Under the pieces are notes generated by a model. The model made no database searches. It was not told the DNA's origin and was given only the letters and a program-made list of their open reading frames with translations. DNA of 64,000 bases from NCBI GenBank assembly GCA_039802205.1, contig JBDRWD010000009.1:1-64000 (forward strand). The letters are read 5' to 3'. Origin of the DNA: a candidate division WOR-3 bacterium (GTDB lineage Bacteria > Hydrothermota > Tepidihabitantia > SM23-42 > JAOAFX01). A program made the translations under genes and the position numbers. This document shows positions 1 to 64,000 of the stretch, in pieces; the first letter of the stretch is position 1; every line of letters begins with the position of its first letter.

Positions 1-134
1 ATCCGCCAGAGGTATGAAATATTTGCCTGTCCTTTGAAAGGCGTTTATAATGCATTTAATAAAGCGATAGAGCCATTTTTAAAAATCATCCTGGAGGTAG
101 TTTAGAATATAGCCAGGTTTTAAAGTTAGACCCA

Positions 135-370
135 ATGTTAGCCCACCAGAAGATTGTGGATTGTTATTTTTATCAAGCTCACCGGAATATCACTAAGACG
201 GCTCGGTGGATTGGTGTTTCACGGCCTACGGTCTCCAAATGGCTTAAGCGGTTCTTTCTGGAGGGTGGGGGGGTTTAAAGAATCGTTCTTCTCGTCCCCA
301 TTATTCACCGAATAAGACCCCGGAGCATGTTGAGCGTTTGGTTTTAGAGATTTTCCAGAAGAGACCCTAA
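135..370 (+). pseudogene. Transposase N-terminus remnant (helix-turn-helix)
   Basis: A reading frame from the ATG at 135 encodes a helix-turn-helix of the kind found at the N-terminus of IS481-like transposases (…NITKTARWIGVSRPTVSKWL…). It stops at 276-278 just after a run of seven G (267-273). Adding one G joins it to a second segment (GLKNRSSRPHYSPNKTP) that ends at 368-370. The DDE catalytic domain that should follow is absent, so this is a fragment. The frame is open upstream back to about 63. The family call is by motif only. The G-run indel could be a sequencing error, but the missing 3' half shows decay. Confidence 0.6.
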
Positions 371-389
371 GATTTAAAAACATTTATCC

Positions 390-412
390 GCAGGCTAAAG
401 CCTGCGACTACC
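390..412. repeat. Intergenic palindrome with CTACC flank
   Basis: The palindrome GCAGGCTAAAGCCTGC (390-405) is followed by GACTACC. It belongs to a family seen several times in this window: a short variable-arm palindrome next to a conserved GTAG(T/G)G-like tag, here in reverse orientation. It lies in non-coding sequence downstream of the transposase remnant. No transposase of its own is visible. Confidence 0.7.
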
Positions 413-453
413 ATTTTACCGGTTACCACCTCGGGTTGGCATTTTTTATTTAA

Positions 454-476
454 GCAAGGCTAAAGCCTTGCCCTAC
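454..476. repeat. Intergenic palindrome, inverted copy of the one at 31300
   Basis: The 23-nt unit from 454 to 476 (GCAAGGCTAAAGCCTTGC followed by CCTAC) is the exact reverse complement of 31300-31322. The stem is AAGGCT/AGCCTT with G-C extensions. Two exact copies 31 kb apart in opposite orientation indicate a dispersed element rather than a chance hairpin. Confidence 0.8.
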
Positions 477-587
477 AAAAGGAGACAGCGCTAAATTATT
501 GATTACCCTTACAAATCTTGCCCATGAGTTTTATCGTCCCTTTATAAAGATATAAAAAATATGGAGAGGACTCAGCTGCATTATTTA

Positions 588-615
588 TTGACATCAGTTA
601 GATTTTTATTATAAT
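588..615 (+). promoter_or_regulatory. Sigma-70 promoter for the acyl-CoA dehydrogenase/ETF operon
   Basis: TTGACA (588-593), a 16-bp spacer and TATAAT (610-615) form a perfect -35/-10 pair. Transcription would begin near 622, leaving a leader of about 187 nt before the ATG at 809. The spacer length matches six other promoters in this window. Confidence 0.75.
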
Positions 616-621
616 TATCAC

Positions 622-808
622 TATAAATCGCTGTTCTCATAGTAAGTCTTTTTTGGTCAGTTATGGATTGGATCTGTAACTGACAAGGGCGGTAGCCTAT
701 GCTATTTTTGTCTTGATACCCCAAAATAACCAATGCCCGGAATAGCGAGGGCACTTTATTAAAAATCCTAAAGTTCCAAAAATCAATGTTCCTAGATAAG
801 GAGTTTTA
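622..808 (+). promoter_or_regulatory. Structured 5' leader, possible attenuator or riboswitch
   Basis: The leader between the promoter and the first acyl-CoA dehydrogenase holds two hairpins. The first is GTCAGTTA (656-663) with TAACTGAC (677-684), an 8-bp perfect stem with a 13-nt loop. The second is TGCCC (734-738) with GGGCA (749-753), followed by a modest T-rich stretch. A G-rich segment (GGGCGGTAGCC) lies between them. I recognise no known riboswitch class. A regulatory role is inferred from length and structure; the SD AAGGAG sits just before the ATG. Confidence 0.4.
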
Positions 809-1900
809 ATGGGTTTAATAAAATTTAACAACGAACAAAAATTAATCGAGAATGAAATAAGAAAGTTTGCAGTTCAGGAGATTGAACCTATATCCCAGAA
901 GATCGAAAAGGACGGTAGAATCCCTGAAGGAATCTTTAAAAAACTGATGGAATTAGGATTGTTAGCACCAATAATCCCTCTTGAATTGGGTGGTGCGGGA
1001 ATGGATACGACAAGTCTATGCATTATCATTGAAGAATTATCGAAATATTGTGCTTCGCTTGGCTTGGTGATTGCGGTCAATAATGGACTTGGTTCATTTA
1101 CATTGTTAAAATTGGGGCTTGAGAAAGCAAAACCGTATCTTACCAGGCTTATTAATGGAGAAATCGTGGGGTTTTCATATGATGGTGAATCAAAGGATTT
1201 AGAGATAGTTCAAGAAAATCCTTTGATAATAAATGGTAAAAGGAGGTTTGTTTTTAACGGCGAATTGGCGAATTTTTTTCTCTTCGAACTCAATACCGAA
1301 AAAGGTTCCGGATTGTTTGTTATAGAGAAATCAGCTTCAAAGCAGATAGAAATACCATATTCATTAGGAATGAAAGGGGCAGGTATTGCGGATATAGTTT
1401 TTGAAAAGTTACAAATCTCCGAAGAGTCCCGGTTGATAGATGGGGTAAATTTTATCAAAGCAATGGAAGGAATAAATAGCTATTTTAATCTTTGTCTTTC
1501 GGCTATAGCATTAGGTATCGCCCAGGCTGGGTTGGATGCATCAATAAAATACTCAAAAGAGCGTCGGCAATTCAATAGACCGATATGCGAATTCCCGATG
1601 GTCAGGGAGATGCTGGCAGAGATGAAAATAAAAATCGAATCAGCACGGAATCTTGTTTATGACGCAGCAAACCGGGTTGATTCTGGAGAGGATTATATAC
1701 TTGCTGCTGATATTGCGCTCGCTACTGCTGCCGAAACCGCAGTCTATTGTGGCATAAAATCGGTTCAGGTCTTCGGCGGCTATGGCTATACCAAAGATTA
1801 TCCAGTTGAGAGATACCTAAGGGATGCAAAAAGCATTCAGGTTATAGGTCGGTCGGGTTTTGTTTTAAAAGAGAAAATAGTCAGAAACCTACTCGGATAG
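809..1900 (+). CDS. Divergent acyl-CoA dehydrogenase paralog, probably lacking the catalytic base
   Basis: This 363-residue protein has the acyl-CoA dehydrogenase fold: an N-terminal helical domain, a beta domain, and a C-terminal helical domain with the ERRQFNRPI and QVFGGYGYTKDYPVERYLRDA motifs. It differs from its two downstream paralogs in two places. The beta-domain FAD/substrate loop (TEPNAGSD in the others) is replaced by a shorter segment near residue 120. The C-terminal EGTSEIQ, which carries the catalytic Glu in short- and medium-chain dehydrogenases, aligns with RSGFVLK. It may be a structural partner, a non-redox enzyme, or use a Glu elsewhere, as isovaleryl-CoA dehydrogenase does. 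It is the first gene of the acd-etf cluster, with a good SD (AAGGAG). Confidence 0.85.
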   Translation: MGLIKFNNEQKLIENEIRKFAVQEIEPISQKIEKDGRIPEGIFKKLMELGLLAPIIPLELGGAGMDTTSLCIIIEELSKYCASLGLVIAVNNGLGSFTLLKLGLEKAKPYLTRLINGEIVGFSYDGESKDLEIVQENPLIINGKRRFVFNGELANFFLFELNTEKGSGLFVIEKSASKQIEIPYSLGMKGAGIADIVFEKLQISEESRLIDGVNFIKAMEGINSYFNLCLSAIALGIAQAGLDASIKYSKERRQFNRPICEFPMVREMLAEMKIKIESARNLVYDAANRVDSGEDYILAADIALATAAETAVYCGIKSVQVFGGYGYTKDYPVERYLRDAKSIQVIGRSGFVLKEKIVRNLLG

Positions 1901-1932
1901 CATAAAAGAATGGAGATAAAAGGTGGTGGCCT

Positions 1933-3054
1933 ATGATATTGAGCGAAAAACATAAAGAATTTAGGGAAAAGGTGCAGGCATTTGCTAATAATGAAGTAGC
2001 ACCCAGGGCAAAAGAGATAGACAAAAAGGGTGAATTTCCCTGGGATCTGGTGAAGAGAATGGGCGAACTTGGTTTTCTGGGTATCTATATCCCAAGGGAA
2101 TATGGTGGGGCAGGACTTGATGTTCTTTCCTATGCAATTGCGGTTGAGGAGATCGGCCGGGTATGTGGTTCAACAGGAATATTTTTAGCTGCCCATTCCT
2201 CTCTTGGCGTATTTCCAATTTATTATGCAGGCACTGAAGAACAGAAGAAAAAATGGCTCATCCCTTTAGCCAGAGGAGAGAAGATTGGTTCCTTTGGTCT
2301 GACCGAACCCAACGCCGGGAGCGATGCTGCAGGTACCCAGACACGATTCCGGCTTGAGGGTGAGAAATACATCATCAATGGAACAAAGCGGTTTATTACC
2401 TCAGGGCATGTGGCGGATGTGATTATTTTTACTGCTACTAAAGATCCGGCATTAGGTTATAAAGGAATCTCAGCGTTTGTCGTAGAAAAGGGTACACCAG
2501 GATTTACACTGGGTAGAGAGGAGGATAAACTCGGTTTGCGTGGTTCAATAACCTCGGAATTGATATTTGAAGATTGCGCAATTCCCAAAGAGAATATTCT
2601 GGGCAAAGAAGGTGATGGATTTAAAATCTTTATGGAGACACTCGATGGAGGACGAATTTCAATTGGTGCCCTGGCATTGGGTATTGCTCAGGGGGCGCTT
2701 GATGCCTCTATTAAATTCATTCAAGAAAATGGATTGAGTAAAAACCAGTACTTACAAGAGAGGGTTGCGGAAATGGCGACCGAGATCGAAGCCGCAAGAC
2801 TATTAGTTTATCATGCTGCACAATTAAAAGATGCCGGTTTACCCTATGTCAAAGAATCAGCGATGGCGAAATATTATGCCTCTACGATCGGAATGAAGGT
2901 GACAAGTATGGCAATTGATATCCATGGCCTACTTGGTATCACCGACGAATATCCCGTGGAGCGGTTTTTACGCGATGAAAAATTAATGGAGATTGGTGAG
3001 GGAACGAGTGAAATTCAAAAGATTGTTATTGCCCGGCAGATTTTGGGAAAATAG
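1933..3054 (+). CDS. Acyl-CoA dehydrogenase
   Basis: This 373-residue FAD flavoenzyme should oxidise an acyl-CoA to its 2,3-enoyl-CoA and pass electrons to the ETF encoded downstream. FGLTEPNAGSD near residue 125 contacts FAD and substrate, FITSG follows, and IGEGTSEIQK near the C-terminus carries the catalytic Glu. Two motifs differ from the family norm. The ERxxFGxPI segment reads QENGLSKNQYLQER, and QxFGGxGY reads DIHGLLGI. These suggest an unusual substrate or partner. It begins 33 nt after the previous stop, so the two genes are probably co-transcribed. The substrate cannot be read from sequence. Confidence 0.9.
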   Translation: MILSEKHKEFREKVQAFANNEVAPRAKEIDKKGEFPWDLVKRMGELGFLGIYIPREYGGAGLDVLSYAIAVEEIGRVCGSTGIFLAAHSSLGVFPIYYAGTEEQKKKWLIPLARGEKIGSFGLTEPNAGSDAAGTQTRFRLEGEKYIINGTKRFITSGHVADVIIFTATKDPALGYKGISAFVVEKGTPGFTLGREEDKLGLRGSITSELIFEDCAIPKENILGKEGDGFKIFMETLDGGRISIGALALGIAQGALDASIKFIQENGLSKNQYLQERVAEMATEIEAARLLVYHAAQLKDAGLPYVKESAMAKYYASTIGMKVTSMAIDIHGLLGITDEYPVERFLRDEKLMEIGEGTSEIQKIVIARQILGK

Positions 3055-3181
3055 ATATTGCGAAGCATTCCATAATTAGGTAGGATGTGCGACTTTTGGT
3101 ATTATGGAGGTCATGTAGCTATAGCAGAGATCCCGATTTTTAGTCGGGATGGATTGGGGGTATTTTAAAGCAGGAGGTAAA

Positions 3182-4324
3182 ATGAATTTTGATTTAACTG
3201 CTGAACAAAAGATGCTTCAAGACCAGGTGCGTAAGTTTGCGGAAGCCGAACTGGCACCGGTCGCACCGGAGATAGACAAAACCGGTCAATTTCCTTGGGA
3301 AAATATTAAAAAATGTGCCAAACAGGGACTGCTTGGTATTATCGTTCCGGAAAAATATGGAGGCTCGGGATTGGATTTTGTTTCGCTGGCAATCGCTATT
3401 GAGGAAATATCACGTGTCTGCGCTACTACCGGGGTTATCGTGGCGGTGAATAATTCCCTTGTCACCTATCCCATTCTCACCTTCGGAACCGAGGAACAGA
3501 AGCAGAAGTATTTACCCCTTTTGTGCAGTGGCGAAAAGATTGGAGCGATTGGTATAACGGAACCGAATGCTGGAAGCGATGTGGCAGGAATGGAGACCAC
3601 TGCAAGACTTGAAGGAGATTATTATATCCTCAATGGCACTAAGCGCTTTATTACCAATGGCACCGAGGCGGGAATATATGTGGTATTTGCCTACACCAAT
3701 CGCGAATTGAAGCACAAAGGAATGTCGGCATTTATTGTGGAACGCGGAACCCCGGGTTTCAGTCTCGGGAAACACGAAGACTTGATGGGTATAAGAGCGA
3801 GTGGGAATTGTGAATTGATATTTGAAGATTGTAAAATTCCTAAAGAAAACCTACTCGGCAAAGAAGGAGAAGGATTTAAAATCTGTATGAATACATTGGA
3901 TGTCTCCCGGGTGGATATCGGTGCTCAGGCAGTGGGTATCGCTCAGGCGGCACTCGAAGCAGCAATAAAATATTCAAAAGAGCGGAAGGCATTTGGTCAG
4001 CCAATCTGTGAGTTTGAAATGATACAATCCATGCTGGCCGAGATGGCGACTCAGATTCACGCTGCCCGGTTGCTCGTTTACTATGCAGGATTTTGCAAGG
4101 ATAAAGGCATGCCGCGTTTTTCCAAAGAATCAGCCATGGCAAAGTATTTTGCCGCTACAATCGCCGTGGATGTTACGAGAAAAGCAGTTCAGATTTTTGG
4201 CGGCTATGGTTATACCAAAGATTATGTTGTTGAGCGGTTATACCGAGACGCCAAAATACTTGAACTCTATGAGGGAACGAGCGAAATTCAGAAGATTGTG
4301 ATTGCCCGGGAATTGCTAAAGTGA
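3182..4324 (+). CDS. Acyl-CoA dehydrogenase, short-chain type
   Basis: I chose the ATG at 3182 because AGGAGG lies 5 nt upstream; an in-frame start at 3149 would add an unrelated stretch. The 380-residue product is a canonical short-chain acyl-CoA dehydrogenase: GITEPNAGSD, FITNG, ERKAFGQPICEF, QIFGGYGYTKDY and YEGTSEIQK with the catalytic Glu are all present. It most likely oxidises butyryl-CoA or a similar short or branched acyl-CoA and reduces the EtfBA encoded next. A small hairpin (ATCCCGA…TCGGGAT) precedes it at 3131-3151. It is the most conventional of the three paralogs. Confidence 0.92.
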   Translation: MNFDLTAEQKMLQDQVRKFAEAELAPVAPEIDKTGQFPWENIKKCAKQGLLGIIVPEKYGGSGLDFVSLAIAIEEISRVCATTGVIVAVNNSLVTYPILTFGTEEQKQKYLPLLCSGEKIGAIGITEPNAGSDVAGMETTARLEGDYYILNGTKRFITNGTEAGIYVVFAYTNRELKHKGMSAFIVERGTPGFSLGKHEDLMGIRASGNCELIFEDCKIPKENLLGKEGEGFKICMNTLDVSRVDIGAQAVGIAQAALEAAIKYSKERKAFGQPICEFEMIQSMLAEMATQIHAARLLVYYAGFCKDKGMPRFSKESAMAKYFAATIAVDVTRKAVQIFGGYGYTKDYVVERLYRDAKILELYEGTSEIQKIVIARELLK

Positions 4325-4367
4325 AAAATAACTTTAGGAATAGTAAGCTTTCTAAAAAGGAGGTAAA

Positions 4368-5138
4368 TTGGATATTATCGTTTGTATAAAAAGGGTGCCC
4401 CAGACTGCTGAAGCAGAGGTCAAGATTGATGCCACGGGACGCGATATTATAAAAGACCGACTCACCTTTGATATGAATGAATCCGATAGTTACGCCCTGG
4501 AAGAGGCGATACTGTTGAAAGAGAAATATGGCGGTTCGGTGACGGTCGTAAGTCTTGGTTACCCGGATAGTGAGGATACTTTGAGAATTGCCCTGGCAAA
4601 GGGCGGTGATTCTGCAATAAGGATAAAACAGGAAGAGATGGGCGAGCTGGATGGATACAAAACTGCTCAAATTTTGAGTTCGGTCATCAGGGGTCTGAAA
4701 TATGATTTGATACTCACGGGCTGTATGGCGACCGATGATGCTTATTCACTCGTCGGACAGACTGTTGCTGAACTGCTCGGTATTCCCCATGCCACTTTGG
4801 TTACAAAACTTGAAGTAATTAACAGCAAATTACAGGTTTACCGGGAGCTCGAAGGCGGTTTGCTGGAACATCTGGAGATGACACTTCCGGCTTTGGTTAC
4901 AATTCAAACCGGAATAAATGCACCTCGTTTCGCTTCTTTGATTGCTATCCGGCGTGCGGCCAGCAAGGAGATAAGGACCATCGGGAAAAGTGAGCTCAGT
5001 GCTGATTTAGAAGCATGCTCAATTCTCGAGGAACTTTCTTTACCTCCGGTCGGTAAGAAGGCTGAAATTATTACGGGTGCACCGGATGAGATTGCGACCA
5101 AGGTTGCCACGATTATAAAAGAAAAAGGGTTGTTGTAA
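4368..5138 (+). CDS. etfB: Electron transfer flavoprotein, beta subunit
   Basis: This 256-residue ETF beta subunit begins with MDIIVCIKRVPQT and uses a TTG start with AAGGAGG 6 nt upstream. It has the adenine-nucleotide alpha-hydrolase-like fold, including the ATDDAYSLVGQTVAELL segment, the family's nucleotide-binding region. With EtfA it carries electrons from the dehydrogenases to a membrane or soluble acceptor. It lies 43 nt after the third dehydrogenase. Whether this ETF bifurcates electrons is not decided by the motifs I can judge by eye. Confidence 0.95.
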   Translation: MDIIVCIKRVPQTAEAEVKIDATGRDIIKDRLTFDMNESDSYALEEAILLKEKYGGSVTVVSLGYPDSEDTLRIALAKGGDSAIRIKQEEMGELDGYKTAQILSSVIRGLKYDLILTGCMATDDAYSLVGQTVAELLGIPHATLVTKLEVINSKLQVYRELEGGLLEHLEMTLPALVTIQTGINAPRFASLIAIRRAASKEIRTIGKSELSADLEACSILEELSLPPVGKKAEIITGAPDEIATKVATIIKEKGLL

Positions 5139-5162
5139 ACTAAAAAACTGAAAGGGGGTTAA

Positions 5163-6149
5163 ATGGCTGGGATAGCAATTCTCGTTGAACATCGCCAGGG
5201 GCAGATTCGCGACATCACTTTTGAACTTTTGACCCTGGGGCGCAAACTGGCGCAAAGTTTAAATACCAAATGCACGGCTGTGCTCCTGGCTGACGATTCT
5301 TCAAAATTTATTGGCCAATTGAAAGACCAGGCTGATCGTATAATCGTTATGGAGAGTGGGGTATTTAGAGATTTCAATGCCGAAGTATATCAGATTGCCT
5401 TAGCGGAAGTTTTGAAAAAGGAAACCCCGTTTTTGATGCTCATAGGCCATACCGCGCTTGGTATGGATCTGGGACCAGCACTCGCCACCCAGTTGGATCT
5501 GCCGTTTGCTACGGATTGCCTTGATGTACAGATTTTTGATGGCAAAGTGAGGGTTATTCGTTCGATGTATGATGGAAAATTAAATGCCCGGGTGCTTTTG
5601 AGAGAAAGTCCATCTTACATCCTTACCTGCCGGAGTGGAAACACACCTGTGGAAACAGCAAATCTTGATGCCGAAATTATAAATTGGGAACCACCGATAG
5701 ATGCCCAACCCGAATATCGTAAATTCATTGAATACATTGAGGCTGCGGTCGGTGCGGTGGATATCACCAAGGCCGATATTATTGTCGCGGTGGGCAGAGG
5801 AATAAAAGATAAAGCAAATCTTCCTTTAATTGAAGACTTTGCCCGGGTGATCGGTGGAGTGCTGGGCTGTACCCGACCGGTTGTGGATGCTGGCTGGCTT
5901 CCTAAAGAGCATCAGGTCGGTTCATCAGGTAAGACTGTTAAACCTAAATTATATATCGCCCTGGGTATTTCAGGTGCATTCCAGCATATAATGGGGATGA
6001 AGAATTCAGATACTATCATCGCGGTTAACAAAGACCCTAATGCTCCGATATTTAATGAGGCAGATTACGGCATTGTTGAAGACCTTTTTAAAGTTGTTCC
6101 GGTTCTTAAGAATAAAATTCTGGAAATGAAACAAGCAAAAGGTATGTGA
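5163..6149 (+). CDS. etfA: Electron transfer flavoprotein, alpha subunit
   Basis: This 328-residue ETF alpha subunit has a variable N-terminal alpha/beta domain and the conserved C-terminal FAD domain: VAVGRGI, then GCTRPVVDAGW, HQVGSSGKTVKPKLYIALGI, SGAFQH and INKDP-like AVNKDPNAPIF. These residues bind FAD. It starts 24 nt after etfB with a GGGGG-rich SD. It forms the heterodimer that accepts electrons from the acyl-CoA dehydrogenases encoded upstream. Confidence 0.95.
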   Translation: MAGIAILVEHRQGQIRDITFELLTLGRKLAQSLNTKCTAVLLADDSSKFIGQLKDQADRIIVMESGVFRDFNAEVYQIALAEVLKKETPFLMLIGHTALGMDLGPALATQLDLPFATDCLDVQIFDGKVRVIRSMYDGKLNARVLLRESPSYILTCRSGNTPVETANLDAEIINWEPPIDAQPEYRKFIEYIEAAVGAVDITKADIIVAVGRGIKDKANLPLIEDFARVIGGVLGCTRPVVDAGWLPKEHQVGSSGKTVKPKLYIALGISGAFQHIMGMKNSDTIIAVNKDPNAPIFNEADYGIVEDLFKVVPVLKNKILEMKQAKGM

Positions 6150-6181
6150 GAATTGTGGAATTTATATATAACCTAATTAAT

Positions 6182-6252
6182 GTCTATCGTGATGATATTT
6201 ATTAATTTACGAAATACGATAGACGATGGACGATACGGTCCTTTAAACCGTA
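6182..6252. repeat. Two adjacent intergenic hairpins
   Basis: GTCTATCGT (6182-6190) pairs with ACGATAGAC (6216-6224), and TACGGT (6234-6239) with ACCGTA (6247-6252). They lie between etfA and the Fe-S protein gene. There is no T-tract, so they are not good intrinsic terminators. They may be repeat remnants or RNA-processing sites. Confidence 0.5.
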
Positions 6253-6277
6253 TAACTTTGAATGAAATAACAAAGAC

Positions 6278-7450
6278 ATGAATAATTCATTAAAACTCAA
6301 TCCTGAAATCCGCCGACTGCTCCTCGAGCAAGGTGCGGAAGATGCAATAAAATGTTATGAATGCGGCCGGTGTATGGCTGCCTGCCCCTGGAATATGCTT
6401 GATGGTATAAATTATACCACATATCAGTTTCCGGATCTTGTGAGATTGGGTGCGATACTCTGTAGTGAAGACAAAGATGCAGTCTGTCGGGAAACAAATG
6501 AGGTATTTCGCTGTGTTGGTTGTGATAGTTGCCTTTATGAATGTCCAAGGAAGGTTAATATTTCCAATATCCTTCGTTCTGCACGTAGAATAATGATTGA
6601 TTTTGGTTCGTATCCGGCAGAGCTAAAAAGCTTAATTTCCAGATTAACCAGTAATAACAATCCACTTGGTGAACCTCAGGAAAAGAGAAAAGAATGGGCA
6701 CAGGGTTTAGATATAAAAGAGTACAATCCCGCACTTGAAAATCTTTTCTTTGTCTGCTGTATTACTGCCTACGACGCACGCGCAAAGAATGTGGCAAAGT
6801 CAATAGCACAGATATTTCAGAAAGCAGGTGTGAGTTTTGGCATTGCAAGCGAAAAAGAAAGTTGTTGTGGTGAGGCAATTAGACGAGCGGGCGGAGAGAA
6901 GGTGTTCCAGTTGTTATTTAACAATAATCTCAAGTCATTCCGAGAGTTAAATGTGAAGAATGCAATCGCAATTTCACCCCACTGCTATGCCATTTTTAAT
7001 AATGAATATCGGAGTCATCACAATTTCCAGCCGTTTCACTACACACAGGTACTTTTTGAACAGATAAAACGCGGGAAGATAAAGCCTTCGAGACCATTCA
7101 ACAAGATCGTAGTCTATCATGACCCGTGTACCCTGGGTCGTCAGAGTGGAATTTATGAAGAGCCAAGGGAGATATTAAAGTCAATTCCAGGATTGAAACT
7201 TGTTGAGGTTCCATTTTTCAATCGCAAGAATAGCGTCTGTTGTGGCGCAGGTTCAATGGGTTTATGGCGTGAATATGTGAATGATGAGCGTTTAGTCAAT
7301 TTACGGTTGAGACAACTTCTTGCCACCGGTGCGGGAATAATTGCCGTTAGTTGTCCCTATTGTCTGCAGATGTTCGAAGAAACATTAAAATCAATGGATA
7401 CAAATATTAAGGTTATGGATATTGCCGAGATTCTTTACGAATCTCTTTAA
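6278..7450 (+). CDS. HdrD/GlcF-like Fe-S oxidoreductase
   Basis: This 390-residue protein has two N-terminal 4Fe-4S motifs (CYECGRCMAACPW and CVGCDSCLYECPR) and two CCG-type cysteine-rich domains (SCCGEA…, DPCTLGR…, SVCCGAGSMG). That is the architecture of heterodisulfide reductase subunit D and glycolate oxidase GlcF. No transmembrane helix is seen, unlike membrane ETF:menaquinone oxidoreductases. Its place directly after etfBA suggests it takes electrons from ETF and passes them to a quinone or thiol acceptor. That role is inferred from context. Confidence 0.85.
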   Translation: MNNSLKLNPEIRRLLLEQGAEDAIKCYECGRCMAACPWNMLDGINYTTYQFPDLVRLGAILCSEDKDAVCRETNEVFRCVGCDSCLYECPRKVNISNILRSARRIMIDFGSYPAELKSLISRLTSNNNPLGEPQEKRKEWAQGLDIKEYNPALENLFFVCCITAYDARAKNVAKSIAQIFQKAGVSFGIASEKESCCGEAIRRAGGEKVFQLLFNNNLKSFRELNVKNAIAISPHCYAIFNNEYRSHHNFQPFHYTQVLFEQIKRGKIKPSRPFNKIVVYHDPCTLGRQSGIYEEPREILKSIPGLKLVEVPFFNRKNSVCCGAGSMGLWREYVNDERLVNLRLRQLLATGAGIIAVSCPYCLQMFEETLKSMDTNIKVMDIAEILYESL

Positions 7451-7725
7451 TTCTGTAGCATCTGAGGTTCCATAGTAAATTATCTATTGGAGAGATGCTA
7501 AGAAATTGGTTGCCACCTTCCCAGCAAAAATTCAAAGGGCTTTTATAGTCCATAAACTTGTTCAAGGTTTGGTAACATTTTTTATCGGATATTTTTAAAC
7601 AAACTTTCAGCAGTCCCTGAAGTTTAAACTCAGCCTATAGACTGGTTATGGAAGTAAGTCAAACCAGAAATGATACATAAATTTTTTGAGAAACTTGTTC
7701 AAAGCATAATTAAGAAAGGAATAAT

Positions 7726-9402
7726 ATGAACAATTCAAAACCCAAAGATTTTATTCGGGAAATCATTGATGAACATAATCGCACCGGCAGGTTCGGGGGA
7801 AAGGTTCATACGCGGTTTCCACCTGAACCCAACGGTTATCTACATATTGGACACGCAAAGGCGATCTGCATTGATTTTGGCATTGCTGAAGAATACGGCG
7901 GGCTCTGTAATCTGCGATTTGATGACACCAATCCCACCAAGGAAGAAACTGAATATGTGGAAGCAATTAAAGAGGATATCCGCTGGCTCGGTTTTGACTG
8001 GGGAGACCGGGAATACTATGCCTCTGATTACTTTGAAAAACTTTACGAGTTTGCTATCATCCTGATCAAAAAAGGGAAAGCCTATGTTTGTGATTGTACT
8101 CCTGAGGAAGTGCGGCGAATGCGCGGAACATTAACTGAACCTGGTGTGGAATGTCCACATCGCAATCGTTCGGTTGAAGAAAACCTTGAACTATTTAGAA
8201 GGATGAGAGCAGGTGAATTTCCGGATGGCTCCAGAACTTTGCGGGCAAAGATTGATATGAAACATGGTAATTTGAATATGCGCGATCCGATTATGTATCG
8301 TATCTTACATGTTCCACACCATCGTACTGGCGACAAATGGTGTATTTATCCCACCTATGATTGGGCACATGGTCAATCGGATTCTATTGAAGGGATTACC
8401 CATTCCATCTGCACGCTGGAGTTTGAAGACCATCGTCCATTATATGATTGGTTTCTGGATGAACTGGGTATTCATCATCCTCAACAGATTGAATTCGCTC
8501 GTCTCAATCTGACATATACTGTGCTGAGCAAACGGAAATTATTACAACTTGTTGAGGGCGGCTATGTGAGTGGCTGGGATGACCCGCGGATGCCAACAAT
8601 TTCGGGCCTGAGGAGGAGAGGTTATACTCCGCAGGCGATAAGAAATTTCTGCGACATAATCGGTGTATCAAAGAATAACACGGTTGTGGACATTGCCTTG
8701 CTTGAACACTGTCTGCGCGATGATTTAAATAAACGGGCGCCCAGAAGGATGGCGGTTTTGAAACCTTTAAAGGTAATCATTGATAATTATCCGGATGGGC
8801 GTGTTGAAGAACTTGAGGCGATAAACAATCCAGAAGATTTAAGCATGGGAACCCGGAAGGTGCCGTTCTCAAAAGTAATCTATATTGAACAAGATGATTT
8901 TCGTGAAGACCCACCCAAAGAATTTTATCGATTGGCACCGGGTAGAGAAGTCCGACTGCGATATGCCTATTTCATTAAATGTGTTGATGTGGTAAAAGAT
9001 AAAGAGGGTAATATCCTGGAAATCCACTGCACCTATGACCCGGCGACCCGGGGGGGTGATTCTCCAGACGGGCGTAAAGTAAAGTCCACATTACACTGGG
9101 TTTCGGCTGACCATTGTATTGAAGCCGAAGTGCGACTATACGACCGGCTATTTAAAACTGCAGACCCGGATGAAGGCGGTGATTTCCTGAAAAATTTAAA
9201 TCCAGATTCGCTCAAGATTCTCACCGGTTGTAAACTGGAGCCGGCCCTCCGCGATGTCAAACCCGGGGATCTCTTCCAATTTGAGCGACTTGGTTATTTT
9301 TGTGTTGACAAAGATTCAAAGCCGGATAAACTAATTTTTAATCGCGCAGTGACAATCAAGGATACCTGGGCAAAAATTGAGGCACGTTTAAAGCAAAAAT
9401 GA
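7726..9402 (+). CDS. glnS: Glutaminyl-tRNA synthetase
   Basis: This 558-residue class I synthetase attaches glutamine to tRNA-Gln. The N-terminus has [18 protein letters not shown] (HIGH at residues 40-43) and the Rossmann domain contains LSKRKL, the KMSKS counterpart. The C-terminal anticodon-binding beta-barrels are complete through [18 protein letters not shown]-like residues. NLRFDDTNP with E-T-E-Y and the overall length favour GlnRS over GluRS. The 275-nt gap before it holds only a weak hairpin (TAGCATCT…AGATGCTA). Confidence 0.95.
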
Positions 9403-9420
9403 AAAAGGAGGAATGACTTT

Positions 9421-9906
9421 ATGTCGATAAGAATTTTCGTAACCGGTGGCACATTTGATAAAGAGTATAATGAATTAACCGGTGAATTGTATTTTAAGGA
9501 TACCCACATTCCTCAGATGTTGCGATTAGGAAGGTGTCGGGTTCCGGTAGAAATCAGAACCCTGATGATGATCGATAGCCGGAATATGACCGATGAAGAC
9601 CGGGAATTGATTGCCCGAAATTGCATCAAAACTCCTGAAGCGCGCATTGTCATTACCCATGGCACTGATACAATGGTTGAAACCGCTAAATACTTAGCGG
9701 AGCGGGTGAAAAACAAAACGATTGTTTTAACTGGCGCCATGGTTCCATATACCTTTGGCAGTTCTGATGGGATGTTTAATCTTGGTTGCGCATTGGCATT
9801 TGTTCAGGTTCTGCCGCCTGGAGTTTACATCGCGATGAATGGACGGTATTTCACCCACGATAATGTCCGGAAGAATAAAAAGACCGGCGAGTTTGAGGAA
9901 CTTTAA
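9421..9906 (+). CDS. Single-domain asparaginase-like protein
   Basis: This 161-residue protein corresponds only to the N-terminal domain of L-asparaginase. TGGTFDK carries the nucleophile Thr and HGTDT carries the second Thr-Asp pair; SDGMFNL and MNGRYF follow. Full asparaginases have about 330 residues and complete their site with the second domain. This short form is therefore a stand-alone asparaginase-domain protein of unproven activity, and no second-domain remnant follows. It sits 18 nt after glnS and 8 nt before meaB, so it is probably co-transcribed with them. Confidence 0.8.
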   Translation: MSIRIFVTGGTFDKEYNELTGELYFKDTHIPQMLRLGRCRVPVEIRTLMMIDSRNMTDEDRELIARNCIKTPEARIVITHGTDTMVETAKYLAERVKNKTIVLTGAMVPYTFGSSDGMFNLGCALAFVQVLPPGVYIAMNGRYFTHDNVRKNKKTGEFEEL

Positions 9907-9914
9907 CAACCTGC

Positions 9915-10847
9915 ATGGATTTAATCAAAAGTCTTTTAAAAGGGGATAAACTGAGTATAGCCCGGATTATCACCCGGGTTGAAAATGACACCGGTTATGA
10001 GATTCTGGATAAGATTTATCCTTTTACCGGCCGGGCATTTCATATTGGAATTACTGGGCCACCGGGTGCGGGTAAATCTACTCTGGTTAATGCAATCGCC
10101 AAGAAGTTTCTCGCTAAAAATTTTAAAATAGGAATTATTGCGGTTGATCCCACTTCGCCTTTTTCCGGTGGTGCACTTCTGGGCGACCGGATAAGAATGA
10201 GCGATTTGGCACTTCATAAAAATGTTTTCATTCGGAGTATGGCGACCCGGGGTAGCCTTGGTGGTCTCTCCAGGAAAACCAAAGATGTGGCGTTAGTTCT
10301 TGATGCCGCAGGTATGGATTACATTTTAATTGAGACAGTTGGTGTAGGTCAGGTGGAACTCGATATTGCCCAGGTATGTGATACAAAAATCGTAGTCCTT
10401 GTTCCAGAGTCAGGCGATTCCATCCAGGCGATGAAGGCTGGTCTTTTAGAGATCGCAGATATTGTTGTCGTAAATAAAGGTGATAGGGAAGGGAGTGATG
10501 CTCTTTTGACTGAGTTGAAATTTGCCTTTGATTTAAGACCAAAATCAACTTGGGGTGTTCCGATTTTAAAAACCGTTGCCACTGAAGAGTCGGGCATTGA
10601 AGAACTGGTAGGAAAGATAAAATCCCATGAGGATTATCTTAAAAGTAGTGGGGAATGGCAAAAAATCAAAAAACAGAGGATTCTTAACCAAATTCATGAG
10701 TATATTGAGTTGGAGATAAAAAGACATCTCCATGAATCGGTCATTGATGATACACAACTAAACCGCTACGTTGAAAAAATTATGGAGCGGAAAGAGAGTC
10801 CCTTTAAAGTGGCTCAAAAAATTCTGAGCCAGATGTTAAAGGGATAA
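9915..10847 (+). CDS. meaB: MeaB-type GTPase chaperone of B12-dependent mutase
   Basis: This 310-residue G3E-family GTPase loads and protects the adenosylcobalamin cofactor of acyl-CoA mutases. The Walker A motif GPPGAGKS is at residues 48-55, with DPTSPFSGGALLGDRIRM, ETVGVGQ and VVNKGD (base specificity) following. It starts 8 nt after the asparaginase-like gene and ends 12 nt before the mutase large subunit, which strongly supports a role with that mutase. Confidence 0.95.
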   Translation: MDLIKSLLKGDKLSIARIITRVENDTGYEILDKIYPFTGRAFHIGITGPPGAGKSTLVNAIAKKFLAKNFKIGIIAVDPTSPFSGGALLGDRIRMSDLALHKNVFIRSMATRGSLGGLSRKTKDVALVLDAAGMDYILIETVGVGQVELDIAQVCDTKIVVLVPESGDSIQAMKAGLLEIADIVVVNKGDREGSDALLTELKFAFDLRPKSTWGVPILKTVATEESGIEELVGKIKSHEDYLKSSGEWQKIKKQRILNQIHEYIELEIKRHLHESVIDDTQLNRYVEKIMERKESPFKVAQKILSQMLKG

Positions 10848-10859
10848 AAGGAGGTGCCG

Positions 10860-12500
10860 ATGGCGGAATCAAGAAAGAAACAATGGGAAGAAAAATATAA
10901 GAGTTGCCCGGAGCGGGATGCAAAATTTACCACCATTTCGGGTATTCCGTTAAAACCGCTTTATACACCTGAGGACCTCCCGGATTTTGATTATGAACGG
11001 GATCTTGGCTACCCAGGTGAATTTCCTTTTACTCGAGGTGTCCAGACCACAATGTATCGGGGGAGGTTATGGACAATGCGCCAATTTTCCGGAATGGGAA
11101 CACCAAAGGATACGAATAAACGATACAAATATCTTTTGAAACACGGTCAGACCGGACTTTCAGTTGCCTTTGATTTTCCAACACTTTATGGCCGTGATTC
11201 TGATGATCCGTTTTCTCATGGCGAGGTGGGAAGATGTGGTGTCGCAGTGGATACCTTGAGGGATATGGAGATAATTTTTGATGGTATCCCGCTTGATAAA
11301 ATCTCCACTTCCATGACGATTAATCCTCCCGCAGCGATGCTTCTTGCGATGTATATAGTGGTCGGTGAGAAACAAGGGGTACCCGCCCATCTCCTCACCG
11401 GCACTATCCAGAACGATATGCTAAAGGAATATCAGGCACAGAAGACTTGGATTTACCCTCCCGAACCTTCCATGCGGATTATCACTGATATTCTCGCTTT
11501 TTGTTCCGACCATGTACCCAAGTGGAATACGATTTCCATCTCTGGGTATCACATCCGTGAGGCAGGCGCTACCGCAGTCCAAGAACTTGCCTTTACGCTT
11601 GCTAATGGTTTTACCTATGTGGAATACGGAATAAAAGCGGGATTGCCCGTTGATAAGTTTGCACCCCGGTTATCTTTTTTCTTTAATTCCCATCTTGATT
11701 TCTTTGAAGAAATTGCCAAATTCCGGGCAGCAAGACGTATCTGGGCAAAGGTTATGCGGGAAAAATATAAAGCTCAGGACCCCCGTTCCTGGTTGATGCG
11801 TTTCCACACTCAGACTGCGGGTTGTACTTTAACCGCCCAACAACCAGAGAACAACATCGTGCGCACGGCCTTTGAAGCCTTAGCCGCAGTGCTGGGAGGC
11901 ACCCAATCATTGCATACCAATTCGATGGATGAAACCTATGCTCTGCCGACAGAGAAAGCAGTTAAGATTGCCTTGCGTACTCAACAATTGATTGCCTATG
12001 AAACAGGGGTTGCTAATGTCATTGATCCATTGGGTGGGTCTTACTATGTTGAGTATTTAACAAACGAAATGGAAAGACGGGCTTATGAATATTTTGATAA
12101 AATCAATGCTCTCGGTGGTGTTTTACCCGCAATTGAAAAAGGATTCTTCCAGAAAGAAATTGCCAAAAGTGCCTACGAATACCAAAAGGCAATTGAAAAA
12201 AGAGAGAAATACCATGTGGGGATAAATATATTTCAAGAGGAAGAAAAACCGGATATTGAAATCTTAAAAATACCCCCCGAAGTGGAGGAGGAGCAGATTA
12301 AAAATTTAAAACAGGTGAAAAAGGAACGTAATACGGCTAAGGTAAAGGAGAAACTCCATGATTTGCGCAAAGCCGCGGAAAACGGCGAAAATTTAATGCC
12401 CCGAATACTGGAATGCGTCCGCGCCTATGCCACCTTGGGCGAGATGTGTAATACCTTAAAAGAAGTATTTGGGGTTTATCGTGAACCGATTATCTTTTAA
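10860..12500 (+). CDS. icmA: B12-dependent acyl-CoA mutase large subunit, isobutyryl-CoA mutase signature
   Basis: The ATG at 10860 is preceded by AAGGAGG; an in-frame GTG at 10854 overlaps that SD and is unlikely. The 546-residue product is the catalytic TIM-barrel half of a methylmalonyl-CoA-mutase-family enzyme without its own B12 domain. By my alignment, the residue equal to Tyr89 of P. shermanii MCM is Phe76 (TMRQFSG) and Arg207 is Gln194 (YQAQKTW). Phe/Gln is the pair known for isobutyryl-CoA mutase; the catalytic His (His231 in [12 protein letters not shown]) is kept. The likely reaction is isobutyryl-CoA to n-butyryl-CoA. The specificity call is inferred from two residues; a general methylmalonyl-CoA mutase label is the fallback. 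Confidence 0.85.
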
Positions 12501-12563
12501 CTGGTCTACTCCAGATATGGCTTGGATATCATAAAAAATGACTGTGGAATCATAGGAGGTCTT

Positions 12564-13004
12564 ATGACCAAAAAAATTCGCGTTCTGATCGGGAAACCCG
12601 GGCTTGATGGGCATGACCGGGGTGCGAAAGTAGTGGCAGCGGCCTTAAGAGATGCCGGCATGGAAGTGATTTATACCGGTCTGCATCAGACCTGTGAGGC
12701 AATCGTGGAAGCCGCAATCCAAGAAGATGTGGATTTGATTGGCTTGTCAATACTTTCTGGTGCTCATATGACAATATTCCCCAAAGTGCTGAAGTTGCTA
12801 AAGGAAAGAAAAGCAAATATTCCGGTAATCGGAGGCGGTATAATTCCGCAAGATGATGTTAAAAAACTGGAAAAAATGGGGGTTAAGAAGATATTTGGTC
12901 CGGGTACGCCCACCTCCGAAATTGTGGAGTGGATAAATAATAACATTGGTAAAACGGTTGAAAAATCTTCAAAGGGGCGGAAAGCAAAAAAGGTCCGCTC
13001 TTAA
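12564..13004 (+). CDS. B12-binding small subunit of acyl-CoA mutase
   Basis: I chose the ATG at 12564, 6 nt after AGGAGGT, over an upstream in-frame start at 12522. The 146-residue protein is a stand-alone cobalamin-binding domain. [15 protein letters not shown] carries the D15-x-H17-x-x-G20 motif whose His ligates cobalt, followed by the SILSGAH and GGGIIP nucleotide-loop segments. It completes the mutase encoded 64 nt upstream. Because the second mutase large subunit at 22182 has no B12 domain nearby, this subunit may serve both enzymes. Confidence 0.93.
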
Positions 13005-13072
13005 CTAATAACTTTAACCTCTACTGAATGTTCTTTCTCTCTTAATAATTTATAAAATCACAGGAGGTGACG

Positions 13073-13294
13073 ATGAAAAAAGGGCAGGTGCGTCAAACGG
13101 AATTACATCAAAGAGAAAAGAGACGCGAAAAGACAAATCGTTTGCGCATTAAATATTTGAATGCGCAAACCGAAGAAGAACGTAAAGCGATACTGGAAAA
13201 ACTAATGAGGGTTAATCCTTATATCACCCTTGAACAATTTCTGAAACCAATCGAAAAGAAATTAAACAAAACAGAAAAGAAGGAGCAAAATTGA
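13073..13294 (+). CDS. Small basic protein in the mutase/carboxylase operon
   Basis: The ATG at 13073 follows CAGGAGG; an in-frame GTG at 13067 lies inside that SD. The 73-residue product is highly charged and rich in Lys, Arg, Glu and Gln, probably helical, with the pattern HQREKRREKTNRLRIKYL then QTEEERKAILEKL. I do not recognise the family. Its stop overlaps the start of the MBL gene by 4 nt, so it is translationally coupled to it. A nucleic-acid-binding or assembly role is possible but unsupported. Confidence 0.7.
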   Translation: MKKGQVRQTELHQREKRREKTNRLRIKYLNAQTEEERKAILEKLMRVNPYITLEQFLKPIEKKLNKTEKKEQN

Positions 13295-14136
13295 AATTCG
13301 GGTCCTTTGAACTCATTCTGATATCCGATGGTTCGTTTCTTCTTGATGGTGGAACGATGTTTGGTGTGGTTCCCAAGGTCCTGTGGCAAAAAATCTGGCA
13401 ACCCGATGATTTGAATCGTATTGAAATACCCCTCAACTGTCTTTTAATAAAGACGCCCCAGGCAAATATTTTGGTGGATACCGGTATTGGCAATAAACTT
13501 GATAATAAATTCCGGGAAATTTATTGTGTAAAGCAGGTGACCGATTTAGCACATGAGTTGGCAAAACACGGAGTAAAATTCGAAGATGTGGATTTTGTGG
13601 TTAACACCCATCTTCATTTTGATCATTGCGGTTGGAATACAATCTTGTCTGCTTCTGATACGGTGATTCCAGCATTTCCAAATGCTCGGTATGTAATCCA
13701 GAAGCAGGAATGGTATGATGCAAATCATCCCAATGAGCGAACCCGGGCGAGTTATATTAAAGAAAATTATCTTCCCCTTGAGGGAGCCGGACTATTGAAG
13801 TTAGTTGACGGCGATTCCGAAATCATCCCTGGTGTGAGGGTGCTTAATACCATTGGACATACCAAAGGGCATCAATCGGTGCTTATTGAATCCGGGGGTA
13901 AAAAGGCGATATATTGGGGCGATTTTATGCCGACATCAGCCCACTTGAGGATTCCCTATCATACCAGTTTTGATCTTTATCCAATGGAACTTGTGGAATT
14001 GAAGAAAAAATATCTCCGTAGGGCAATTGATGAAAACTGGTTGATGATTTTTGAGCATGATCCCAATGTTGGGTTTGGGTATTTGGTAGAGGAAGGAGGA
14101 AAACCCGTTCTCAAACCGGTGGTTCCAGAAGAGTGA
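13291..14136 (+). CDS. Metallo-beta-lactamase-fold hydrolase
   Basis: This 281-residue MBL-fold protein starts with TTG (13291), overlapping the previous stop by 4 nt. The zinc motif THLHFDHCGW gives His107, His109, Asp111 and His112; NTIGHTKGHQS and YWGDFMPT supply later ligands, and FEHDP lies near the end. The family includes lactonases and thioesterase-like hydrolases. Its place inside an acyl-CoA mutase/carboxylase operon suggests hydrolysis of a CoA thioester or related metabolite. The substrate is not determined. Confidence 0.85.
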   Translation: MKFGSFELILISDGSFLLDGGTMFGVVPKVLWQKIWQPDDLNRIEIPLNCLLIKTPQANILVDTGIGNKLDNKFREIYCVKQVTDLAHELAKHGVKFEDVDFVVNTHLHFDHCGWNTILSASDTVIPAFPNARYVIQKQEWYDANHPNERTRASYIKENYLPLEGAGLLKLVDGDSEIIPGVRVLNTIGHTKGHQSVLIESGGKKAIYWGDFMPTSAHLRIPYHTSFDLYPMELVELKKKYLRRAIDENWLMIFEHDPNVGFGYLVEEGGKPVLKPVVPEE

Positions 14137-14173
14137 TTGGGGGTTTTTGCACAATAAATAATGGAGGAAGGCG

Positions 14174-15721
14174 ATGAGGATCAAGGATAAACTTAAGCAC
14201 CTTGAAGAACTTGAAAAACAGGCACTCCTTGGAGGTGGGGAGGCAAGGATCAAAGCCCAGCACGATAAAGGAAAATTAACGGCGCGGGAGCGCATCAATT
14301 TACTTCTTGATAAAGGAACCTTCCGCGAGACCGATATGTTTGTTACACATCGCTGCACGGATTTTGATATGGATAAACAGAAAATTCTTGGTGACGGCGT
14401 AGTCACGGGTTACGGCAAGATAAATGGCAGGAATGTCTGCGTTTTTGCTGAAGATTTTACAGTCTTTGGCGGGTCGCTTTCAAAAGCTTATGCAGAAAAA
14501 ATTTGCAAACTGCAGGATTTATCAATGAAGATGGGCTGTCCGATTATTGGACTTAAAGATTCGGGTGGGGCACGGATTCAGGAAGGGGTAGATAGTCTTG
14601 CTGGTTATACCGATGTTTTCCTGCGAAATGTCCTTGCCTCCGGCGTTGTGCCTCAGATTTCGGCAATAATGGGGCCCTGTGCTGGTGGTGCAGTTTACTC
14701 CCCGGCAATGACGGATTTTGTGATAATGGTAAAAGGTTCTTATATGTTTTTAACTGGTCCAGATGTTGTAAAGGCAGCAACCCATGAGGATGTCACATTT
14801 GAACAGCTCGGTGGTGCAATGGTGCATAATGAGAAATCTGGCGTTGCCCATTTTGCAGTGGATACCGAGATAGAATGCATCGAATTGATAAAGAAATTGC
14901 TCTCTTATATTCCCCAAAATAATTTAGAAGATCCACCCGCAATTGAATGCACCGATGATATTAATAGAATGGATAAAGAACTTGATGAGATAATTCCCGA
15001 TAGTCCAATCAAACCCTATGACATGTATGAAGTAATAAAAAAGGTTGTTGATAATGGCGAATTTCTGGAAGTCCATCAACATTATGCAAAAAATTTAATT
15101 GTCGGGTTTGCTCGTCTGAATGGTAAATCGATTGGCGTGGTGGCAAATCAGCCGGCAGTCCTCGCAGGAGTATTGGATTGTGATTCCGCGATGAAAGGAG
15201 CAAGGTTTGTACGGTTCTGTGATTGTTTCAATATTCCAATTCTCACTTTTGTTGATGTTCCGGGATTTTTGCCTGGTACCGCTCAGGAATGGGGTGGTGT
15301 GATCAAACATGGCGCAAAATTACTTTATGCATTTTGTGAAGCAACTGTTCCTCGGGTGACGGTGATTACCAGAAAGGCTTATGGCGGTGCATATTGTGTT
15401 ATGAGTTCAAAGCATACCCGTGCGGATATAAACTTTGCCTGGCCCAGTGCTGAGATTGCGGTGATGGGACCCGATGGAGCGGTGAAGATTTTGTATAAAA
15501 AAGAATTAAAAGAAGCAAAAGATCCTAAGGCATTGGAGAAAAAACTGATTGATGAATATACTGATAAATTTGCCAATCCATTTGTTACTGCATCAAAGGG
15601 TTATATTGATGCGATCATTCGACCTTCAGAAACCAGACCTCGGGTGATTGAGGCGTTTGAAATGATCGAAAACAAGCGTGATACAAATCCACCAAGGAAG
15701 CATGGAAATATACCGTTGTAA
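14174..15721 (+). CDS. pccB: Acyl-CoA (propionyl-CoA) carboxylase, carboxyltransferase subunit
   Basis: This 515-residue carboxyltransferase has paired crotonase-like halves. It transfers CO2 from carboxybiotin to an acyl-CoA. Diagnostic stretches are [21 protein letters not shown], the oxyanion-hole region [21 protein letters not shown], then [17 protein letters not shown] and [11 protein letters not shown] in the C half. Homologues act in propionyl-CoA carboxylase or as methylmalonyl-CoA decarboxylase alpha. No membrane decarboxylase subunits are nearby and a biotin carboxylase follows, so carboxylase is preferred. The start follows GGAGG at 14163. Confidence 0.9.
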
Positions 15722-15836
15722 ATTTGCAAGAAACATAGGATCTCTGCGCCTGCAGTATCGTTTCATTTTCAGTATTACTGCGTTCGCTGAATTATGATGT
15801 TTAAACTTTTACAATACGATACTAATTTAAACAATT

Positions 15837-17336
15837 ATGTTTAAAAAAATTTTAGTTGCCAATCGGGGTGAGATTGCGGTACGGGTTTTAAGGGCCTGCA
15901 GGGAGATGGGTATAAAGTCAGTCACGGTCTATTCGGATGCTGACCGCACCGCTCTACATACCCGTTATGCTGACGAGGTCTATTATATCGGACCTTCGCC
16001 GTCAACCGAGAGTTATCTGCGGATAGAAAAGATAATTGATGTTGCAAAAAAGAGCGGTGCTGAAGCAATCCATCCAGGTTACGGGTTTCTTGCTGAAAAC
16101 ACGGAATTTGCCAAAGCCTGTGAGGATGCCGGGATTATTTTTATTGGACCGAATTCAAGGGCGATTGAACTTCTCGGCGATAAGATTGCCTCAAAGGTCA
16201 CAATGGTAAAAGCAGGTGTGCCGGTGATACCAGGAAGTGAAGGAGCAGTGAAAGATGAGGTTGAGGCTTTGCAGGTGATAGAGAAAATAGGTTTACCGGT
16301 TCTTATTAAAGCCGCTGGGGGCGGAGGTGGAAAAGGGATGCGGGTTGTGAAGGACAAAAAAGATCTTGCAACTGCAATTAAACAGGCAACCGGTGAGGCA
16401 CAATCAGCATTTGGCAATCCCACGATTTTTATTGAAAAATTTTTGGAACAGCCAAGGCATATAGAATTTCAGATTCTCGCGGATAATTATGGAAATGTTG
16501 TCCATTTATGCGAAAGGGAGTGCTCAATCCAGAGAAGGCATCAGAAACTAATTGAAGAATCGCCTTCGGCAATTATGACTCCGGAGCTCCGTGAAAAGAT
16601 GGGTGAAGCAGCAAAGAAGGCAGTAAAGGCATCAGGATACAATAACGCGGGAACTGTGGAATTTATGGTTGACAAAGACAGGAATTTTTATTTCCTTGAG
16701 ATGAATACCCGTTTGCAGGTTGAACATCCGGTTACCGAACTCGTGACTGGGATTGATATCGTGAAAGAACAATTCAAGATTGCAGCAGGGGAAAAATTAT
16801 CTTTGAGACAGGAAGATATAAAGTTGAATGGTGCAGCGATTGAGTGTCGTATAACCGCTGAAGACCCGGAGAATAATTTTGCGCCATCAACGGGAAAGAT
16901 TACGGAATTGATTGAACCAGGTGGCATTGGTGTTCGGCTTGATAGTGGTATATACAAAGGATTTGAGGTCCCAATTTACTACGACCCATTGATTGCGAAA
17001 CTTCTGGTCTGGGCACCGACACGCAGAGAAGCAATAGAAAGGATGAAAAGGGCATTGAAAGAATATACAATCAGGGGGATAAAGACTTCTATTCCATTCC
17101 ATTTGTTGGTGATGGAAAATCCGCAGTTTATTGCTGGTGAATATGATACGACTTTTATTGACCGGATTTTAGGTAAAATAGAGTATAGAAAAGAAAATTA
17201 TGAGATAGCAGCAATTACCGCGCTGATTATCAAAACCCTGCAGGAGCAAAAGACAACGGTTGCTAAAAAGACAACCATGCAAAAAGTCAGTCCCTGGAAA
17301 CTTGCCGCTCGCCAATCCATGCTCCGAAAGATGTAG
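15837..17336 (+). CDS. pccA: Acyl-CoA carboxylase, biotin carboxylase subunit
   Basis: This 499-residue ATP-grasp enzyme carboxylates biotin on the carrier protein. It begins MFKKILVANRGEIAVRV; the glycine-rich ATP loop AAGGGGGKGMR, HIEFQILAD, ERECSIQRRHQK and the catalytic EMNTRLQVEHPVTE are intact. It ends after about 499 residues with no biotinyl domain. The carrier is probably the separate protein at 21571. A 115-nt spacer with imperfect palindromic repeats separates it from the carboxyltransferase gene. Confidence 0.95.
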   Translation: MFKKILVANRGEIAVRVLRACREMGIKSVTVYSDADRTALHTRYADEVYYIGPSPSTESYLRIEKIIDVAKKSGAEAIHPGYGFLAENTEFAKACEDAGIIFIGPNSRAIELLGDKIASKVTMVKAGVPVIPGSEGAVKDEVEALQVIEKIGLPVLIKAAGGGGGKGMRVVKDKKDLATAIKQATGEAQSAFGNPTIFIEKFLEQPRHIEFQILADNYGNVVHLCERECSIQRRHQKLIEESPSAIMTPELREKMGEAAKKAVKASGYNNAGTVEFMVDKDRNFYFLEMNTRLQVEHPVTELVTGIDIVKEQFKIAAGEKLSLRQEDIKLNGAAIECRITAEDPENNFAPSTGKITELIEPGGIGVRLDSGIYKGFEVPIYYDPLIAKLLVWAPTRREAIERMKRALKEYTIRGIKTSIPFHLLVMENPQFIAGEYDTTFIDRILGKIEYRKENYEIAAITALIIKTLQEQKTTVAKKTTMQKVSPWKLAARQSMLRKM

Positions 17337-17390
17337 CAGTACGATTCAGGGAAAATTTCTCAGTTTTTCCCCCTCGCCCTTTAATTTTAT

Positions 17391-17490
17391 GTTTAATCCG
17401 TTCTACGGTTCACGGTAAAAGTTTGACGAATTTACAATCTGTCATGCTGAATTTATTTCAGCATCTAATGTGTAGCAGTGCGATTCATCG
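17391..17490. repeat. Dispersed intergenic repeat, copy also at 35434-35520
   Basis: About 85 nt closely match 35434-35520, including CACGGTAAA, CTGTCATGCTGAATTTATTT and CAGCATCTAATGTGTA. The core is a hairpin, ATGCTGAA…TTCAGCAT. Near its end another palindrome, TGCGATTCATCGCGCA, resembles GCAATTCATCGCACA at 35555. No coding capacity is seen. Confidence 0.75.
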
Positions 17491-17540
17491 CGCATGTTTT
17501 TAAATCTTTTCTTTCTTAAAGGGAGAATTTCCCTCTCACT

Positions 17541-17655
17541 TCCCCCGTCCTTGAAAGGAGAAATTTTTCCACTAACTTCCTCGCCCTTGAAGGGAGAAAT
17601 TTTCCAACTAACTTCCTCGCCCTTGAAGGGAGAGGGAAAGGGTGAGGGTGAATAT
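17541..17655. repeat. Tandem CCCTTGAAGGG palindrome repeats
   Basis: At least three tandem copies of a unit of about 35 nt (CTTCCTCGCCCTTGAAGGG then AGAAATTTTCC) lie here and end in GAGGGAAAGGGTGAGGGTGAA. A short open frame across them encodes repeated SPLKGE and is a repeat artefact. The same element occurs near 35929, 49044, 53405 and 59355. Confidence 0.75.
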
Positions 17656-17712
17656 TTAGATTGCCCGCCGCGCTACTTGGCTGATTCGGATTTGAAATTT
17701 TATTTATAAAAT

Positions 17713-17735
17713 GTGGTGGCAGAGTTTACTCTGCC
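17713..17735. repeat. GTGGTGGC-tag palindrome
   Basis: A GTGGT tag precedes GGCAGAGTTTACTCTGCC, a 7-bp perfect stem with a TTTA loop. The sequence before it, TTTTATTTATAAAATG, is also found before the 49851 copy, so the repeated unit is longer than the palindrome. Confidence 0.7.
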
Positions 17736-17743
17736 GTTATCCA

Positions 17744-17771
17744 TTGACAAAAAAGTTGGAATAAATATAAT
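17744..17771 (+). promoter_or_regulatory. Sigma-70 promoter
   Basis: TTGACA (17744-17749), a 16-bp spacer and TATAAT (17766-17771). It should drive the small gene at 17999 and the nuclease gene at 18247. An ATG at 17780 opens a 60-codon frame of poor composition that I do not accept as a gene. Confidence 0.7.
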
Positions 17772-17998
17772 AAAATATAATGATTTTTAATGTAATTGAT
17801 GCAACATTAAGGAATTTCAATTGCCCCAAATCTAAATTTATAAGATTAACATTTCAGTTAAGAAGGACAATAAGTGAGATAGTGAGTATATTTAAAAATC
17901 ATACCAGATTAACTAAAGACAAATGGAGTGTTTTTGAAATTTCATCAAAAAGAATCTATTGATAAAATGGAATTAGCTATGATGCTAAGAGAGGAGTT

Positions 17999-18202
17999 AT
18001 GAAGACATTTGAAGTTATTTTAACAAAATCGTATATTGTTAGAATAAAAGCAAAAGATTGCAATAAGGCGAAAGAATTCGCGGAATTATTCACCGGGGAT
18101 ATTCAAGATATATCATCTGTAGATGATAGAAAAAGATTCAAATTCGAAATAGAAAATATTGATTGCAAAGTAAATGAGGTGTTTGAATGCAAAGAAATAT
18201 AA
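17999..18202 (+). CDS. Small protein of unknown function
   Basis: This 67-residue protein begins MKTFEVILTKSYIVRIKAKD and has an alpha/beta pattern: beta strands at both ends and one helix in the middle (NKAKEFAELF). Similar short proteins often accompany mobile or restriction genes, but I cannot name the family. GAGGAG lies 4 nt before the ATG. The gene for a PD-(D/E)xK-like protein starts 45 nt downstream, and the promoter at 17744 could serve both. Confidence 0.6.
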   Translation: MKTFEVILTKSYIVRIKAKDCNKAKEFAELFTGDIQDISSVDDRKRFKFEIENIDCKVNEVFECKEI

Positions 18203-18246
18203 TATCCTAATGGGAAGATTTGTTGAAAAGGAAGTGAGGCGATAAT

Positions 18247-18996
18247 ATGGAAACAAGGAAAGAAAAAATAATAGGTAAAGCAATGGAAATACTCAAAGCA
18301 AGTCCTGATGGTGTTCGTTATTCAGACCTTGTAAGAAAGATACATGCCGAATTTCCAGATTTTCCTGTTAATACTATTCATGGGTCGCTTTGGGATTTCA
18401 AGACCCACTTACCAAAAGAAGTTTATCAACCGGCAAGAGGTGTATATCGTCATGTACAATTTAGAAAAGACGAAATTGAGGAGGAAAAGGAACAAAAAGT
18501 TTCGCCAGATGTTGAAAGAATTAGAGAGGAGGATTTCTACAAACCATTTGCCGACTGGCTTGTTAATGAATTAGAGGACTGCACGAAGGCAATACCATTG
18601 GGTGGTAATAGATTTAAAGACAAATGGGGAACCCCAGATGTGATAGGAAAAAAAGAGGCGCGCAGGAGTGATATTGTAAAAAGTCCGACAGAAATTATTT
18701 CGGCAGAAATAAAAGCGGATACAAAAGATCTGATTACCGCATTTGGTCAGGCTTGCTCCTACAAGTTATTTAGTCATAAATCATACATAGTGATTCCGAA
18801 AAACTCGCCTCCCGATGATATTTCAAAGTTAGATGCTCTATGTTTAATTTTTGGAATCGGCTTAGTTTTATTTGATAATAATGATCCAGAAAAACCGATG
18901 TTTGAAATTCGTGTCCGTCCAATTAAACATGACCCCGATATGTTCTATGTCAATCAGTATATGAAATTGGTAGAGAAAGAACTATTCAGTGATTGA
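18247..18996 (+). CDS. HARE-HTH-like winged helix fused to PD-(D/E)xK nuclease-like domain
   Basis: This protein has 249 residues. Residues 1-75 form a HARE-HTH-like winged helix (EKIIGKAMEIL…PVNTIHGSLWDF). Residues 95-245 resemble a restriction-endonuclease fold: a WGTPDVIG strand supplies the Asp and SAEIKADT supplies the E-x-K, followed by a helix (FGQACSYKL) and SYIVIPK. This architecture suggests a DNA-recognising nuclease or a Type IV-like restriction or regulatory protein. I see no partner methyltransferase nearby. It is followed by 448 nt without a gene. Confidence 0.7.
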   Translation: METRKEKIIGKAMEILKASPDGVRYSDLVRKIHAEFPDFPVNTIHGSLWDFKTHLPKEVYQPARGVYRHVQFRKDEIEEEKEQKVSPDVERIREEDFYKPFADWLVNELEDCTKAIPLGGNRFKDKWGTPDVIGKKEARRSDIVKSPTEIISAEIKADTKDLITAFGQACSYKLFSHKSYIVIPKNSPPDDISKLDALCLIFGIGLVLFDNNDPEKPMFEIRVRPIKHDPDMFYVNQYMKLVEKELFSD

Positions 18997-19385
18997 ATCT
19001 GTAGTACTTTTTACTGACATAAACTGTTAATATGTTGCATTATTTACCCAAATTTTTTGCATTTCATAATTTTTTTTTCGTATTGGATTCGTATCTTCCC
19101 AATAAATCATTTTATGAGAATGTATAGTTTTGCTAATCAAAGGAGAGATTATGGGTACACAAATTTTCATTGGTGATATTGTAACAAAAAAGCCAAAAAC
19201 AGTAAAAACCTTTGAATTTTAATGAATTCATTAAATTCTGGCATTCTCCATTGACCAAATTTGGATAATATAAATTGACGATGACTATGTTATATTTGAG
19301 TTTCCAAGTTATTGACTAATTTCAATGCTCATCAATATCCATACCATTCTCAATTTGAGAAAAGGAAAACAGAAGGTTTTAATTC
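18997..19385. other. Gene-free A+T-rich stretch
   Basis: I see no credible gene. A 23-codon frame from 19151 (MGTQIFIGDIVTKK…) has a good SD (AAGGAGAG) but stops after KTFEF; it may be the 5' end of a deleted gene. The remainder is A+T-rich, with possible -10-like sequences and no strong palindromes. Confidence 0.5.
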
Positions 19386-19413
19386 TTGACTTTAAATTTA
19401 TGTTAAGTATAAT
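19386..19413 (+). promoter_or_regulatory. Sigma-70 promoter for the DUF4143 ATPase
   Basis: TTGACT (19386-19391), a 16-bp spacer and TATAAT (19408-19413). The ATG of the ATPase gene is at 19445, giving a leader of about 25 nt. Confidence 0.7.
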
Positions 19414-19444
19414 TAACACAAAATCTATTATAGGTTAAATAGAG

Positions 19445-20710
19445 ATGGCAAATATTAGAGATGCTTTGAGAGAGACAAACCCCTGGTGGGAGTCCGGGTT
19501 TAATTTAAGAATCAAAGACCGTGAGGTTTATCAGCAGGTCCAAAAATTTATGCCGATGCGGCAGATAATTGCCCTGACTGGTTTGAGGCGGGTAGGTAAG
19601 ACTTTTCTACTCTATAAAATAGTTGAAGATTCAATCAAAAAGGGATTCAAACCACACAATATATTGTATTTTTCTTTTGATGATTTTCGCGAGATAAATA
19701 TCAGAGAAATTGTAAAGGAATACCAGGATATTCTAGAAAAGGATATTAAAAAAGGGTATTATTTATTTTTGTTTGATGAGATACAAAAACTCACCAATTG
19801 GGAAGAACAATTAAAAAGGATTTATGATAATTTCGGCAATATCAAGATAGTAATTTCTGGCTCGGAATCTTTATTTTTAAGAAAAAAATCAAAGGAGAGT
19901 CTTGCCGGACGGTTGTTTGAATTTAAGGTGGAACCCCTCTCTTTTAGAGAATTTTTGTCATTTAAGGGTATTGAATATAAACCCATTGGCCTGTATGAAG
20001 ATAAATTAAGAAAGTTATTCAATAATTTTGTTCTGAGTCTTGGCTTTCCCGAATTGGTTGATATCAGCGAAAAGGAAATTATTAAAAAGTATGTTAAAGA
20101 AAGCATCGTTGAAAAAATTATTTATAGAGATTTCTCTTATTTATTCAAGGTAAAAAATGTTTCCTTGATTGAATCTCTTTTAAATATATTTATTGAGGAA
20201 CCAGGACAACTTATTGAAATTGATAAGTTGGCTGGTGAATTGAAAATTTCAAGGCAGACTCTGTCTAATTATCTATCCTATTTAGAAGAGTCTTTTCTTT
20301 TGCAGAAGTTATATAATTTTTCCCGAAGCCGGCGAAAAGTAGAAAGGAAACTTAAGAAGTATTATCCAGCGGTAGTTTCTATTGACCTTGTATTTAGAGA
20401 TGACGAATTATCAAGGTCAAAGGTATTTGAGTGGTTTGTGGTTCAAAAATTGAAGGCCGAATTTTTCTGGCGTGACCCCTATAAAAATGAAGTGGATGTC
20501 ATTTTGTCCAATAAAAATCCGATTCCAATTGAAATCAAATATCGCAAGATTGACATCAGTGGATTACTTAAATTTATGGAAAAATTCAGAGTTAATAAGG
20601 GCTACGTGATTACTTATAACATGGGAGAGGAAAAAAGAATAGATGGAAAGAAGATAGTTATCATTCCTGCTTATAAATTCCTACTCGGTATGGATGAGTT
20701 ATTGCAATGA
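19445..20710 (+). CDS. AAA-type ATPase with DUF4143 domain
   Basis: This 421-residue protein belongs to the AAA_14/DUF4143 family common in archaea and candidate phyla. Walker A is GLRRVGKT (residues 46-53) and Walker B is LFLFDEIQKL (around 107-116). SGSESLFLRKKSKESLAGR is the sensor region and LSFREFL follows. The C-terminal DUF4143 part has a winged-helix stretch (ISRQTLSNYLSYLEES) and a nuclease-like NEVDVIL…PIEIKYR motif. Biological roles of the family are poorly defined. It has its own promoter and its end overlaps an in-frame region upstream of the DUF167 gene. Confidence 0.88.
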   Translation: MANIRDALRETNPWWESGFNLRIKDREVYQQVQKFMPMRQIIALTGLRRVGKTFLLYKIVEDSIKKGFKPHNILYFSFDDFREINIREIVKEYQDILEKDIKKGYYLFLFDEIQKLTNWEEQLKRIYDNFGNIKIVISGSESLFLRKKSKESLAGRLFEFKVEPLSFREFLSFKGIEYKPIGLYEDKLRKLFNNFVLSLGFPELVDISEKEIIKKYVKESIVEKIIYRDFSYLFKVKNVSLIESLLNIFIEEPGQLIEIDKLAGELKISRQTLSNYLSYLEESFLLQKLYNFSRSRRKVERKLKKYYPAVVSIDLVFRDDELSRSKVFEWFVVQKLKAEFFWRDPYKNEVDVILSNKNPIPIEIKYRKIDISGLLKFMEKFRVNKGYVITYNMGEEKRIDGKKIVIIPAYKFLLGMDELLQ

Positions 20711-20726
20711 ATATGTTTTAGGGTAT

Positions 20727-20951
20727 ATGCTCATCAATATTCATACCATTCCCAATGCGAAGAAGAAAGAAGTGATTATGTTGGGGAAGGATTTGTATAA
20801 AGTAAAGTTGATCTCTCCGCCAGAAAAAGGCAAGGCAAACGAGGAATTGATTGAAGTTCTCGCTGACTATTTCAATACAAAAAAATCAAATATAAGAATC
20901 ATCAAGGGCGAATTTGGAAGAGATAAGGTTGTTGAGATTGAAAACCGATAG
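20727..20951 (+). CDS. DUF167 (YggU) family protein
   Basis: I start at the ATG at 20727 (MLINIHTIPNAKK), because the longer frame from 20694 lies mostly inside the ATPase gene. The 74-residue product has the family hallmarks: PNAKKKEV, LYKVKLISPPEKGKANEELIEVLADYF and IRIIKGEFGRDKVVEI. The family is widespread and small, and its function is unknown. It lies 16 nt downstream of the ATPase stop. Confidence 0.85.
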   Translation: MLINIHTIPNAKKKEVIMLGKDLYKVKLISPPEKGKANEELIEVLADYFNTKKSNIRIIKGEFGRDKVVEIENR

Positions 20952-20975
20952 GCCGGGTAAAGTCTTTTCTTTTGT

Positions 20976-21430
20976 ATGAGGACAAGAATCCCACTTTGTA
21001 TCTTATTATTTTTAACGACTATATCAGTTTCAGGAATAGCATCTGCTGATACAATCAATATTTATTCCTATTAGGATTATCAAGTTGTATTTGCAACAAA
21101 TTATAATCTTTTAAATTCCACTGAAAATTCAAGAAGTGCAGTTGAGTCTTTTACTAATATCTATTTCCGAGCGCTAAAACCTTAAAGATTTCCTTTTGGG
21201 AATATTGGTACAGGTATTTTTACTAAAAGTTTAATTGATGTTAAAAATTTTAAGGCGGATTTTGGCATGGATATATGGAATCAATATTATTATGTAATGG
21301 CTTCGCATTTAATAGTAGTTTGAAATACTCTATAAACAATCAATTTATTATGATGGTTCAGCCTTACTGGAAATCTAAAAGATATTTATTGAGCATGTCC
21401 ACCACTCAGTGTGTATCAGCAGTTTGGTAA
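20976..21430 (+). pseudogene. Decayed outer-membrane-type exported protein
   Basis: From the ATG at 20976 one frame encodes a signal peptide (MRTRIPLCILLFLTTISVSG then IASA). It is interrupted by TAG at 21072 and by TAA near 21183, then runs on as FGNIGTGIFTKSLIDVKNFK. A frame shift near 21320 continues with SSLKYSINNQFIMMVQPYW. Alternating polar/aromatic strands point to a beta-barrel. Two in-frame stops plus a frameshift make it a pseudogene. The ancestor could resemble the barrel-like protein at 38396, but I cannot show homology. Confidence 0.6.
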
Positions 21431-21518
21431 TGAAGTTTTACTTTAACAAAGATGTTAATCACTTGAAATTACAACAAATGTTATGTAAAAAGATTTTAAA
21501 AAATCTTTACGATTTTTC

Positions 21519-21546
21519 TTGACTTTTTTCGGTTTTTAGATATAAT
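21519..21546 (+). promoter_or_regulatory. Sigma-70 promoter for the biotin carrier gene
   Basis: TTGACT (21519-21524), a 16-bp spacer and TATAAT (21541-21546). Transcription from about 21553 places the ATG at 21571 in a short leader and excludes the in-frame TTG at 21550. Confidence 0.72.
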
Positions 21547-21570
21547 TGTTTGCAACCAAGTGAAGTCCCG

Positions 21571-22062
21571 ATGGCATATCTTATAAGAATAGAAGATAAA
21601 GAGTATACGGGGAGCATTAGCAGGATTGGTGCCTCTTTTAATATTTTGCTTAATGGTAAAAATATATTTGCAGAAGTTGCAGGTATAGAAAAGGACAAAT
21701 TGACACTGATAATTGAAAACAGACCTTACCAAGTATTCCTTGATGGAGAAAATCACTTAACTATAAATGGTGAATCATATTCGTTTGAAGTAATTGATGA
21801 GCAGGTTGCCAAGGTATTAAAATCTGCTCCGGATATTGGACATAAAAAAGAGGTAACTGTCACTGCACCTATGCCGGGTCTGGTAATTGAGGTTGAGGTC
21901 AATGAAGGTGATAGTGTTAAAAAAGGTCAGGGTTTGCTTATTATTGAGGCGATGAAGATGCAGAATGAGTTTAAGGCACCCAGGGACGGGATAGTGAAGA
22001 AAATATTGGTTCAGAAAGGTCAAACGGTAAATAGCAAAGATGCGCTGGTGGTTATTGAATAG
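21571..22062 (+). CDS. Biotin carboxyl carrier protein of acyl-CoA carboxylase
   Basis: I chose the ATG at 21571 because the promoter's -10 box ends at 21546. The 163-residue protein ends in a biotinyl domain with the EAMKM motif (biotinylated Lys129) after TVTAPMPGLVIEVEVNEGDSV. The N-terminal 90 residues are a beta-rich segment like that of acyl-CoA carboxylase BCCPs. It most likely serves the biotin carboxylase at 15837 and the carboxyltransferase at 14174, and possibly the carboxyltransferase at 46358. Confidence 0.92.
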   Translation: MAYLIRIEDKEYTGSISRIGASFNILLNGKNIFAEVAGIEKDKLTLIIENRPYQVFLDGENHLTINGESYSFEVIDEQVAKVLKSAPDIGHKKEVTVTAPMPGLVIEVEVNEGDSVKKGQGLLIIEAMKMQNEFKAPRDGIVKKILVQKGQTVNSKDALVVIE

Positions 22063-22181
22063 CGAGTTTTTCGTCTTACTTTATGCGGTACAGAAACCCT
22101 TATCATTTTACAGTTTAAGTTATTCCCTAAGACCGACAGACAAAAGGCGATTATCAATATGGACAAAGATGCCGTTTAACT

Positions 22182-23747
22182 TTGAACAACAATATAATTG
22201 AAATGCTATATAGCCCTGCGGACATAAAAGATTTAAATTATGAACACGATTTAAATAATCCAGGTGAATATCCATATACCCGCGGTATTTACCCCACAAT
22301 GTATTCAGGCAGACTCTGGACAATGCGTCAGTATGCGGGATTTGGGACGGCAGAGGAATCAAATAAACGATACCACTATCTTTTAAAACAAGGGCAGACC
22401 GGACTTTCGGTAGCATTCGATTTGCCTACCCAAATGGGCTATGATTCTACTGATCCGATGGCTGAAGGTGAAGTCGGTAAGACCGGTGTTGCAATTGATA
22501 CCCTTGCGGATATGGAAATTTTATTCAAGGGTATCCCTCTTGATAAGGTGAGCACTTCAATGACGATAAATGCGACAGCCTCAATTATTCTTTGTATGTA
22601 CATTGCAGTAGCAGAAAAACAGAATGTATCACCCGCAGTCCTTGAAGGTACAGTTCAAAATGATATTCTAAAGGAATATATTGCTCGGGGGACATATATC
22701 TTTCCTCCTGAACCATCAATGAAATTGACGATAGATTTGATTGAATATTGCAGCAAAAATTTACCTAAATGGAATACGATTTCCATCTCCGGTTATCATA
22801 TCCGGGAAGCGGGTTCTACTGCAGTTCAGGAGATTGCCTTTACTTTCTCTAATGGAATCGCCTATGTGAATGCTGCTCTAAAAAGGGGAATGGATATCGA
22901 CTCTTTTGCCCCACGACTTTCGTTTTTCTTTAATTGTCACAATAATTTCATTGAAGAGGTGGCAAAATTCCGCGCTGCACGCAGGCTTTGGGCAAGAATA
23001 ATGAAAGAAAGGTTTGGTGCGAGAAATCCGAGATCCTGGATGTTGAGATTTCACACCCAGACCGGCGGTTCAACCCTTACTGCACAGGAACCTTTAAACA
23101 ATGCGATAAGGGTTGCCTATCAGGCACTAGCGGCGGTATTTGGTGGAACTCAGTCACTCCATACAAATTCTTTTGATGAGGCATTGGGGCTTCCCACTGA
23201 AGAATCGGTAAAATTGGCACTGAGAACTCAGCAGATCATCGGTTATGAGACTGGAATTCCGGAAATTATTGATCCTTGGGGTGGCTCATATGCAATTGAG
23301 GCAATGACCAATAAAATAGAAAAAGAAGCAATAGAGTACATAGAAAGAATAGAAGAATTGGGCGGTGCAATAAAGGCAATTGAACAGGGATATTTTCAAA
23401 GAGAGATTCACAAAAGTGCCTACGAGTATCAGAAAAAAATTGAAAAAGGTGAAATAAATATTCTTGGTGTTAATAAATTTAAAAGTGAAGAAAAAACAAA
23501 AACAAAGATTCTGAAAGTTAGACCTGCAGTTGTGCAAAGGCAGATTAAAAGACTGAGAAAAATATTGTCCGAGCGCGATAATGCCAGTGTTAGGGAGAAA
23601 CTAAACAATTTGAAAATCGCGGTAGAAAAAAATGAAAACTTAATGCCTTATATTCTCGATTGTGTAAAAGCTTATGCTACAATTGGTGAAATTACTGCGG
23701 AACTTAAAAAAGTCTATGGTGAGTATAAAGAGCAGAAGATAATATGA
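22182..23747 (+). CDS. mcmA: Methylmalonyl-CoA mutase large subunit
   Basis: This 521-residue paralog of the mutase at 10860 starts at TTG 22182 without a clear SD. It lacks about 20 N-terminal residues of that paralog; the sequence just upstream (22164-22184) still aligns with it but has no start codon. The substrate residues are Tyr51 (TMRQYAG) and Arg169 (YIARGTYIF), equal to Tyr89/Arg207 of P. shermanii MCM, and His206 is the catalytic His. It should convert (R)-methylmalonyl-CoA to succinyl-CoA. No B12-binding domain is encoded with it, so it may borrow the subunit at 12564. Its stop overlaps the next gene by 4 nt. Confidence 0.9.
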
Positions 23748-24280
23748 AATTTATAAAGGTTTTATCATCGCTCACAAAAAATTTTGAGAAACATAATGTG
23801 CGATATGCGCTTATCGGTGGTTTCTCGCTTTTTGTATTTGGTATTCCCAGAACCACAGTTGACCTTGATTTTCTCATTAATAAAGAAGATTTAGAAAAAC
23901 TTGATAAAATAATGGATAAACTTGGATATAAACTAATTTTTAGAACCGATAATGTATCTCAATATGCAGGTAAAACAAAAGAACTAGGTGGTATTGATTT
24001 TATCCATGGATTCAGAAAGTATGCTTTAGCAATGCTGGCAAGGGCAAGGAAATGGAAAATAAAAGATATAGAAATTAAGGTTCTACAACCTGAAGATATA
24101 ATTGGCTTGAAAGTGCAGGCAATTGCCAATAAACCCGAGCGCAAAAACAGGGAACTTGCAGATATTGAGAGCATACTTGAAAAGTTCTCTAAGAATATTG
24201 ATTGGGAACTTTTAAAAGAATATTTCCACCTGTTTGGTTTTGACAAAGATTTCAATGAATTGAAAAAGAGATATGGGTAG
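23744..24280 (+). CDS. Nucleotidyltransferase-fold protein, toxin-like
   Basis: This 178-residue protein has the minimal nucleotidyltransferase pattern: [25 protein letters not shown] (the GG-S and D-x-D motifs), then [26 protein letters not shown]. It resembles AbiEii/DUF6036-type proteins, many of which are toxins of toxin-antitoxin pairs. Its ATGA overlaps the mutase stop, so it is translationally coupled to a metabolic gene. A small charged protein overlaps its 3' end by 8 nt. Whether this is a toxin-antitoxin pair is inference. Confidence 0.75.
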
Positions 24281-24467
24281 ATTAACAGATGGTGAGAAAA
24301 GAGACTTACTGGCTGATGCACGTTTAAAATCAAGAAGACGGGATTTTGATAGATTGGCAAGATTAAAAGTTAAAGGCTTCAGCCTAAAATTGCTCGAAGA
24401 GTTAACTGATTTAATAAAAATTGACTATCAACAAAAGAGAATAGAAGCAAAAAGGAATAAATTGTGA
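24273..24467 (+). CDS. Small charged partner of the nucleotidyltransferase
   Basis: This 64-residue, strongly basic, helical protein (ARLKSRRRDFDRLARLKVKG… KIDYQQKRIEAKRNK) overlaps the upstream nucleotidyltransferase by 8 nt. Size, charge and coupling fit a cognate antitoxin-like partner. I do not recognise the family. A second nucleotidyltransferase with a small partner lies at 29098-29878. Confidence 0.6.
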   Translation: MGRLTDGEKRDLLADARLKSRRRDFDRLARLKVKGFSLKLLEELTDLIKIDYQQKRIEAKRNKL

Positions 24468-24537
24468 AATTAATTTCTTTAAATTTAGGAAGAGTAAACA
24501 AATTGGCTCATTTGAAATTTATCAGTAAGGAGGCTGA

Positions 24538-26160
24538 ATGAATTCTCTACTTCTTGGTTTTGGCGCAATTATACTTTTTTTGACTGCCTATAAATTCTAT
24601 GGTAGGAGACTTGAGCGGTTATTCAATATTAATCCAGAGAATAAAACGCCTGCCCATTATAAGTATGACGGTGTGGATTATGTGCCAGCAAAAAACTGGC
24701 TTGTCTTGTTTGGACACCATTTTTCATCCATTGCCGGTGCCGGTCCGATTTTAGGACCGGTCATTGCCTGTGCGGTCTGGGGTTGGGGACCTGCAATTCT
24801 ATGGATTGTGATAGGTTCAATATTTGTTGGCGGTGTTCATGATTTTTCAAGTTTGATGCTCTCCTTGCGCAATGATGGACGGTCGATCGGTGATACTACA
24901 GAGATCACCCTTGGCGTCAGGGCAAAGATAATATTTTCTTTATTTGTCTGGCTCTCTCTGATTCTTGTTATTGCGGTATTTGCTGCATCTGCAGCGAAGA
25001 CCCTTGAGACGACACCAGAAATTGTTATTCCGACTTTTGGTATAATCCCGACCGCAATTCTCGTCGGTCTAATGCTTTATCATTGGCGGGTTAATACAAT
25101 TTTATCTACAATAATTGGTGTAGGAATGCTATTTGGTTTAATTTTACTCGGTTGGTATGTACCAATAAAATGGACATATTATGGGTGGCTTTTTACTCTT
25201 TTGCTTGCCTATGCATATACCGCCTCAATATTGCCGGTAAATATTATTCTGCAGCCCAGGGATTATCTTTCTTTCTTTGTTTTATTTTTCGGTTTAATTG
25301 TGGGATATCTTGGTGTTATAATCACTCACCCTAATGTAAATACACCTTCTTTCGTGAGTTTTTCTGGAAAAGAGGGCTATTTATTTCCAATGATGTTTGT
25401 GACAATTGCTTGTGGTGCAATTTCTGGATTTCATTCCCTTGTTGCAAGTGGGACTACGTCTAAGCAATTAAATAATGAAAGGGATGCGAAAAGAATTGGT
25501 TATGGTGCAATGTTAACTGAAGGTGTTTTGAGCACACTCGCAATAATCGCGGTTTGTGCTGGTTTATACTGGTATGGGGGTAAAGAAGGTTTTATTTATC
25601 CTGAATTGATAAAAGGTGGCAATTGGATAGCCGCATTTGGCAAAGGTTACGGTCAAATAACAAAACCCATACTTGGTGCCCTTGGAATGTTCATTGGCAT
25701 TACAATGCTCAAAACTTTTATTGTAACAACCCTTGATACTGCGACGCGGATAACCCGTTATATTGGAACCGAATTGTTTGGAGAGAGATTTGGTATCGGT
25801 TTTATGAAGAATATGTATATAAATAGTGCAATTGTAATTGGATTTGCGACCTATCTTGCAATTGGACCCTGGCAGAGTATCTGGCCTGTCTTCGGTGCAT
25901 CCAATCAACTTGTTGCAGCATTGACATTGTTGGTTGTGACCACCTGGCTTTTAACTAAAAGAAAGAATAGTCTATATACATTTGTTCCCGCAATATTTAT
26001 GCTTCTGGTTACGATTACGGCACTAATTATTCAAACTGTGAAATTTTTTTCCACCCAAAAGATAATGCTTGGGATTGTTTCAATTATATTGTTGATTCTT
26101 GCTGGTTTTATGATTGAAGAGACAATCGGCAATTTAAAAAAAATTAAAGGTCGTGATTGA
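24538..26160 (+). CDS. cstA: Carbon starvation protein CstA family transporter
   Basis: This 540-residue polytopic membrane protein belongs to the CstA family of peptide or pyruvate transporters induced on carbon limitation. It starts at an ATG 6 nt after AAGGAGG. Hallmarks are HYKYDGVDYVPA, LFGHHFSSIAGAGPILGP, GGVHDFSSLMLSLR, and GFHSLVASGTTSKQL. It shows about 14 hydrophobic segments. It is shorter than E. coli CstA, as is usual in this branch of the family. It may import substrates for the surrounding acid-oxidation genes. Confidence 0.92.
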   Translation: MNSLLLGFGAIILFLTAYKFYGRRLERLFNINPENKTPAHYKYDGVDYVPAKNWLVLFGHHFSSIAGAGPILGPVIACAVWGWGPAILWIVIGSIFVGGVHDFSSLMLSLRNDGRSIGDTTEITLGVRAKIIFSLFVWLSLILVIAVFAASAAKTLETTPEIVIPTFGIIPTAILVGLMLYHWRVNTILSTIIGVGMLFGLILLGWYVPIKWTYYGWLFTLLLAYAYTASILPVNIILQPRDYLSFFVLFFGLIVGYLGVIITHPNVNTPSFVSFSGKEGYLFPMMFVTIACGAISGFHSLVASGTTSKQLNNERDAKRIGYGAMLTEGVLSTLAIIAVCAGLYWYGGKEGFIYPELIKGGNWIAAFGKGYGQITKPILGALGMFIGITMLKTFIVTTLDTATRITRYIGTELFGERFGIGFMKNMYINSAIVIGFATYLAIGPWQSIWPVFGASNQLVAALTLLVVTTWLLTKRKNSLYTFVPAIFMLLVTITALIIQTVKFFSTQKIMLGIVSIILLILAGFMIEETIGNLKKIKGRD

Positions 26161-26241
26161 AAGCCAGGATATGTTTCTTTTATACCATTTCTCAATGAAC
26201 ACAGAGAGTTTGTTTATAATTGAAATTAAAAAGGGGGCTAA

Positions 26242-27330
26242 ATGATATTTGGCATACCTAAGGAATTACCGCCATTTAAAGAAATCCCTGAGTATCGGGT
26301 TGGGCTTTCGCCAATGGCGGTCAAAGAATTGGTCCTTTACGGAGCAAAAGTGTATGTAGAGGCGGGCGCTGGTGAGGGCGCGGGATTTACGGATGAAGAG
26401 TATGTTAAAGCGGGTGCTGAGATAGTTTATTCGAAGGAAGAAGCCTATCGCCGGGCAGAGATTATCCTGAAAGTACGTCGTCCCCAGCAGGAAGAATATT
26501 CTTTCATAAAAGACGGTCAAATCATAATGGGTTTTATGCATCTTATTACAGCAACGAAAGAATTTCTTCAGGTTATTAGGGAAAAAAAGATTACCCTTGT
26601 CGGTTATGAGATAATTCAAAAAGACGATGGACGATTACCTATGGTAATCCCAATGAGTGAGATGGCGGGAAAATTATCGGTCCAGATCGCCGGCCGGCTT
26701 CTTGAATCACCTAGTGGTGGGCGGGGTATTTTATTGGGTAGTTTACCCGGCATCCCACCGGCGGAGGTGGTAATTTTAGGTTGTGGTACACTCGGTTCAA
26801 ATGCGGCCAAGAGTTTTGCAGCACTGGGAGCTAATGTCTACATTGTGGATATCCTCCGCGATAAGCTTGACAACCTCGCCTGTCATACTGAGGGCAGCCG
26901 TATTACAACGATGTTTTCAACAAGGCACAATATAGAGAAACTTATTAAATTTGCCGATGTAGTAATTGGGGCAGTGCTTGTTCCCGGGAAAAGGACACCT
27001 GTGCTGGTGACAACCGAGATGATTAAGACGATGAAACGCGGTGCTGTTATAGTTGATTTTGATATCGACCAAGGTGGCTCGATTGAGACGGCAAAGATTA
27101 CTCCGACAGGAAGATTCATTTACAACGTTGATGGGGTAGTTCATTTTTGCATGCCTAATGCTACCACCTTAGTGCCCCGCACTGCCAGTCATGTAATTTC
27201 ATCAAGCGTTTTTCCGTATCTTAAAATAATTGCTGAATATGGCTTTGAACGTGCATTACGGGAGTTACCCGAACTTGCCAGGGGTATTTATGCAGAGAAC
27301 GGTGAAATTAGAAAGGAGTATTTGGCATGA
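26242..27330 (+). CDS. ald: Alanine dehydrogenase
   Basis: This 362-residue NAD-dependent enzyme interconverts L-alanine and pyruvate plus ammonia. Key residues of the family are kept: Arg in EYRVGLSP, Lys in ILKVRRP, His in FMHLI, the Rossmann loop VVILGCGTLGSNAA, and Asp in DIDQGGSIET. It begins after AAAGGGGGC and overlaps the CoA-transferase gene by 4 nt (ATGA). The broader transhydrogenase-alpha family is the alternative, but the length and ligands favour Ald. Confidence 0.9.
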   Translation: MIFGIPKELPPFKEIPEYRVGLSPMAVKELVLYGAKVYVEAGAGEGAGFTDEEYVKAGAEIVYSKEEAYRRAEIILKVRRPQQEEYSFIKDGQIIMGFMHLITATKEFLQVIREKKITLVGYEIIQKDDGRLPMVIPMSEMAGKLSVQIAGRLLESPSGGRGILLGSLPGIPPAEVVILGCGTLGSNAAKSFAALGANVYIVDILRDKLDNLACHTEGSRITTMFSTRHNIEKLIKFADVVIGAVLVPGKRTPVLVTTEMIKTMKRGAVIVDFDIDQGGSIETAKITPTGRFIYNVDGVVHFCMPNATTLVPRTASHVISSSVFPYLKIIAEYGFERALRELPELARGIYAENGEIRKEYLA

Positions 27331-28622
27331 ATTGGTTTGACGAATATAAAAAGAAAAAATGCTCGATTGAAGAGGCAGTTTCGGTTGTGAAGAGTAATGA
27401 CCGAATTTACATCAGCGGCAACGCCGCAACGCCCATGACTTTGACCCAGGCATTAGCTATGCGAAAGGATGAATTGCATAATGTTGAAGTTGTTCATGTG
27501 CTCCTCTTTGGTGATGATCCTCTCTCAAAGCCTGGTATGGAAGGACATTTTCGGCACAATTCTTTATTCGTTGGCCCAGGCGATCGCGCAGCAGTAAATG
27601 AGGGTAGGGCGGATTACATACCTATTTTCTTATACGAAATTCCCAACCTATTTTATTCGGGTCTTCTGCCACTTGATGTGGCCTTCTTGCATTTATCCCC
27701 ACCTGATGAACATGGTTTCATGAGTTTTGGAGTAGAATGTTTGGCTTCTAAAGCCGCAGCGGAAACAGCAAAAATCGTTGTCGCCCAGGTTAATGAAAAA
27801 ATGCCGCGCACCTTGGGTGATTCTTTTATTCATATCTCGCGTGTCCATAAAATTGTTGAAGTAAGTGTTGACTTGCCCGAGCTTGAGCCAGTTCCTTTCA
27901 CAGAGGTTGAGAGAAAGATTGGAGAGCATATTGCGAATCTTGTTGAGGATGGTTCCACTCTCCAATTGGGGATTGGCGGAATACCTAATGCCGCTTTGAA
28001 GGCGATGTTTGATAAAAAGGATCTCGGTGTGCACACTGAGATGGTTTCTGATAGTATTATGGAAGCAATAGAAGCTGGTGTGATCACCGGAGCCAAAAAA
28101 ACATTACATCCCTACAAGGTCGTTGCAACTTTCTATCTTGGCTCACGACGTTTATATGAGTTTATCGATAACAATCCTATTTTTGAAACACATCCCACAA
28201 ATTATACGAATCACCCTACTGTTATTGCTCGTAACGATAAAATGGTCGCAATAAACTCGGCAATTGAAGTTGACATTACTGGCCAGGTCTGCTCAGATTC
28301 GATTGGAACAAAAATCTATTCCGGGTTTGGAGGACAGGTAGATTTCATTCGTGGTGCTGCACAGTCAAAAGGAGGAAAGCCGATCATTGCCTTACCTTCA
28401 ACTGCGAAAAATGATACGATATCCAAGATTGTACCCACCCTACAGGTTGGAGCAGGAGTTGTTACGACCCGTGCGGATGTTCACTATGTTGTGACCGAAT
28501 ATGGTGTGGCCTATTTACATGGTAAAAATTTGCGCCAGCGCGCGGAAGCCTTGATCAATATTGCACATCCGAAGTTTCGCCCTTGGCTTGAAGAAGAGGC
28601 TAAAAAAAGAAAGCTGTTATAG
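27327..28622 (+). CDS. Acetyl-CoA hydrolase/transferase family CoA-transferase
   Basis: This 431-residue protein is of the Cat1/4-hydroxybutyrate CoA-transferase type. It moves CoA between a carboxylic acid and acetyl-, butyryl- or succinyl-CoA through a glutamyl-CoA intermediate. The GIGGIPNA loop, HTEMVSDS with the likely catalytic Glu, and the GFGGQVDFIRGA and TEYGVAYLHGKNLRQRA stretches are all present. It is translationally coupled to alanine dehydrogenase. In this neighbourhood it could activate or release acetate, propionate or isobutyrate. The exact acids are unknown. Confidence 0.9.
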   Translation: MNWFDEYKKKKCSIEEAVSVVKSNDRIYISGNAATPMTLTQALAMRKDELHNVEVVHVLLFGDDPLSKPGMEGHFRHNSLFVGPGDRAAVNEGRADYIPIFLYEIPNLFYSGLLPLDVAFLHLSPPDEHGFMSFGVECLASKAAAETAKIVVAQVNEKMPRTLGDSFIHISRVHKIVEVSVDLPELEPVPFTEVERKIGEHIANLVEDGSTLQLGIGGIPNAALKAMFDKKDLGVHTEMVSDSIMEAIEAGVITGAKKTLHPYKVVATFYLGSRRLYEFIDNNPIFETHPTNYTNHPTVIARNDKMVAINSAIEVDITGQVCSDSIGTKIYSGFGGQVDFIRGAAQSKGGKPIIALPSTAKNDTISKIVPTLQVGAGVVTTRADVHYVVTEYGVAYLHGKNLRQRAEALINIAHPKFRPWLEEEAKKRKLL

Positions 28623-28717
28623 CACCCGGTGGAGGATATTGGCGGACATATATTATTTGTTACGATAAGCGGAAAAAACAACCATCGTTTATATCTTTTA
28701 ATCTATGGAAGGTATAA

Positions 28718-29110
28718 ATGAATATTTCCCACATTGCAATTGCGGTGAAAGACATCTCCAAAAGTCTCAAGATTTGGCAGGATGTTCTTGGTTTAAAGTT
28801 GATAAAGATTGTGGATGTCCCAGAGCAGCAAGTGAAAGTTGCGGTAATGGAGTTAGGCGATACGCATATTGAGTTGCTTGAACCCTTGAGTTCCGATAGT
28901 TCTGTTGCAAGATTCATTGAAAAAAAGGGTGAGGGGCTCCATCACATTGCCTTGACGGTCGAAGATATCATCTGCACACTCGAAAACCTCAAAAGATCTG
29001 GTGTGCGGCTCATTGATGAAAAACCACGCAAGGGAGCAATGGATTCGCAGATAGCTTTTATTCACCCTCAGAGCACAGGTGGAGTGCTTATTGAACTATG
29101 TCAGAAATAG
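28718..29110 (+). CDS. mce: Methylmalonyl-CoA epimerase
   Basis: This 130-residue VOC-fold enzyme interconverts (S)- and (R)-methylmalonyl-CoA. ISHIAIAVKDI supplies the first metal His, DTHIELLEPL the Glu, GEGLHHIALTVEDI the second His, and GGVLIELCQ the last Glu. Length and pattern are typical. It links the carboxylase to the mutase at 22182. The gene for a broken nucleotidyltransferase begins 12 nt before its stop. Confidence 0.93.
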   Translation: MNISHIAIAVKDISKSLKIWQDVLGLKLIKIVDVPEQQVKVAVMELGDTHIELLEPLSSDSSVARFIEKKGEGLHHIALTVEDIICTLENLKRSGVRLIDEKPRKGAMDSQIAFIHPQSTGGVLIELCQK

Positions 29111-29576
29111 ATTATCCTCCATTTTTTGTGCTCCTAAGACGCTTTTACGAGCAGGATGTAAAATATTTTATCATCGATGGAGTTGCGGCTGTTCTACATG
29201 GGGTTTTGCGGGCAACATTTGATTTAGATGTGGTAGTTGATTTCAGTGAAGAAAAGTTAAAAAGTTGATATCCGTAATCAATGAATTCAATCTTAAACCC
29301 ACCGTACCGATAAATCCCACAGAAATGGCGGATGCGGATAAGAGAAAAAAGTGGCGCGAAGAGAAAAATACTAAAGTTTTAAACTTTGTGGATACCGAGG
29401 GGATATATCGGCTGGATATCGTCTTGCTCTATAATTATGCCAATTTCAAGCCGATGGAGATAGTCATCGACGAAATACCGGTGTATGTAGTAGACAAAGA
29501 AACGCTCATTGGAATGAAAAAAAATGCTGGTCGGGATGTGGATTTAAGAGACATTCAATATCTTCAGGAATTATGA
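29098..29576 (+). pseudogene. Frameshifted nucleotidyltransferase
   Basis: The ATG at 29098 opens a frame (SEIDYPPFFVLLRRFYEQD… GVLRATFDLDVVVDF) that stops at about 29267 after the run AAAAAG. Adding one base in the A run joins it to LISVINEFNLKP…, ending at 29576. The combined product of about 159 residues would be a nucleotidyltransferase-fold protein with D-L-D, although the usual GG pair reads DG. One indel at a homopolymer could be a sequencing error or a phase-variable switch. It overlaps the epimerase gene and is followed, with a 4-nt overlap, by an HTH protein. Confidence 0.65.
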
Positions 29577-29878
29577 ATAAATATGAAGCCCGACTAAAAA
29601 TTCTTTCTCAAAGTATTACGTTTTTGAAAAAAATATATCCATCTGAAAAATTACATTACTGGGTTGATATAAAAACAAATCGCATTGGCGTTCCTCATCG
29701 CTTGTGGACTTTGCGTGTAAGTTTAAATATGAGTGAAGAAGAATTTGCCCGCACAATTGGATTGACACTCAAAGACTATCAAAGATTTGAGTGCATCGGA
29801 GCGGAAGTGCCGGAATTTGTGATCAAAAGAGTTTGTGCAAAGTTTGGGATAGATAAAAATTGGCTAAAAGTATTATGA
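29573..29878 (+). CDS. HTH (XRE-like) protein paired with the nucleotidyltransferase
   Basis: This 101-residue protein has a C-terminal helix-turn-helix (LRVSLNMSEEEFARTIGLTLKDYQRFE, then FVIKRVCAKFGIDKNWL) resembling XRE-type DNA-binding domains. Its start overlaps the nucleotidyltransferase frame by 4 nt. The pair looks like a toxin-antitoxin or regulator module. DNA binding and autoregulation are inferred only from the motif and coupling. Confidence 0.7.
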   Translation: MNKYEARLKILSQSITFLKKIYPSEKLHYWVDIKTNRIGVPHRLWTLRVSLNMSEEEFARTIGLTLKDYQRFECIGAEVPEFVIKRVCAKFGIDKNWLKVL

Positions 29879-29929
29879 TATTTTTTGTATTTGATAATTT
29901 AGTTTTCTGCTATTTACGGGGAGGTTTTT

Positions 29930-31099
29930 ATGCACATAGAGACTGACATCGTGCACGGTGGGGTGCATCCCGATGAAAAAACCGGTGCTCATGTACCGCC
30001 GATATATATGACTTCAACATTTGTGTTTAAGGATGCCGATCACGGTGCACGATTATTTAAAGGTGAGGAAGAAGGTTACATCTATACGCGTCTGGGCAAC
30101 CCAACGATTGATTTGCTGGCAAAAAAGATGGCAATTCTGGAATCGGGTGAAGCGGGCTTGGCATTTGCTTCAGGCATGGCGGCGGTCTTTGCAACGGTGC
30201 TGACTTGCTGCAAGAGTGGCGACCACATTATTTCTGATAAGGTAATTTATGGTGGTTCCTATGCACTTTTTCAAGGGCTGTTACCCAAAATCGGTATCAC
30301 TACGACATTTGTTGATACCACCAACGATTCTGAGATAGAGAATAATCTCAAATCAAATACTCGGTTGATTTTTGTTGAATCGCCGGCGAATCCAACTTTA
30401 AAAATAAATGACATTGCGCATCTTGCAGACATTGCCCACCGTCGAAACATTTTGCTTTGTGTGGATAATACCTTTGCTACACCTTATTTGCAACGACCGA
30501 TTGAACTTGGTGCAGATATCGTTATACATTCCGCCACTAAATATTTAGGAGGACATGGAGACTTGATTGGCGGTATTGTGGTAGGAAAAAAAGATTTTAT
30601 AAAAAAAATGGCAGACGAAGTGGCAAAGGATGTTGGGGGATGTATTTCGCCCGTCAATGCCTGGCTGATACTCCGTGGTTTGAAGACACTGGCGGTGAGA
30701 ATGGAAAGACATAGTGCAAATGCAATGGCTCTGGCGAGATTTTTGAAAAATCATCCAAAGGTTGAAAAGGTTTATTACCCTGGTCTTGAAGACCACCCCG
30801 GATATGAAATTGCCAAAAAACAGATGCGTTATTTTGGTGGAATGCTGGGTTTTGATTTAAAAGGCGGCAAAGAAGCCGGAAAGGTCGTTATGAACTCGGT
30901 TAAAGTCTGTACCCTTGCAGTGAGTCTTGGTGATACTGATACTTTAATAGAACATCCTGCATCAATGACCCATTCAACTTATACTGAAGAAGAATTAATA
31001 AAAGCAGGGATCAATCCAGGATTTGTCAGAATGTCCGTGGGCATAGAAAATGTTGAAGATCTAATTGACGACTTAGAACAGGCATTATCTAAAATCTGA
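29930..31099 (+). CDS. PLP-dependent methionine gamma-lyase/cystathionine gamma-lyase family enzyme
   Basis: This 389-residue enzyme belongs to the Cys/Met-metabolism PLP family. The PLP Lys is K204 in SATKYLGGHG; YTRLGNPT, SGMAA and SLGDTDTLIEHPASMTHS are present, the last typical of methionine gamma-lyase. The active-site Cys of classical methionine gamma-lyase is Gly109 here (YGGSYALF), so cystathionine gamma-lyase or another activity remains possible. If it cleaves methionine it yields 2-oxobutyrate, a propionyl-CoA precursor, which fits the pathway genes nearby. SD GGGGAGG precedes the ATG. Confidence 0.88.
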   Translation: MHIETDIVHGGVHPDEKTGAHVPPIYMTSTFVFKDADHGARLFKGEEEGYIYTRLGNPTIDLLAKKMAILESGEAGLAFASGMAAVFATVLTCCKSGDHIISDKVIYGGSYALFQGLLPKIGITTTFVDTTNDSEIENNLKSNTRLIFVESPANPTLKINDIAHLADIAHRRNILLCVDNTFATPYLQRPIELGADIVIHSATKYLGGHGDLIGGIVVGKKDFIKKMADEVAKDVGGCISPVNAWLILRGLKTLAVRMERHSANAMALARFLKNHPKVEKVYYPGLEDHPGYEIAKKQMRYFGGMLGFDLKGGKEAGKVVMNSVKVCTLAVSLGDTDTLIEHPASMTHSTYTEEELIKAGINPGFVRMSVGIENVEDLIDDLEQALSKI

Positions 31100-31272
31100 A
31101 ATGTAGCATTCAGTTTCTATCGGACGGCTAAGTATAGTTAAAAGGCTCTCTTGCAGGGTTGGTTATTTTATAAAAAGAGCATCTTCATAATGATTATTGT
31201 TTGTTTAATCTAAAGAAAATGAAGTAGGGCAGGGTTTTCCATGGAAACCAATTGTTCTTTCGGAACCAGAGG

Positions 31273-31340
31273 TTAGCCTTGCGTCAGGAGTATAACAATG
31301 TAGGGCAAGGCTTTAGCCTTGCAACAGGAGTATAACAATG
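31273..31340. repeat. 40-bp tandem duplication carrying an SD/ATG and a palindrome
   Basis: TTAGCCTTGC-nn-CAGGAGTATAACAATG occurs at 31273-31300 and again at 31313-31340, differing at two bases. Between them lies the palindromic tag GTAGGGCAAGGCTTTAGCCTTGC. The second copy supplies the SD and ATG of the next gene. The first copy's ATG is followed at once by TAG. The period is 40 bp. Confidence 0.8.
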
Positions 31341-31691
31341 AAGATAAAATCACCGGTTACATTCGGTCTGGGTATTTTTCTTGTGGTCTTTGGTGGCGTA
31401 GGCATTTTTGTTACTGACATTCCAGTCAAGATCATACCATTCTTTATCGGCCTTTTGCTAATCTATCTTGGTTGGAAAGGAACACGTACCGCAACTGCTG
31501 TATTCGGTCATATCACGGTTGTCTGTGGTTGTTTTCTTATTACCTATGGTCTGTATTTATTGCCTTATGCTAAACCAACGCTTACCCATATTTTTGGTAT
31601 GCCTCTTTTCTGGGGCTTGATTTGTTTACTTGGTGGCATCTGTGCAATCTATCATGCTTTTTGCAATTGTGTGAGATGCCCAAGAAATTAA
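31338..31691 (+). CDS. Small membrane protein
   Basis: This 117-residue protein has about four hydrophobic segments (starting FGLGIFLVVFGGVGIFV and IIPFFIGLLLIYLGW) and ends with a short Cys/Arg tail, NCVRCPRN. I do not recognise a family. The SD AGGAG and its ATG lie inside a duplicated repeat unit. It is followed 18 nt later by another small membrane protein, so both may belong to one transcript. Confidence 0.65.
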   Translation: MKIKSPVTFGLGIFLVVFGGVGIFVTDIPVKIIPFFIGLLLIYLGWKGTRTATAVFGHITVVCGCFLITYGLYLLPYAKPTLTHIFGMPLFWGLICLLGGICAIYHAFCNCVRCPRN

Positions 31692-31709
31692 CAAATCTAA
31701 GGAGGAATT

Positions 31710-32180
31710 ATGTGGCAAATAAATAAACCAACGGTATTCATTGTTGCAATACCGTTTATAATTATTCGCCTTATCTTTATTGTATTGGGTTTTAATACAA
31801 ATCCTGAAGCAAAAACTGGTGATGGTTATCCGCGCAGGACTTTTTTCTTCTTAATGGGAGGATTTTATATTTTTATTATCTTGGCAATCATTGGTGGCGG
31901 AATATTGTGGACAAAAAAGCAGCAAAAAGAGTTGGAATGGTTTAAAAAATTTGGTATCCCTGGAACTGCAGAAATCCTCTCAGCAGAGCAAACCGGTGTT
32001 TACATAAATAAACTTCCCCAAGTCTGTTTGAAATTGAGCATAAGTACCGGAATGTTTGCACCATACACTACTACTATTAAAAAGGTATTTAGTTTCACAG
32101 ATATGGGTAAATTAATTCCTGGTGCAAAATTTCAAGTGCTTGTTGACCCGAAAAAACCAAAACGGTTCATATTTATCTAA
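31710..32180 (+). CDS. Two-helix membrane protein with C-terminal beta domain
   Basis: This 156-residue protein has hydrophobic segments at about 9-27 and 46-66. The soluble domain contains GIPGTAEILSAEQTGVYIN…QVCLKLSIS… LIPGAKFQVLVDPKKPKRF. That domain matches the pattern (G-x-AxA-x-V, T-G, N-x-P, PG-x-x-V, DP-x-x-P) of DUF3592/SHOCT-associated membrane proteins. The function is unknown. AAGGAGG precedes the ATG. Confidence 0.7.
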   Translation: MWQINKPTVFIVAIPFIIIRLIFIVLGFNTNPEAKTGDGYPRRTFFFLMGGFYIFIILAIIGGGILWTKKQQKELEWFKKFGIPGTAEILSAEQTGVYINKLPQVCLKLSISTGMFAPYTTTIKKVFSFTDMGKLIPGAKFQVLVDPKKPKRFIFI

Positions 32181-32193
32181 CATGGACGTCTAA

Positions 32194-32457
32194 ATGGTAA
32201 AATTTATAGAAAAAAGTGGTGAATCATTTGAAGAGGCGATTGTAATACTTGATGCCAGCAACCATCTAGAAGGTGTTAATGCTGAATATCAATATCTTGC
32301 GAAAAGATTCGGTGCCCAGGGGAGAGACTGGAGATTACTCACTCAGAGTTTGATACCTCACGGCAGAAGGCAATACGACAAAATTGAAATAGAGTTCGCT
32401 GACCAAACCAAAAAGGCGATATTCTTTGATATTACCTCTTTTTTTGATAAATTCTAA
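32194..32457 (+). CDS. Hypothetical soluble protein
   Basis: This 87-residue acidic-to-neutral protein (MVKFIEKSGESFEEAIVILDASNH…) is predicted alpha/beta with no signal peptide or membrane helix. I do not recognise a family. It lies 13 nt after the previous gene and before the symporter pair. A DxASNHLEGVNAEY segment is notable but not diagnostic. Confidence 0.6.
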   Translation: MVKFIEKSGESFEEAIVILDASNHLEGVNAEYQYLAKRFGAQGRDWRLLTQSLIPHGRRQYDKIEIEFADQTKKAIFFDITSFFDKF

Positions 32458-32469
32458 AAGGGCAGGGTT

Positions 32470-32586
32470 ATGAGTATTTTAAATATTCCCATTATTACCT
32501 TTTTTGCAATCATTTTGTCCGTTATTTGTGTAATATTTGCATTTGTATGGGGTTTGCTTTATAGACCGGGAGATAAAGATGAATAA
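32470..32586 (+). CDS. Symporter small accessory protein (38 residues)
   Basis: The ATG at 32470 follows GGGCAGGG. The product is one membrane helix (FFAIILSVICVIFAFVWGLL) with a charged tail, YRPGDKDE. Its last codons overlap the start of the sodium:solute symporter by 8 nt. Small single-helix proteins encoded directly before SSS-family symporters are known as symporter small accessory proteins, and this fits their position, size and topology. Confidence 0.7.
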   Translation: MSILNIPIITFFAIILSVICVIFAFVWGLLYRPGDKDE

Positions 32587-34018
32587 TATGCTTATATATG
32601 CCATGGTTATAGTGCTTTATCTTCTATTATTGCTCGTTATTGGTATCATTTCTGGCAGAAAAACAAAAGATACTTCGGACTTTTATCTGGGTGGACGAAA
32701 TATCGGTCCCTGGGTGACTTCTCTGTCTTATGTAGCAGCATATTTCAGTTCAGTTGTGATAATTGGAGGTGGTGCATTTGGCTGGCTTTACGGAATGTCA
32801 ACACTTTGGATTGGTGCAATAAATGTTCTACTGGGAACGACTGTATGCTGGATTGTTCTTGGTCCGAGAATGAGAGAAATTACCCATAGACTGAATGTCA
32901 TTACTATTCCTGAATTTCTAAAGAGAAGATATGATTCAAACTTTGCTTTAATATTTTCTTCGCTTGTGATAGCGATATTTTTGATAGTTTATAATGTGAG
33001 TATGCTCAAAGGTATGGGGCATATATTTGAAGGATTGATTGGTGTTTCATATATCTACGGTCTTTTGATTTCTTCGGTGATAATACTTTTTTATGTATCA
33101 ATTGGTGGATATATTGCAGTTGTTTGGACAAGTTTTATACAGGCTTGGATAATGGGAATAGGATTGATAACACTCACAATTTTTACATTGAAAAGTGTCG
33201 GTGGCATTTCAAACGCTGCATTTAATCTCTCTGTAATTAATAAGGGATATGTTGATACACCCGGCGTATGGAATTGGCAGGGATTGATTTCTTATGCATT
33301 GATAGTCAGTTTTGGAGTTTGGGGTATGCCCCAACTTCTGGTTAGATTTTATTCAATTAAGAAACTCAGTTTTTTCAAGATAGGAACACCAGTCGCAGCG
33401 CTTGGGACTTGTCTTGCACTTCTGCCGTATTTTAATGGCGCTATATCAAGAATACTTTTTCCTTCATTGAAGAATCCTGACCTTGCAATACCGATGCTTG
33501 TAAAATCTGTTCTTAACCCTGTAGGCTCCTCAATATTTCTGGCAGCAGTCCTTGCTGCAGGTATGTCAACATTTTCGTCAGTATTAATAATAATCACTGG
33601 TTCAATAATCAAAGATTTTTTGAAAGAAGGATTGAAATTAAATTATGATGACAAGAGGATGCTTACGATGAGCAAAATCACAACACTCATTGTAGGTATT
33701 ATCTCAATTATAATTGCTATAAAACCGCCCGCCCTTGTACTTGCTTTAACTGCGTTCTCTTGGGCAATCATATCTTCTACTACACTCTGGCCGGTTCTAT
33801 TTGGACTTTACGCAGGATGGGTTACCAAAGCTGGAGTAATTTCTTCAATGATTGGTGGCTTTCTCGTAGCACTGATATGGATGGCTCTAAAACAACCATT
33901 CAAAGTTCATGGATTTATCCCTGGAATTATCATCTCCTTTATGATAATTACACTGGTTAGTCTGTTCACAAAAAAATATGACAAAGAATTTTTGGAGACG
34001 ATTTACCACAAAAAATAA
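32579..34018 (+). CDS. Sodium:solute symporter (SSS family)
   Basis: I chose the ATG at 32579, inside the 3' end of the small accessory gene; the in-frame TTG at 32537 lies within that gene. The 479-residue product has about 13 transmembrane segments and SSS motifs: DFYLGGRNIGPWVTSLSY, SYVAAYFSS, ITIPEFLKRRY, FYVSIGGYIAVVWT and AAGMSTFSSVLI. It would take up an organic solute with Na+. The solute is not predictable; the sequence resembles proline/pantothenate-type symporters. Confidence 0.9.
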   Translation: MNNMLIYAMVIVLYLLLLLVIGIISGRKTKDTSDFYLGGRNIGPWVTSLSYVAAYFSSVVIIGGGAFGWLYGMSTLWIGAINVLLGTTVCWIVLGPRMREITHRLNVITIPEFLKRRYDSNFALIFSSLVIAIFLIVYNVSMLKGMGHIFEGLIGVSYIYGLLISSVIILFYVSIGGYIAVVWTSFIQAWIMGIGLITLTIFTLKSVGGISNAAFNLSVINKGYVDTPGVWNWQGLISYALIVSFGVWGMPQLLVRFYSIKKLSFFKIGTPVAALGTCLALLPYFNGAISRILFPSLKNPDLAIPMLVKSVLNPVGSSIFLAAVLAAGMSTFSSVLIIITGSIIKDFLKEGLKLNYDDKRMLTMSKITTLIVGIISIIIAIKPPALVLALTAFSWAIISSTTLWPVLFGLYAGWVTKAGVISSMIGGFLVALIWMALKQPFKVHGFIPGIIISFMIITLVSLFTKKYDKEFLETIYHKK

Positions 34019-34031
34019 GAAAGGAGAAAAT

Positions 34032-34958
34032 ATGAAATTCATAAGATTTTTATTGTTGACCTTTGCTTTAATCGCGTTTTCTTTTGCGCTCAGGCCAGAA
34101 AGAGAATATAAGGCGATACCTTCTGATTACGGTATTATTTACCGAGAGGTTGAATTTCTGACCGCAGATAATTTAAAACTAAAAGGCTGGTTCATTCCTG
34201 CTCAGGATACTGTTGGTATTTTGAACTCAGTTATCGGACGTCTCGTACCGGTTCCCGATGAGTTAAAACCCGATGTCAGAGAGTATAAAACAGATACTAC
34301 AAGGAAACCAACGATTATTATCTGTGATGGTGATGCTGGTAATATGACACAATTTATATTCTATGCTTATCATTTTTTTACAAAAGGATATAACGTTTTC
34401 TTGTTTGACTGGCGTGGCTTTGGGAAAAGCTCAGATTGGCAAACCGAGCAGGACAGGTTGTGTTATACTGAATATATTGATGATTATGATGCCACAATTG
34501 GTTTTGTAAAAAAACAACCTGAAGTTGATACGACACGAATAGGAGTTATGGGTTTTTCCACGGGCGCTTATCTTTCCTTTGCAATCATTGCGAAAAGAAA
34601 TGATATTTCTGCTTATGTAGGTAGGGCACTTATGAGTTCGTTTGATGAACTTTTACCAGTATTGAAACAATCATTACCGGGGCGAAACTTTATGGCACCA
34701 GAGAATTATCCCGAAGAACTATTACCTATAAATGCGGCTGAGAAGATTAAGATTCCAGTCTTTTTGATCGTTGGTGAAAAAGATAATCGAACACCGGTTT
34801 GGATGTCTGAGAAGATAATGGTCAAATTGAATGGTCCAAAAGAACTATGGATAGTTCCTAAAGCAGAGCACGGTGGTATAAACGGACCAGAATTCATCAA
34901 TTATCCTGAATTCTTTGACAGGGTTCTGGCATTTTTTGATAAATATTTAAAAAAATAA
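34032..34958 (+). CDS. Exported alpha/beta-hydrolase
   Basis: The ATG at 34032 follows AAGGAGA, and an N-terminal signal sequence (MKFIRFLLLTFALIAFSFA) begins at it; a frame from 33978 would bury that signal. The 308-residue product has the alpha/beta-hydrolase core: FDWRGFGKSSDW, the nucleophile Ser176 in GFSTGAY, VGEKDNRTP with the likely Asp, and the His in AEHGG. It is probably periplasmic or membrane-anchored. The substrate is unknown; BAAT/dienelactone-like hydrolases are the closest by motif. Confidence 0.82.
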   Translation: MKFIRFLLLTFALIAFSFALRPEREYKAIPSDYGIIYREVEFLTADNLKLKGWFIPAQDTVGILNSVIGRLVPVPDELKPDVREYKTDTTRKPTIIICDGDAGNMTQFIFYAYHFFTKGYNVFLFDWRGFGKSSDWQTEQDRLCYTEYIDDYDATIGFVKKQPEVDTTRIGVMGFSTGAYLSFAIIAKRNDISAYVGRALMSSFDELLPVLKQSLPGRNFMAPENYPEELLPINAAEKIKIPVFLIVGEKDNRTPVWMSEKIMVKLNGPKELWIVPKAEHGGINGPEFINYPEFFDRVLAFFDKYLKK

Positions 34959-35040
34959 ACCGCCGTCAGTCGTTATTGAGTGCATTAGCTCACTAATGCC
35001 TTTGTACTGAAAATTTAAATTTAAATGAGAAAGGAGTAAT

Positions 35041-35388
35041 ATGTTTATATTGGCAGTCATTATTGGATACATAGCAATGTTGATATTAAGCCCGCTTCCG
35101 GTGTTAGGACCAATAATTGCTGGATTCATTGCGGGATTGATTATTGGTGGAGTAAAGAACGGAATGCTTGCGGGATTTTTGAGCGGCACAATTGAAGGGA
35201 TACTTGCCGGGATATTATTGCCGATTCTTGGTGGTTTTATAGGTAGTATCCTTGGTGGTGGTGGCACAATTTTCGGCGGCCTTGTTGGTGCAATAATCGG
35301 TGCAGGTATATTTATCAGCACACTTTATTTTGGACTACTTGGTCTTGTCGGTGGTGCCCTTGGTGGCTTAGTGCGGAGAAAGAGATGA
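35041..35388 (+). CDS. Gly-rich membrane protein (DUF5518-like)
   Basis: This 115-residue protein consists of about four Gly/Ile/Leu-rich helices (IIAGFIAGLIIGG, GMLAGFLSGTIEGILAGILL, FGGLVGAIIGAG) and ends RRKR. The pattern resembles DUF5518, small membrane proteins known mainly from archaea. The function is unknown. AAGGAG lies 4 nt before the ATG. Confidence 0.65.
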   Translation: MFILAVIIGYIAMLILSPLPVLGPIIAGFIAGLIIGGVKNGMLAGFLSGTIEGILAGILLPILGGFIGSILGGGGTIFGGLVGAIIGAGIFISTLYFGLLGLVGGALGGLVRRKR

Positions 35389-35407
35389 CAATTTTATGAT
35401 TTTCACT

Positions 35408-35520
35408 GGAGTTAATTCGTAAGAATTTTATTTCTAATCCGTTCCGTGGTTCACGGTAAACGTTTCACGAATTTCTAATCTGTCATGCTGAATTTATTTC
35501 AGCATCTAATGTGTAACTGC
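35408..35520. repeat. Composite intergenic repeat
   Basis: GGAGTTAATTCGTAAGAATT plus TTAT (35408-35431) recurs exactly at 48902-48925. The rest (35434-35520), with CTGTCATGCTGAATTTATTT and CAGCATCTAATGTG, matches 17395-17485. So two repeat types are joined here, between the DUF5518-like gene and the recombinase. Each contains a hairpin. I see no gene in the 220-nt gap. Confidence 0.75.
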
Positions 35521-35578
35521 CAGTTTCAACTGGACGAATTAGAAAATGTAGCGTTGCAATTCATCGCACATTTACCTC

Positions 35579-35606
35579 TTGATTTTTTTAGGATTTAATC
35601 TATAAT
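35579..35606 (+). promoter_or_regulatory. Sigma-70 promoter of the tyrosine recombinase, leaderless
   Basis: TTGATT (35579-35584), a 16-bp spacer and TATAAT (35601-35606). The recombinase ATG is at 35613, only 7 nt beyond the -10 box, so transcription should start at or within a base or two of the ATG and the mRNA would be leaderless. No SD is present. Confidence 0.7.
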
Positions 35607-35612
35607 TTTATA

Positions 35613-36806
35613 ATGAGTAATCTTTATGACAAAAATAGGCAAGTGTCGAAAGTTTCTATTAAAAGAGGCGAATCAGGTGAAATCAGGGTCTCTTTCTCTT
35701 ATATTCCAGATTTTGTGCAAAGGATTAAAACCATTGAAGGACATCGCTGGCATCCTGATGGGAAGTATTGGGGTTTTCCAAATACCAATGGAACTCTGGA
35801 GAAGATTTTGAAGGTTTTTGAAGGGCAAGAAATTAATTTAGATCCAGCCTTGCAAAATGTTATTGTGGAGAACAAAGTCGCTCCTGCGAAAGCAGAGAAG
35901 CAATTTCAAGCAGAATCTAATAAAATTTCCTCTCCCCTTGTGGGAGAGGATAAAGGTGAGGGGGATTTTAAAGATTTACGTCGAGAACTTCTCTCAAGAA
36001 AATACAGTTATAAAACTATAAAAACCTATCTCTACTTCAATAGAGATTTCCTGAACTTTATCGGCAAAGGCCCTTCAGAGATAACCGATAATGACATCAA
36101 AGACTATCTGGTTCACCTTGCCGAAGAAAAACAATCCGCTACCTCAACACTCAATCAAGCAATCAATGCCCTCAAATTCTATTATGGTAGTATGCTCAAA
36201 AAGAAGTTTATCCATGAAGTCAAAAGACCTCGCAGAGATAGAAAGCTCCCAGTTGTTTTGAGTAAAGAAGAGATTGCAAAAATTCTTAATTCAGTGTATA
36301 ATATTAAGCATAAGGCAATTTTGATGTTGACATATTCTGCTGGATTAAGGGTTGGTGAAGTTGTAAAATTAAAACTGGAGGATATAGATAGCAATAGAAT
36401 GCTGATACATATCAAGGGTTCAAAGGGTAGAAAGGACAGATATACGGTACTTTCTGAGACTGCATTACAAATGTTAAGAGAGTTTTGGAAGAAATACAGA
36501 CCTAAAAAATGGCTTTTTGAAGGGGCAAGGGAGGAAAGGCATCTTTCCATACGGTCTGTGGATAAAATTTTCAGAAATGCCTGCAGTAAAGCCCGAATAA
36601 AGAAGGATGTATCAGTACACACCTTGAGACATAGTTTTGCTACGCATCTACTTGAAGCCGGAACTGATTTGCGATATATTCAAGAACTTTTAGGACATGC
36701 TCACAGCAAGACAACTGAAATATATACCCATGTCAGCACTAAAAGTCTGGGTAAGATAACAAGTCCACTCGACACTATCAATATGACAAAAGGTGATAAG
36801 AAATGA
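35613..36806 (+). CDS. Tyrosine recombinase/integrase with N-terminal HARP-like domain
   Basis: This 397-residue site-specific recombinase has three parts. Residues 12-70 (RVSFSYIPDFVQRIKTIEGH…KYWGFP) resemble a HARP-type domain; residues 120-195 are the SAM-like core-binding domain. Residues 210-390 are the catalytic domain: Arg in AGLRVGE, Lys in GSKGRKDR, HTLRH, LGHAHSKTTEIYTH with His and Tyr. The tail GKITSPLD resembles the end of IntI and related Xer enzymes. The integron-specific patch between Lys and HxxR is absent. Residues 105-118 (SSPLVGEDKGEG) are an in-frame copy of a dispersed palindromic repeat. It precedes attC-like sites and two cassette-like genes. Confidence 0.9.
   Translation: MSNLYDKNRQVSKVSIKRGESGEIRVSFSYIPDFVQRIKTIEGHRWHPDGKYWGFPNTNGTLEKILKVFEGQEINLDPALQNVIVENKVAPAKAEKQFQAESNKISSPLVGEDKGEGDFKDLRRELLSRKYSYKTIKTYLYFNRDFLNFIGKGPSEITDNDIKDYLVHLAEEKQSATSTLNQAINALKFYYGSMLKKKFIHEVKRPRRDRKLPVVLSKEEIAKILNSVYNIKHKAILMLTYSAGLRVGEVVKLKLEDIDSNRMLIHIKGSKGRKDRYTVLSETALQMLREFWKKYRPKKWLFEGAREERHLSIRSVDKIFRNACSKARIKKDVSVHTLRHSFATHLLEAGTDLRYIQELLGHAHSKTTEIYTHVSTKSLGKITSPLDTINMTKGDKK
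35929..35965. repeat. Palindromic repeat inserted in frame within the recombinase gene
   Basis: CCTCTCCCCTTGTGGGAGAGG followed by ATAAAGGTGAGGG is a copy of the element seen at 49044, 53405 and 59355. Here it is read through in frame as SPLVGEDKGEG between the HARP-like and core-binding domains, apparently as a linker. Confidence 0.8.
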
Positions 36807-36894
36807 GAATATTTGTTAGCTCAAAGGGTCGCTGGCCGTTCAGCCAGAATGAAAATGTTCGCACCAGGTGCTACTATCATCCCATTTTTGGTAG

Positions 36895-36932
36895 TATAAT
36901 AGCACTCGGTGCTATTATAAACGAGTTAGGCG
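36895..36932. other. Candidate recombination site: hairpin plus GTTAGGCG box
   Basis: A perfect 11-bp hairpin, TATAATAGCAC-TCG-GTGCTATTATA (36895-36919), ends 5 nt before GTTAGGCG (36925-36932). That box is the exact reverse complement of CGCCTAAC at 37673-37680, and with one more base 9 of 9 pair. If cleavage follows integron rules (G/TTRRRY), the first cassette begins at T36926. It lies about 120 nt after the recombinase stop, so it could be an attI-like site or the scar of an earlier cassette. Confidence 0.5.
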
Positions 36933-37004
36933 AAATTGCACAAAGATTTAATAAACAGGCAAATGATATAGAATTAGGAGGTATAAACTATAGAAGAGAA
37001 AACC

Positions 37005-37664
37005 ATGAAAGAAAAAATGGCGGAAGCTAAGAAAATCTACTACGAGAAAGATTTTCGAAACTACATGAGAGGGATGCAAGGATTTACAAACGAGGATTTT
37101 GAAAAAGTCGTTCCTTTGATAAAGGATAAAGTAATCAAATCAAACGAAAAAAATCCTTATGAAATATTCGAGCGTATCTTGAAGGAGACCGCTAATGAAT
37201 GGAATAAACCAACTTTTCCAGTGCATGCAGATTGGCACCATTATTTAGTTCCTGGCGTTATTTTGGCTGCCATGAGAAATTGCGGTTACAACATAACTGA
37301 TAAGGACATTGAAGAAGCAATGCATCGGGGGGAGAATTTTCCTGGCGGTTCATGTGGATTTGCCGGAACTTGCGGCGGGGCATTTAGTGTGGGGATTGTT
37401 ATGAGTATTGTGAACAAAACAACACCTCTCCATGTGGAGGAGCGAGTTGAGAGTATGCAGGCAGTCATAGATACATTAAACGAAATAAAGAAATACCCTC
37501 GGAGATGCTGTAAAAGAAGTAGTTACACTGCAATAGAAACTGCTGTAAAATTCTTGAATAAGAAAGGATACGATAAAATAGAAATAGGAAAGATTAATTG
37601 TTCATGGTCATCGGGAAATAAAACTTGTTTGGGGATTAAATGTCCTTATTTCAAGAAGAATTAA
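37005..37664 (+). CDS. DUF5714 family Cys-rich protein, cassette-borne
   Basis: This 219-residue protein matches the DUF5714 pattern: HHYLVPGVILAAMRNCGYNI, then a Cys/Gly-rich GGSCGFAGTCGGAFSVGI and TTPLHVEER, with further Cys pairs near the end (RRCCKRSS, CSWSSGNKTC, CPYF). It is probably a metal- or Fe-S-binding enzyme of unknown reaction. The ATG at 37005 has no adjacent SD. A perfect AGGAGG (36976-36981) instead sits 8 nt before an in-frame ATA at 36990, so the true start may be ATA. The gene lies between the GTTAGGCG box and an attC-like site. Confidence 0.78.
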   Translation: MKEKMAEAKKIYYEKDFRNYMRGMQGFTNEDFEKVVPLIKDKVIKSNEKNPYEIFERILKETANEWNKPTFPVHADWHHYLVPGVILAAMRNCGYNITDKDIEEAMHRGENFPGGSCGFAGTCGGAFSVGIVMSIVNKTTPLHVEERVESMQAVIDTLNEIKKYPRRCCKRSSYTAIETAVKFLNKKGYDKIEIGKINCSWSSGNKTCLGIKCPYFKKN

Positions 37665-37672
37665 TGCAACGT

Positions 37673-37762
37673 CGCCTAACACCGGACATACGGTTCGGGC
37701 TTACGCCCTCACCCAAATGCTCGGCTACGCCTCGCACTTCGTATGTCCGCAGCCGTTATCTG
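37673..37762. other. attC-like site 1 (after DUF5714 gene)
   Basis: CGCCTAAC (R''-like, 37673-37680) is followed by CGGACATACG (37683-37692), a central stretch with its own small hairpins, the perfect complement CGTATGTCCG (37740-37749), and GTTATCTG (37755-37762). The organisation matches integron attC sites: RYYYAAC, imperfect palindrome, GTT box. The R' hexamer is imperfect, as expected where the last bases belong to the next cassette. It begins 9 nt after the gene stop. Confidence 0.6.
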
Positions 37763-37802
37763 AAATGCTCTCATCAAATTGCAAATTGAAAGAGAGGGAG
37801 TT

Positions 37803-38201
37803 ATGACACAAGAGAAAGCCTCGTACTTTATCAGTCTCGCATACGCTCCTAAATTTACCCGGATGGCTGGCTTAGAGACGACAATCCTTACTGGATTGCA
37901 TGGTGAGAAGATGATGATGGTGCTCAACGCCACGTTGCCAGGTCATACTGTGCCACTACACTCTCATCCACACGAGCAAATTGGAATGGTTTTCGCTGGT
38001 AAAGCGAGACTGCGTATCGGAGAAGAAGAACAAATAGTCCAAAAAGGGGATTTCTACTGTATTCCTGCAAATGTTCCGCATAGCGACACCTGCATAGGCG
38101 ACGAACCTTTTGTGATGTTGGATATTTTCTACCCAGTGCGAGAAGATTTTATCGAGAAGCTCAAGCGGTCCTCAGGTTTACAGGAACAGGAAGGGAAATG
38201 A
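37803..38201 (+). CDS. Cupin-domain protein, cassette-borne
   Basis: I chose the ATG at 37803 after GAGGGAG; a TTG at 37779 is in frame but lacks an SD. The 132-residue product is a single-domain cupin. TVPLHSHPHEQIGMVFAGKARLRIG is motif 1 with metal His and Glu, and GDFYCIPANVPHSDTC is motif 2 with the last His. Such proteins bind a metal and may be isomerases, dioxygenase-like or sensors. No substrate can be assigned. It lies alone between two attC-like sites with no promoter of its own, like an integron gene cassette. Confidence 0.82.
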   Translation: MTQEKASYFISLAYAPKFTRMAGLETTILTGLHGEKMMMVLNATLPGHTVPLHSHPHEQIGMVFAGKARLRIGEEEQIVQKGDFYCIPANVPHSDTCIGDEPFVMLDIFYPVREDFIEKLKRSSGLQEQEGK

Positions 38202-38212
38202 ATCGGACACTT

Positions 38213-38293
38213 CAGCTAACACGGGCTTTCCGATTTCATTTCACTTCGCCCAAATCGCCTGCGGCGGCTTCGCAAAGCCCGGGATCGTTACGA
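38213..38293. other. attC-like site 2 (after cupin gene)
   Basis: CAGCTAAC (38213-38220) precedes CGGGCTTT (38222-38229), an inner CGATTT/AAATCG pair, AAAGCCCG (38274-38281) and GTTACGA (from 38287). CAGCTAAC pairs 7 of 8 with the GTTATCTG of site 1, as it should if 37756-38287 is one circularisable cassette. It begins 11 nt after the cupin stop. Confidence 0.55.
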
Positions 38294-38395
38294 AAGTCGT
38301 GCAAAAACCGTTAACAATATTTATAAAAGTGTAGGAAAATTGAAAAAAGTTCAAGACATCAAAAAATAATTGCTATGTTAATTCTGGTATAATCT

Positions 38396-39037
38396 ATGAG
38401 AAAAATCTTAACTACAATTCTGTTTTTGGCTGTTGTATTTATCTACGCACAAGAAAATAGAGAGAGTGTACAACTGCTGCCCAAGTTTCATTTCGGTTTT
38501 GAGATTTCGGAATTGTTGCAGAATGATTTTAGAAACTTGGGACCGAAGAATTTTACTTTCTTTTTTGGACAGGAATTCTGGTGTAAAAAATTGCAGAATT
38601 TTGGTTATCGTGTTTTGGTCATAAATGTTGACCTGTCAGCAGAACATCTATCAAACAATAATTTCATCAAGGGGGATAAGTCTGGTCTGACCGGTAGTCT
38701 GACTGCAGGCAGAATATTTTTTGATTGGTACCCTGGACGAAAAAAAGTTATGTTTATTCAATTTAATCCAATATTTAGCACGGGCTTGGGTTATAATAGA
38801 AATATCATTCAGAATAACGCAGTTTATGACCTGAATGGAATAACACTTGATGCAGGTTTTCGTTTGCAGAGCGTATGTTTTGAAAAAGTTTTTATTGAAT
38901 TTCCTGTTATAGACGGTTTTCTATATTTGTGGAAAAGCCGAAGTGCGAAAGGCATTGTTGATAATGCAATTATTGATTATCCAGAACAAGGAATGATATT
39001 TCTGTGGATAAATTTTGGTATAAAGATAAGTTATTAG
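38396..39037 (+). CDS. Exported beta-barrel-like protein
   Basis: This 213-residue protein has a signal peptide (MRKILTTILFLAVVFIYAQ) followed by alternating aromatic/polar strands and an aromatic C-terminal strand (GMIFLWINFGIKISY), as in small outer-membrane barrels. I do not recognise a family. TATAAT at 38388-38393 lies 2 nt before the ATG, so its transcript would be leaderless or the promoter lies elsewhere. The next gene begins 8 nt after its stop. Confidence 0.65.
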   Translation: MRKILTTILFLAVVFIYAQENRESVQLLPKFHFGFEISELLQNDFRNLGPKNFTFFFGQEFWCKKLQNFGYRVLVINVDLSAEHLSNNNFIKGDKSGLTGSLTAGRIFFDWYPGRKKVMFIQFNPIFSTGLGYNRNIIQNNAVYDLNGITLDAGFRLQSVCFEKVFIEFPVIDGFLYLWKSRSAKGIVDNAIIDYPEQGMIFLWINFGIKISY

Positions 39038-39045
39038 GGGGTTGT

Positions 39046-39552
39046 ATGCAATCTATACCAGATGAGGTTGTGAGGAAAACTTTTGAAGAAATGTCAGTCC
39101 TTGAACCGGAAGAGATAAAAATCTTAATTAATAAGATGGGTGAGGAACAACCTTATGTTCTTGCTTATCTTTTTGAAATAGGTGAACATGAATTCAACGA
39201 ACCTGAAAAAGATCTATTTTTCTATCTGGGAATCGGAATATGGTTAATGATGTCAAACAGATATACTCCTTTACCTTTAGTGCTTCCAATACTTCTTGAT
39301 GAAATTGAGGAGGAAAATTTAAAACTTCTTGCAGCATTGAAAAAGATGGACGAAAAAGAATTCGTTGACCATATTGCTCAAATCATGGATAATTATCCCC
39401 AAAAGGCTATTTTATTCTATGTTGTTGATTTGTTAATTGAAGAAGCGGAAATGGATCAAATCACGATGGGGCTAATGTTCATTTACTTAAAAATCGTACT
39501 TGAGGCGTTCCAGAAAGCAATTGAAATGCAACAGAAGAAAAATTTGAAATGA
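39046..39552 (+). CDS. Hypothetical helical protein
   Basis: I chose the ATG at 39046, which follows AGGGGG; the frame from 39004 overlaps the previous gene. The 168-residue product is acidic and helical (MQSIPDEVVRKTFEEMSVLEPEEIKILINKM…), with no signal peptide. The family and function are unknown. It lies close behind the barrel-like gene and may be co-transcribed with it. Confidence 0.65.
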   Translation: MQSIPDEVVRKTFEEMSVLEPEEIKILINKMGEEQPYVLAYLFEIGEHEFNEPEKDLFFYLGIGIWLMMSNRYTPLPLVLPILLDEIEEENLKLLAALKKMDEKEFVDHIAQIMDNYPQKAILFYVVDLLIEEAEMDQITMGLMFIYLKIVLEAFQKAIEMQQKKNLK

Positions 39553-39608
39553 AGGTGAAGAAAGGGATATAGTTAAACACCTTTCCAAATTTTTTCATGC
39601 CGTTTTTC

Positions 39609-39636
39609 TTGACCTGATAAAATTTTTAATTATAAT
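39609..39636 (+). promoter_or_regulatory. Sigma-70 promoter of the purE-purC-sua5 operon
   Basis: TTGACC (39609-39614), a 16-bp spacer and TATAAT (39631-39636). AAGGAGG follows at 39648-39654 before the purE ATG. No purine-riboswitch-like structure fits in the short leader. Confidence 0.75.
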
Positions 39637-39658
39637 ATAAAACTTTAAAAGGAGGTCG

Positions 39659-40135
39659 ATGGCTAAAGTTATAATTATCATGGGTTCAAAAGGAGACCTT
39701 GAGCATTCAAAAAAAATTGCCGGGGTCCTGGAGAAATTTGGTGTTGACTATAAGCTACGAATTGCCTCCGCCCATAAAGTTCCTCTCAAAATTCTTGAAA
39801 TTATAAAAGAATACGAGAATGAAGATGTGGTTTTTATCACGGTTGCAGGTAGGAGTAATGCCCTGAGCGGATTCGTCGATGCCAATACTACAAAACCAGT
39901 CATTGCCTGTCCGCCTTACAGCGACAAATTCAGTGGAGCAGACATTTTCTCTACAATCAGAATGCCTTCGGGAGTTTGTCCTTTATTTATTCTTGAACCA
40001 GAAGAGGCAGGTTTAGCAGCAATTAAAATTCTTTCCCTTGCAGACAAAAAATTAGAAAGAAAGATAAGAGATTATCAGGAGGCAAAAAGAGAGGAAATTG
40101 AAAAGGCAGATAAGGAGGTAAATAAAAATGGGTAG
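39659..40135 (+). CDS. purE: AIR carboxylase PurE (class II-like)
   Basis: This 158-residue enzyme of purine biosynthesis has the family signatures MGSKGDLEHSKKIAGVLEKF, ASAHKVP, AGRSNALSGFVDANTTKPVI and MPSGVCPL. The AGRSNALSG-DANTT and SDKFSGAD pattern resembles class II (vertebrate-type) AIR carboxylases, which use CO2 directly and need no PurK; no purK is in the window. It overlaps purC by 8 nt. Confidence 0.93.
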   Translation: MAKVIIIMGSKGDLEHSKKIAGVLEKFGVDYKLRIASAHKVPLKILEIIKEYENEDVVFITVAGRSNALSGFVDANTTKPVIACPPYSDKFSGADIFSTIRMPSGVCPLFILEPEEAGLAAIKILSLADKKLERKIRDYQEAKREEIEKADKEVNKNG

Positions 40136-41150
40136 TGTAAAAGACCTTACGGTTATAGAAAAACCAACCGAAAATGAACCGGGTATTGGGAGGTTTGTAT
40201 TTTCAGACAGATATTCAGTTTTTGACTGGGGTGAGATGCCTGACCATATATCAAAAAAAGGTCAGGCGATATGTATTGCTACTGCATATTATTTTGAGAA
40301 ACTTGCAGAAGGAGGTATAAAATCTCATTATCTCGGAGTTGTTGAAGAGGGGAGGGCAAAGCGTTTGCAAGAATTGAAAAGTCCATCCAACACAATGGAG
40401 ATTAAATTACTCAGAGTTATAAAGCCGGAACTAAAAGGCAATAATTATGACTATTCAATTTATAAAAAAGAAACCCGCAATTTTTTGATTCCCCTTGAGA
40501 TTATTTATCGAAATGCCCTCCCGGCTGGTTCTTCGGTATTTAAACGTTTAAAAGAAGGGGTTCTGAAACCTTCAGATATTGGTCTTGATCGAATTCCGGA
40601 ACCAGGACAAATTCTGGAAAAGCCGATATATGATGTTTCAACTAAGCTTGAAATAACCGATAGATATCTAACTTGGGAAGAAGCAAAAGAAATATGCGTG
40701 CTTTCCGATGAAGAACTGAATGAGATGAAACGCATAGTTGCTTACATCAATGATTTGATAACAAAAGAGACCCAGCGCCTCGGTTTATTCAATGAAGATG
40801 GAAAGATCGAACTTGGTTTTGATGAAAAGCGAAATTTCATGCTGGTAGATGCAGTGGGGACTCTTGATGAATGTCGATTTACTTTTGACGGTATAGCGGT
40901 GAGCAAGGAAATAGCCCGGATATTTTACCGGCAAACCGAATGGTTTAAAGAAGTAGAAGAAGCGAAGAAAAAAGACCGGGTAAACTGGAAGTCGGTGGTG
41001 AAAAGTCAACCTCCGAAGTTGCCCCCTGAACTTTTTGAAACGATAAGTCAGATTTACCAGGCATATACTAACGATTTAACTGGCCGGCGTTGGTTTGATG
41101 TGCCTCCTTTGCAACAGATCCTGGTAAAAATAAAAAATTTGGCGCTGTGA
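40128..41150 (+). CDS. purC: SAICAR synthetase
   Basis: This 340-residue enzyme ligates CAIR and aspartate using ATP. Recognisable parts are GRFVFSDRYSVFDWGEMPDHI, MEIKLLRV, IPLEIIYRNALPAGSS and LVDAVGTLDECRF. It is longer than the E. coli enzyme (about 237 residues) and belongs to the longer form found in many archaea and deep bacterial lineages. It is coupled to purE by an 8-nt overlap and to the next gene by 4 nt. Confidence 0.92.
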   Translation: MGSVKDLTVIEKPTENEPGIGRFVFSDRYSVFDWGEMPDHISKKGQAICIATAYYFEKLAEGGIKSHYLGVVEEGRAKRLQELKSPSNTMEIKLLRVIKPELKGNNYDYSIYKKETRNFLIPLEIIYRNALPAGSSVFKRLKEGVLKPSDIGLDRIPEPGQILEKPIYDVSTKLEITDRYLTWEEAKEICVLSDEELNEMKRIVAYINDLITKETQRLGLFNEDGKIELGFDEKRNFMLVDAVGTLDECRFTFDGIAVSKEIARIFYRQTEWFKEVEEAKKKDRVNWKSVVKSQPPKLPPELFETISQIYQAYTNDLTGRRWFDVPPLQQILVKIKNLAL

Positions 41151-42115
41151 CGAAAATAGTGAAACCGACCAACGAAATCCTGATGCAGGCAGCGGAAATA
41201 ATAAAGAATGGCGGGCTCGTGGCTTTTCCCACGGAGACAGTGTATGGACTTGGTGCATCCGCTTTTAATGCCCGGGCAGTAGCAAAAATATTTGAAGTTA
41301 AAAATCGACCCTACTTTGACCCCCTTATTGTTCATATCAGTCGTTTTGAAACGATTTATGATTTATGGGCGAAGTTGGATGAACGGGCATTAAATTTGGC
41401 AAAGCAATTCTGGCCTGGGCCACTCACTATCGTTTTGCCCAGAAAAAAGAGCATTCCGGATATTGTGGTGGCTGGTTTGACTACGGTGGCAGTGCGAATG
41501 CCCGCAAATAAGATCGCCCTTGATCTGATAACCTATGCGGGTGTTCCAATTGCTGCCCCTAGTGCCAATCTTTTTGGACGCTTGAGTCCCACGACGGCTG
41601 AACATGTGGCAGAACAACTCGGTGATAAGATTGATTTAATTATTGATGGTGGTAAAACAGAAATCGGAGTAGAATCTACTGTTATTGAATTCAATGATAA
41701 GCCAGTGGTATTGCGACTTGGGGGAATCACTTTAGAACAGATTGAAGGAGTTATCGGCAGGGTGAAGATTTTAACGGTTGCAGAAAAACCGCACTCTCCA
41801 GGTCAATTATTAAAACATTATGCACCAAAGGTAAAGCTTAAAATAATAAAAAATGGAAATTATTCAATCCCGCAAGGATTAGAAGCAGGATTACTCGCCT
41901 TTCGTGAAGCCCCCCCAGGTCATGCGTTTAAGTGTGTCCAAATCCTTTCGCCAGCCGGCGACCTTCAGGAGGCAGCGTGTAATTTATTCTCGGCACTCCA
42001 TCGATTAGAAAAAGAAGCTATTGATATAATTTATGCCGAACCCGTGCCGGAAATTGGACTGGGGAGGGCGATAATGGACCGCTTGCGTAAAGCCGAAGGG
42101 ACGGGTGGTGAATAG
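41147..42115 (+). CDS. tsaC: L-threonylcarbamoyladenylate synthase (Sua5 type)
   Basis: This 322-residue protein begins with GTG and has an N-terminal YrdC domain (residues 1-200: GGLVAFPTETVYGLGASAFN, KNRPYFDPLIVH, PGPLTIVLPRK, SANLFGRLSPTTAEHV). A C-terminal Sua5 domain follows the linker SPGQLLKHYAPKVKL. It makes threonylcarbamoyl-AMP for the t6A37 modification of ANN-decoding tRNAs. It is coupled to purC and ends the purine operon. Confidence 0.93.
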   Translation: MTKIVKPTNEILMQAAEIIKNGGLVAFPTETVYGLGASAFNARAVAKIFEVKNRPYFDPLIVHISRFETIYDLWAKLDERALNLAKQFWPGPLTIVLPRKKSIPDIVVAGLTTVAVRMPANKIALDLITYAGVPIAAPSANLFGRLSPTTAEHVAEQLGDKIDLIIDGGKTEIGVESTVIEFNDKPVVLRLGGITLEQIEGVIGRVKILTVAEKPHSPGQLLKHYAPKVKLKIIKNGNYSIPQGLEAGLLAFREAPPGHAFKCVQILSPAGDLQEAACNLFSALHRLEKEAIDIIYAEPVPEIGLGRAIMDRLRKAEGTGGE

Positions 42116-42483
42116 ATTTCAACAGTCGTTAATTGTATGGATGGTCGGGTTTACAGATTGGCTCAAGAATTTATAAAACAAAACTATGGGGTTGATTTCG
42201 TTGATACCATTACGCTTTCTGGTGCATGCAAAGTTATTGCTAAAAGTATGGAACAGGAAGTTTTGAATTTTGTAAAGAGGTGTCTTAATATCTCTGTTAA
42301 CAAACACGGCTTTCGGTTGATTGCGATGGTTGGATATTATGACTGTGCTGGAAGCCTGTTGATAGGGAAACTCAAAGCAGTCAAATTGCCGGTGCTGTTG
42401 AACTGGTAAAAACCTGGTTTTCCGATGTTCAGGTTATTGGATTATGGGTAAATGATAAGTGGCAGGTAGAAGAACTAATATGA
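42116..42483 (+). pseudogene. Carbonic-anhydrase-like protein, broken
   Basis: Directly after the Sua5 stop a frame reads ISTVVNCMDGRVYRLAQEF…NKHGFRLIAMVGYYDCAG, matching small beta-carbonic-anhydrase-like proteins with CMDGR and H-YDCAG zinc residues. It has no ATG before the Cys; ATT at 42116 is the only candidate. At about 42357 one base is missing: shifting frame restores PVDRETQSSQIAGAVELVKT… to the stop at 42481-42483. With no normal start and one frameshift it is probably inactive, although a single sequencing error plus an ATT start is possible. Confidence 0.65.
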
Positions 42484-43289
42484 TTGGTTTTGAATTTAGT
42501 TCTGAACAAAAATTGATACAGCAATCAATACGGGAATTTGCGAAAAAAGAGCTGGTACCATTGGTCCGTATAATAGATGATAATCAAAAAATACCTTCTT
42601 ATATAATCAAGAAAATGGCAGAACTCGGAATTTTAGTGATGAACTTCACTCAGGATTATGGCGGCTCAAATGCTGACCCTGTGTTCTGCGGAATTGTTGC
42701 CCAGGAACTTGCGCGATGGGATATAAGCTGTGCAATTTTTACTTTTTTTCTTGTAGAATGTGCCTGGGGATATATTCTGGAGAAATATGGTACTGAAAAG
42801 ATTAAAAATAGTATTGTATCCAAAGTCACTTTAGATAAGATATTTCTTGGTATTGCCGCAACTAAACCGGATGCAGGGTCAGACCTCGCTAATATACGGG
42901 CTGTTGCCCGAAAGTTAGGAAATAAATATGTGATATTAGCGAGAAGACATTTATCGGCGGAATAGAGATGGTCACTTCTCATTTGCCTGACGGCAGTGGA
43001 TATATTACTCTTGCTAAAACAAACCCTGAAGTGAAAAAAACCTGTGGGATGAGTTTATTTTATATCCCGATAAAAGAAACGAAAGGGATTACTACGACAA
43101 TATTAAAAGAATGGGGGAGAAAAGGTATTTCTTCTGGTGGCTTTACTATGGATAATGTCGAACTTGCGGAAGAAAATTTGATCGGTGATGAAAAACAGAA
43201 GATTCTATATTTTAATGGAAGGTTTTGATTTTGCTCGGGCGATGATTTTGCTTGTTGTCTGCGGTTGTGCCTTTGGAATTAATCCTTAA
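42480..43289 (+). pseudogene. Acyl-CoA dehydrogenase, frameshifted and truncated
   Basis: The ATG at 42480 overlaps the previous stop. The first frame has FSSEQKLIQQSIREFAKKEL and TKPDAGSDLANIRAVAR. It is shifted near 42935, where GEKTFIGGIEM should follow, and continues to GDEKQ. It shifts again near 43205 (YILMEGFDFARAM) and stops at 43287-43289. The C-terminal half with the catalytic Glu is missing. Several lesions make this a clear pseudogene of a fourth dehydrogenase, next to the HMG-CoA gene set. Confidence 0.8.
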
Positions 43290-43408
43290 AAGTGTTCGGG
43301 GTTATTAGGGGACAGGATAGGGTTTAGAAATAATGAAGATGATCATCACCAGAGAATTATTAGGTAAAGATTTTATTGCATATCGATAAATATTAAAAGG
43401 GGGTGTAA

Positions 43409-44464
43409 ATGGCTGAAAAAATTGGCATTATTGGTTATGGGTCTTATCTACCCCGTTACCGAATAAAGGTGGAGGAAATTGCAAAACAATGGGGTAGAGA
43501 CCCGGAGACGATAAAAAAAGGATTAGCACTGAGAGAAAAAACAGTTCCTGGTATGGATGAAGATACCATAACAATTTCGGTTGCGGCGGCAAAGAATGCC
43601 CTAAAAAGGGCAGAGATTGACCCGAAGAAAATCGGTGCAGTGTACGTGGGTTCGGAATCACATCCTTACGCAGTAAAACCATCTGCTACCGTAGTTGCTG
43701 AGGTGTTGGGCATCACACCTGAGGTTCATATAGCCAGTTTTGAGTTTGCCTGTAAGGCCGGGACTGAAGCGATGTTTGTTTGTTATGGACTGGTGAAGGC
43801 GGGCTTGATGGAATATGCGATGGCAATTGGTGCGGATACTTCGCAAGGTGCCCCGTCTGATGCTTTAGAATTCTCCGCATCGGCTGGTGGTTCAGCATTC
43901 ATTTTTGGCAAAGATAAGATTGTGGTGGAAGTTCTTGATACTTATTCCTGGGCAACGGACACACCTGATTTCTGGCGTCGGGAATACCAGTTTTACCCAC
44001 GGCATGGAGGTAGATTTACGGGCGACCCGGCCTACTTTAAACATATCTTTAATGCGGGCAAGGGTATTCTGGAAAAAACCGGTTATAAACCATCCGATTT
44101 TAAATATGCTGTATTTCATATGCCCAATGGCAAATTTCCGATGACCATTGGGAAGCGACTAGGATTTACCAAGGAGCAGATTGAACCCGGCTGGATTGTG
44201 CCCTTAATGGGCAATACATATTCCGGTTCTTCACCCACCGGTTTTTCGGCAATTCTTGATATCGCACAGCCCGGTGATTTGATATTGCTTGTTTCATTTG
44301 GCTCTGGCGCCGGTAGTGATGCATTTGTTTTTAAAGTCACAGAAAGAATAAATGAAGTTCGTGACAAAGCCGAAAAGGTAAGAGAGATGCTTGAGAATAA
44401 TAGAATTTATCTAACTTACGGCGAATATGCTAAACATAGACATAAAATAATCATGGCTCAATAA
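43409..44464 (+). CDS. Archaeal-type hydroxymethylglutaryl-CoA synthase
   Basis: This 351-residue thiolase-superfamily enzyme condenses acetyl-CoA and acetoacetyl-CoA to HMG-CoA. IGIIGYGSYLPRYRI, the nucleophile Cys115 in FEFACKAGTEAM, HMPNGKFP and GNTYSGSSP match archaeal HMG-CoA synthases, which are shorter than eukaryotic or Gram-positive MvaS. It is followed by a thiolase and a DUF35 protein. In archaea these three form a complex that channels acetoacetyl-CoA. AAAGGGGG precedes the ATG. Confidence 0.92.
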   Translation: MAEKIGIIGYGSYLPRYRIKVEEIAKQWGRDPETIKKGLALREKTVPGMDEDTITISVAAAKNALKRAEIDPKKIGAVYVGSESHPYAVKPSATVVAEVLGITPEVHIASFEFACKAGTEAMFVCYGLVKAGLMEYAMAIGADTSQGAPSDALEFSASAGGSAFIFGKDKIVVEVLDTYSWATDTPDFWRREYQFYPRHGGRFTGDPAYFKHIFNAGKGILEKTGYKPSDFKYAVFHMPNGKFPMTIGKRLGFTKEQIEPGWIVPLMGNTYSGSSPTGFSAILDIAQPGDLILLVSFGSGAGSDAFVFKVTERINEVRDKAEKVREMLENNRIYLTYGEYAKHRHKIIMAQ

Positions 44465-44473
44465 GGAGGCAAA

Positions 44474-45622
44474 ATGAGAGAAGTGGTGGTTATTGGTACA
44501 GGTATGACAAAGTTTGGTGAGCTATGGACAAGATCTTTAAGGGATATTTTTGTGGAAGCCGCATTAAAGGCGATTGATGATGCCGGAGTAGACCATATTG
44601 ATGCAATGTATGTGGGTTCAATGACCCCAGGATTATTTGTTGGTCAGGAACATATCGGAGCTTTAATGGCTGATTATCTTGGGACTGCACCGATACCTTC
44701 GCTGCGGGTTGAATCTGCCTGTGCATCAGGGGGATTTGCTTTACGGCAGGCTTTCATTGACGTCGCATCAGGAATGAACGATATTGTGCTGGCAGGTGGG
44801 GTAGAGAAGATGACCGATGGTGCGGATGTAACCTATGCGTTATCTACTGCTGCAGACCAGGAATATGAATGTTATCACGGTATTACCTTTCCCGGGCTTT
44901 ATGCAATGATTGCCAATTTATATTTCCAACGATACGGTGCCACGCGCAGACATCTGGCAATGGTGGCAGTGAAAAACCACAAAAACGGTTCCCTAAATCC
45001 CAATGCTCAATTTCAGAGTGAAATTACAATAGATGATGTTTTAAATGCAACAATGGTGGCAGACCCGATAACAGTGATGGATAGCTCACCGGTGTCTGAT
45101 GGCGCGGCCTGTGTGATTGTCACAACAGCGGATATTGCAAAAAAGCTTGGAAAACCAATAATTAAGATTATTGGCTCGGGTGCAGCGACCGATACCATTG
45201 CCTTACACCAGCGAAAAGATATTTTAAGTCTTGATGCTGTTAGAATAGCTGGAGAGCGTGCATATAAGATGGCGGGTTTAAAGCCCCAAGATATAAATTT
45301 TGCAGAAGTTCACGATTGTTTTACAATCGCTGAGTTGTGCATCATGGAAGAACTGGGATTCTGTGACCGGGGTAAGGCATATCAACTTATTGAAAAAGGA
45401 GAAACAGGACTTGAAGGTAGAATTCCTATCAATCCATCCGGCGGTTTGAAAGCTAAAGGCCATCCCGTAGGTGCAACAGGTGTTGCCCAAGCTGTAGAAG
45501 TGGTGGAACAACTCCGCGGTAATGCTGGCAGACGACAATTAAAGAATGCAAAAATCGCTTTAACCCAGAATATGGGTGGTTCAGGTGCTTCATCTGTGGT
45601 ACACATCTTCGAAGTAGAATAG
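44474..45622 (+). CDS. Acetyl-CoA acetyltransferase (archaeal-type thiolase)
   Basis: This 382-residue thiolase has the acyl-accepting Cys83 in [43 protein letters not shown] and a last segment [10 protein letters not shown]. The pattern is that of the archaeal SCP2-like thiolase that works with HMG-CoA synthase rather than of E. coli AtoB. It starts 9 nt after the synthase stop with AAGGAGG. It would supply acetoacetyl-CoA, or cleave it in the reverse direction. Confidence 0.92.
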
Positions 45623-45788
45623 CAGATGATTGTGATAAATGATAGGGATTGCAGGATGCAGAAAAGTAAAAGATTCGCTATTTCCAGGTGAATATGCTAA
45701 ATATGTTTCAATATCTACATCCCAAGCCCCAATTTTTTAATCAGTATTTCGTGTTGGGTGCTTGGCATTTAGTCTGAAAGGAGTCATT

Positions 45789-46178
45789 ATGCCTTCGCCA
45801 AGATATACAAGAGAGATCCCGCAAAGATATCGGCTTGAAGCCGCAAAGTGTAAAAATTGCGGGAAAATATTCTTTCCACCGAGACTGATTTGTTCCAATT
45901 GTAAATCCAGGGAGTTTGAAAAAATAAAGTTGCCAGAAGAAGGAAAAATAGTGACTTATACAACCATTCGAGTAGCACCAGAACAGTTTAATACTCAGGT
46001 GCCATACAACATTGCAATAATTGAACTCAACAACGGTGTGCGAGTCATGGCTCAAGTTGTGGATTGTAAACCAGAAGATATGGGTATAGGTAAATCAGTA
46101 AAGATGGTCTTCAGGAAAGTTCAGGAAGAAGGTGAAGCCGGTATAATATGTTATGGCTATAAGGCAGTTCTTACATAA
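45789..46178 (+). CDS. DUF35 OB-fold/zinc-ribbon protein
   Basis: I chose the ATG at 45789 after AAAGGAG. The 129-residue product has a rubredoxin-like zinc ribbon (Cys21, Cys24, Cys35, Cys38 in CKNCGK and CSNCKS) and an OB-fold (GKIVTYTTIRVAPEQF, VRVMAQVVD, VKMVFRKV). DUF35 proteins bridge thiolase and HMG-CoA synthase in archaea, which fits this gene order exactly. A 166-nt gap separates it from the thiolase. Confidence 0.9.
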   Translation: MPSPRYTREIPQRYRLEAAKCKNCGKIFFPPRLICSNCKSREFEKIKLPEEGKIVTYTTIRVAPEQFNTQVPYNIAIIELNNGVRVMAQVVDCKPEDMGIGKSVKMVFRKVQEEGEAGIICYGYKAVLT

Positions 46179-46357
46179 ATTATATCCTACACAGTTAGAG
46201 TCACCTTCCATTCATTGATTTCGTAGTAAATCAATTGTCGAACAAAGTTTCAGCCTATAATTAAGTCGGAACGAAGATGAAGTTATCCTGCGATTTTTGT
46301 TGATGGCTTGCCTCGTGAAACTGTATAATTACAGATAATTAACCGAGAGGTGCATTA

Positions 46358-47965
46358 ATGTATAAAATAGAATCGAAAATAAACCCGAACAGTTCGGAAT
46401 TCAAAGAAAACTATGAAGCAATGGAACAGGCTGTAAAGATCCTTAAAGAAAGATTGGAACTCGTGCGAAAGGGTGGACCAGAATACATGCATAAAAAACA
46501 TAAAGAACGTGGTAAATTGTTTGTTCGTGATCGCATCAAATTGCTTCTGGATCCGAATACCCCTTTTTTAGAACTAAGTCCACTTGCGGCATGGGATATG
46601 TATGATAATGAACATCCATCTGCTGCAATCATTACCGGTATCGGCGTGGTGCATGGTAGAGAAGTAATGGTGATTGCCCATGATGCAACAGTTAAGGGAG
46701 GCACTTATGTTCCCGAGACGATAAAAAAACATATTCGGGCCCAGGAAATTGCGATCGAGAATCGACTACCGTGTATCTATCTTGTTGACTCCGGGGGCAT
46801 CTTTCTCCCACTACAGGTAGGGACGTTCCCTGACCGATTTCATTTTGGGAGAATATTCTACAATCAGGCGATAATGTCTGCAATGAATATTCCTCAGATT
46901 TCAGTGGTAATGGGTTTTTGTACTGCGGGTGGAGCATATCAACCTGCGATGAGTGATGAAGTAGTTCATGTAAAAGGTACCGGAACGATTTATATTGGTG
47001 GTCCCCCTTTGGTGAAAGCTGCAACGGGGGAAGTGGTTACCGAAGAGGAACTCGGGGGAGCCGATGTCCATTGTCGTATTTCGGGCGTGAGCGACCATTA
47101 TGCAATAAATGACGAACAGGCAATAGAAATTACCCGTAATATCGTAGAAAATCTTGGTCGGCAACCAAAATATCCGTTGGAGCGGGTAGAACCAAAAGAA
47201 CCGGCCTATGACCCGAAGGAATTATATGGAATAATTCCCAAGGATTTGCGCAAACCATTCGACATGCGTGAGGTGATTGCGCGAATCGTTGATAACAGCG
47301 AATTTCATGAATTCAAAGAACTTTATGGGCAAACCCTGGTTTGTGGTTTTGCTCGGATCATGGGTTATCCTGTGGGCATATTAGCAAATAACGGCGTTTT
47401 ATTTTCTGAATCTTCACAGAAAGGTGCGCATTTTATTGAACTCTGTTGTGTGCGGAAAATCCCCTTAATATTTTTACAAAATATCACTGGGTTTATTGTG
47501 GGGAAGAGATACGAACATCAGGGAATAGCAAAGGATGGGGCGAAACTTGTTCACGCAGTGGCAAATGCCCAGGTGCCTAAATTTACGGTAATTATCGGCG
47601 GATCTTACGGTGCAGGGAATTACGGAATGTGCGGTCGGGCCTATGATCCAAGATTGTTATTCATGTGGCCCACAGCAAGGATTTGTGTAATGGGTGGAGA
47701 ACAAGCTGCCGATGTTCTTACTGATATTAAGGTAAAAGCACTGGAGAAAGAAGGTAGGAAATTGACTCCCAAGGAAATAGCAGAAATTCGTAAGCCAATT
47801 TTGGCAAAATACGAATACGAATCAAGTGCTTATTATTCAACTGCAAGGATTTGGGATGATGGAATTATTGATCCGGTTGATACCCGCACCGTTCTTGGAC
47901 TTGGTATTGCCATGTCGCTGAATGCACCGATACCTGAGCATAAATTTGGTGTGTTCAGGATGTAA
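46358..47965 (+). CDS. Acyl-CoA carboxylase carboxyltransferase, methylcrotonyl-CoA carboxylase-like
   Basis: This 535-residue carboxyltransferase differs from the one at 14174. It has [80 protein letters not shown] and [13 protein letters not shown], all typical of MCC beta and geranyl-CoA carboxylase beta. Its place after the HMG-CoA genes suggests a role between HMG-CoA, methylglutaconyl-CoA and methylcrotonyl-CoA. No separate biotin subunit is adjacent, so it may use those at 15837 and 21571. The substrate is inferred. Confidence 0.88.
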
Positions 47966-48042
47966 ACAATAAACGCAGAATCGCTACGCTTGCAGGAAAC
48001 GCAGTATTACTTCGTTTGCAATATTGTTTCATTCGTTGAACA

Positions 48043-48427
48043 ATGAAGTTTAAATACGAAGATTTAGAAATCTGGTGATTAGCAATAGAATTGATAAAGG
48101 CGGTTTACGGTTTTTTAAAAAAAATTTCCCGAGGATGAAAAATATGATTTAGTCTCGCAGGGGAAAAGGGCAGTAGTTTCTATCGCGTTAGATATTGCTG
48201 AAGGTAGCGGTAGGAAGACAGATAAGGATTTTAGTTTATTTATAAATCGATCAATAACTTCACTCCAGGAAGTGGATGCTGTTCTAAAAATCGGATTGAA
48301 TTAAAATTATCTCACGATAGATGACTACAATTTTGTAGCACCTATTTTAGAAAAAGAATATTTTAAGCTTATCGCATTTGATAAAACTTTAAAGAAAGAT
48401 AGCACTAAACGGAAGCGTTATGCTTAG
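48043..48427 (+). pseudogene. Four-helix-bundle (S23/IVS-type) protein, decayed
   Basis: A frame from the ATG at 48043 begins KFKYEDLEIW and then hits TGA. It continues LAIELIKAVYGFLKK, shifts frame in an A-run near 48120, and resumes PEDEKYDLVSQGKRAVVSIA…SGRKTDKDFSLFIN, with a TAA near 48301, ending at 48425-48427. The pattern is that of the four-helix-bundle protein family often encoded in rRNA intervening sequences. Two stops and a frameshift make it non-functional. Confidence 0.75.
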
Positions 48428-48449
48428 GGGAATTAGATATTTTCACACC

Positions 48450-48506
48450 GAGTTCCAATCTGAAGGAACGATACTGCGAGTTCCAATTTTATTGGAACGA
48501 TACTGC
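48450..48506. repeat. Two tandem GAGTTCCAAT…GGAAC hairpins
   Basis: GAGTTCCAAT-CTGAA-GGAAC followed by GATACTGC (48450-48477) is followed directly by a second copy (48478-48506) with a perfect GTTCCAAT-TTT-ATTGGAAC hairpin. They lie just upstream of the cupin gene. Similar GTTC/GAAC and CGATACTGC-like sequences occur near 15760 and 47990. Confidence 0.7.
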
Positions 48507-48526
48507 AATATTAAACTGGAGGTCTA

Positions 48527-48850
48527 ATGAACAAAATAACCTTCAAAGACATTGATAAGAAACTCAAAGAAGCCTGGCAGCCTCAGGATGTAGTATATGT
48601 TAATGAAACAGCCCTGAGGATTGCCAAAATAGATGGTGCCTACAAATGGCATACCCATATGAATGAAGATGAATTCTTTTATGTATTAAAGGGTAAAATC
48701 TTCATTGATATGGAGAATGAGTCTATAGAGTTAAAAGAAGGCGAAGGTTTTTTAGTTAAGCGCGGGACCAGGCATCGCTCCCGTAGTGAAAAACCTGCTT
48801 ATGTTTTACTTGTTGAACCAATCAAAACCAAGACCAAAGGCGAAGAATAA
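48527..48850 (+). CDS. Single-domain cupin
   Basis: This 107-residue protein has the two cupin motifs: YKWHTHMNEDEFFYVLKGKIFID with metal-binding His/His/Glu, and EGEGFLVKRGTRHRSRSE with the last His. Homologues are small metal-binding proteins of unknown or isomerase-like function. CTGGAGG precedes the ATG. It is unrelated in detail to the cassette-borne cupin at 37803. Confidence 0.85.
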   Translation: MNKITFKDIDKKLKEAWQPQDVVYVNETALRIAKIDGAYKWHTHMNEDEFFYVLKGKIFIDMENESIELKEGEGFLVKRGTRHRSRSEKPAYVLLVEPIKTKTKGEE

Positions 48851-49043
48851 AATTCCTTATATTATGTAGGAACGGTTTCAAACTGCGGTCGTCCGGTCTT
48901 TGGAGTTAATTCGTAAGAATTTTATGTTAAAGCAAAAAAAATAATTTTAATGGGGTAAGGCTTAATAACCTCCTGATTAAATCAAGGGAATGGAATATGT
49001 CATTTATGGTACATAAGAATGCTATGAAATTTAATAAGATTAT
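48851..49043. other. Intergenic stretch with repeat fragment
   Basis: It contains the 24-nt repeat GGAGTTAATTCGTAAGAATT plus TTAT (48902-48925), identical to 35408-35431. No gene, promoter or terminator is convincing. Confidence 0.6.
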
Positions 49044-49150
49044 CCTCTCCCTTGAAGGGAGAGGATAAAGGTGAGGGTGAATATATTAATTGTCCCCTCA
49101 CCCTTGCCCTCTCCCACAAGGGGGAGAGATTTGATATATCCGAGGAGGTA
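49044..49150. repeat. SD-carrying dispersed repeat, copy A
   Basis: CCTCTCCCTTGAAGGGAGAGG is followed by ATAAAGGTGAGGGTGAATAT, ATTAATTGTCCCCTCACC, CTCTCCCACAAGGGGGAGAG and ATTTGATATATCCGAGGAGG. It holds two palindromes pointing at each other and ends in the SD of the next gene. A close copy with the same SD lies at 53405-53497 before an unrelated gene. Confidence 0.82.
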
Positions 49151-49152
49151 AT

Positions 49153-49500
49153 ATGGGAAATAGCTTTTTTGCGCTCTTACCGATAATTATATTTTTAGGT
49201 TTTTTAGTACCAATTGTAGGCATCTTTGTTATTATAATTCTAATAGGACTCAAAAAAACCAGAGCCAGCGAATGGCATGGGGTCGTGGTTGATAAAATCT
49301 ATGCTACAAAAGAAAAAGAAAGAAAGGGAAGTTTAATTATGGGAAAGCGAAAGTTTTCCCATTTTTATACACTGGCCGTGAAGACTGATGATGGAGTGAC
49401 TAAAAATATCGCAGTCACCAAAGAGATGTATGATAGTTGTGCAATCGGTGATAAATTAGTAAAACGCAAAGGTGCATTGAACCCCGTGAAAGAATTATGA
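49153..49500 (+). CDS. Single-helix membrane protein with soluble domain
   Basis: This 115-residue protein has an N-terminal hydrophobic stretch (residues 6-33) and a basic beta-rich domain (WHGVVVDKIYATKEKERKG… YTLAVKTDDGVTKNIAVTK…). The domain pattern resembles small proteins annotated as DUF7489-like, but I cannot be sure. The SD AGGAGG is supplied by the repeat directly upstream. It overlaps the next gene by 4 nt. Confidence 0.65.
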   Translation: MGNSFFALLPIIIFLGFLVPIVGIFVIIILIGLKKTRASEWHGVVVDKIYATKEKERKGSLIMGKRKFSHFYTLAVKTDDGVTKNIAVTKEMYDSCAIGDKLVKRKGALNPVKEL

Positions 49501-49721
49501 AGTTTATTCTTGACCTTTTACTTCCCATTAATCTTGTAACTCTTGGTGGCTTAATTTTGATGATTCTGGGATTTTTGTTAATTCCTTTTCTCATTGGTTT
49601 TCCAATTTTTATCATCGGAATGCTTTTGCTTATTTACGGAATTTTAAGCCACTTTATCAAATTCCTGCCCGGTGGCAAAACTTTGCAAGATTATATAAAA
49701 ACGCAGTCTAAAAAAAATTGA
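49497..49721 (+). CDS. Small membrane protein
   Basis: This 74-residue protein has two hydrophobic helices (LLLPINLVTLGGLILMILGF and LIGFPIFIIGMLLLIYGIL) and a basic tail. It is translationally coupled to the gene at 49153 by a 4-nt overlap and is probably its membrane partner. The family and function are unknown. Confidence 0.65.
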   Translation: MKFILDLLLPINLVTLGGLILMILGFLLIPFLIGFPIFIIGMLLLIYGILSHFIKFLPGGKTLQDYIKTQSKKN

Positions 49722-50040
49722 ATGATACATAACAATTTATCCAACCATTCCACCATTCCACAATTGTAAAATAATGAAATAATAAAATTATAAAATTTGC
49801 AATGTCGCGCAATGTATAGATTTCAAAATTTTGAATTTTATTTATGAGATGTAGTGGCAGAGCTTGCTCTGCAAAGTGCATTTTTATCCATATTTTCCCT
49901 TACTTGCCTTTATCAATTGTCTTGCGATTTACAACCTATGTTTCACGAGTTGTTATTGCAATCACAAAAAATTTATAATTAGTATAATTAATTACAATGT
50001 GTCGTAAAGATTTAGATCTTATTATGCCGAGGATAAAATT
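49722..50040. repeat. Intergenic repeats including a GTAGTGGC palindrome
   Basis: GTAGTG followed by GCAGAGCTTGCTCTGC (49851-49872) is a 7-bp perfect hairpin with a tag, preceded by TTTTATTTATGAGATG as in the 17713 copy. CCATTCCACAATTGTAAAAT and AATAATGAAATAAT tracts resemble those at 51670 and 57470. TATAAT-like boxes at 49974 and 49983 have no good -35. No gene is seen. Confidence 0.6.
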
Positions 50041-51489
50041 ATGAAAGAGTATCGCTGGATTTTGCTGGTCTCAATACTTTTTCTTTTCTGTTTTCCTTTT
50101 ATTTATTCTTTACTGACTCAGGATGGATTGAACCCAATTATAAAGAATGTTCAACCATCTGTTGTATCTATACTGACATATGACATTGAAGGAAAAAATA
50201 TTGGACAGGGAATTGGGTTTTTTATAAGTCAAAACGGTGATATTATTACCGCATATCATGTGCTTTTAGGCGCAAGTAGTGCGGAAATTAAAACAATAGA
50301 TGGTAAACGGTATCCCATTGTCACGATTGTTGCTGAGGATGTAGAGAGTGACCTTATCCGTGCTTCTGTTGATATTCCTCAAAAGTTTGTTCACACTCTT
50401 AAAATAGGTGACTCTATTCCTGATGTGGGTGAGAAAGTGATAGTAATTGGTAACACATTGGAACTTGAGAGAACGGTTTCGGATGGAATCATATCTACAG
50501 TTCGGGAGACACCAAAATTTGGAAAAATTATTCAGATCACCGCACCTATATCTTCTAATTCAAGTGGTAGCCCGGTGTTAAATATAAATGGTGAAATCAT
50601 TGGAGTGGCGACTTTTCAACTTACTGAGGGACAAAATTGTAATTTTGCGATTCCAATTGAAAAGGTGGCAAAACTTTTACCATCTAAGGTAGAAACATTC
50701 TCCCAATGGGGAGAAGGCAGAACAAGAAATTGGATTTCTTCTGCAGAAGGGCTTTATTATACAGGGATTTATTTTATTTCAATAGATGATTATAAAAAAG
50801 CCCTGCACTATTTTAAAAAAGCTGTAGAAAAAAATCCCCTTTATGCTGACGCCTATTTTCAAATCGGATATTGCAGCAATGAGCTTGGTTATTACTCAGA
50901 GGCGATAGAGGCTTATAAGCAGGTGATAAAGATAAGACCTGATGATGCTGATGCTCACTATAGTCTTGGTTTGACTTACGGAGACCTTGGTTATTATTCA
51001 GAATCAATAGAGGCCTATAAGCAGGCGATAAGGATAAGACCTGATGATGCTGATGTACACTATAATCTTGGTGTGATTTATGGAGAGCTTGGTCGTTATT
51101 CAGAGGCGATAGAGACCTTTAAGCAGGCGATAAGGATAAAACCGGATGATGTTGATGCACACTATAATCTTGGTTTGACTTATGGAAAGCTCGGTCGTTA
51201 TTCAGAGGCGATAGAGGCCTTTAGGCAGGCGATAAGGATAAAACCTGATGATGCTGAAGCGAACTATAGTCTTGGTGTGGTTTATGGAGAGCTTGGTCGT
51301 TATTCAGAGGCGATAGAAGCCTATAAGCAGGCGATAAGGATAAAACCAGATTTTGCTGATGCACACTATAATCTTGGTATTATTTATTTGATAATTGAAG
51401 ATAAAGGTTCCGCGCTGGATGAATACAAAATTCTTAAAGACCTTGATAGAAATTTGGCTAATGAATTATTTAATTCAATTAACAAGTGA
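50041..51489 (+). CDS. Exported trypsin-like protease with TPR repeats
   Basis: This 482-residue protein has an N-terminal signal/anchor (ILLVSILFLFCFPFIYSLL), then a trypsin-like domain. GFFISQNGDIITAYHV gives the His, VESDLIRA the Asp and ISSNSSGSPVLN the Ser, so an HtrA/Do-like triad looks complete, although no PDZ domain follows. From about residue 235 six TPRs run to the end. The last five (50887 onward) are near-identical 34-residue units. It probably acts in the periplasm as a protease or as a scaffold that recognises client proteins through its TPRs. Confidence 0.88.
   Translation: MKEYRWILLVSILFLFCFPFIYSLLTQDGLNPIIKNVQPSVVSILTYDIEGKNIGQGIGFFISQNGDIITAYHVLLGASSAEIKTIDGKRYPIVTIVAEDVESDLIRASVDIPQKFVHTLKIGDSIPDVGEKVIVIGNTLELERTVSDGIISTVRETPKFGKIIQITAPISSNSSGSPVLNINGEIIGVATFQLTEGQNCNFAIPIEKVAKLLPSKVETFSQWGEGRTRNWISSAEGLYYTGIYFISIDDYKKALHYFKKAVEKNPLYADAYFQIGYCSNELGYYSEAIEAYKQVIKIRPDDADAHYSLGLTYGDLGYYSESIEAYKQAIRIRPDDADVHYNLGVIYGELGRYSEAIETFKQAIRIKPDDVDAHYNLGLTYGKLGRYSEAIEAFRQAIRIKPDDAEANYSLGVVYGELGRYSEAIEAYKQAIRIKPDFADAHYNLGIIYLIIEDKGSALDEYKILKDLDRNLANELFNSINK
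50887..51396 (+). repeat. 102-bp tandem repeats encoding TPRs
   Basis: Five consecutive 102-bp units begin near 50887, 50989, 51091, 51193 and 51295. Each encodes RYSEAIEAYKQAIRIKPDDA followed by DAHYNLGVIYGELG or close variants. High nucleotide identity indicates recent tandem duplication or gene conversion, so the copy number may vary between strains. Confidence 0.85.
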
Positions 51490-51515
51490 AGTTATTGAAA
51501 TTATCTAATTATCAC

Positions 51516-51535
51516 CGCCTAACACAGCATAAAAG
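51516..51535. other. attC-like half-site 3
   Basis: CGCCTAAC-ACAGCATAAAAG shares 16 identical nt (TAACACAGCATAAAAG) with the left arm of site 4 at 61418-61433. No matching right arm or GTTRRRY box is evident within the next 150 nt, so this looks like the left half of a decayed attC-like site downstream of the protease-TPR gene. Confidence 0.4.
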
Positions 51536-51743
51536 TCCGTGTCTAACGGCACTCACCCCAATTCCGCTTTCAGCATATCTTTGATCAGAAGATACAAAAA
51601 GGCGAGTAATTTTTTGAAAATTCATTTTTGAAGTCTGCGAATTATTAAATCCTAAAATTGACCAATAATTTATTCCATCATTTCATAATTATAAAATAAT
51701 GGACTAATGAAATTATGGAATTTTCGCCAAAAGGGGGTTAACA

Positions 51744-52575
51744 ATGGTGAAAAATAAATTATCGAAATTCTTCTCTATATTTCCCTGGCCAGATAAACCA
51801 GAACGTAAAGAGGGAAGCGAATATTTTAATTCCACAATAAAGAATATGCAAAAATTACTTGAACATCAATGGGTACGAATTTTTTTGAAAAAGAGAGAAA
51901 TAAGAATTCTTGAAATATGTGGTGGTGCAGGTTTTGGTGGCGTTGCATTATCTAAATTGCTCATGGATAAAAGTTTAGATGTGGCTTTGGTGATAACAGA
52001 TTTAAGAAAAGAAGCATTAAAAAAGGCTAAAAAATGGGGAGAAAAAGTGCTCAGGAAAAAGATTTTTACAAAAATAATTGATGCAAAAGAAATTTATAGA
52101 TTGAAAAAAAAAGTTTGATATAGTCCTTATGTATGGACTCTCAACACCGCACTTTAATCCCTGGGAGATAATTAAAGTGTTTTTAGGCGCCTGTGAATGT
52201 CTTGAAGACGATGGCATTTTCATAATAGATGAAGTAGATAGAAGATATGGTATTTTTCTTACGAGAGGTTATCAACACTTACTTGCAGAAGGGGATGAAG
52301 ATAAATTCGTCTTAAGTTTTCACAGTGGTTATGATATGTTAAAAGGGACTTTTTCAAGGACACATTTTAATCCAATTTTTCCTAAAAAAGGAGTTACAAT
52401 GGAACTATTTTTCTGGGGACTTGCCGAGATTGGTGCATTTACCTTTTTGTTCTTTAAAGATGTTGATTTTGTTAACCTCGACGGCACAAGGCACTTTATT
52501 TTGGGGTATGGACCAAGAAGGATGCTAAAATCTAAAGATTTCCGGGGACCATTTTTGTTTAGAAAAAATAAATAA
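51744..52575 (+). pseudogene. SAM-dependent methyltransferase split by a frameshift
   Basis: The first frame (51744-52118) carries the SAM-binding motif ILEICGGAGFGGVAL and LVITDLRKEAL. It stops just after a run of nine A near 52105-52113. Removing one A joins it to the second frame, FDIVLMYGLSTPHFNPWEII…CLEDDGIFIIDEVDR, which ends at 52573-52575. The combined protein of about 276 residues would be a complete class I methyltransferase. The lesion may be a sequencing error, a phase-variable tract or a real mutation; no other damage is visible. Confidence 0.7.
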
Positions 52576-52607
52576 AATAGAGTTTTATCTTCAAAGGAGG
52601 TGCATTT

Positions 52608-53336
52608 ATGAAAACTCATGCACTGATTTTATGTCTCATATTATTAGCTTCCAATCTGATTGCTCAAGTACCATTATGTACCGATTTTCATTTCGCCAAA
52701 AATTTCAAAACCGACCTCAATGGTGATGGTAAAAAAGATAACATAATCCTTATTGATACAAAAGAAACGGGCAAGTTTACCTTGAAGGTGAATAATAAAG
52801 CTATTGACGGAAAATTGAGTGCCGAAATTGATGGTTTTATTGTTGTTGATATTGATACAACAGATAAATATAAAGAAATTGCAGTCCATACACCCGGAGA
52901 AAGCGACGATGATGAATATCTGGTTTACTGGTATGATGGTAAGGAGATAAAAGAAATGGGGTATTTGACACGCTGGCCCGATTTTAAGGGCGATGGGACT
53001 ATCATCGTTGGTGATTGGATGGGATTCTGGACAAAATGGGATAAGTATGTGCTTGATGCTGAATCGAGAAAGATTATATTGGTTCCGCAGGAAATTTATG
53101 CAGTAAATGAAGAAGGAACTGTCCGCGAACCATTTTCGATTTATAAATCCAAATCAGAAACTGAGATTGTAGAGATTCTTATCCCCAGCACCCGGATACA
53201 AATCCTTACTTGTGCATTTTCTGGTGGTAATTATCTTTCGGACTGGTATTTAATAAGAACTTCAAATAATCTTATTGGTTGGGCACGCTTAGAATCATTT
53301 TATGACAAAGTCGATGGACTTCACTGGGCAGATTGA
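52608..53336 (+). CDS. Exported protein with SH3-like C-terminus
   Basis: This 242-residue protein has a signal peptide (MKTHALILCLILLASNLIAQ). A Ca-binding-like DLNGDGKKDNIILID segment, as in FG-GAP repeats, follows. The end, RIQILTCAFSGG…DWYLIRTSNNLIGWARLE, resembles a bacterial SH3 domain. It is probably periplasmic or surface-bound. The function is unknown. AAAGGAGG precedes the ATG. Confidence 0.72.
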   Translation: MKTHALILCLILLASNLIAQVPLCTDFHFAKNFKTDLNGDGKKDNIILIDTKETGKFTLKVNNKAIDGKLSAEIDGFIVVDIDTTDKYKEIAVHTPGESDDDEYLVYWYDGKEIKEMGYLTRWPDFKGDGTIIVGDWMGFWTKWDKYVLDAESRKIILVPQEIYAVNEEGTVREPFSIYKSKSETEIVEILIPSTRIQILTCAFSGGNYLSDWYLIRTSNNLIGWARLESFYDKVDGLHWAD

Positions 53337-53404
53337 TATGGAAGTCCTCGCGCCTTCCTCTTGCTTATAGGGAAAGAAATCTACAAAGCCATTTCCTTTT
53401 AATG

Positions 53405-53497
53405 GAAGATGATTAAGGTGAGGGTGAATATATTAATTGTCCCCTCACTCTTGCTTTCTCCCACAAGGGGAGAGGGATTTGATATATCTGAGGAGGT
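53405..53497. repeat. SD-carrying dispersed repeat, copy B
   Basis: GAAGATGATTAAGGTGAGGG, then TGAATATATTAATTGTCCCC, CTTTCTCCCACAAGGGGAGAG and ATTTGATATATCTGAGGAGG form a near copy of 49044-49150, with the left palindrome degraded. It provides the SD for the GTG start at 53501. Confidence 0.8.
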
Positions 53498-53500
53498 GTT

Positions 53501-53779
53501 GTGACTACATTTCGGGAAATAATTATTGGTGAAGGAGAAGTTATATCAATAGGAAAATATAAAATCGCTTTCGCAAGAGTTTGGGCAGAGAAGGGAGAAA
53601 AAGTAAAAAAAGCATGGGTTTCAGTGGCAGAAAAGGGCGTTGAAGGAAGCAGTCAGGATTTAGAATTACAGGAAGGCGAAAAAATTGAACTTGGTGATAT
53701 GAGGCTAATTGTAGATAAAATCAATCTATTTTCTGAATGCTCTAAATGTATAATTTTGAAAATGATTGAGAAGGAGTAG
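53501..53779 (+). CDS. Hypothetical small protein
   Basis: This 92-residue beta-rich protein starts with GTG after AGGAGG supplied by the upstream repeat. The sequence TTFREIIIGEGEVISIGKYK…VEGSSQDLELQEGEKIEL has no signal or membrane helix. A Cys pair (CSKC) is near the end. The family is unknown. It lies 4 nt before the cyclophilin-like gene and is probably co-translated with it. Confidence 0.6.
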   Translation: MTTFREIIIGEGEVISIGKYKIAFARVWAEKGEKVKKAWVSVAEKGVEGSSQDLELQEGEKIELGDMRLIVDKINLFSECSKCIILKMIEKE

Positions 53780-53783
53780 AATT

Positions 53784-54170
53784 ATGAAACAGATAATCAT
53801 TGAAAGTGAAAGCATCGGGAAAATTAGAGTTGAGATAACCGAAGAAAACCCAAAGACGGCAGAAAAATTTTTGAAGATTCTACCCATTGAAGCGAAGGCA
53901 AATCTCTGGGGTGAGGAAATCTATTTTAAAATTCCGATAGATAAAATTGAACCCGAAAACCCACGGCAGGTTGTAAAAGAAGGTGAAATAGCAATCTGGA
54001 TTGAAGAGCCATCGCTATGCATATTTTTTGGCAAGACACCGGTAAGTAACGATAAAGAGATAAGGGCTTATAGTGATGTGAATGTAATTGGCAGAGTAAA
54101 AGGAGACTGTAAAGTATTTAGAAAGGTGAAAAATGGAAATGAGATAAAAGTCTACGTTTCTGAAGATTGA
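53784..54170 (+). CDS. Cyclophilin-like protein (TM1367 type)
   Basis: I chose the ATG at 53784, preceded by AAGGAG. The 128-residue product shows the pattern of the small cyclophilin-like family: IRVEITEENPKTAEKFLKILPIEAKANLWGEEIYFKIP, then EGEIAIWIEEPSLCIFFGKTP and an alternating beta end. Such proteins have the cyclophilin barrel but lack the usual isomerase residues. The function is unknown. Confidence 0.75.
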   Translation: MKQIIIESESIGKIRVEITEENPKTAEKFLKILPIEAKANLWGEEIYFKIPIDKIEPENPRQVVKEGEIAIWIEEPSLCIFFGKTPVSNDKEIRAYSDVNVIGRVKGDCKVFRKVKNGNEIKVYVSED

Positions 54171-54248
54171 ACTAATTACCTGTCCAAGGTTAATTAATAA
54201 TGTTACCTTGACCGCCTGAATTTCGTCTTATAGACAAAGGAGGTTACA

Positions 54249-54638
54249 ATGCAACACTGGATTTCTTTCCTTGTGCCAATAGTCGCAATAATAATGGGAT
54301 GTTGTATAGCGATTATTGCGATAATATCCGGTTCGCTTGAAAAAAGAAAATATTACGAATCAGTAACCAAGGCGATTGAAGCAGGCAAGAGTGTTCAGGA
54401 GATAAAAGAACTAATTGGTGAAACTCCTGATAAAAAATGGAATTATCAACATCAGGAAGAAAAAAGTCAAAGAGTCGGGCAGCATTTAAAAAATGGAATT
54501 ATAGCATTGGGCGTAGGCATTGGTAGTATTGTATTTGGATATATTCAATCATATCGGATTCTCATAGGAGCTGGTGTATGGATCTGTATAGTGGGTCTTT
54601 CTTACATCTTAGTCCATTTTATCCAATCCCGAATATAG
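54249..54638 (+). CDS. Membrane protein (DUF6249-like)
   Basis: This 129-residue protein has an N-terminal helix (FLVPIVAIIMGCCIAIIAIISG), a cytoplasmic loop EKRKYYESVTKAIEAGKSVQEIKELIG, and two C-terminal helices. The helix-loop pattern with K-A-I-E-x-G resembles DUF6249 proteins encoded near ECF sigma factors. It lies directly before the sigma/anti-sigma pair and may belong to its regulon. AAAGGAGG precedes the ATG. Confidence 0.7.
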   Translation: MQHWISFLVPIVAIIMGCCIAIIAIISGSLEKRKYYESVTKAIEAGKSVQEIKELIGETPDKKWNYQHQEEKSQRVGQHLKNGIIALGVGIGSIVFGYIQSYRILIGAGVWICIVGLSYILVHFIQSRI

Positions 54639-54658
54639 AATTTTTATAACAACTGCTC

Positions 54659-55210
54659 TTGGACCACCGACTTGTTGAACTTGTAATTAGAAGTAAAAAT
54701 GGCGATGAGAAGGCAATGGCTGAACTTATTACTGAATACAAACAACTAATTTTTACTCTTGCCTATCGTGTTGTAGGTGATTATGATATGGGTATGGATA
54801 TCTGCCAGGAGACCTTCATAAAGGCATTTCAGAACTTAAATAAGTTAAAACATCCTGAAAAGTTTAAAACCTATCTTTGCAGTATTGCCCGGAATCTTGC
54901 CTATGACCATTTAAGAAAAAAAGGGAAAATTCAAGAAAATTCACAGCAGAATTATGACTCAATCGACCTAACCAGGGTTGAAGATAAAACAGCAGAGATT
55001 AGAAAAAAGGTGATTATCCAGAATGCTCTTGAGAAGTTAAATCCGCGTGACCGATTGCTTCTCACTTTATTCTATTATCAAAATTTTGATATAAGAGAAA
55101 TAGCTGAAGTTGTTGGAATAAGCCCCGAAAATGTGAAGGTTTCTTTAAGTCGTGCAAGAATTAGATTAAGAGAAAAATTAAAGGGTTATGAAGAAGAACT
55201 CCTGTCCTGA
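54659..55210 (+). CDS. ECF-type RNA polymerase sigma factor
   Basis: This 183-residue sigma-70-family factor has region 2 (YKQLIFTLAYRVVGDYDMGMDICQETFIKAFQNL) with the -10-recognising helix, and region 4 (LNPRDRLLLTLFYYQNFDIREIAEVVGISPENVKVSLSRARIRL) with the HTH. The most likely start is TTG 54659; CTG 54653 is an alternative, and no SD is visible. It overlaps the anti-sigma gene by 23 nt. It probably directs a stress or envelope regulon. Confidence 0.88.
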   Translation: MDHRLVELVIRSKNGDEKAMAELITEYKQLIFTLAYRVVGDYDMGMDICQETFIKAFQNLNKLKHPEKFKTYLCSIARNLAYDHLRKKGKIQENSQQNYDSIDLTRVEDKTAEIRKKVIIQNALEKLNPRDRLLLTLFYYQNFDIREIAEVVGISPENVKVSLSRARIRLREKLKGYEEELLS

Positions 55211-55661
55211 TATTAATAAATTAATTGAGTATAGGTTGGATCTTTTATCCGATAATGAGAGGGGGCAAATAGAAAAACATCTTTTGAAGTGCCAAGAATG
55301 TCAAAAGAAAGTAGCAATTGAGAGTCAAATTGATAAAGCATTGTCTACGAATTATGACCCCGGTGTTATAGAAGACAAAGTATTGATGAAGTTAAAAGTG
55401 ATGAAAGAAATTGAGCATAAAAATAGCTGGGTATTTTCATTTTTGACGATTTTATACGCATTTTCGGTTATCGCCTTTGTTCTTTTAGTAGGGTTTTTGT
55501 TAAATAAAATCTGGTTGGAAGCCATTCCGTATATATCAGTGGCACTCCTTAAAAGGGAAACATTGACTTTAATAAATCTGTTATCTATCAGTTTTCTTAT
55601 AGTAACTTTATTATATGGATTCCGCAAGAGTATTTGTCGATATATTTCAAACATCACTTAA
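55188..55661 (+). CDS. Anti-sigma factor with zinc finger and two membrane helices
   Basis: This 157-residue protein starts with a zf-HC2-type domain, CPDINKLIEYRLD…KHLLKCQECQKKV, in which His-x3-Cys-x2-Cys and the early Cys bind zinc. Two hydrophobic segments follow (FLTILYAFSVIAFVLLVGFL and LINLLSISFLIVTLLYGF). It would hold the sigma factor at the membrane and release it on a signal. The 23-nt overlap with the sigma gene supports coupled translation. Confidence 0.82.
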   Translation: MKKNSCPDINKLIEYRLDLLSDNERGQIEKHLLKCQECQKKVAIESQIDKALSTNYDPGVIEDKVLMKLKVMKEIEHKNSWVFSFLTILYAFSVIAFVLLVGFLLNKIWLEAIPYISVALLKRETLTLINLLSISFLIVTLLYGFRKSICRYISNIT

Positions 55662-55759
55662 AAAGCAAAAAATTTATTGATAATTATTACCAGATGACAA
55701 TAATATGAATTATAGAAAAGTTATTCAATTCGCTTAAAAACAGACTACCAAAAGTAGGA

Positions 55760-56896
55760 ATGATGAATGATAAAAATAATATTTCTTATATAGTACTAAA
55801 GTTCCTGGTAACATTAGGTCTTTTAAGTTCGATATTTCCATATATTTTTGTGTTGAAACAAGAAAAAATGATTTTGAGCGTTTGGAAAATCGCTCTTGCA
55901 GACACTATCATCTTTCAGGATGGTTATGAGGCTGGGCAAGACCCTCAGGGAAATTTCATAAACTGGGATGAAACGCCAGTATATGGGGGAGTAGGTTCTG
56001 CAAGTGCGATTGATGATACTGTTATCCATTATGCGGGTAATCATAGTGCACGTTTTCAACTTACCAATGGTGCCCAGGGAGGCTGGGCATACACCAATAA
56101 AATCATTCCCTGGCCCTCGGGTAGAAAATTGTGGTATAGTTGTTATCTGCGTAATGGACCGATTTCCCAATCAAATGTAACTGTCGGCGGACTTTATTTT
56201 ATGGAAGCATATATTGTCCATCCCAGTGGTTACCGCGAGCGGGCAAATATTGAGACACACCCTTATCAGGGATTACCTGATAGTCTGTTTATGATTAGAA
56301 TGGCATATCGGGGACGCGATGGACAGCGTCATCGGCAATATGATAATTTACAATTTATCAGGCGCGAACAATGGCATCACATTACAATGCTTGTTGATTT
56401 AAGCGGGCAAAATCCATTTTATGCCTGGTGGCTAAATAATAATCTTGTTTGGTATGAATATGATACTTCCATTGGCAATGACACATTGGCTCCAACTGAA
56501 TTTCATGTTGGTGCTTGCTGGATTGATTGGGGAGAAGGAAATAGAGGACTGGTTTGGATAGATAATTGCCAGGTGGCTGATTTTGGTCCTGGTGCTGGGA
56601 TTGAAGACAAAAGAAATATGAGTCCTAATAATTTTGAATTTTCTTTACATCCTAATCCCTGTAAGAGAACAATTTCTCTTTCATTAAATCTAAGGGAAGA
56701 AACAAATTTAGCAATTATCCTTTATGATTTGGTGGGTAGAGAGAAAAAAATGATTTTAAATAATAAACTCTTTGCTCAAGGAAGTTATAATATTCAATTA
56801 AATTTTTGTGATGTGCCCGAAGGTATCTATTTCTTGAGGATAACTACTCAGAAGCAAAACTATTTTGAGAAGATAGTAATTCTAAGTAAAAATTAA
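55760..56896 (+). CDS. Secreted lectin-like protein with type IX-type sorting tail
   Basis: This 378-residue protein has an N-terminal hydrophobic segment (FLVTLGLLSSIFPYIFVL), then a beta-sandwich like that of heparinase/polysaccharide-lyase or ConA-type domains (IIFQDGYEAGQDPQGNF… REQWHHITMLVDLSGQNPFY… GLVWIDNCQVADF). Residues 300-378 form a C-terminal sorting domain: FSLHPNPCKRTISLSLNL, IILYDLVGREKK, PEGIYFLRITTQKQNYFEKIVI. This suggests export to the cell surface by a type IX-like route. Carbohydrate binding or cleavage is inferred. Confidence 0.78.
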   Translation: MMNDKNNISYIVLKFLVTLGLLSSIFPYIFVLKQEKMILSVWKIALADTIIFQDGYEAGQDPQGNFINWDETPVYGGVGSASAIDDTVIHYAGNHSARFQLTNGAQGGWAYTNKIIPWPSGRKLWYSCYLRNGPISQSNVTVGGLYFMEAYIVHPSGYRERANIETHPYQGLPDSLFMIRMAYRGRDGQRHRQYDNLQFIRREQWHHITMLVDLSGQNPFYAWWLNNNLVWYEYDTSIGNDTLAPTEFHVGACWIDWGEGNRGLVWIDNCQVADFGPGAGIEDKRNMSPNNFEFSLHPNPCKRTISLSLNLREETNLAIILYDLVGREKKMILNNKLFAQGSYNIQLNFCDVPEGIYFLRITTQKQNYFEKIVILSKN

Positions 56897-56906
56897 AAGG
56901 AGATTT

Positions 56907-57455
56907 ATGAATTATATTTACATTGGTTTAATAATAACAGGGATCTGTTTAATTCTTGATGAGATTCTCCCAAGATTGAAACATGCGGGTTATTTTAAGA
57001 ATCTTATCCGACTTTATACCTTTAAGAAGATAATAGCAAATTTTCAGAAAGATTTATCTGATGTTAATAGTTTAAATGATACATTGAAAATGTACATAAA
57101 AAATAGATACCAATTTTTCCCAATAAGTCCAAGGGAGATTTATTTCAGGGAAGTGCAGTTTGACTATTCGGTTTCAAGATACACCGTATGCCCAATTCAC
57201 GGCGCAATAGAGATGGTCAATCCCCAGAAGATTAAGATTACATTTTGTCTGAATCTTGCGATTCCTGCATTTCTCGCTTTTATTAGTATTCTGTTGTTTT
57301 ACCGCTTTCCACAAACAAGCATAACACTGATAATTCTATTCTTTCTTTTAGTCTCGTGTTTCTGGTATTATATTCTGATTAAAAAACGCATTCAGATTTT
57401 AACTGAAGCAATCACCAGATGGTTGAGTAAACCAGTATCTTCGCCTAAAATTTGA
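56907..57455 (+). CDS. Membrane protein of unknown function
   Basis: This 182-residue protein has a first hydrophobic stretch at residues 3-21, a basic soluble region (FKKIIANFQKDLSDVNSLND… YTVCPIHGAIEMVNPQKI), and two helices (ITFCLNLAIPAFLAFISILLF and ITLIILFFLLVSCFWYYIL). I do not recognise a family. AAAGGAG lies 5 nt before the ATG, and the gene begins 10 nt after the lectin-like gene. Confidence 0.65.
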   Translation: MNYIYIGLIITGICLILDEILPRLKHAGYFKNLIRLYTFKKIIANFQKDLSDVNSLNDTLKMYIKNRYQFFPISPREIYFREVQFDYSVSRYTVCPIHGAIEMVNPQKIKITFCLNLAIPAFLAFISILLFYRFPQTSITLIILFFLLVSCFWYYILIKKRIQILTEAITRWLSKPVSSPKI

Positions 57456-57676
57456 CCATTTGACAATTGTGCAATTGTAAAATGGATAACCTGTATTTTT
57501 AATTATAGTGTGGTGGCGTGATCTACCCCACAAAGTCAAATTTGATATGATTTTTGTTTCACAATTTCAGTATTATGGAATAATGGAATAATAAATCTAT
57601 TTATTTAATAATTGAAATAAAGATTAATTAATTTGCATCACAAAAGATTTAGTTATTTAAACTTAGAGGAGTTAAA

Positions 57677-58159
57677 ATCTCTGTCCAAAATTTAAATATA
57701 CTTAAATTCATTGCTTCACTTATTTTGACACTTGGCGCTGGGTTTATTGGTTCGCTGGCGACAAGACAATCAGTCTCCACCTGGTATGCAACGATAAATA
57801 AGCCACCGATAAGCCCGCCAAGCTGGTTGTTTGGTCCGGTCTGGACTGTGCTGTTTATTCTTATGGGCATTGCATTTTATCTTGTCTGGAATAAGGGACT
57901 CTCTTTGACACCCGTAAAGACCGCTATTATCATTTTTTTAATACAGCTGGTTCTTAATGTCGTCTGGTCTTTTCTCTTTTTCGGATTGCGTTCTCCATTA
58001 TATGCATTTATTGAGATTATCATACTTTGGATTGCTATTCTGCTTACGATAATTTATTTCTTCAAGGTTTCATATGTAGCCGGCTACCTGTTGATACCGT
58101 ACATTCTCTGGGTCAGTTTTGCATCCATCTTAAATGGGTGGATTGCAGTGTTGAATTGA
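57677..58159 (+). CDS. tspO: TspO/MBR family protein
   Basis: This tryptophan-rich five-helix membrane protein has GFIGSLATRQSVSTWYATINKPPISPPSWLFGPVWTVLFILMGIAFYLVW, the family's key region, and LNVVWSFLFFG. TspO proteins bind porphyrins and other small molecules. The frame from TTG 57725 lacks the first half of helix 1. The open frame extends upstream, and AGAGGAG (57665-57671) lies 5 nt before an in-frame ATC at 57677, giving 160 residues, the usual family length. I therefore infer an ATC start or a mutated ATG. Confidence 0.85.
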   Translation: MSVQNLNILKFIASLILTLGAGFIGSLATRQSVSTWYATINKPPISPPSWLFGPVWTVLFILMGIAFYLVWNKGLSLTPVKTAIIIFLIQLVLNVVWSFLFFGLRSPLYAFIEIIILWIAILLTIIYFFKVSYVAGYLLIPYILWVSFASILNGWIAVLN

Positions 58160-58163
58160 TGAA

Positions 58164-59309
58164 ATGATATATCGTGATTTTGGTAAAACAGGTGTAAAAA
58201 TCTCACAACTCGGTTTTGGTTGTATGAGATTCCCACTTCTTGATGAAAATGACTTTAAATCAATCAACAAACCCGAAGCAGCAAAAATTTTGTATTATGC
58301 GATTGATAATGGCATAAATTATCTTGATACCGCCTACGGTTATCATTCAGGTGAGAGTGAGGTATTCTTGGGTGAAGTTTTGAAGCCAGAATATCGCAAG
58401 AAAATCTACCTTGCGACCAAATTGCCTGTCTATCTTGTGAAAGAAAAAGGTGATTCTGAAAAGTATCTTAATGAGCAACTCACGAAACTAAAGACCGAGA
58501 CAATAGATATGTATCTCTTGCACGGCTTAAGTAAAGACTCCTGGCAGACCGTTCAGAAATTTGATATATTGAAATTTCTTGATGATACATTGAAAAAAGG
58601 CAAAATAAGGTTCGCTGGTTTCTCATTCCACGATGAATTGCCGCTATTTAAAGAAATTATTAATGCCTATCCCTGGTCATTCTGTTTGCTACATATCAAT
58701 TATGTTGATAATGATATTCAAGCAGGAATAAAGGGTCTTGAATATGCGTATAGCAAGGGCCTTGGTGTAATTATTATGGAACCTCTGCGTGGTGGTAAAC
58801 TTGCGCGGAATGTGCCTGAAGAAGTATTAAATATCATTGCCAACTCAAAATTCAAACAGACACCTGCAGAATTTGCATTTAGATATTTATACAATCGGCC
58901 TGAGGTCTCCTGTGTGTTAAGTGGAATGAGCACGATTGAACAGGTCAAACAGAACATTGAATTTGCATCAGTAGAGCACAGAGATACACTCACCGAAGAT
59001 GAGTTGAAATTGTATGAACAGGCAAAAAAATTTTTCAAATCGCGCACGAAAATCAATTGTACAGGTTGTAACTATTGTTCAGATTGTCCGCAGAAAATTC
59101 CGATTTTATTTATCTTTGAGATATATAACGATGCCTATATGTATAATGCTTTTGATGAATCAAAATGGATGTACAAAAATTTCATCAAAGATGAAAGAAA
59201 GGCAGATAAATGTACTGAATGCGGACAATGTGAAGAACGCTGCCCGCAGAAAATAGGAATAATTAACGAATTAAAAAATGCTCATACGGCCTTGAAAGAA
59301 AGTGGATAA
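58164..59309 (+). CDS. Aldo/keto reductase with C-terminal 4Fe-4S domain
   Basis: This 381-residue protein combines an aldo-keto reductase barrel (residues 1-280) with a ferredoxin-like tail. NYLDTAYGYHSGESE gives Asp and Tyr, YLATKLP the Lys and MYLLHG the His of the catalytic tetrad. The tail has CTGCNYCSDCPQ and CTECGQCEERCPQ, enough for one or two Fe-S clusters. Such fused reductases are common in anaerobes and probably use ferredoxin-linked electrons; the substrate is unknown. It begins 4 nt after the TspO stop. Confidence 0.9.
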   Translation: MIYRDFGKTGVKISQLGFGCMRFPLLDENDFKSINKPEAAKILYYAIDNGINYLDTAYGYHSGESEVFLGEVLKPEYRKKIYLATKLPVYLVKEKGDSEKYLNEQLTKLKTETIDMYLLHGLSKDSWQTVQKFDILKFLDDTLKKGKIRFAGFSFHDELPLFKEIINAYPWSFCLLHINYVDNDIQAGIKGLEYAYSKGLGVIIMEPLRGGKLARNVPEEVLNIIANSKFKQTPAEFAFRYLYNRPEVSCVLSGMSTIEQVKQNIEFASVEHRDTLTEDELKLYEQAKKFFKSRTKINCTGCNYCSDCPQKIPILFIFEIYNDAYMYNAFDESKWMYKNFIKDERKADKCTECGQCEERCPQKIGIINELKNAHTALKESG

Positions 59310-59354
59310 ATATCAAAAATCATACGGAAGGAAGAAAAATTCCCAACTCCATTT

Positions 59355-59391
59355 CCTCTCCCTTAAAGGGAGAGGATAAAGGTGAGGGTGA
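59355..59391. repeat. Palindromic repeat copy
   Basis: CCTCTCCCTTAAAGGGAGAGG then ATAAAGGTGAGGGTGA is another copy of the repeat at 49044. It lies in the 200-nt gap before the R-M genes, followed by CACGGTAAACGGCATACG, which resembles the 17395/35440 repeat. Confidence 0.75.
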
Positions 59392-59449
59392 GGTTTTGGA
59401 TTCCAACGCTCCACGGTAAACGGCATACGTTTAAAACCTCTTATCATCA

Positions 59450-59477
59450 TTGACAAAAAATTAATATTAAGTATAAT
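59450..59477 (+). promoter_or_regulatory. Sigma-70 promoter of the R-M genes
   Basis: TTGACA (59450-59455), a 16-bp spacer and TATAAT (59472-59477). The methyltransferase ATG is at 59510, giving a leader of about 27 nt. Methyltransferase first, nuclease second is the usual safe order for an R-M operon. Confidence 0.75.
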
Positions 59478-59509
59478 AAAACATAATTTGATAAAAAAGA
59501 ACTAACTAT

Positions 59510-60811
59510 ATGGGGACCTGGCATAAGATAATCATTGGCGATGCAAGATGGATGAAAGAAGTTCCCGATGAATCCGTCCATCTTATTATCACATCACCTC
59601 CTTACTGGCAGTTAAAGGATTACGGTAATGGAAAGCAAATAGGATTTAATGATACTTATGAAGAATATATAAATAACCTTAACCTTGTCTGGAGTGAATG
59701 CCGCAGAGTTCTTCATAAAGGTTGCCGTTTGTGTATTAACATTGGAGACCAGTTTGCCCGTTCGGTTTATTATGGAAGATATAAGGTTATTCCGATCAGG
59801 ACAGAAATCATCAAATTTTGTGAGAGCGCAGGATTTGATTATATGGGCGCAATTATCTGGCAGAAGGTTACTACCTGTCATACAACTGGCGGAGCAACAG
59901 TAATGGGTTCTTATCCTTACCCAAGGAATGGGATTCTTAAATTAGACTATGAATTTATTTTGATTTTTAAGAAATACGGTAGTCCTCCAAAGGTAAGTAA
60001 AGAAATAAAAGAAAAGTCAAAATTGACCGATGAAGAATGGAATCAATATTTTACCGGACACTGGAATTTTCCTGGAGAAAAGCAGGATAAACATCTTGCA
60101 ATGTTTCCGGAGGAATTACCAAGACGTCTTATCAAAATGTTCAGTTTTGTCGGAGATACTATACTTGACCCTTTTCTTGGAAGCGGTACGACATCTTTAG
60201 CAGCAAGAAAACTGAATAGGAATTCTATCGGATATGAAATAAACGAAGATTTTTTACCCATTATAAAAGAGAAACTTGGCATAAATCAAAAAACAATGTT
60301 TGAGGACGCAACTTTTGAAATAATAAAGCAAAAAGAAATAAAAACAGATTTCAAAGAAGCGATCAAAAAATTACCATATATCTTTAAAGACCCTATTAAG
60401 TTTGATAAAAAGGTTGACCCTAAAAAGTTAAGATTCGGTTCAAAAATTGATAATTCCAATTACGAGCGTGAAAAATATTACACAGTGAAAGAAATACTTT
60501 CTCCAGAGATTTTAATTTTAAATAATGGGTTAAAAATCAGATTACTCGGGATTAAAGAAAAACCGGATAAAAATGGAGAGGCTGTTAAATTTTTGAAAGA
60601 GAAAACAAAGGGACAGAAGGTATTCATTAGATTTGATGAAATAAAATATGATGAGCAGAACAACTTACTTTGTTATCTTTATTTACAGAATAAAACTTTT
60701 TTAAATGCACATCTGATTAAGAATGGATTGGCTGATGTAGATAATGCGCTTAATTATAAGTATAAATCAAAGTTTTTAAACCTAAGAGACATACTAATCA
60801 AAGAATCTTAA
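59510..60811 (+). CDS. DNA methyltransferase with SNase-like C-terminal domain
   Basis: This 433-residue protein is a beta-class amino-methyltransferase. Motif IV is TSPPYW near residue 31 and the SAM-binding motif is DPFLGSGTTSLAA near residue 222. TSPPYW fits N4-cytosine or N6-adenine methylation. Residues 320-425 resemble a staphylococcal-nuclease domain (ILNNGLKIRLLGIKE… VKFLKEKTKGQKVFI… HLIKNGLADV). The second catalytic Arg of SNase (GR in DKYGRGLA) reads NN here, so nuclease activity is unlikely and a binding role is more likely. It is followed after 1 nt by an MjaI-like restriction enzyme. Confidence 0.88.
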   Translation: MGTWHKIIIGDARWMKEVPDESVHLIITSPPYWQLKDYGNGKQIGFNDTYEEYINNLNLVWSECRRVLHKGCRLCINIGDQFARSVYYGRYKVIPIRTEIIKFCESAGFDYMGAIIWQKVTTCHTTGGATVMGSYPYPRNGILKLDYEFILIFKKYGSPPKVSKEIKEKSKLTDEEWNQYFTGHWNFPGEKQDKHLAMFPEELPRRLIKMFSFVGDTILDPFLGSGTTSLAARKLNRNSIGYEINEDFLPIIKEKLGINQKTMFEDATFEIIKQKEIKTDFKEAIKKLPYIFKDPIKFDKKVDPKKLRFGSKIDNSNYEREKYYTVKEILSPEILILNNGLKIRLLGIKEKPDKNGEAVKFLKEKTKGQKVFIRFDEIKYDEQNNLLCYLYLQNKTFLNAHLIKNGLADVDNALNYKYKSKFLNLRDILIKES

Positions 60812-60812
60812 T

Positions 60813-61397
60813 ATGAAGATAAAAATCACTATTGATGAAATCAGGAGATATCTGGATATTGAAACGCCTGAATTTCCAAAATATGTAGCGCCACTTATCA
60901 ATTTAGCAAATCAATATGCACAAGGAACACGGCCGAGAGTGGTTGGTCAGATGAGTGAACTTATACAGGAGTTTGAAGGGAAAACATTGAAAGAATGGGA
61001 AAAGTGGTATTTAAAGAAAAAACCTGAAGCAATAAAAAGCGCTACAGAAAAAATATTACAGAAATTGAAAGAATTAAGAAATGCAATGGATAAGATAGAC
61101 AGGGCAACCGTTGAGAAATGGGTAAGGGATTTAGTGATTTTAAAAACTTTTGCCGGGCTAAGATTTCAGGAAGCGATACTTAAGAAAGGTGCTGAGTTAA
61201 AAGGAACAAATTACCGTCTCGCTGAACCTGATGAAGAGTCAAAAGGAATAGATGGCTATATCGGAAACATTCCAATATCTATAAAACCCCATACCTATGA
61301 GGCGAAAGCAGCATTACCAGAACACATAGATGTCAAAATCATCTATTATAGAAAGATTGATGATGGAATTGAGGTGGATTATGGAGAAATATTGTAA
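60813..61397 (+). CDS. MjaI-type restriction endonuclease
   Basis: This 194-residue protein contains LINLANQYAQGTRPRVVGQM, IKSATEKILQKL, WVRDLVILKTFAGLRFQEAIL and EESKGIDGYIGNIPISIKP, the pattern I associate with MjaI-family enzymes, which cut CTAG. The GIDG…SIK stretch is a likely PD-(D/E)xK variant with Asp and Lys. It forms a Type II pair with the methyltransferase 1 nt upstream. The CTAG specificity is inferred from family resemblance only. An attC-like site begins 17 nt after its stop. Confidence 0.78.
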   Translation: MKIKITIDEIRRYLDIETPEFPKYVAPLINLANQYAQGTRPRVVGQMSELIQEFEGKTLKEWEKWYLKKKPEAIKSATEKILQKLKELRNAMDKIDRATVEKWVRDLVILKTFAGLRFQEAILKKGAELKGTNYRLAEPDEESKGIDGYIGNIPISIKPHTYEAKAALPEHIDVKIIYYRKIDDGIEVDYGEIL

Positions 61398-61414
61398 TTA
61401 TCAGTCACCGCATC

Positions 61415-61554
61415 GCTTAACACAGCATAAAAGAGCCTGCCCTGATGAAAATCAGGGTTCGTGCATTACCTGTTCCGCGCGCAACGCACAAGCAAGCGGC
61501 ACGCACACAAATTTTTGCTGCGCAAATTCTACTTTTACGCTTGAGCCGTTAGGC
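61415..61554. other. attC-like site 4 (between R-M genes and M28-like gene)
   Basis: GCTTAAC (61415-61421, RYYYAAC) and GTTAGGC (61548-61554, GTTRRRY) bound a 140-bp imperfect palindrome. GCATAAAAG (61425-61433) pairs with CTTTTACGC (61532-61540) with one wobble. An internal CCCTGAT-GAAA-ATCAGGG hairpin lies at 61440-61457. The size and both boxes fit integron attC sites. If so, the next cassette starts at T61549 and the M28-like gene starts 28 nt later. Confidence 0.6.
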
Positions 61555-61576
61555 AAAATCATAAGGAGGTGTTAAA

Positions 61577-62362
61577 ATGAATGGGAATACAATACTTCAA
61601 ATATTAAGAGAACTAGTAATAAGGAATACTAAAGATGCCAGAAAGAATTGGATAACAGAATATCTTAGGAACTTGGGAATTCAATACGAAGTACAAAATT
61701 TTCAACCAGATGGCGCTAATATAGTTATTAACAAATCCAACAAAAATAAAATTATTTTTTCAGCACATTATGATGGTAATGATCCAAACGATAATTTATC
61801 TTCGGTTGCTATTATTTTAGAACTCATCAGAGAGCATCCAAGCGACAAGTATTTAGCACTCTTAACAGATTTAGAGGAAAATCAAAGTAAGGGCATGGAG
61901 GCTTATATTGCTCGTAATGGCACTGATTTACCTTTAATTGTTCTAGAATTATGTGGTTCAGGTAGTGTTGTACACATAGGCGCATCGTCGTTTATCCCTA
62001 AACCGCCTTTTGAAACAGTTAATATGGATCCTACTCTCTTAAAAAATATTGAAGCTTGTGTTAAGGAGCTCAAGTATAACTATAGGATACATCTAACTCC
62101 CCCGGGTGATCATTTACATTATGCTATGGCTAAAGGAAAAGCAGGTCTTTTAAGTATTATTAATGACATTGATTTTTTAGTGATTACAAAAATGGCCGCA
62201 CAAACACCACCATGGAAATTATTTGATGGAATCGATAGAAATAATTCCGTAATTTCAAGAATGCCACCATTTGGAAATTGTGAATTAAATGACATAAGGA
62301 CTGATAGCTTAGAAATGATATATAATATTATAGTCCACTATTTGAACAACAAACTACGTTAA
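61577..62362 (+). CDS. M28-like zinc peptidase domain protein
   Basis: This 261-residue protein resembles M28 aminopeptidases. KIIFSAHYDGND supplies His and Asp, NDNLSSVAIILELI the next Asp, LTDLEENQSKGMEAYI the Glu pair, and DIRTDSLEMI lies near the end. No signal peptide is present, so it is cytoplasmic. Some metal ligands deviate (GND rather than a longer loop), so activity is uncertain. AAGGAGG precedes the ATG. It has no promoter and lies between two attC-like sites, like a cassette gene. Confidence 0.75.
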   Translation: MNGNTILQILRELVIRNTKDARKNWITEYLRNLGIQYEVQNFQPDGANIVINKSNKNKIIFSAHYDGNDPNDNLSSVAIILELIREHPSDKYLALLTDLEENQSKGMEAYIARNGTDLPLIVLELCGSGSVVHIGASSFIPKPPFETVNMDPTLLKNIEACVKELKYNYRIHLTPPGDHLHYAMAKGKAGLLSIINDIDFLVITKMAAQTPPWKLFDGIDRNNSVISRMPPFGNCELNDIRTDSLEMIYNIIVHYLNNKLR

Positions 62363-62370
62363 TTCATTGA

Positions 62371-62444
62371 GCGTAACGATGAATAAATCTATTAATGAAA
62401 AATGAGAGTTTAATGGCTTATCGCCATTAATAGATAGTCTGTGT
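62371..62444. other. attC-like site 5 (after M28-like gene)
   Basis: GCGTAAC (62371-62377) lies 8 nt after the gene stop. ATCTATTAATG (62387-62397) pairs perfectly over 11 bp with CATTAATAGAT (62425-62435), and GTTTAAT follows. The loop of 27 nt and the lack of a T-tract argue against a terminator. The R boxes are degenerate, so this is weaker than site 4. Confidence 0.4.
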
Positions 62445-62539
62445 TTAATACAACAAACTATATTAATCCACAAGGACTTATGGGTATACGAAACTCGGTA
62501 GAGCAGATAATAATAAATAGAGAAGACAGGAGATGCTAA

Positions 62540-62720
62540 ATGACGAAATTAGTTAAAAATAGAGAATTCTGGCAATCAAGTTAGAGTTGAGATAAACGAA
62601 ATGCCTTGTCTACCATACCAAAACAGGACAAATTACGAAATACTTTGTTTATTGAACGAGTTATTTGAAATTCCAAATTCTCCTCTGGAATGGCAGAAAG
62701 TATTTAAAGACTCAGAATAA
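62540..62720 (+). other. Gene remnant of unknown origin
   Basis: Short frames (MTKLVKNREFW then stop; an overlapping frame NSGNQVRVEINEMPCLPYQN… ending FKDSE at 62718-62720) look like the remains of one small gene. A 39-codon ORF starts at ATG 62601 without an SD. I cannot assign a family. The rest of the gap 62445-62743 holds nothing else I can support. Confidence 0.35.
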
Positions 62721-62743
62721 TTTCCAAAATAGGAAGGTGAATT

Positions 62744-63241
62744 ATGGCATATAAACGCAAATCGTGGAAGGAAAAGTTAGAGGATCGCAAAAATTTTCCA
62801 AAGGTTATTTCATTTACTTCCCAAATGCCCTGTGGCAAGGCATTGGCAAAATGGGGCGCAAAACCCGGGGATTCGGTTGTTCTTGCCCCACATATTGAAG
62901 TGGATGAAATTATGAAAATAGTTCCCAAAGGTAAAGTGATTACCATTAAAGAAATTTGTGAAGAACTTGCTGAAAAACACAAAACTAAATATTGTTGTTC
63001 CCTGATAGCAGGAATCAGTATTATGACCGCAGCAAATGCGGCAGAAGAAGCGAGAATGAAAGGAGAGAAGAATATCACGCCTTACTGGCGCACACTTAAA
63101 GTTGGTGGAGTGCTGAATGAAAAATTTCCGGGTGGGGCAGAGAGACAAAAGGAACTTCTGGAAAAAGAAGGGCATAAGGTAGAAAAGAGAGGCAAAAAAT
63201 ATTTTGTGGTTGACTTTGAAAAATGCCTGATGAGGTTATAG
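62744..63241 (+). CDS. MGMT-family (Atl1-like) DNA-binding protein
   Basis: This 165-residue protein carries the DNA-binding domain of O6-methylguanine methyltransferases (VPKGKVITIKEICEELAEKHKTKYC… NITPYWRTLKVGGVLNEKFPGGAERQKELLEKEGHKV) but no PCHR active-site motif. It is therefore more like the Atl proteins that flag alkylated bases for excision repair than a methyltransferase. The N-terminal 45 residues (KSWKEKLEDRKNFPKV) are an extension common in archaeal and candidate-phylum homologues. Confidence 0.8.
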   Translation: MAYKRKSWKEKLEDRKNFPKVISFTSQMPCGKALAKWGAKPGDSVVLAPHIEVDEIMKIVPKGKVITIKEICEELAEKHKTKYCCSLIAGISIMTAANAAEEARMKGEKNITPYWRTLKVGGVLNEKFPGGAERQKELLEKEGHKVEKRGKKYFVVDFEKCLMRL

Positions 63242-63265
63242 ATGGAATTTTTGTATCTGAAAAAT

Positions 63266-63346
63266 GTAGTGGTCGACCTTGCTCGACATTTGCAGAGTAA
63301 ACTCTGCCACTACATACAGCTTTTACAGACCAAGGTCTGCCACTAC
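63266..63346. repeat. Cluster of three tag-palindromes in opposite orientations
   Basis: GTAGTGGTCGACCTTGCTCGAC (a tag plus GTCGA/TCGAC stem) is followed by GCAGAGTAAACTCTGC-CACTAC and by CAGACCAAGGTCTG-CCACTAC. The first unit has the GTAGTGG tag on its left; the other two have its complement on their right. The three arms differ in sequence. It fills most of the gap between the Atl1-like and GNAT genes. Confidence 0.75.
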
Positions 63347-63410
63347 AATTTTATTAAAAGTCAACTCTTTATTAATACCAAGCATCATTAGAAATTAAAT
63401 GGGGGGATTT

Positions 63411-64000
63411 ATGCCTGAGATTATTATCAAAGATGTTAGTTTAGAAAACATTCTTGACCTCTGTCTGGTCTGTGTTCCTCAGGATAAGAGAGATGACCCG
63501 GACTGGCAAAGGGGTATTGAAGAAAAAAGAATCTGGACATTTGAGATGCTACAGAAATGGAGTTCAATAGCAAAAGTTGGCTATGTTGATGGAGTTCCTG
63601 CAGGAATGATACAATATAGACCTGTGCCAGACGAGAGTGTTGTTTGGATTGATTGCATTTATGTACACGATAAAAAATACTGGCGGAAAGGTGTAGGTAA
63701 AAATTTGCTTTTGAGTTTGATAGAAGATATGAAAAAACCACAAGAATGGTTTAATGATAAACCTGCTCAGGCACTTATTGTGAGTCCATTCCCCGGCCAT
63801 TCAGAAGGGCAGTTATCAGCAAAAGAGTTCTTCACAAAATATGGCTTTAAGCGGGTTGGCGAAAGTCAAGGTCTGTTATATTATCCATTAAAGAAAGATT
63901 TTGTATATCAACCGGCTGAGAAAGAATCACCTAAATATAATCCGCAGGCAGAAGATAAAGGCAAGGTTTTGATCTTCTGCGGACCAAACAAATGTCCTGC
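63411..64000 (+). CDS. GNAT acetyltransferase, 3' end outside the window
   Basis: The frame from the ATG at 63411 (after GGGGGGA) is open to the window edge, 196 codons. It shows the GNAT core: VGYVDGVPAGMIQYRP, WIDCIYVHDKKYWRKGVGKNLLLSLI (the acetyl-CoA loop, R-K-G-V-G-K) and FFTKYGFKRVGESQGLLYY. After residue 165 a Lys/Glu-rich linker leads to KVLIFCGPNKCPA, which suggests a second domain beyond the edge. The substrate is unknown. Confidence 0.8.
   Translation, partial: MPEIIIKDVSLENILDLCLVCVPQDKRDDPDWQRGIEEKRIWTFEMLQKWSSIAKVGYVDGVPAGMIQYRPVPDESVVWIDCIYVHDKKYWRKGVGKNLLLSLIEDMKKPQEWFNDKPAQALIVSPFPGHSEGQLSAKEFFTKYGFKRVGESQGLLYYPLKKDFVYQPAEKESPKYNPQAEDKGKVLIFCGPNKCP

Follow-up and report, generated by a model that had tools for sequence, protein, structure and literature searches.

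Organisation of the locus

A tyrosine recombinase gene followed by two single-gene cassettes was found in the 64,000 nt stretch of DNA analysed here (the window), which comes from a 2.65 Mb, 96% complete MAG of a WOR-3-type candidate phylum. The features of the locus, with attC sites scored by the covariance model R1 (see below), are as follows.

35579..35606, + strand: putative sigma70-type promoter (TTGATT, 16 nt, TATAAT; 10/12 consensus positions; consensus match only)
35613..36806, + strand: patch-less tyrosine recombinase, 397 aa, with HARP-like N-terminal, SAM-like and catalytic domains; proposed integron integrase
36861..36932, + strand: attI-like site, two related palindromes, then AACGA/GTTAGGCG; architecture recurrent in relatives
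36926..37755, + strand: cassette 1, from the TT of the attI crossover to the G of the next crossover; complementary ends
37005..37664, + strand: DUF5714 gene in cassette 1, 219 aa (PF18978, E 3e-48)
37673..37762, + strand: attC of cassette 1, R'' CGCCTAAC ... R' GTTATCTG (R1 67 bits, E 2.1e-13)
37756..38287, + strand: cassette 2; ends 7/8 complementary
37803..38201, + strand: cupin gene in cassette 2 (PF07883, E 3e-17); ATG at 37803, listed open reading frame from TTG at 37779
38213..38294, + strand: attC of cassette 2, R'' CAGCTAAC ... R' GTTACGAA (R1 53 bits, E 3.5e-10)
61414..61555, + strand: probable third attC, CGCTTAAC ... GTTAGGCA (R1 20.4 bits, E 0.012); weak alone

The second palindrome of the attI-like site, TATAATAGCACTCGGTGCTATTATA, lies at 36895-36919, and the crossover, G/TT, falls at 36925/36926. 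This site (36861-36932) had been overlooked in the initial annotation, as had the complementarity of approximately 16 nt that is private to the ends of each cassette. More than 15 relatives of the recombinase, from MAGs of WOR-3, Nitrospirota and Archaeoglobi, are followed by a site of the same architecture and spacing; the recurrent design is a palindrome, commonly 5-6 nt before TATRAAC-RA/GTTRRRY, after which come unrelated genes or cassettes. The arms of the palindrome vary among loci, but mostly remain complementary. The locus meets the integron criterion of an attI with a GTTRRRY crossover adjoining the integrase gene. In two further MAGs the assembly breaks at this crossover: contig L098 terminates exactly at ...CACGA/GTTA, and L146 has a scaffold gap directly after AACAA/GTT, as would be expected if the population carried different first cassettes.

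The boxes that had originally been paired around the two genes do match, GTTAGGCG (36925-36932) and CGCCTAAC (37673-37680) being 8/8 complementary around the DUF5714 gene, and GTTATCTG (37755-37762) and CAGCTAAC (38213-38220) 7/8 complementary around the cupin gene; the ends of a homologous cupin cassette in L292, which occupies the first position at attI, are 8/8 complementary. At cassette 1, the ends GTTAGGCGAAATTGC and GCAACGTCGCCTAAC are complementary over about 16 nt, and GTTACGAA, at 38287-38294, forms the right end of the second cassette's palindrome. The DUF5714 gene is present in the host alone, being absent from the other 146 of the 147 phylum genomes.

The probable third attC, in which the stem ACAGCATAAAAG/CTTTTACGCTTG is visible, lies directly past the stop codon of a restriction endonuclease gene and is distant from any recombinase. 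The region 59510-61555 encodes a fusion of a DNA methylase with a staphylococcal-nuclease-like domain (PF01555 and PF00565) and an MjaI-type restriction endonuclease (PF09568), and includes this weak site; it is possibly a restriction-modification cassette, for which no left box was found.

A recombinase lacking the IntI patch

The recombinase matches the Pfam families SAM_4 and Phage_integrase. Its best NCBIfam equivalog is XerA_Arch (NF040815), a model entitled 'site-specific tyrosine recombinase/integron integrase', against which it scores 244 bits, over the curated cut-off of 220; the score against integrase_gron, 225 bits, is under the cut-off of 265. The match to TIGR02249 is split (3-180 and 234-314, with a gap between), and members of the family generally match in two blocks, 3-180 and approximately 230-315, between which the patch is lacking. 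Alignment revealed that an IntI insert of about 30 + 10 residues, the roughly 40-residue patch with its I2 helix, is absent from the window recombinase, bearing out the original description of the protein. Hence the integron criterion of an IntI-type integrase having the patch, or additional domain (I2), is not met. No patch-bearing IntI scoring over the TIGR02249 cut-off was found in the host genome, or in any of the 147 phylum genomes, and the host has two further Xer-type recombinases. The closest PDB relative, by both sequence and fold, is the integron integrase 2a3v; the AlphaFold model was mediocre (four sequences, pLDDT 69), and served for the fold match only.

As had been reported, the gene is directed at the cassettes, lying on the + strand like the genes that they carry. 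The HARP-like N-terminal domain also proposed is only weakly supported: a Pfam search found no HARP-domain match in the window protein itself, and the Pfam HARP match in relatives sharing its N-terminal segment has an E-value of just 0.02. Such N-termini are found on both patch-less and patch-bearing recombinases, L101 having the patch and the HARP-like domain together. In the intact recombinase copies, third codon positions are approximately 2-4 times more variable than first and second positions, indicating that these copies are under purifying selection. A dispersed repeat of the host genome, CCTCTCCC...GGTGAGGG, occurs in frame at 35914-35966, within the linker that joins the HARP-like domain to the SAM-like one, and also at 49028 and 59351.

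When the SAM and catalytic regions common to these proteins were used to build a tree, IntI were monophyletic without the patch-less family (100/99), and the window recombinase fell outside the IntI clade. A larger clade (100/100) unites IntI with two XerA-like proteins and the patch-less family, and is separate from the XerC/D types that were sampled, whilst the core patch-less clade, which includes an archaeal copy, is supported at 96/97.

attC sites across the phylum

A lineage model, R1, was built for this lineage-specific attC shape in place of IntegronFinder's attC model. Its seed sites came from a BLAST search with the first attC of the window, which detected similar elements in 22 of the 147 phylum genomes, and it was trained on 21 other sites, with those of the window excluded. 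When the covariance-model check suggested in the initial annotation was carried out on the window, both cassette sites were matched strongly and the third weakly. Class 1 attC loci, used as controls, were not matched by R1, and an Rfam scan of the window gave no matches. A loose attC pattern run over the host genome was discarded, having many chance matches, such as C11:6502 and C5:49886, which from their sequence we take to be rRNA and tRNA respectively.

R1 matches are found in 69 of the 147 phylum genomes, with different genes and often in arrays; conservation of the palindromes only as part of a fixed locus, which would have refuted the original proposal, is therefore not what is seen. The L'' and L' arms covary, 61 cells being changed on both sides (19 in shuffles), and 88% of cells are paired, compared with 25-44% when the arms are slid, so the criterion of R''/R' boxes and L''/L' arms in which structure is kept more than sequence is met. 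In integrons, the strand of attC that folds better is the bottom one. The same folding criterion is satisfied here, with the bottom strand the more stable in 25 of 27 reconstituted cassette junctions (P 1.5e-5). However, the criterion of extrahelical bases is not met: the L stem is unbroken for at least 8 bp in 16 of the 21 training attC (mostly 8-12 bp), whereas the class 1 controls, when folded, pair for 3 bp before an extrahelical base. Extrahelical bases dock on the I2 helix (PMC7790495), so the patch and these bases are missing together; that this joint absence reflects co-evolution is only an inference.

Cassette ends match their own partners more closely than permuted ones, both at positions 5-8 (108 against 74) and at positions 9-16 (138 against 87), with none of 5000 permuted sets as high. 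The complementarity of around 16 nt thus exceeds that of permuted pairs, implying that each cassette has its own end pair, as excised circles require; in canonical integrons it is confined to the R box. Most cassettes start with GTTRRRYGAAATKC, for instance at 36925-36939, an extension of the R box that is specific to the lineage, and position 11 of the start is a conserved A/C mismatch (T/G on the bottom strand).

Association with the recombinase and cassette turnover

An attC lies on the same strand within 3 kb of the recombinase 3' end in 12 of 15 assessable cases, where approximately 0.02 would be expected from the 270 attC matches in about 309 Mb. These cases, compiled by hand, are the phylum recombinase 3' ends beyond which the contig continues for about 700 bp or more. 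Sites are likewise present in 12 of the 13 genomes with a HARP-type recombinase, compared with 57 of the 134 others (Fisher P 7e-4, uncorrected for shared ancestry). An array of three cassettes lies behind the attI in G046, with attC at 3066, 3777 and 4381 of L108. No recombinase of the patch-less family was detected in the attC-rich genomes G128 and G015 (20 and 14 matches), for which another enzyme, cassette import, a lost integrase or missing contigs must account. All loci compared are MAG contigs, and binning errors are possible.

The cupin cassette, second in the window, occupies the first position in G072, a genome of another family, at the attI behind a decayed recombinase; the homology runs GTTA...CAGCTAAC and ends at both boxes. 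Between G139 and G072, again from different families, the left sides of the attI are unrelated, whilst the first cassette is shared, 109 of 111 positions (98%) being identical from G/TT onward. Hence the criterion of mobile cassettes, with the same cassette in other contexts and edges at the boxes, is met. Cassette content also differs among relatives behind the same recombinase family, a variation that the initial annotation had suggested looking for.

The putative promoter of the window lies directly before the recombinase start codon, and most copies of the gene have TTGACA or TTGACT, a spacer of 16 or 17 nt and TATAAT near the start (10-12 of 12 consensus positions). In the window, transcription of the integrase probably starts at this promoter and is inferred to read through into the cassettes. 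Many copies of the recombinase are decayed. The family is found in 7 of 59 Archaeoglobi genomes, where all examined copies are broken, five retaining the attI-like end and two loci (L310 and L316) having attC downstream; several WOR-3 copies have also decayed, such that present-day activity in these groups is uncertain. Among classical intI genes, too, roughly one in three is a pseudogene (PMC2426708). In some decayed copies the promoter, the 3' end and attI survive, and it may be inferred that the leader was retained for cassette expression. The remnants at L106 15690-16300, L107 8750-9120 and L147 9850-10300 comprise the promoter, the final 60-90 or so codons and attI, and still precede other genes or cassettes; one such remnant is duplicated in G004. 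Insertion of cassettes inside the gene was rejected as the origin of decayed copies, which look like internal deletions sparing the promoter, 3' end and attI.

A probable variant integron

We consider it likely, judging from sequence, that the locus is a complete integron variant, in which a patch-less integrase with a HARP-like domain points into the array and, it is inferred, catalyses recombination. The parts and their order, the recurrence across phyla, the sharp-edged turnover, private ends, folding bias and lack of a patch are read from the comparison of genomes, and the same layout is recurrent in several bacterial phyla and in archaea. The locus would be laid out as promoter, integrase gene, attI and promoter-less single-gene cassettes, each ending in attC. 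In a cassette circle, attC would fold from the bottom strand into a hairpin, and this circle would be inserted at the attI crossover (AACRA/GTT) by the recombinase encoded just upstream; recombination between two attC would let cassettes leave or move. Since the integrase points into the array, the genes nearest attI may be expressed by read-through of its promoter. Catalysis by the window recombinase, a single-stranded substrate and the service of the integrase promoter to the cassettes remain inferences, the evidence being entirely comparative, with no recombination observed.

Canonical integrons, both class 1 and sedentary chromosomal, similarly have an attI with a GTTRRRY crossover beside the integrase (attI1 being CCTAAAACAAA/GTTAGAT), one-gene cassettes, and attC with R'', L'', L' and R', in which the R box is restored only in the circle and the bottom strand folds better. 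The window integrase differs from theirs in lacking the IntI patch (I2 helix), in its HARP-like N-terminal domain and in being co-directional with the cassettes. With no patch, and mostly no extrahelical bases, the system is classed as a variant that is inferred to work like an integron, and is not a member of the IntI integrons. The HARP-IntI of Syntrophia (L101 and L200) also face attI, with the same order of gene, palindrome and GTT, and that of L101 shares the N-terminal domain, but both have the patch. Archaeal XerA and XerC/D have the same fold and no patch; the sampled Xer types, however, are on a separate branch, and we know of no attI or attC cassettes behind these recombinases. No literature linking WOR-3 or HARP with integrons was found, in a search that did not cover most subscription literature and preprints. 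The orientation of the reverse-oriented integrons of Spirochaetota type is mentioned in PMC9668308. Archaeal integrons (PMC9668308) and CALINs likewise consist of cassette arrays with attC in archaeal MAGs, most without detectable IntI; the IntIs there have the additional domain, and the main text does not mention Archaeoglobi. Patch-less integrases could explain some of these 'IntI-less' arrays.

The initial annotation had wavered between a new integron-like system and an IntI-independent cassette platform; the former is favoured, as the patch-less recombinase comes with an attI of its own and is probably the integrase. It remains conceivable, if unlikely, that a canonical patch-bearing IntI acting in trans, or horizontal transfer, placed the cassettes here, and that the recombinase beside them is either an unconnected bystander or an inactive relative. 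IntI-less CALIN arrays are indeed frequent (PMC9024848), no recombinase of the patch-less family was detected in several genomes with attC, and many members of the family are decayed; yet this would leave unexplained the adjacent and co-oriented attC behind 12 of 15 recombinase 3' ends, the conserved attI directly behind the gene in several phyla including archaea, the absence of any patch-bearing IntI over the cut-off from 147 genomes and the purifying selection on intact copies.

Less plausible still is a Xer-like housekeeping or phage-type integrase with its own attachment site, used by the cassettes as a secondary, attG-like target of some other integrase. The host already has two other Xer-type recombinases, the tree joins the family with IntI (100/100) and away from the sampled XerC/D types, and the patch-bearing HARP-IntI of Syntrophia share the gene-to-attI layout; these outweigh the XerA_Arch equivalog and the cassette recombination at non-attI attG sites reported in PMC12901181. 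That the palindromes arose by chance, or belong to a fixed operon with terminator hairpins and no cassette system, can be practically dismissed: two box matches alone might arise by chance, and the loose pattern does match by chance, but this would not account for the E-values of the covariance model, the covariation, the reappearance of the sites beside unrelated genes, the private complementarity that extends far into the ends, or homology that stops precisely with the cassette.

I2 has been treated as the innovation enabling integrons, and has been used to recognise their integrases in surveys (PMC7790495, PMC2426708); if patch-less integrons recur in bacteria and archaea, such surveys would be misfiling them as integrase-less arrays. 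They would also be a natural counter-example concerning what I2 and extrahelical bases do, and make the order of steps in the origin of integrons testable. IntI was reported to need the patch for activity (Messier and Roy 2001, as cited in PMC2426708), hence a patch-less enzyme must handle attC otherwise. As the branching order inside the large clade is unresolved, the patch may have been lost or not yet gained. It is possible, though we hold the idea only tentatively and would sooner bet against it, that the patch-less integrase recombines folded attC without extrahelical bases and descends from a stage before I2, with attC-like cassettes arising first and the patch second; if true, this would resolve the 'chicken-egg' problem that PMC4792948 raises about how integrons arose.

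A Bacteroidota MAG (G152; L212 3374 and 5528-5581; L213 3007 and 3987-4040) also encodes patch-less recombinases, with GTTGGCAA / GTTGTGTG behind them. The accompanying attC-like hairpins are 54 nt long, with the loop ATTAAAAC and an R'' matching at 8/8 positions, and these elements are probably the same system with a different attC shape.
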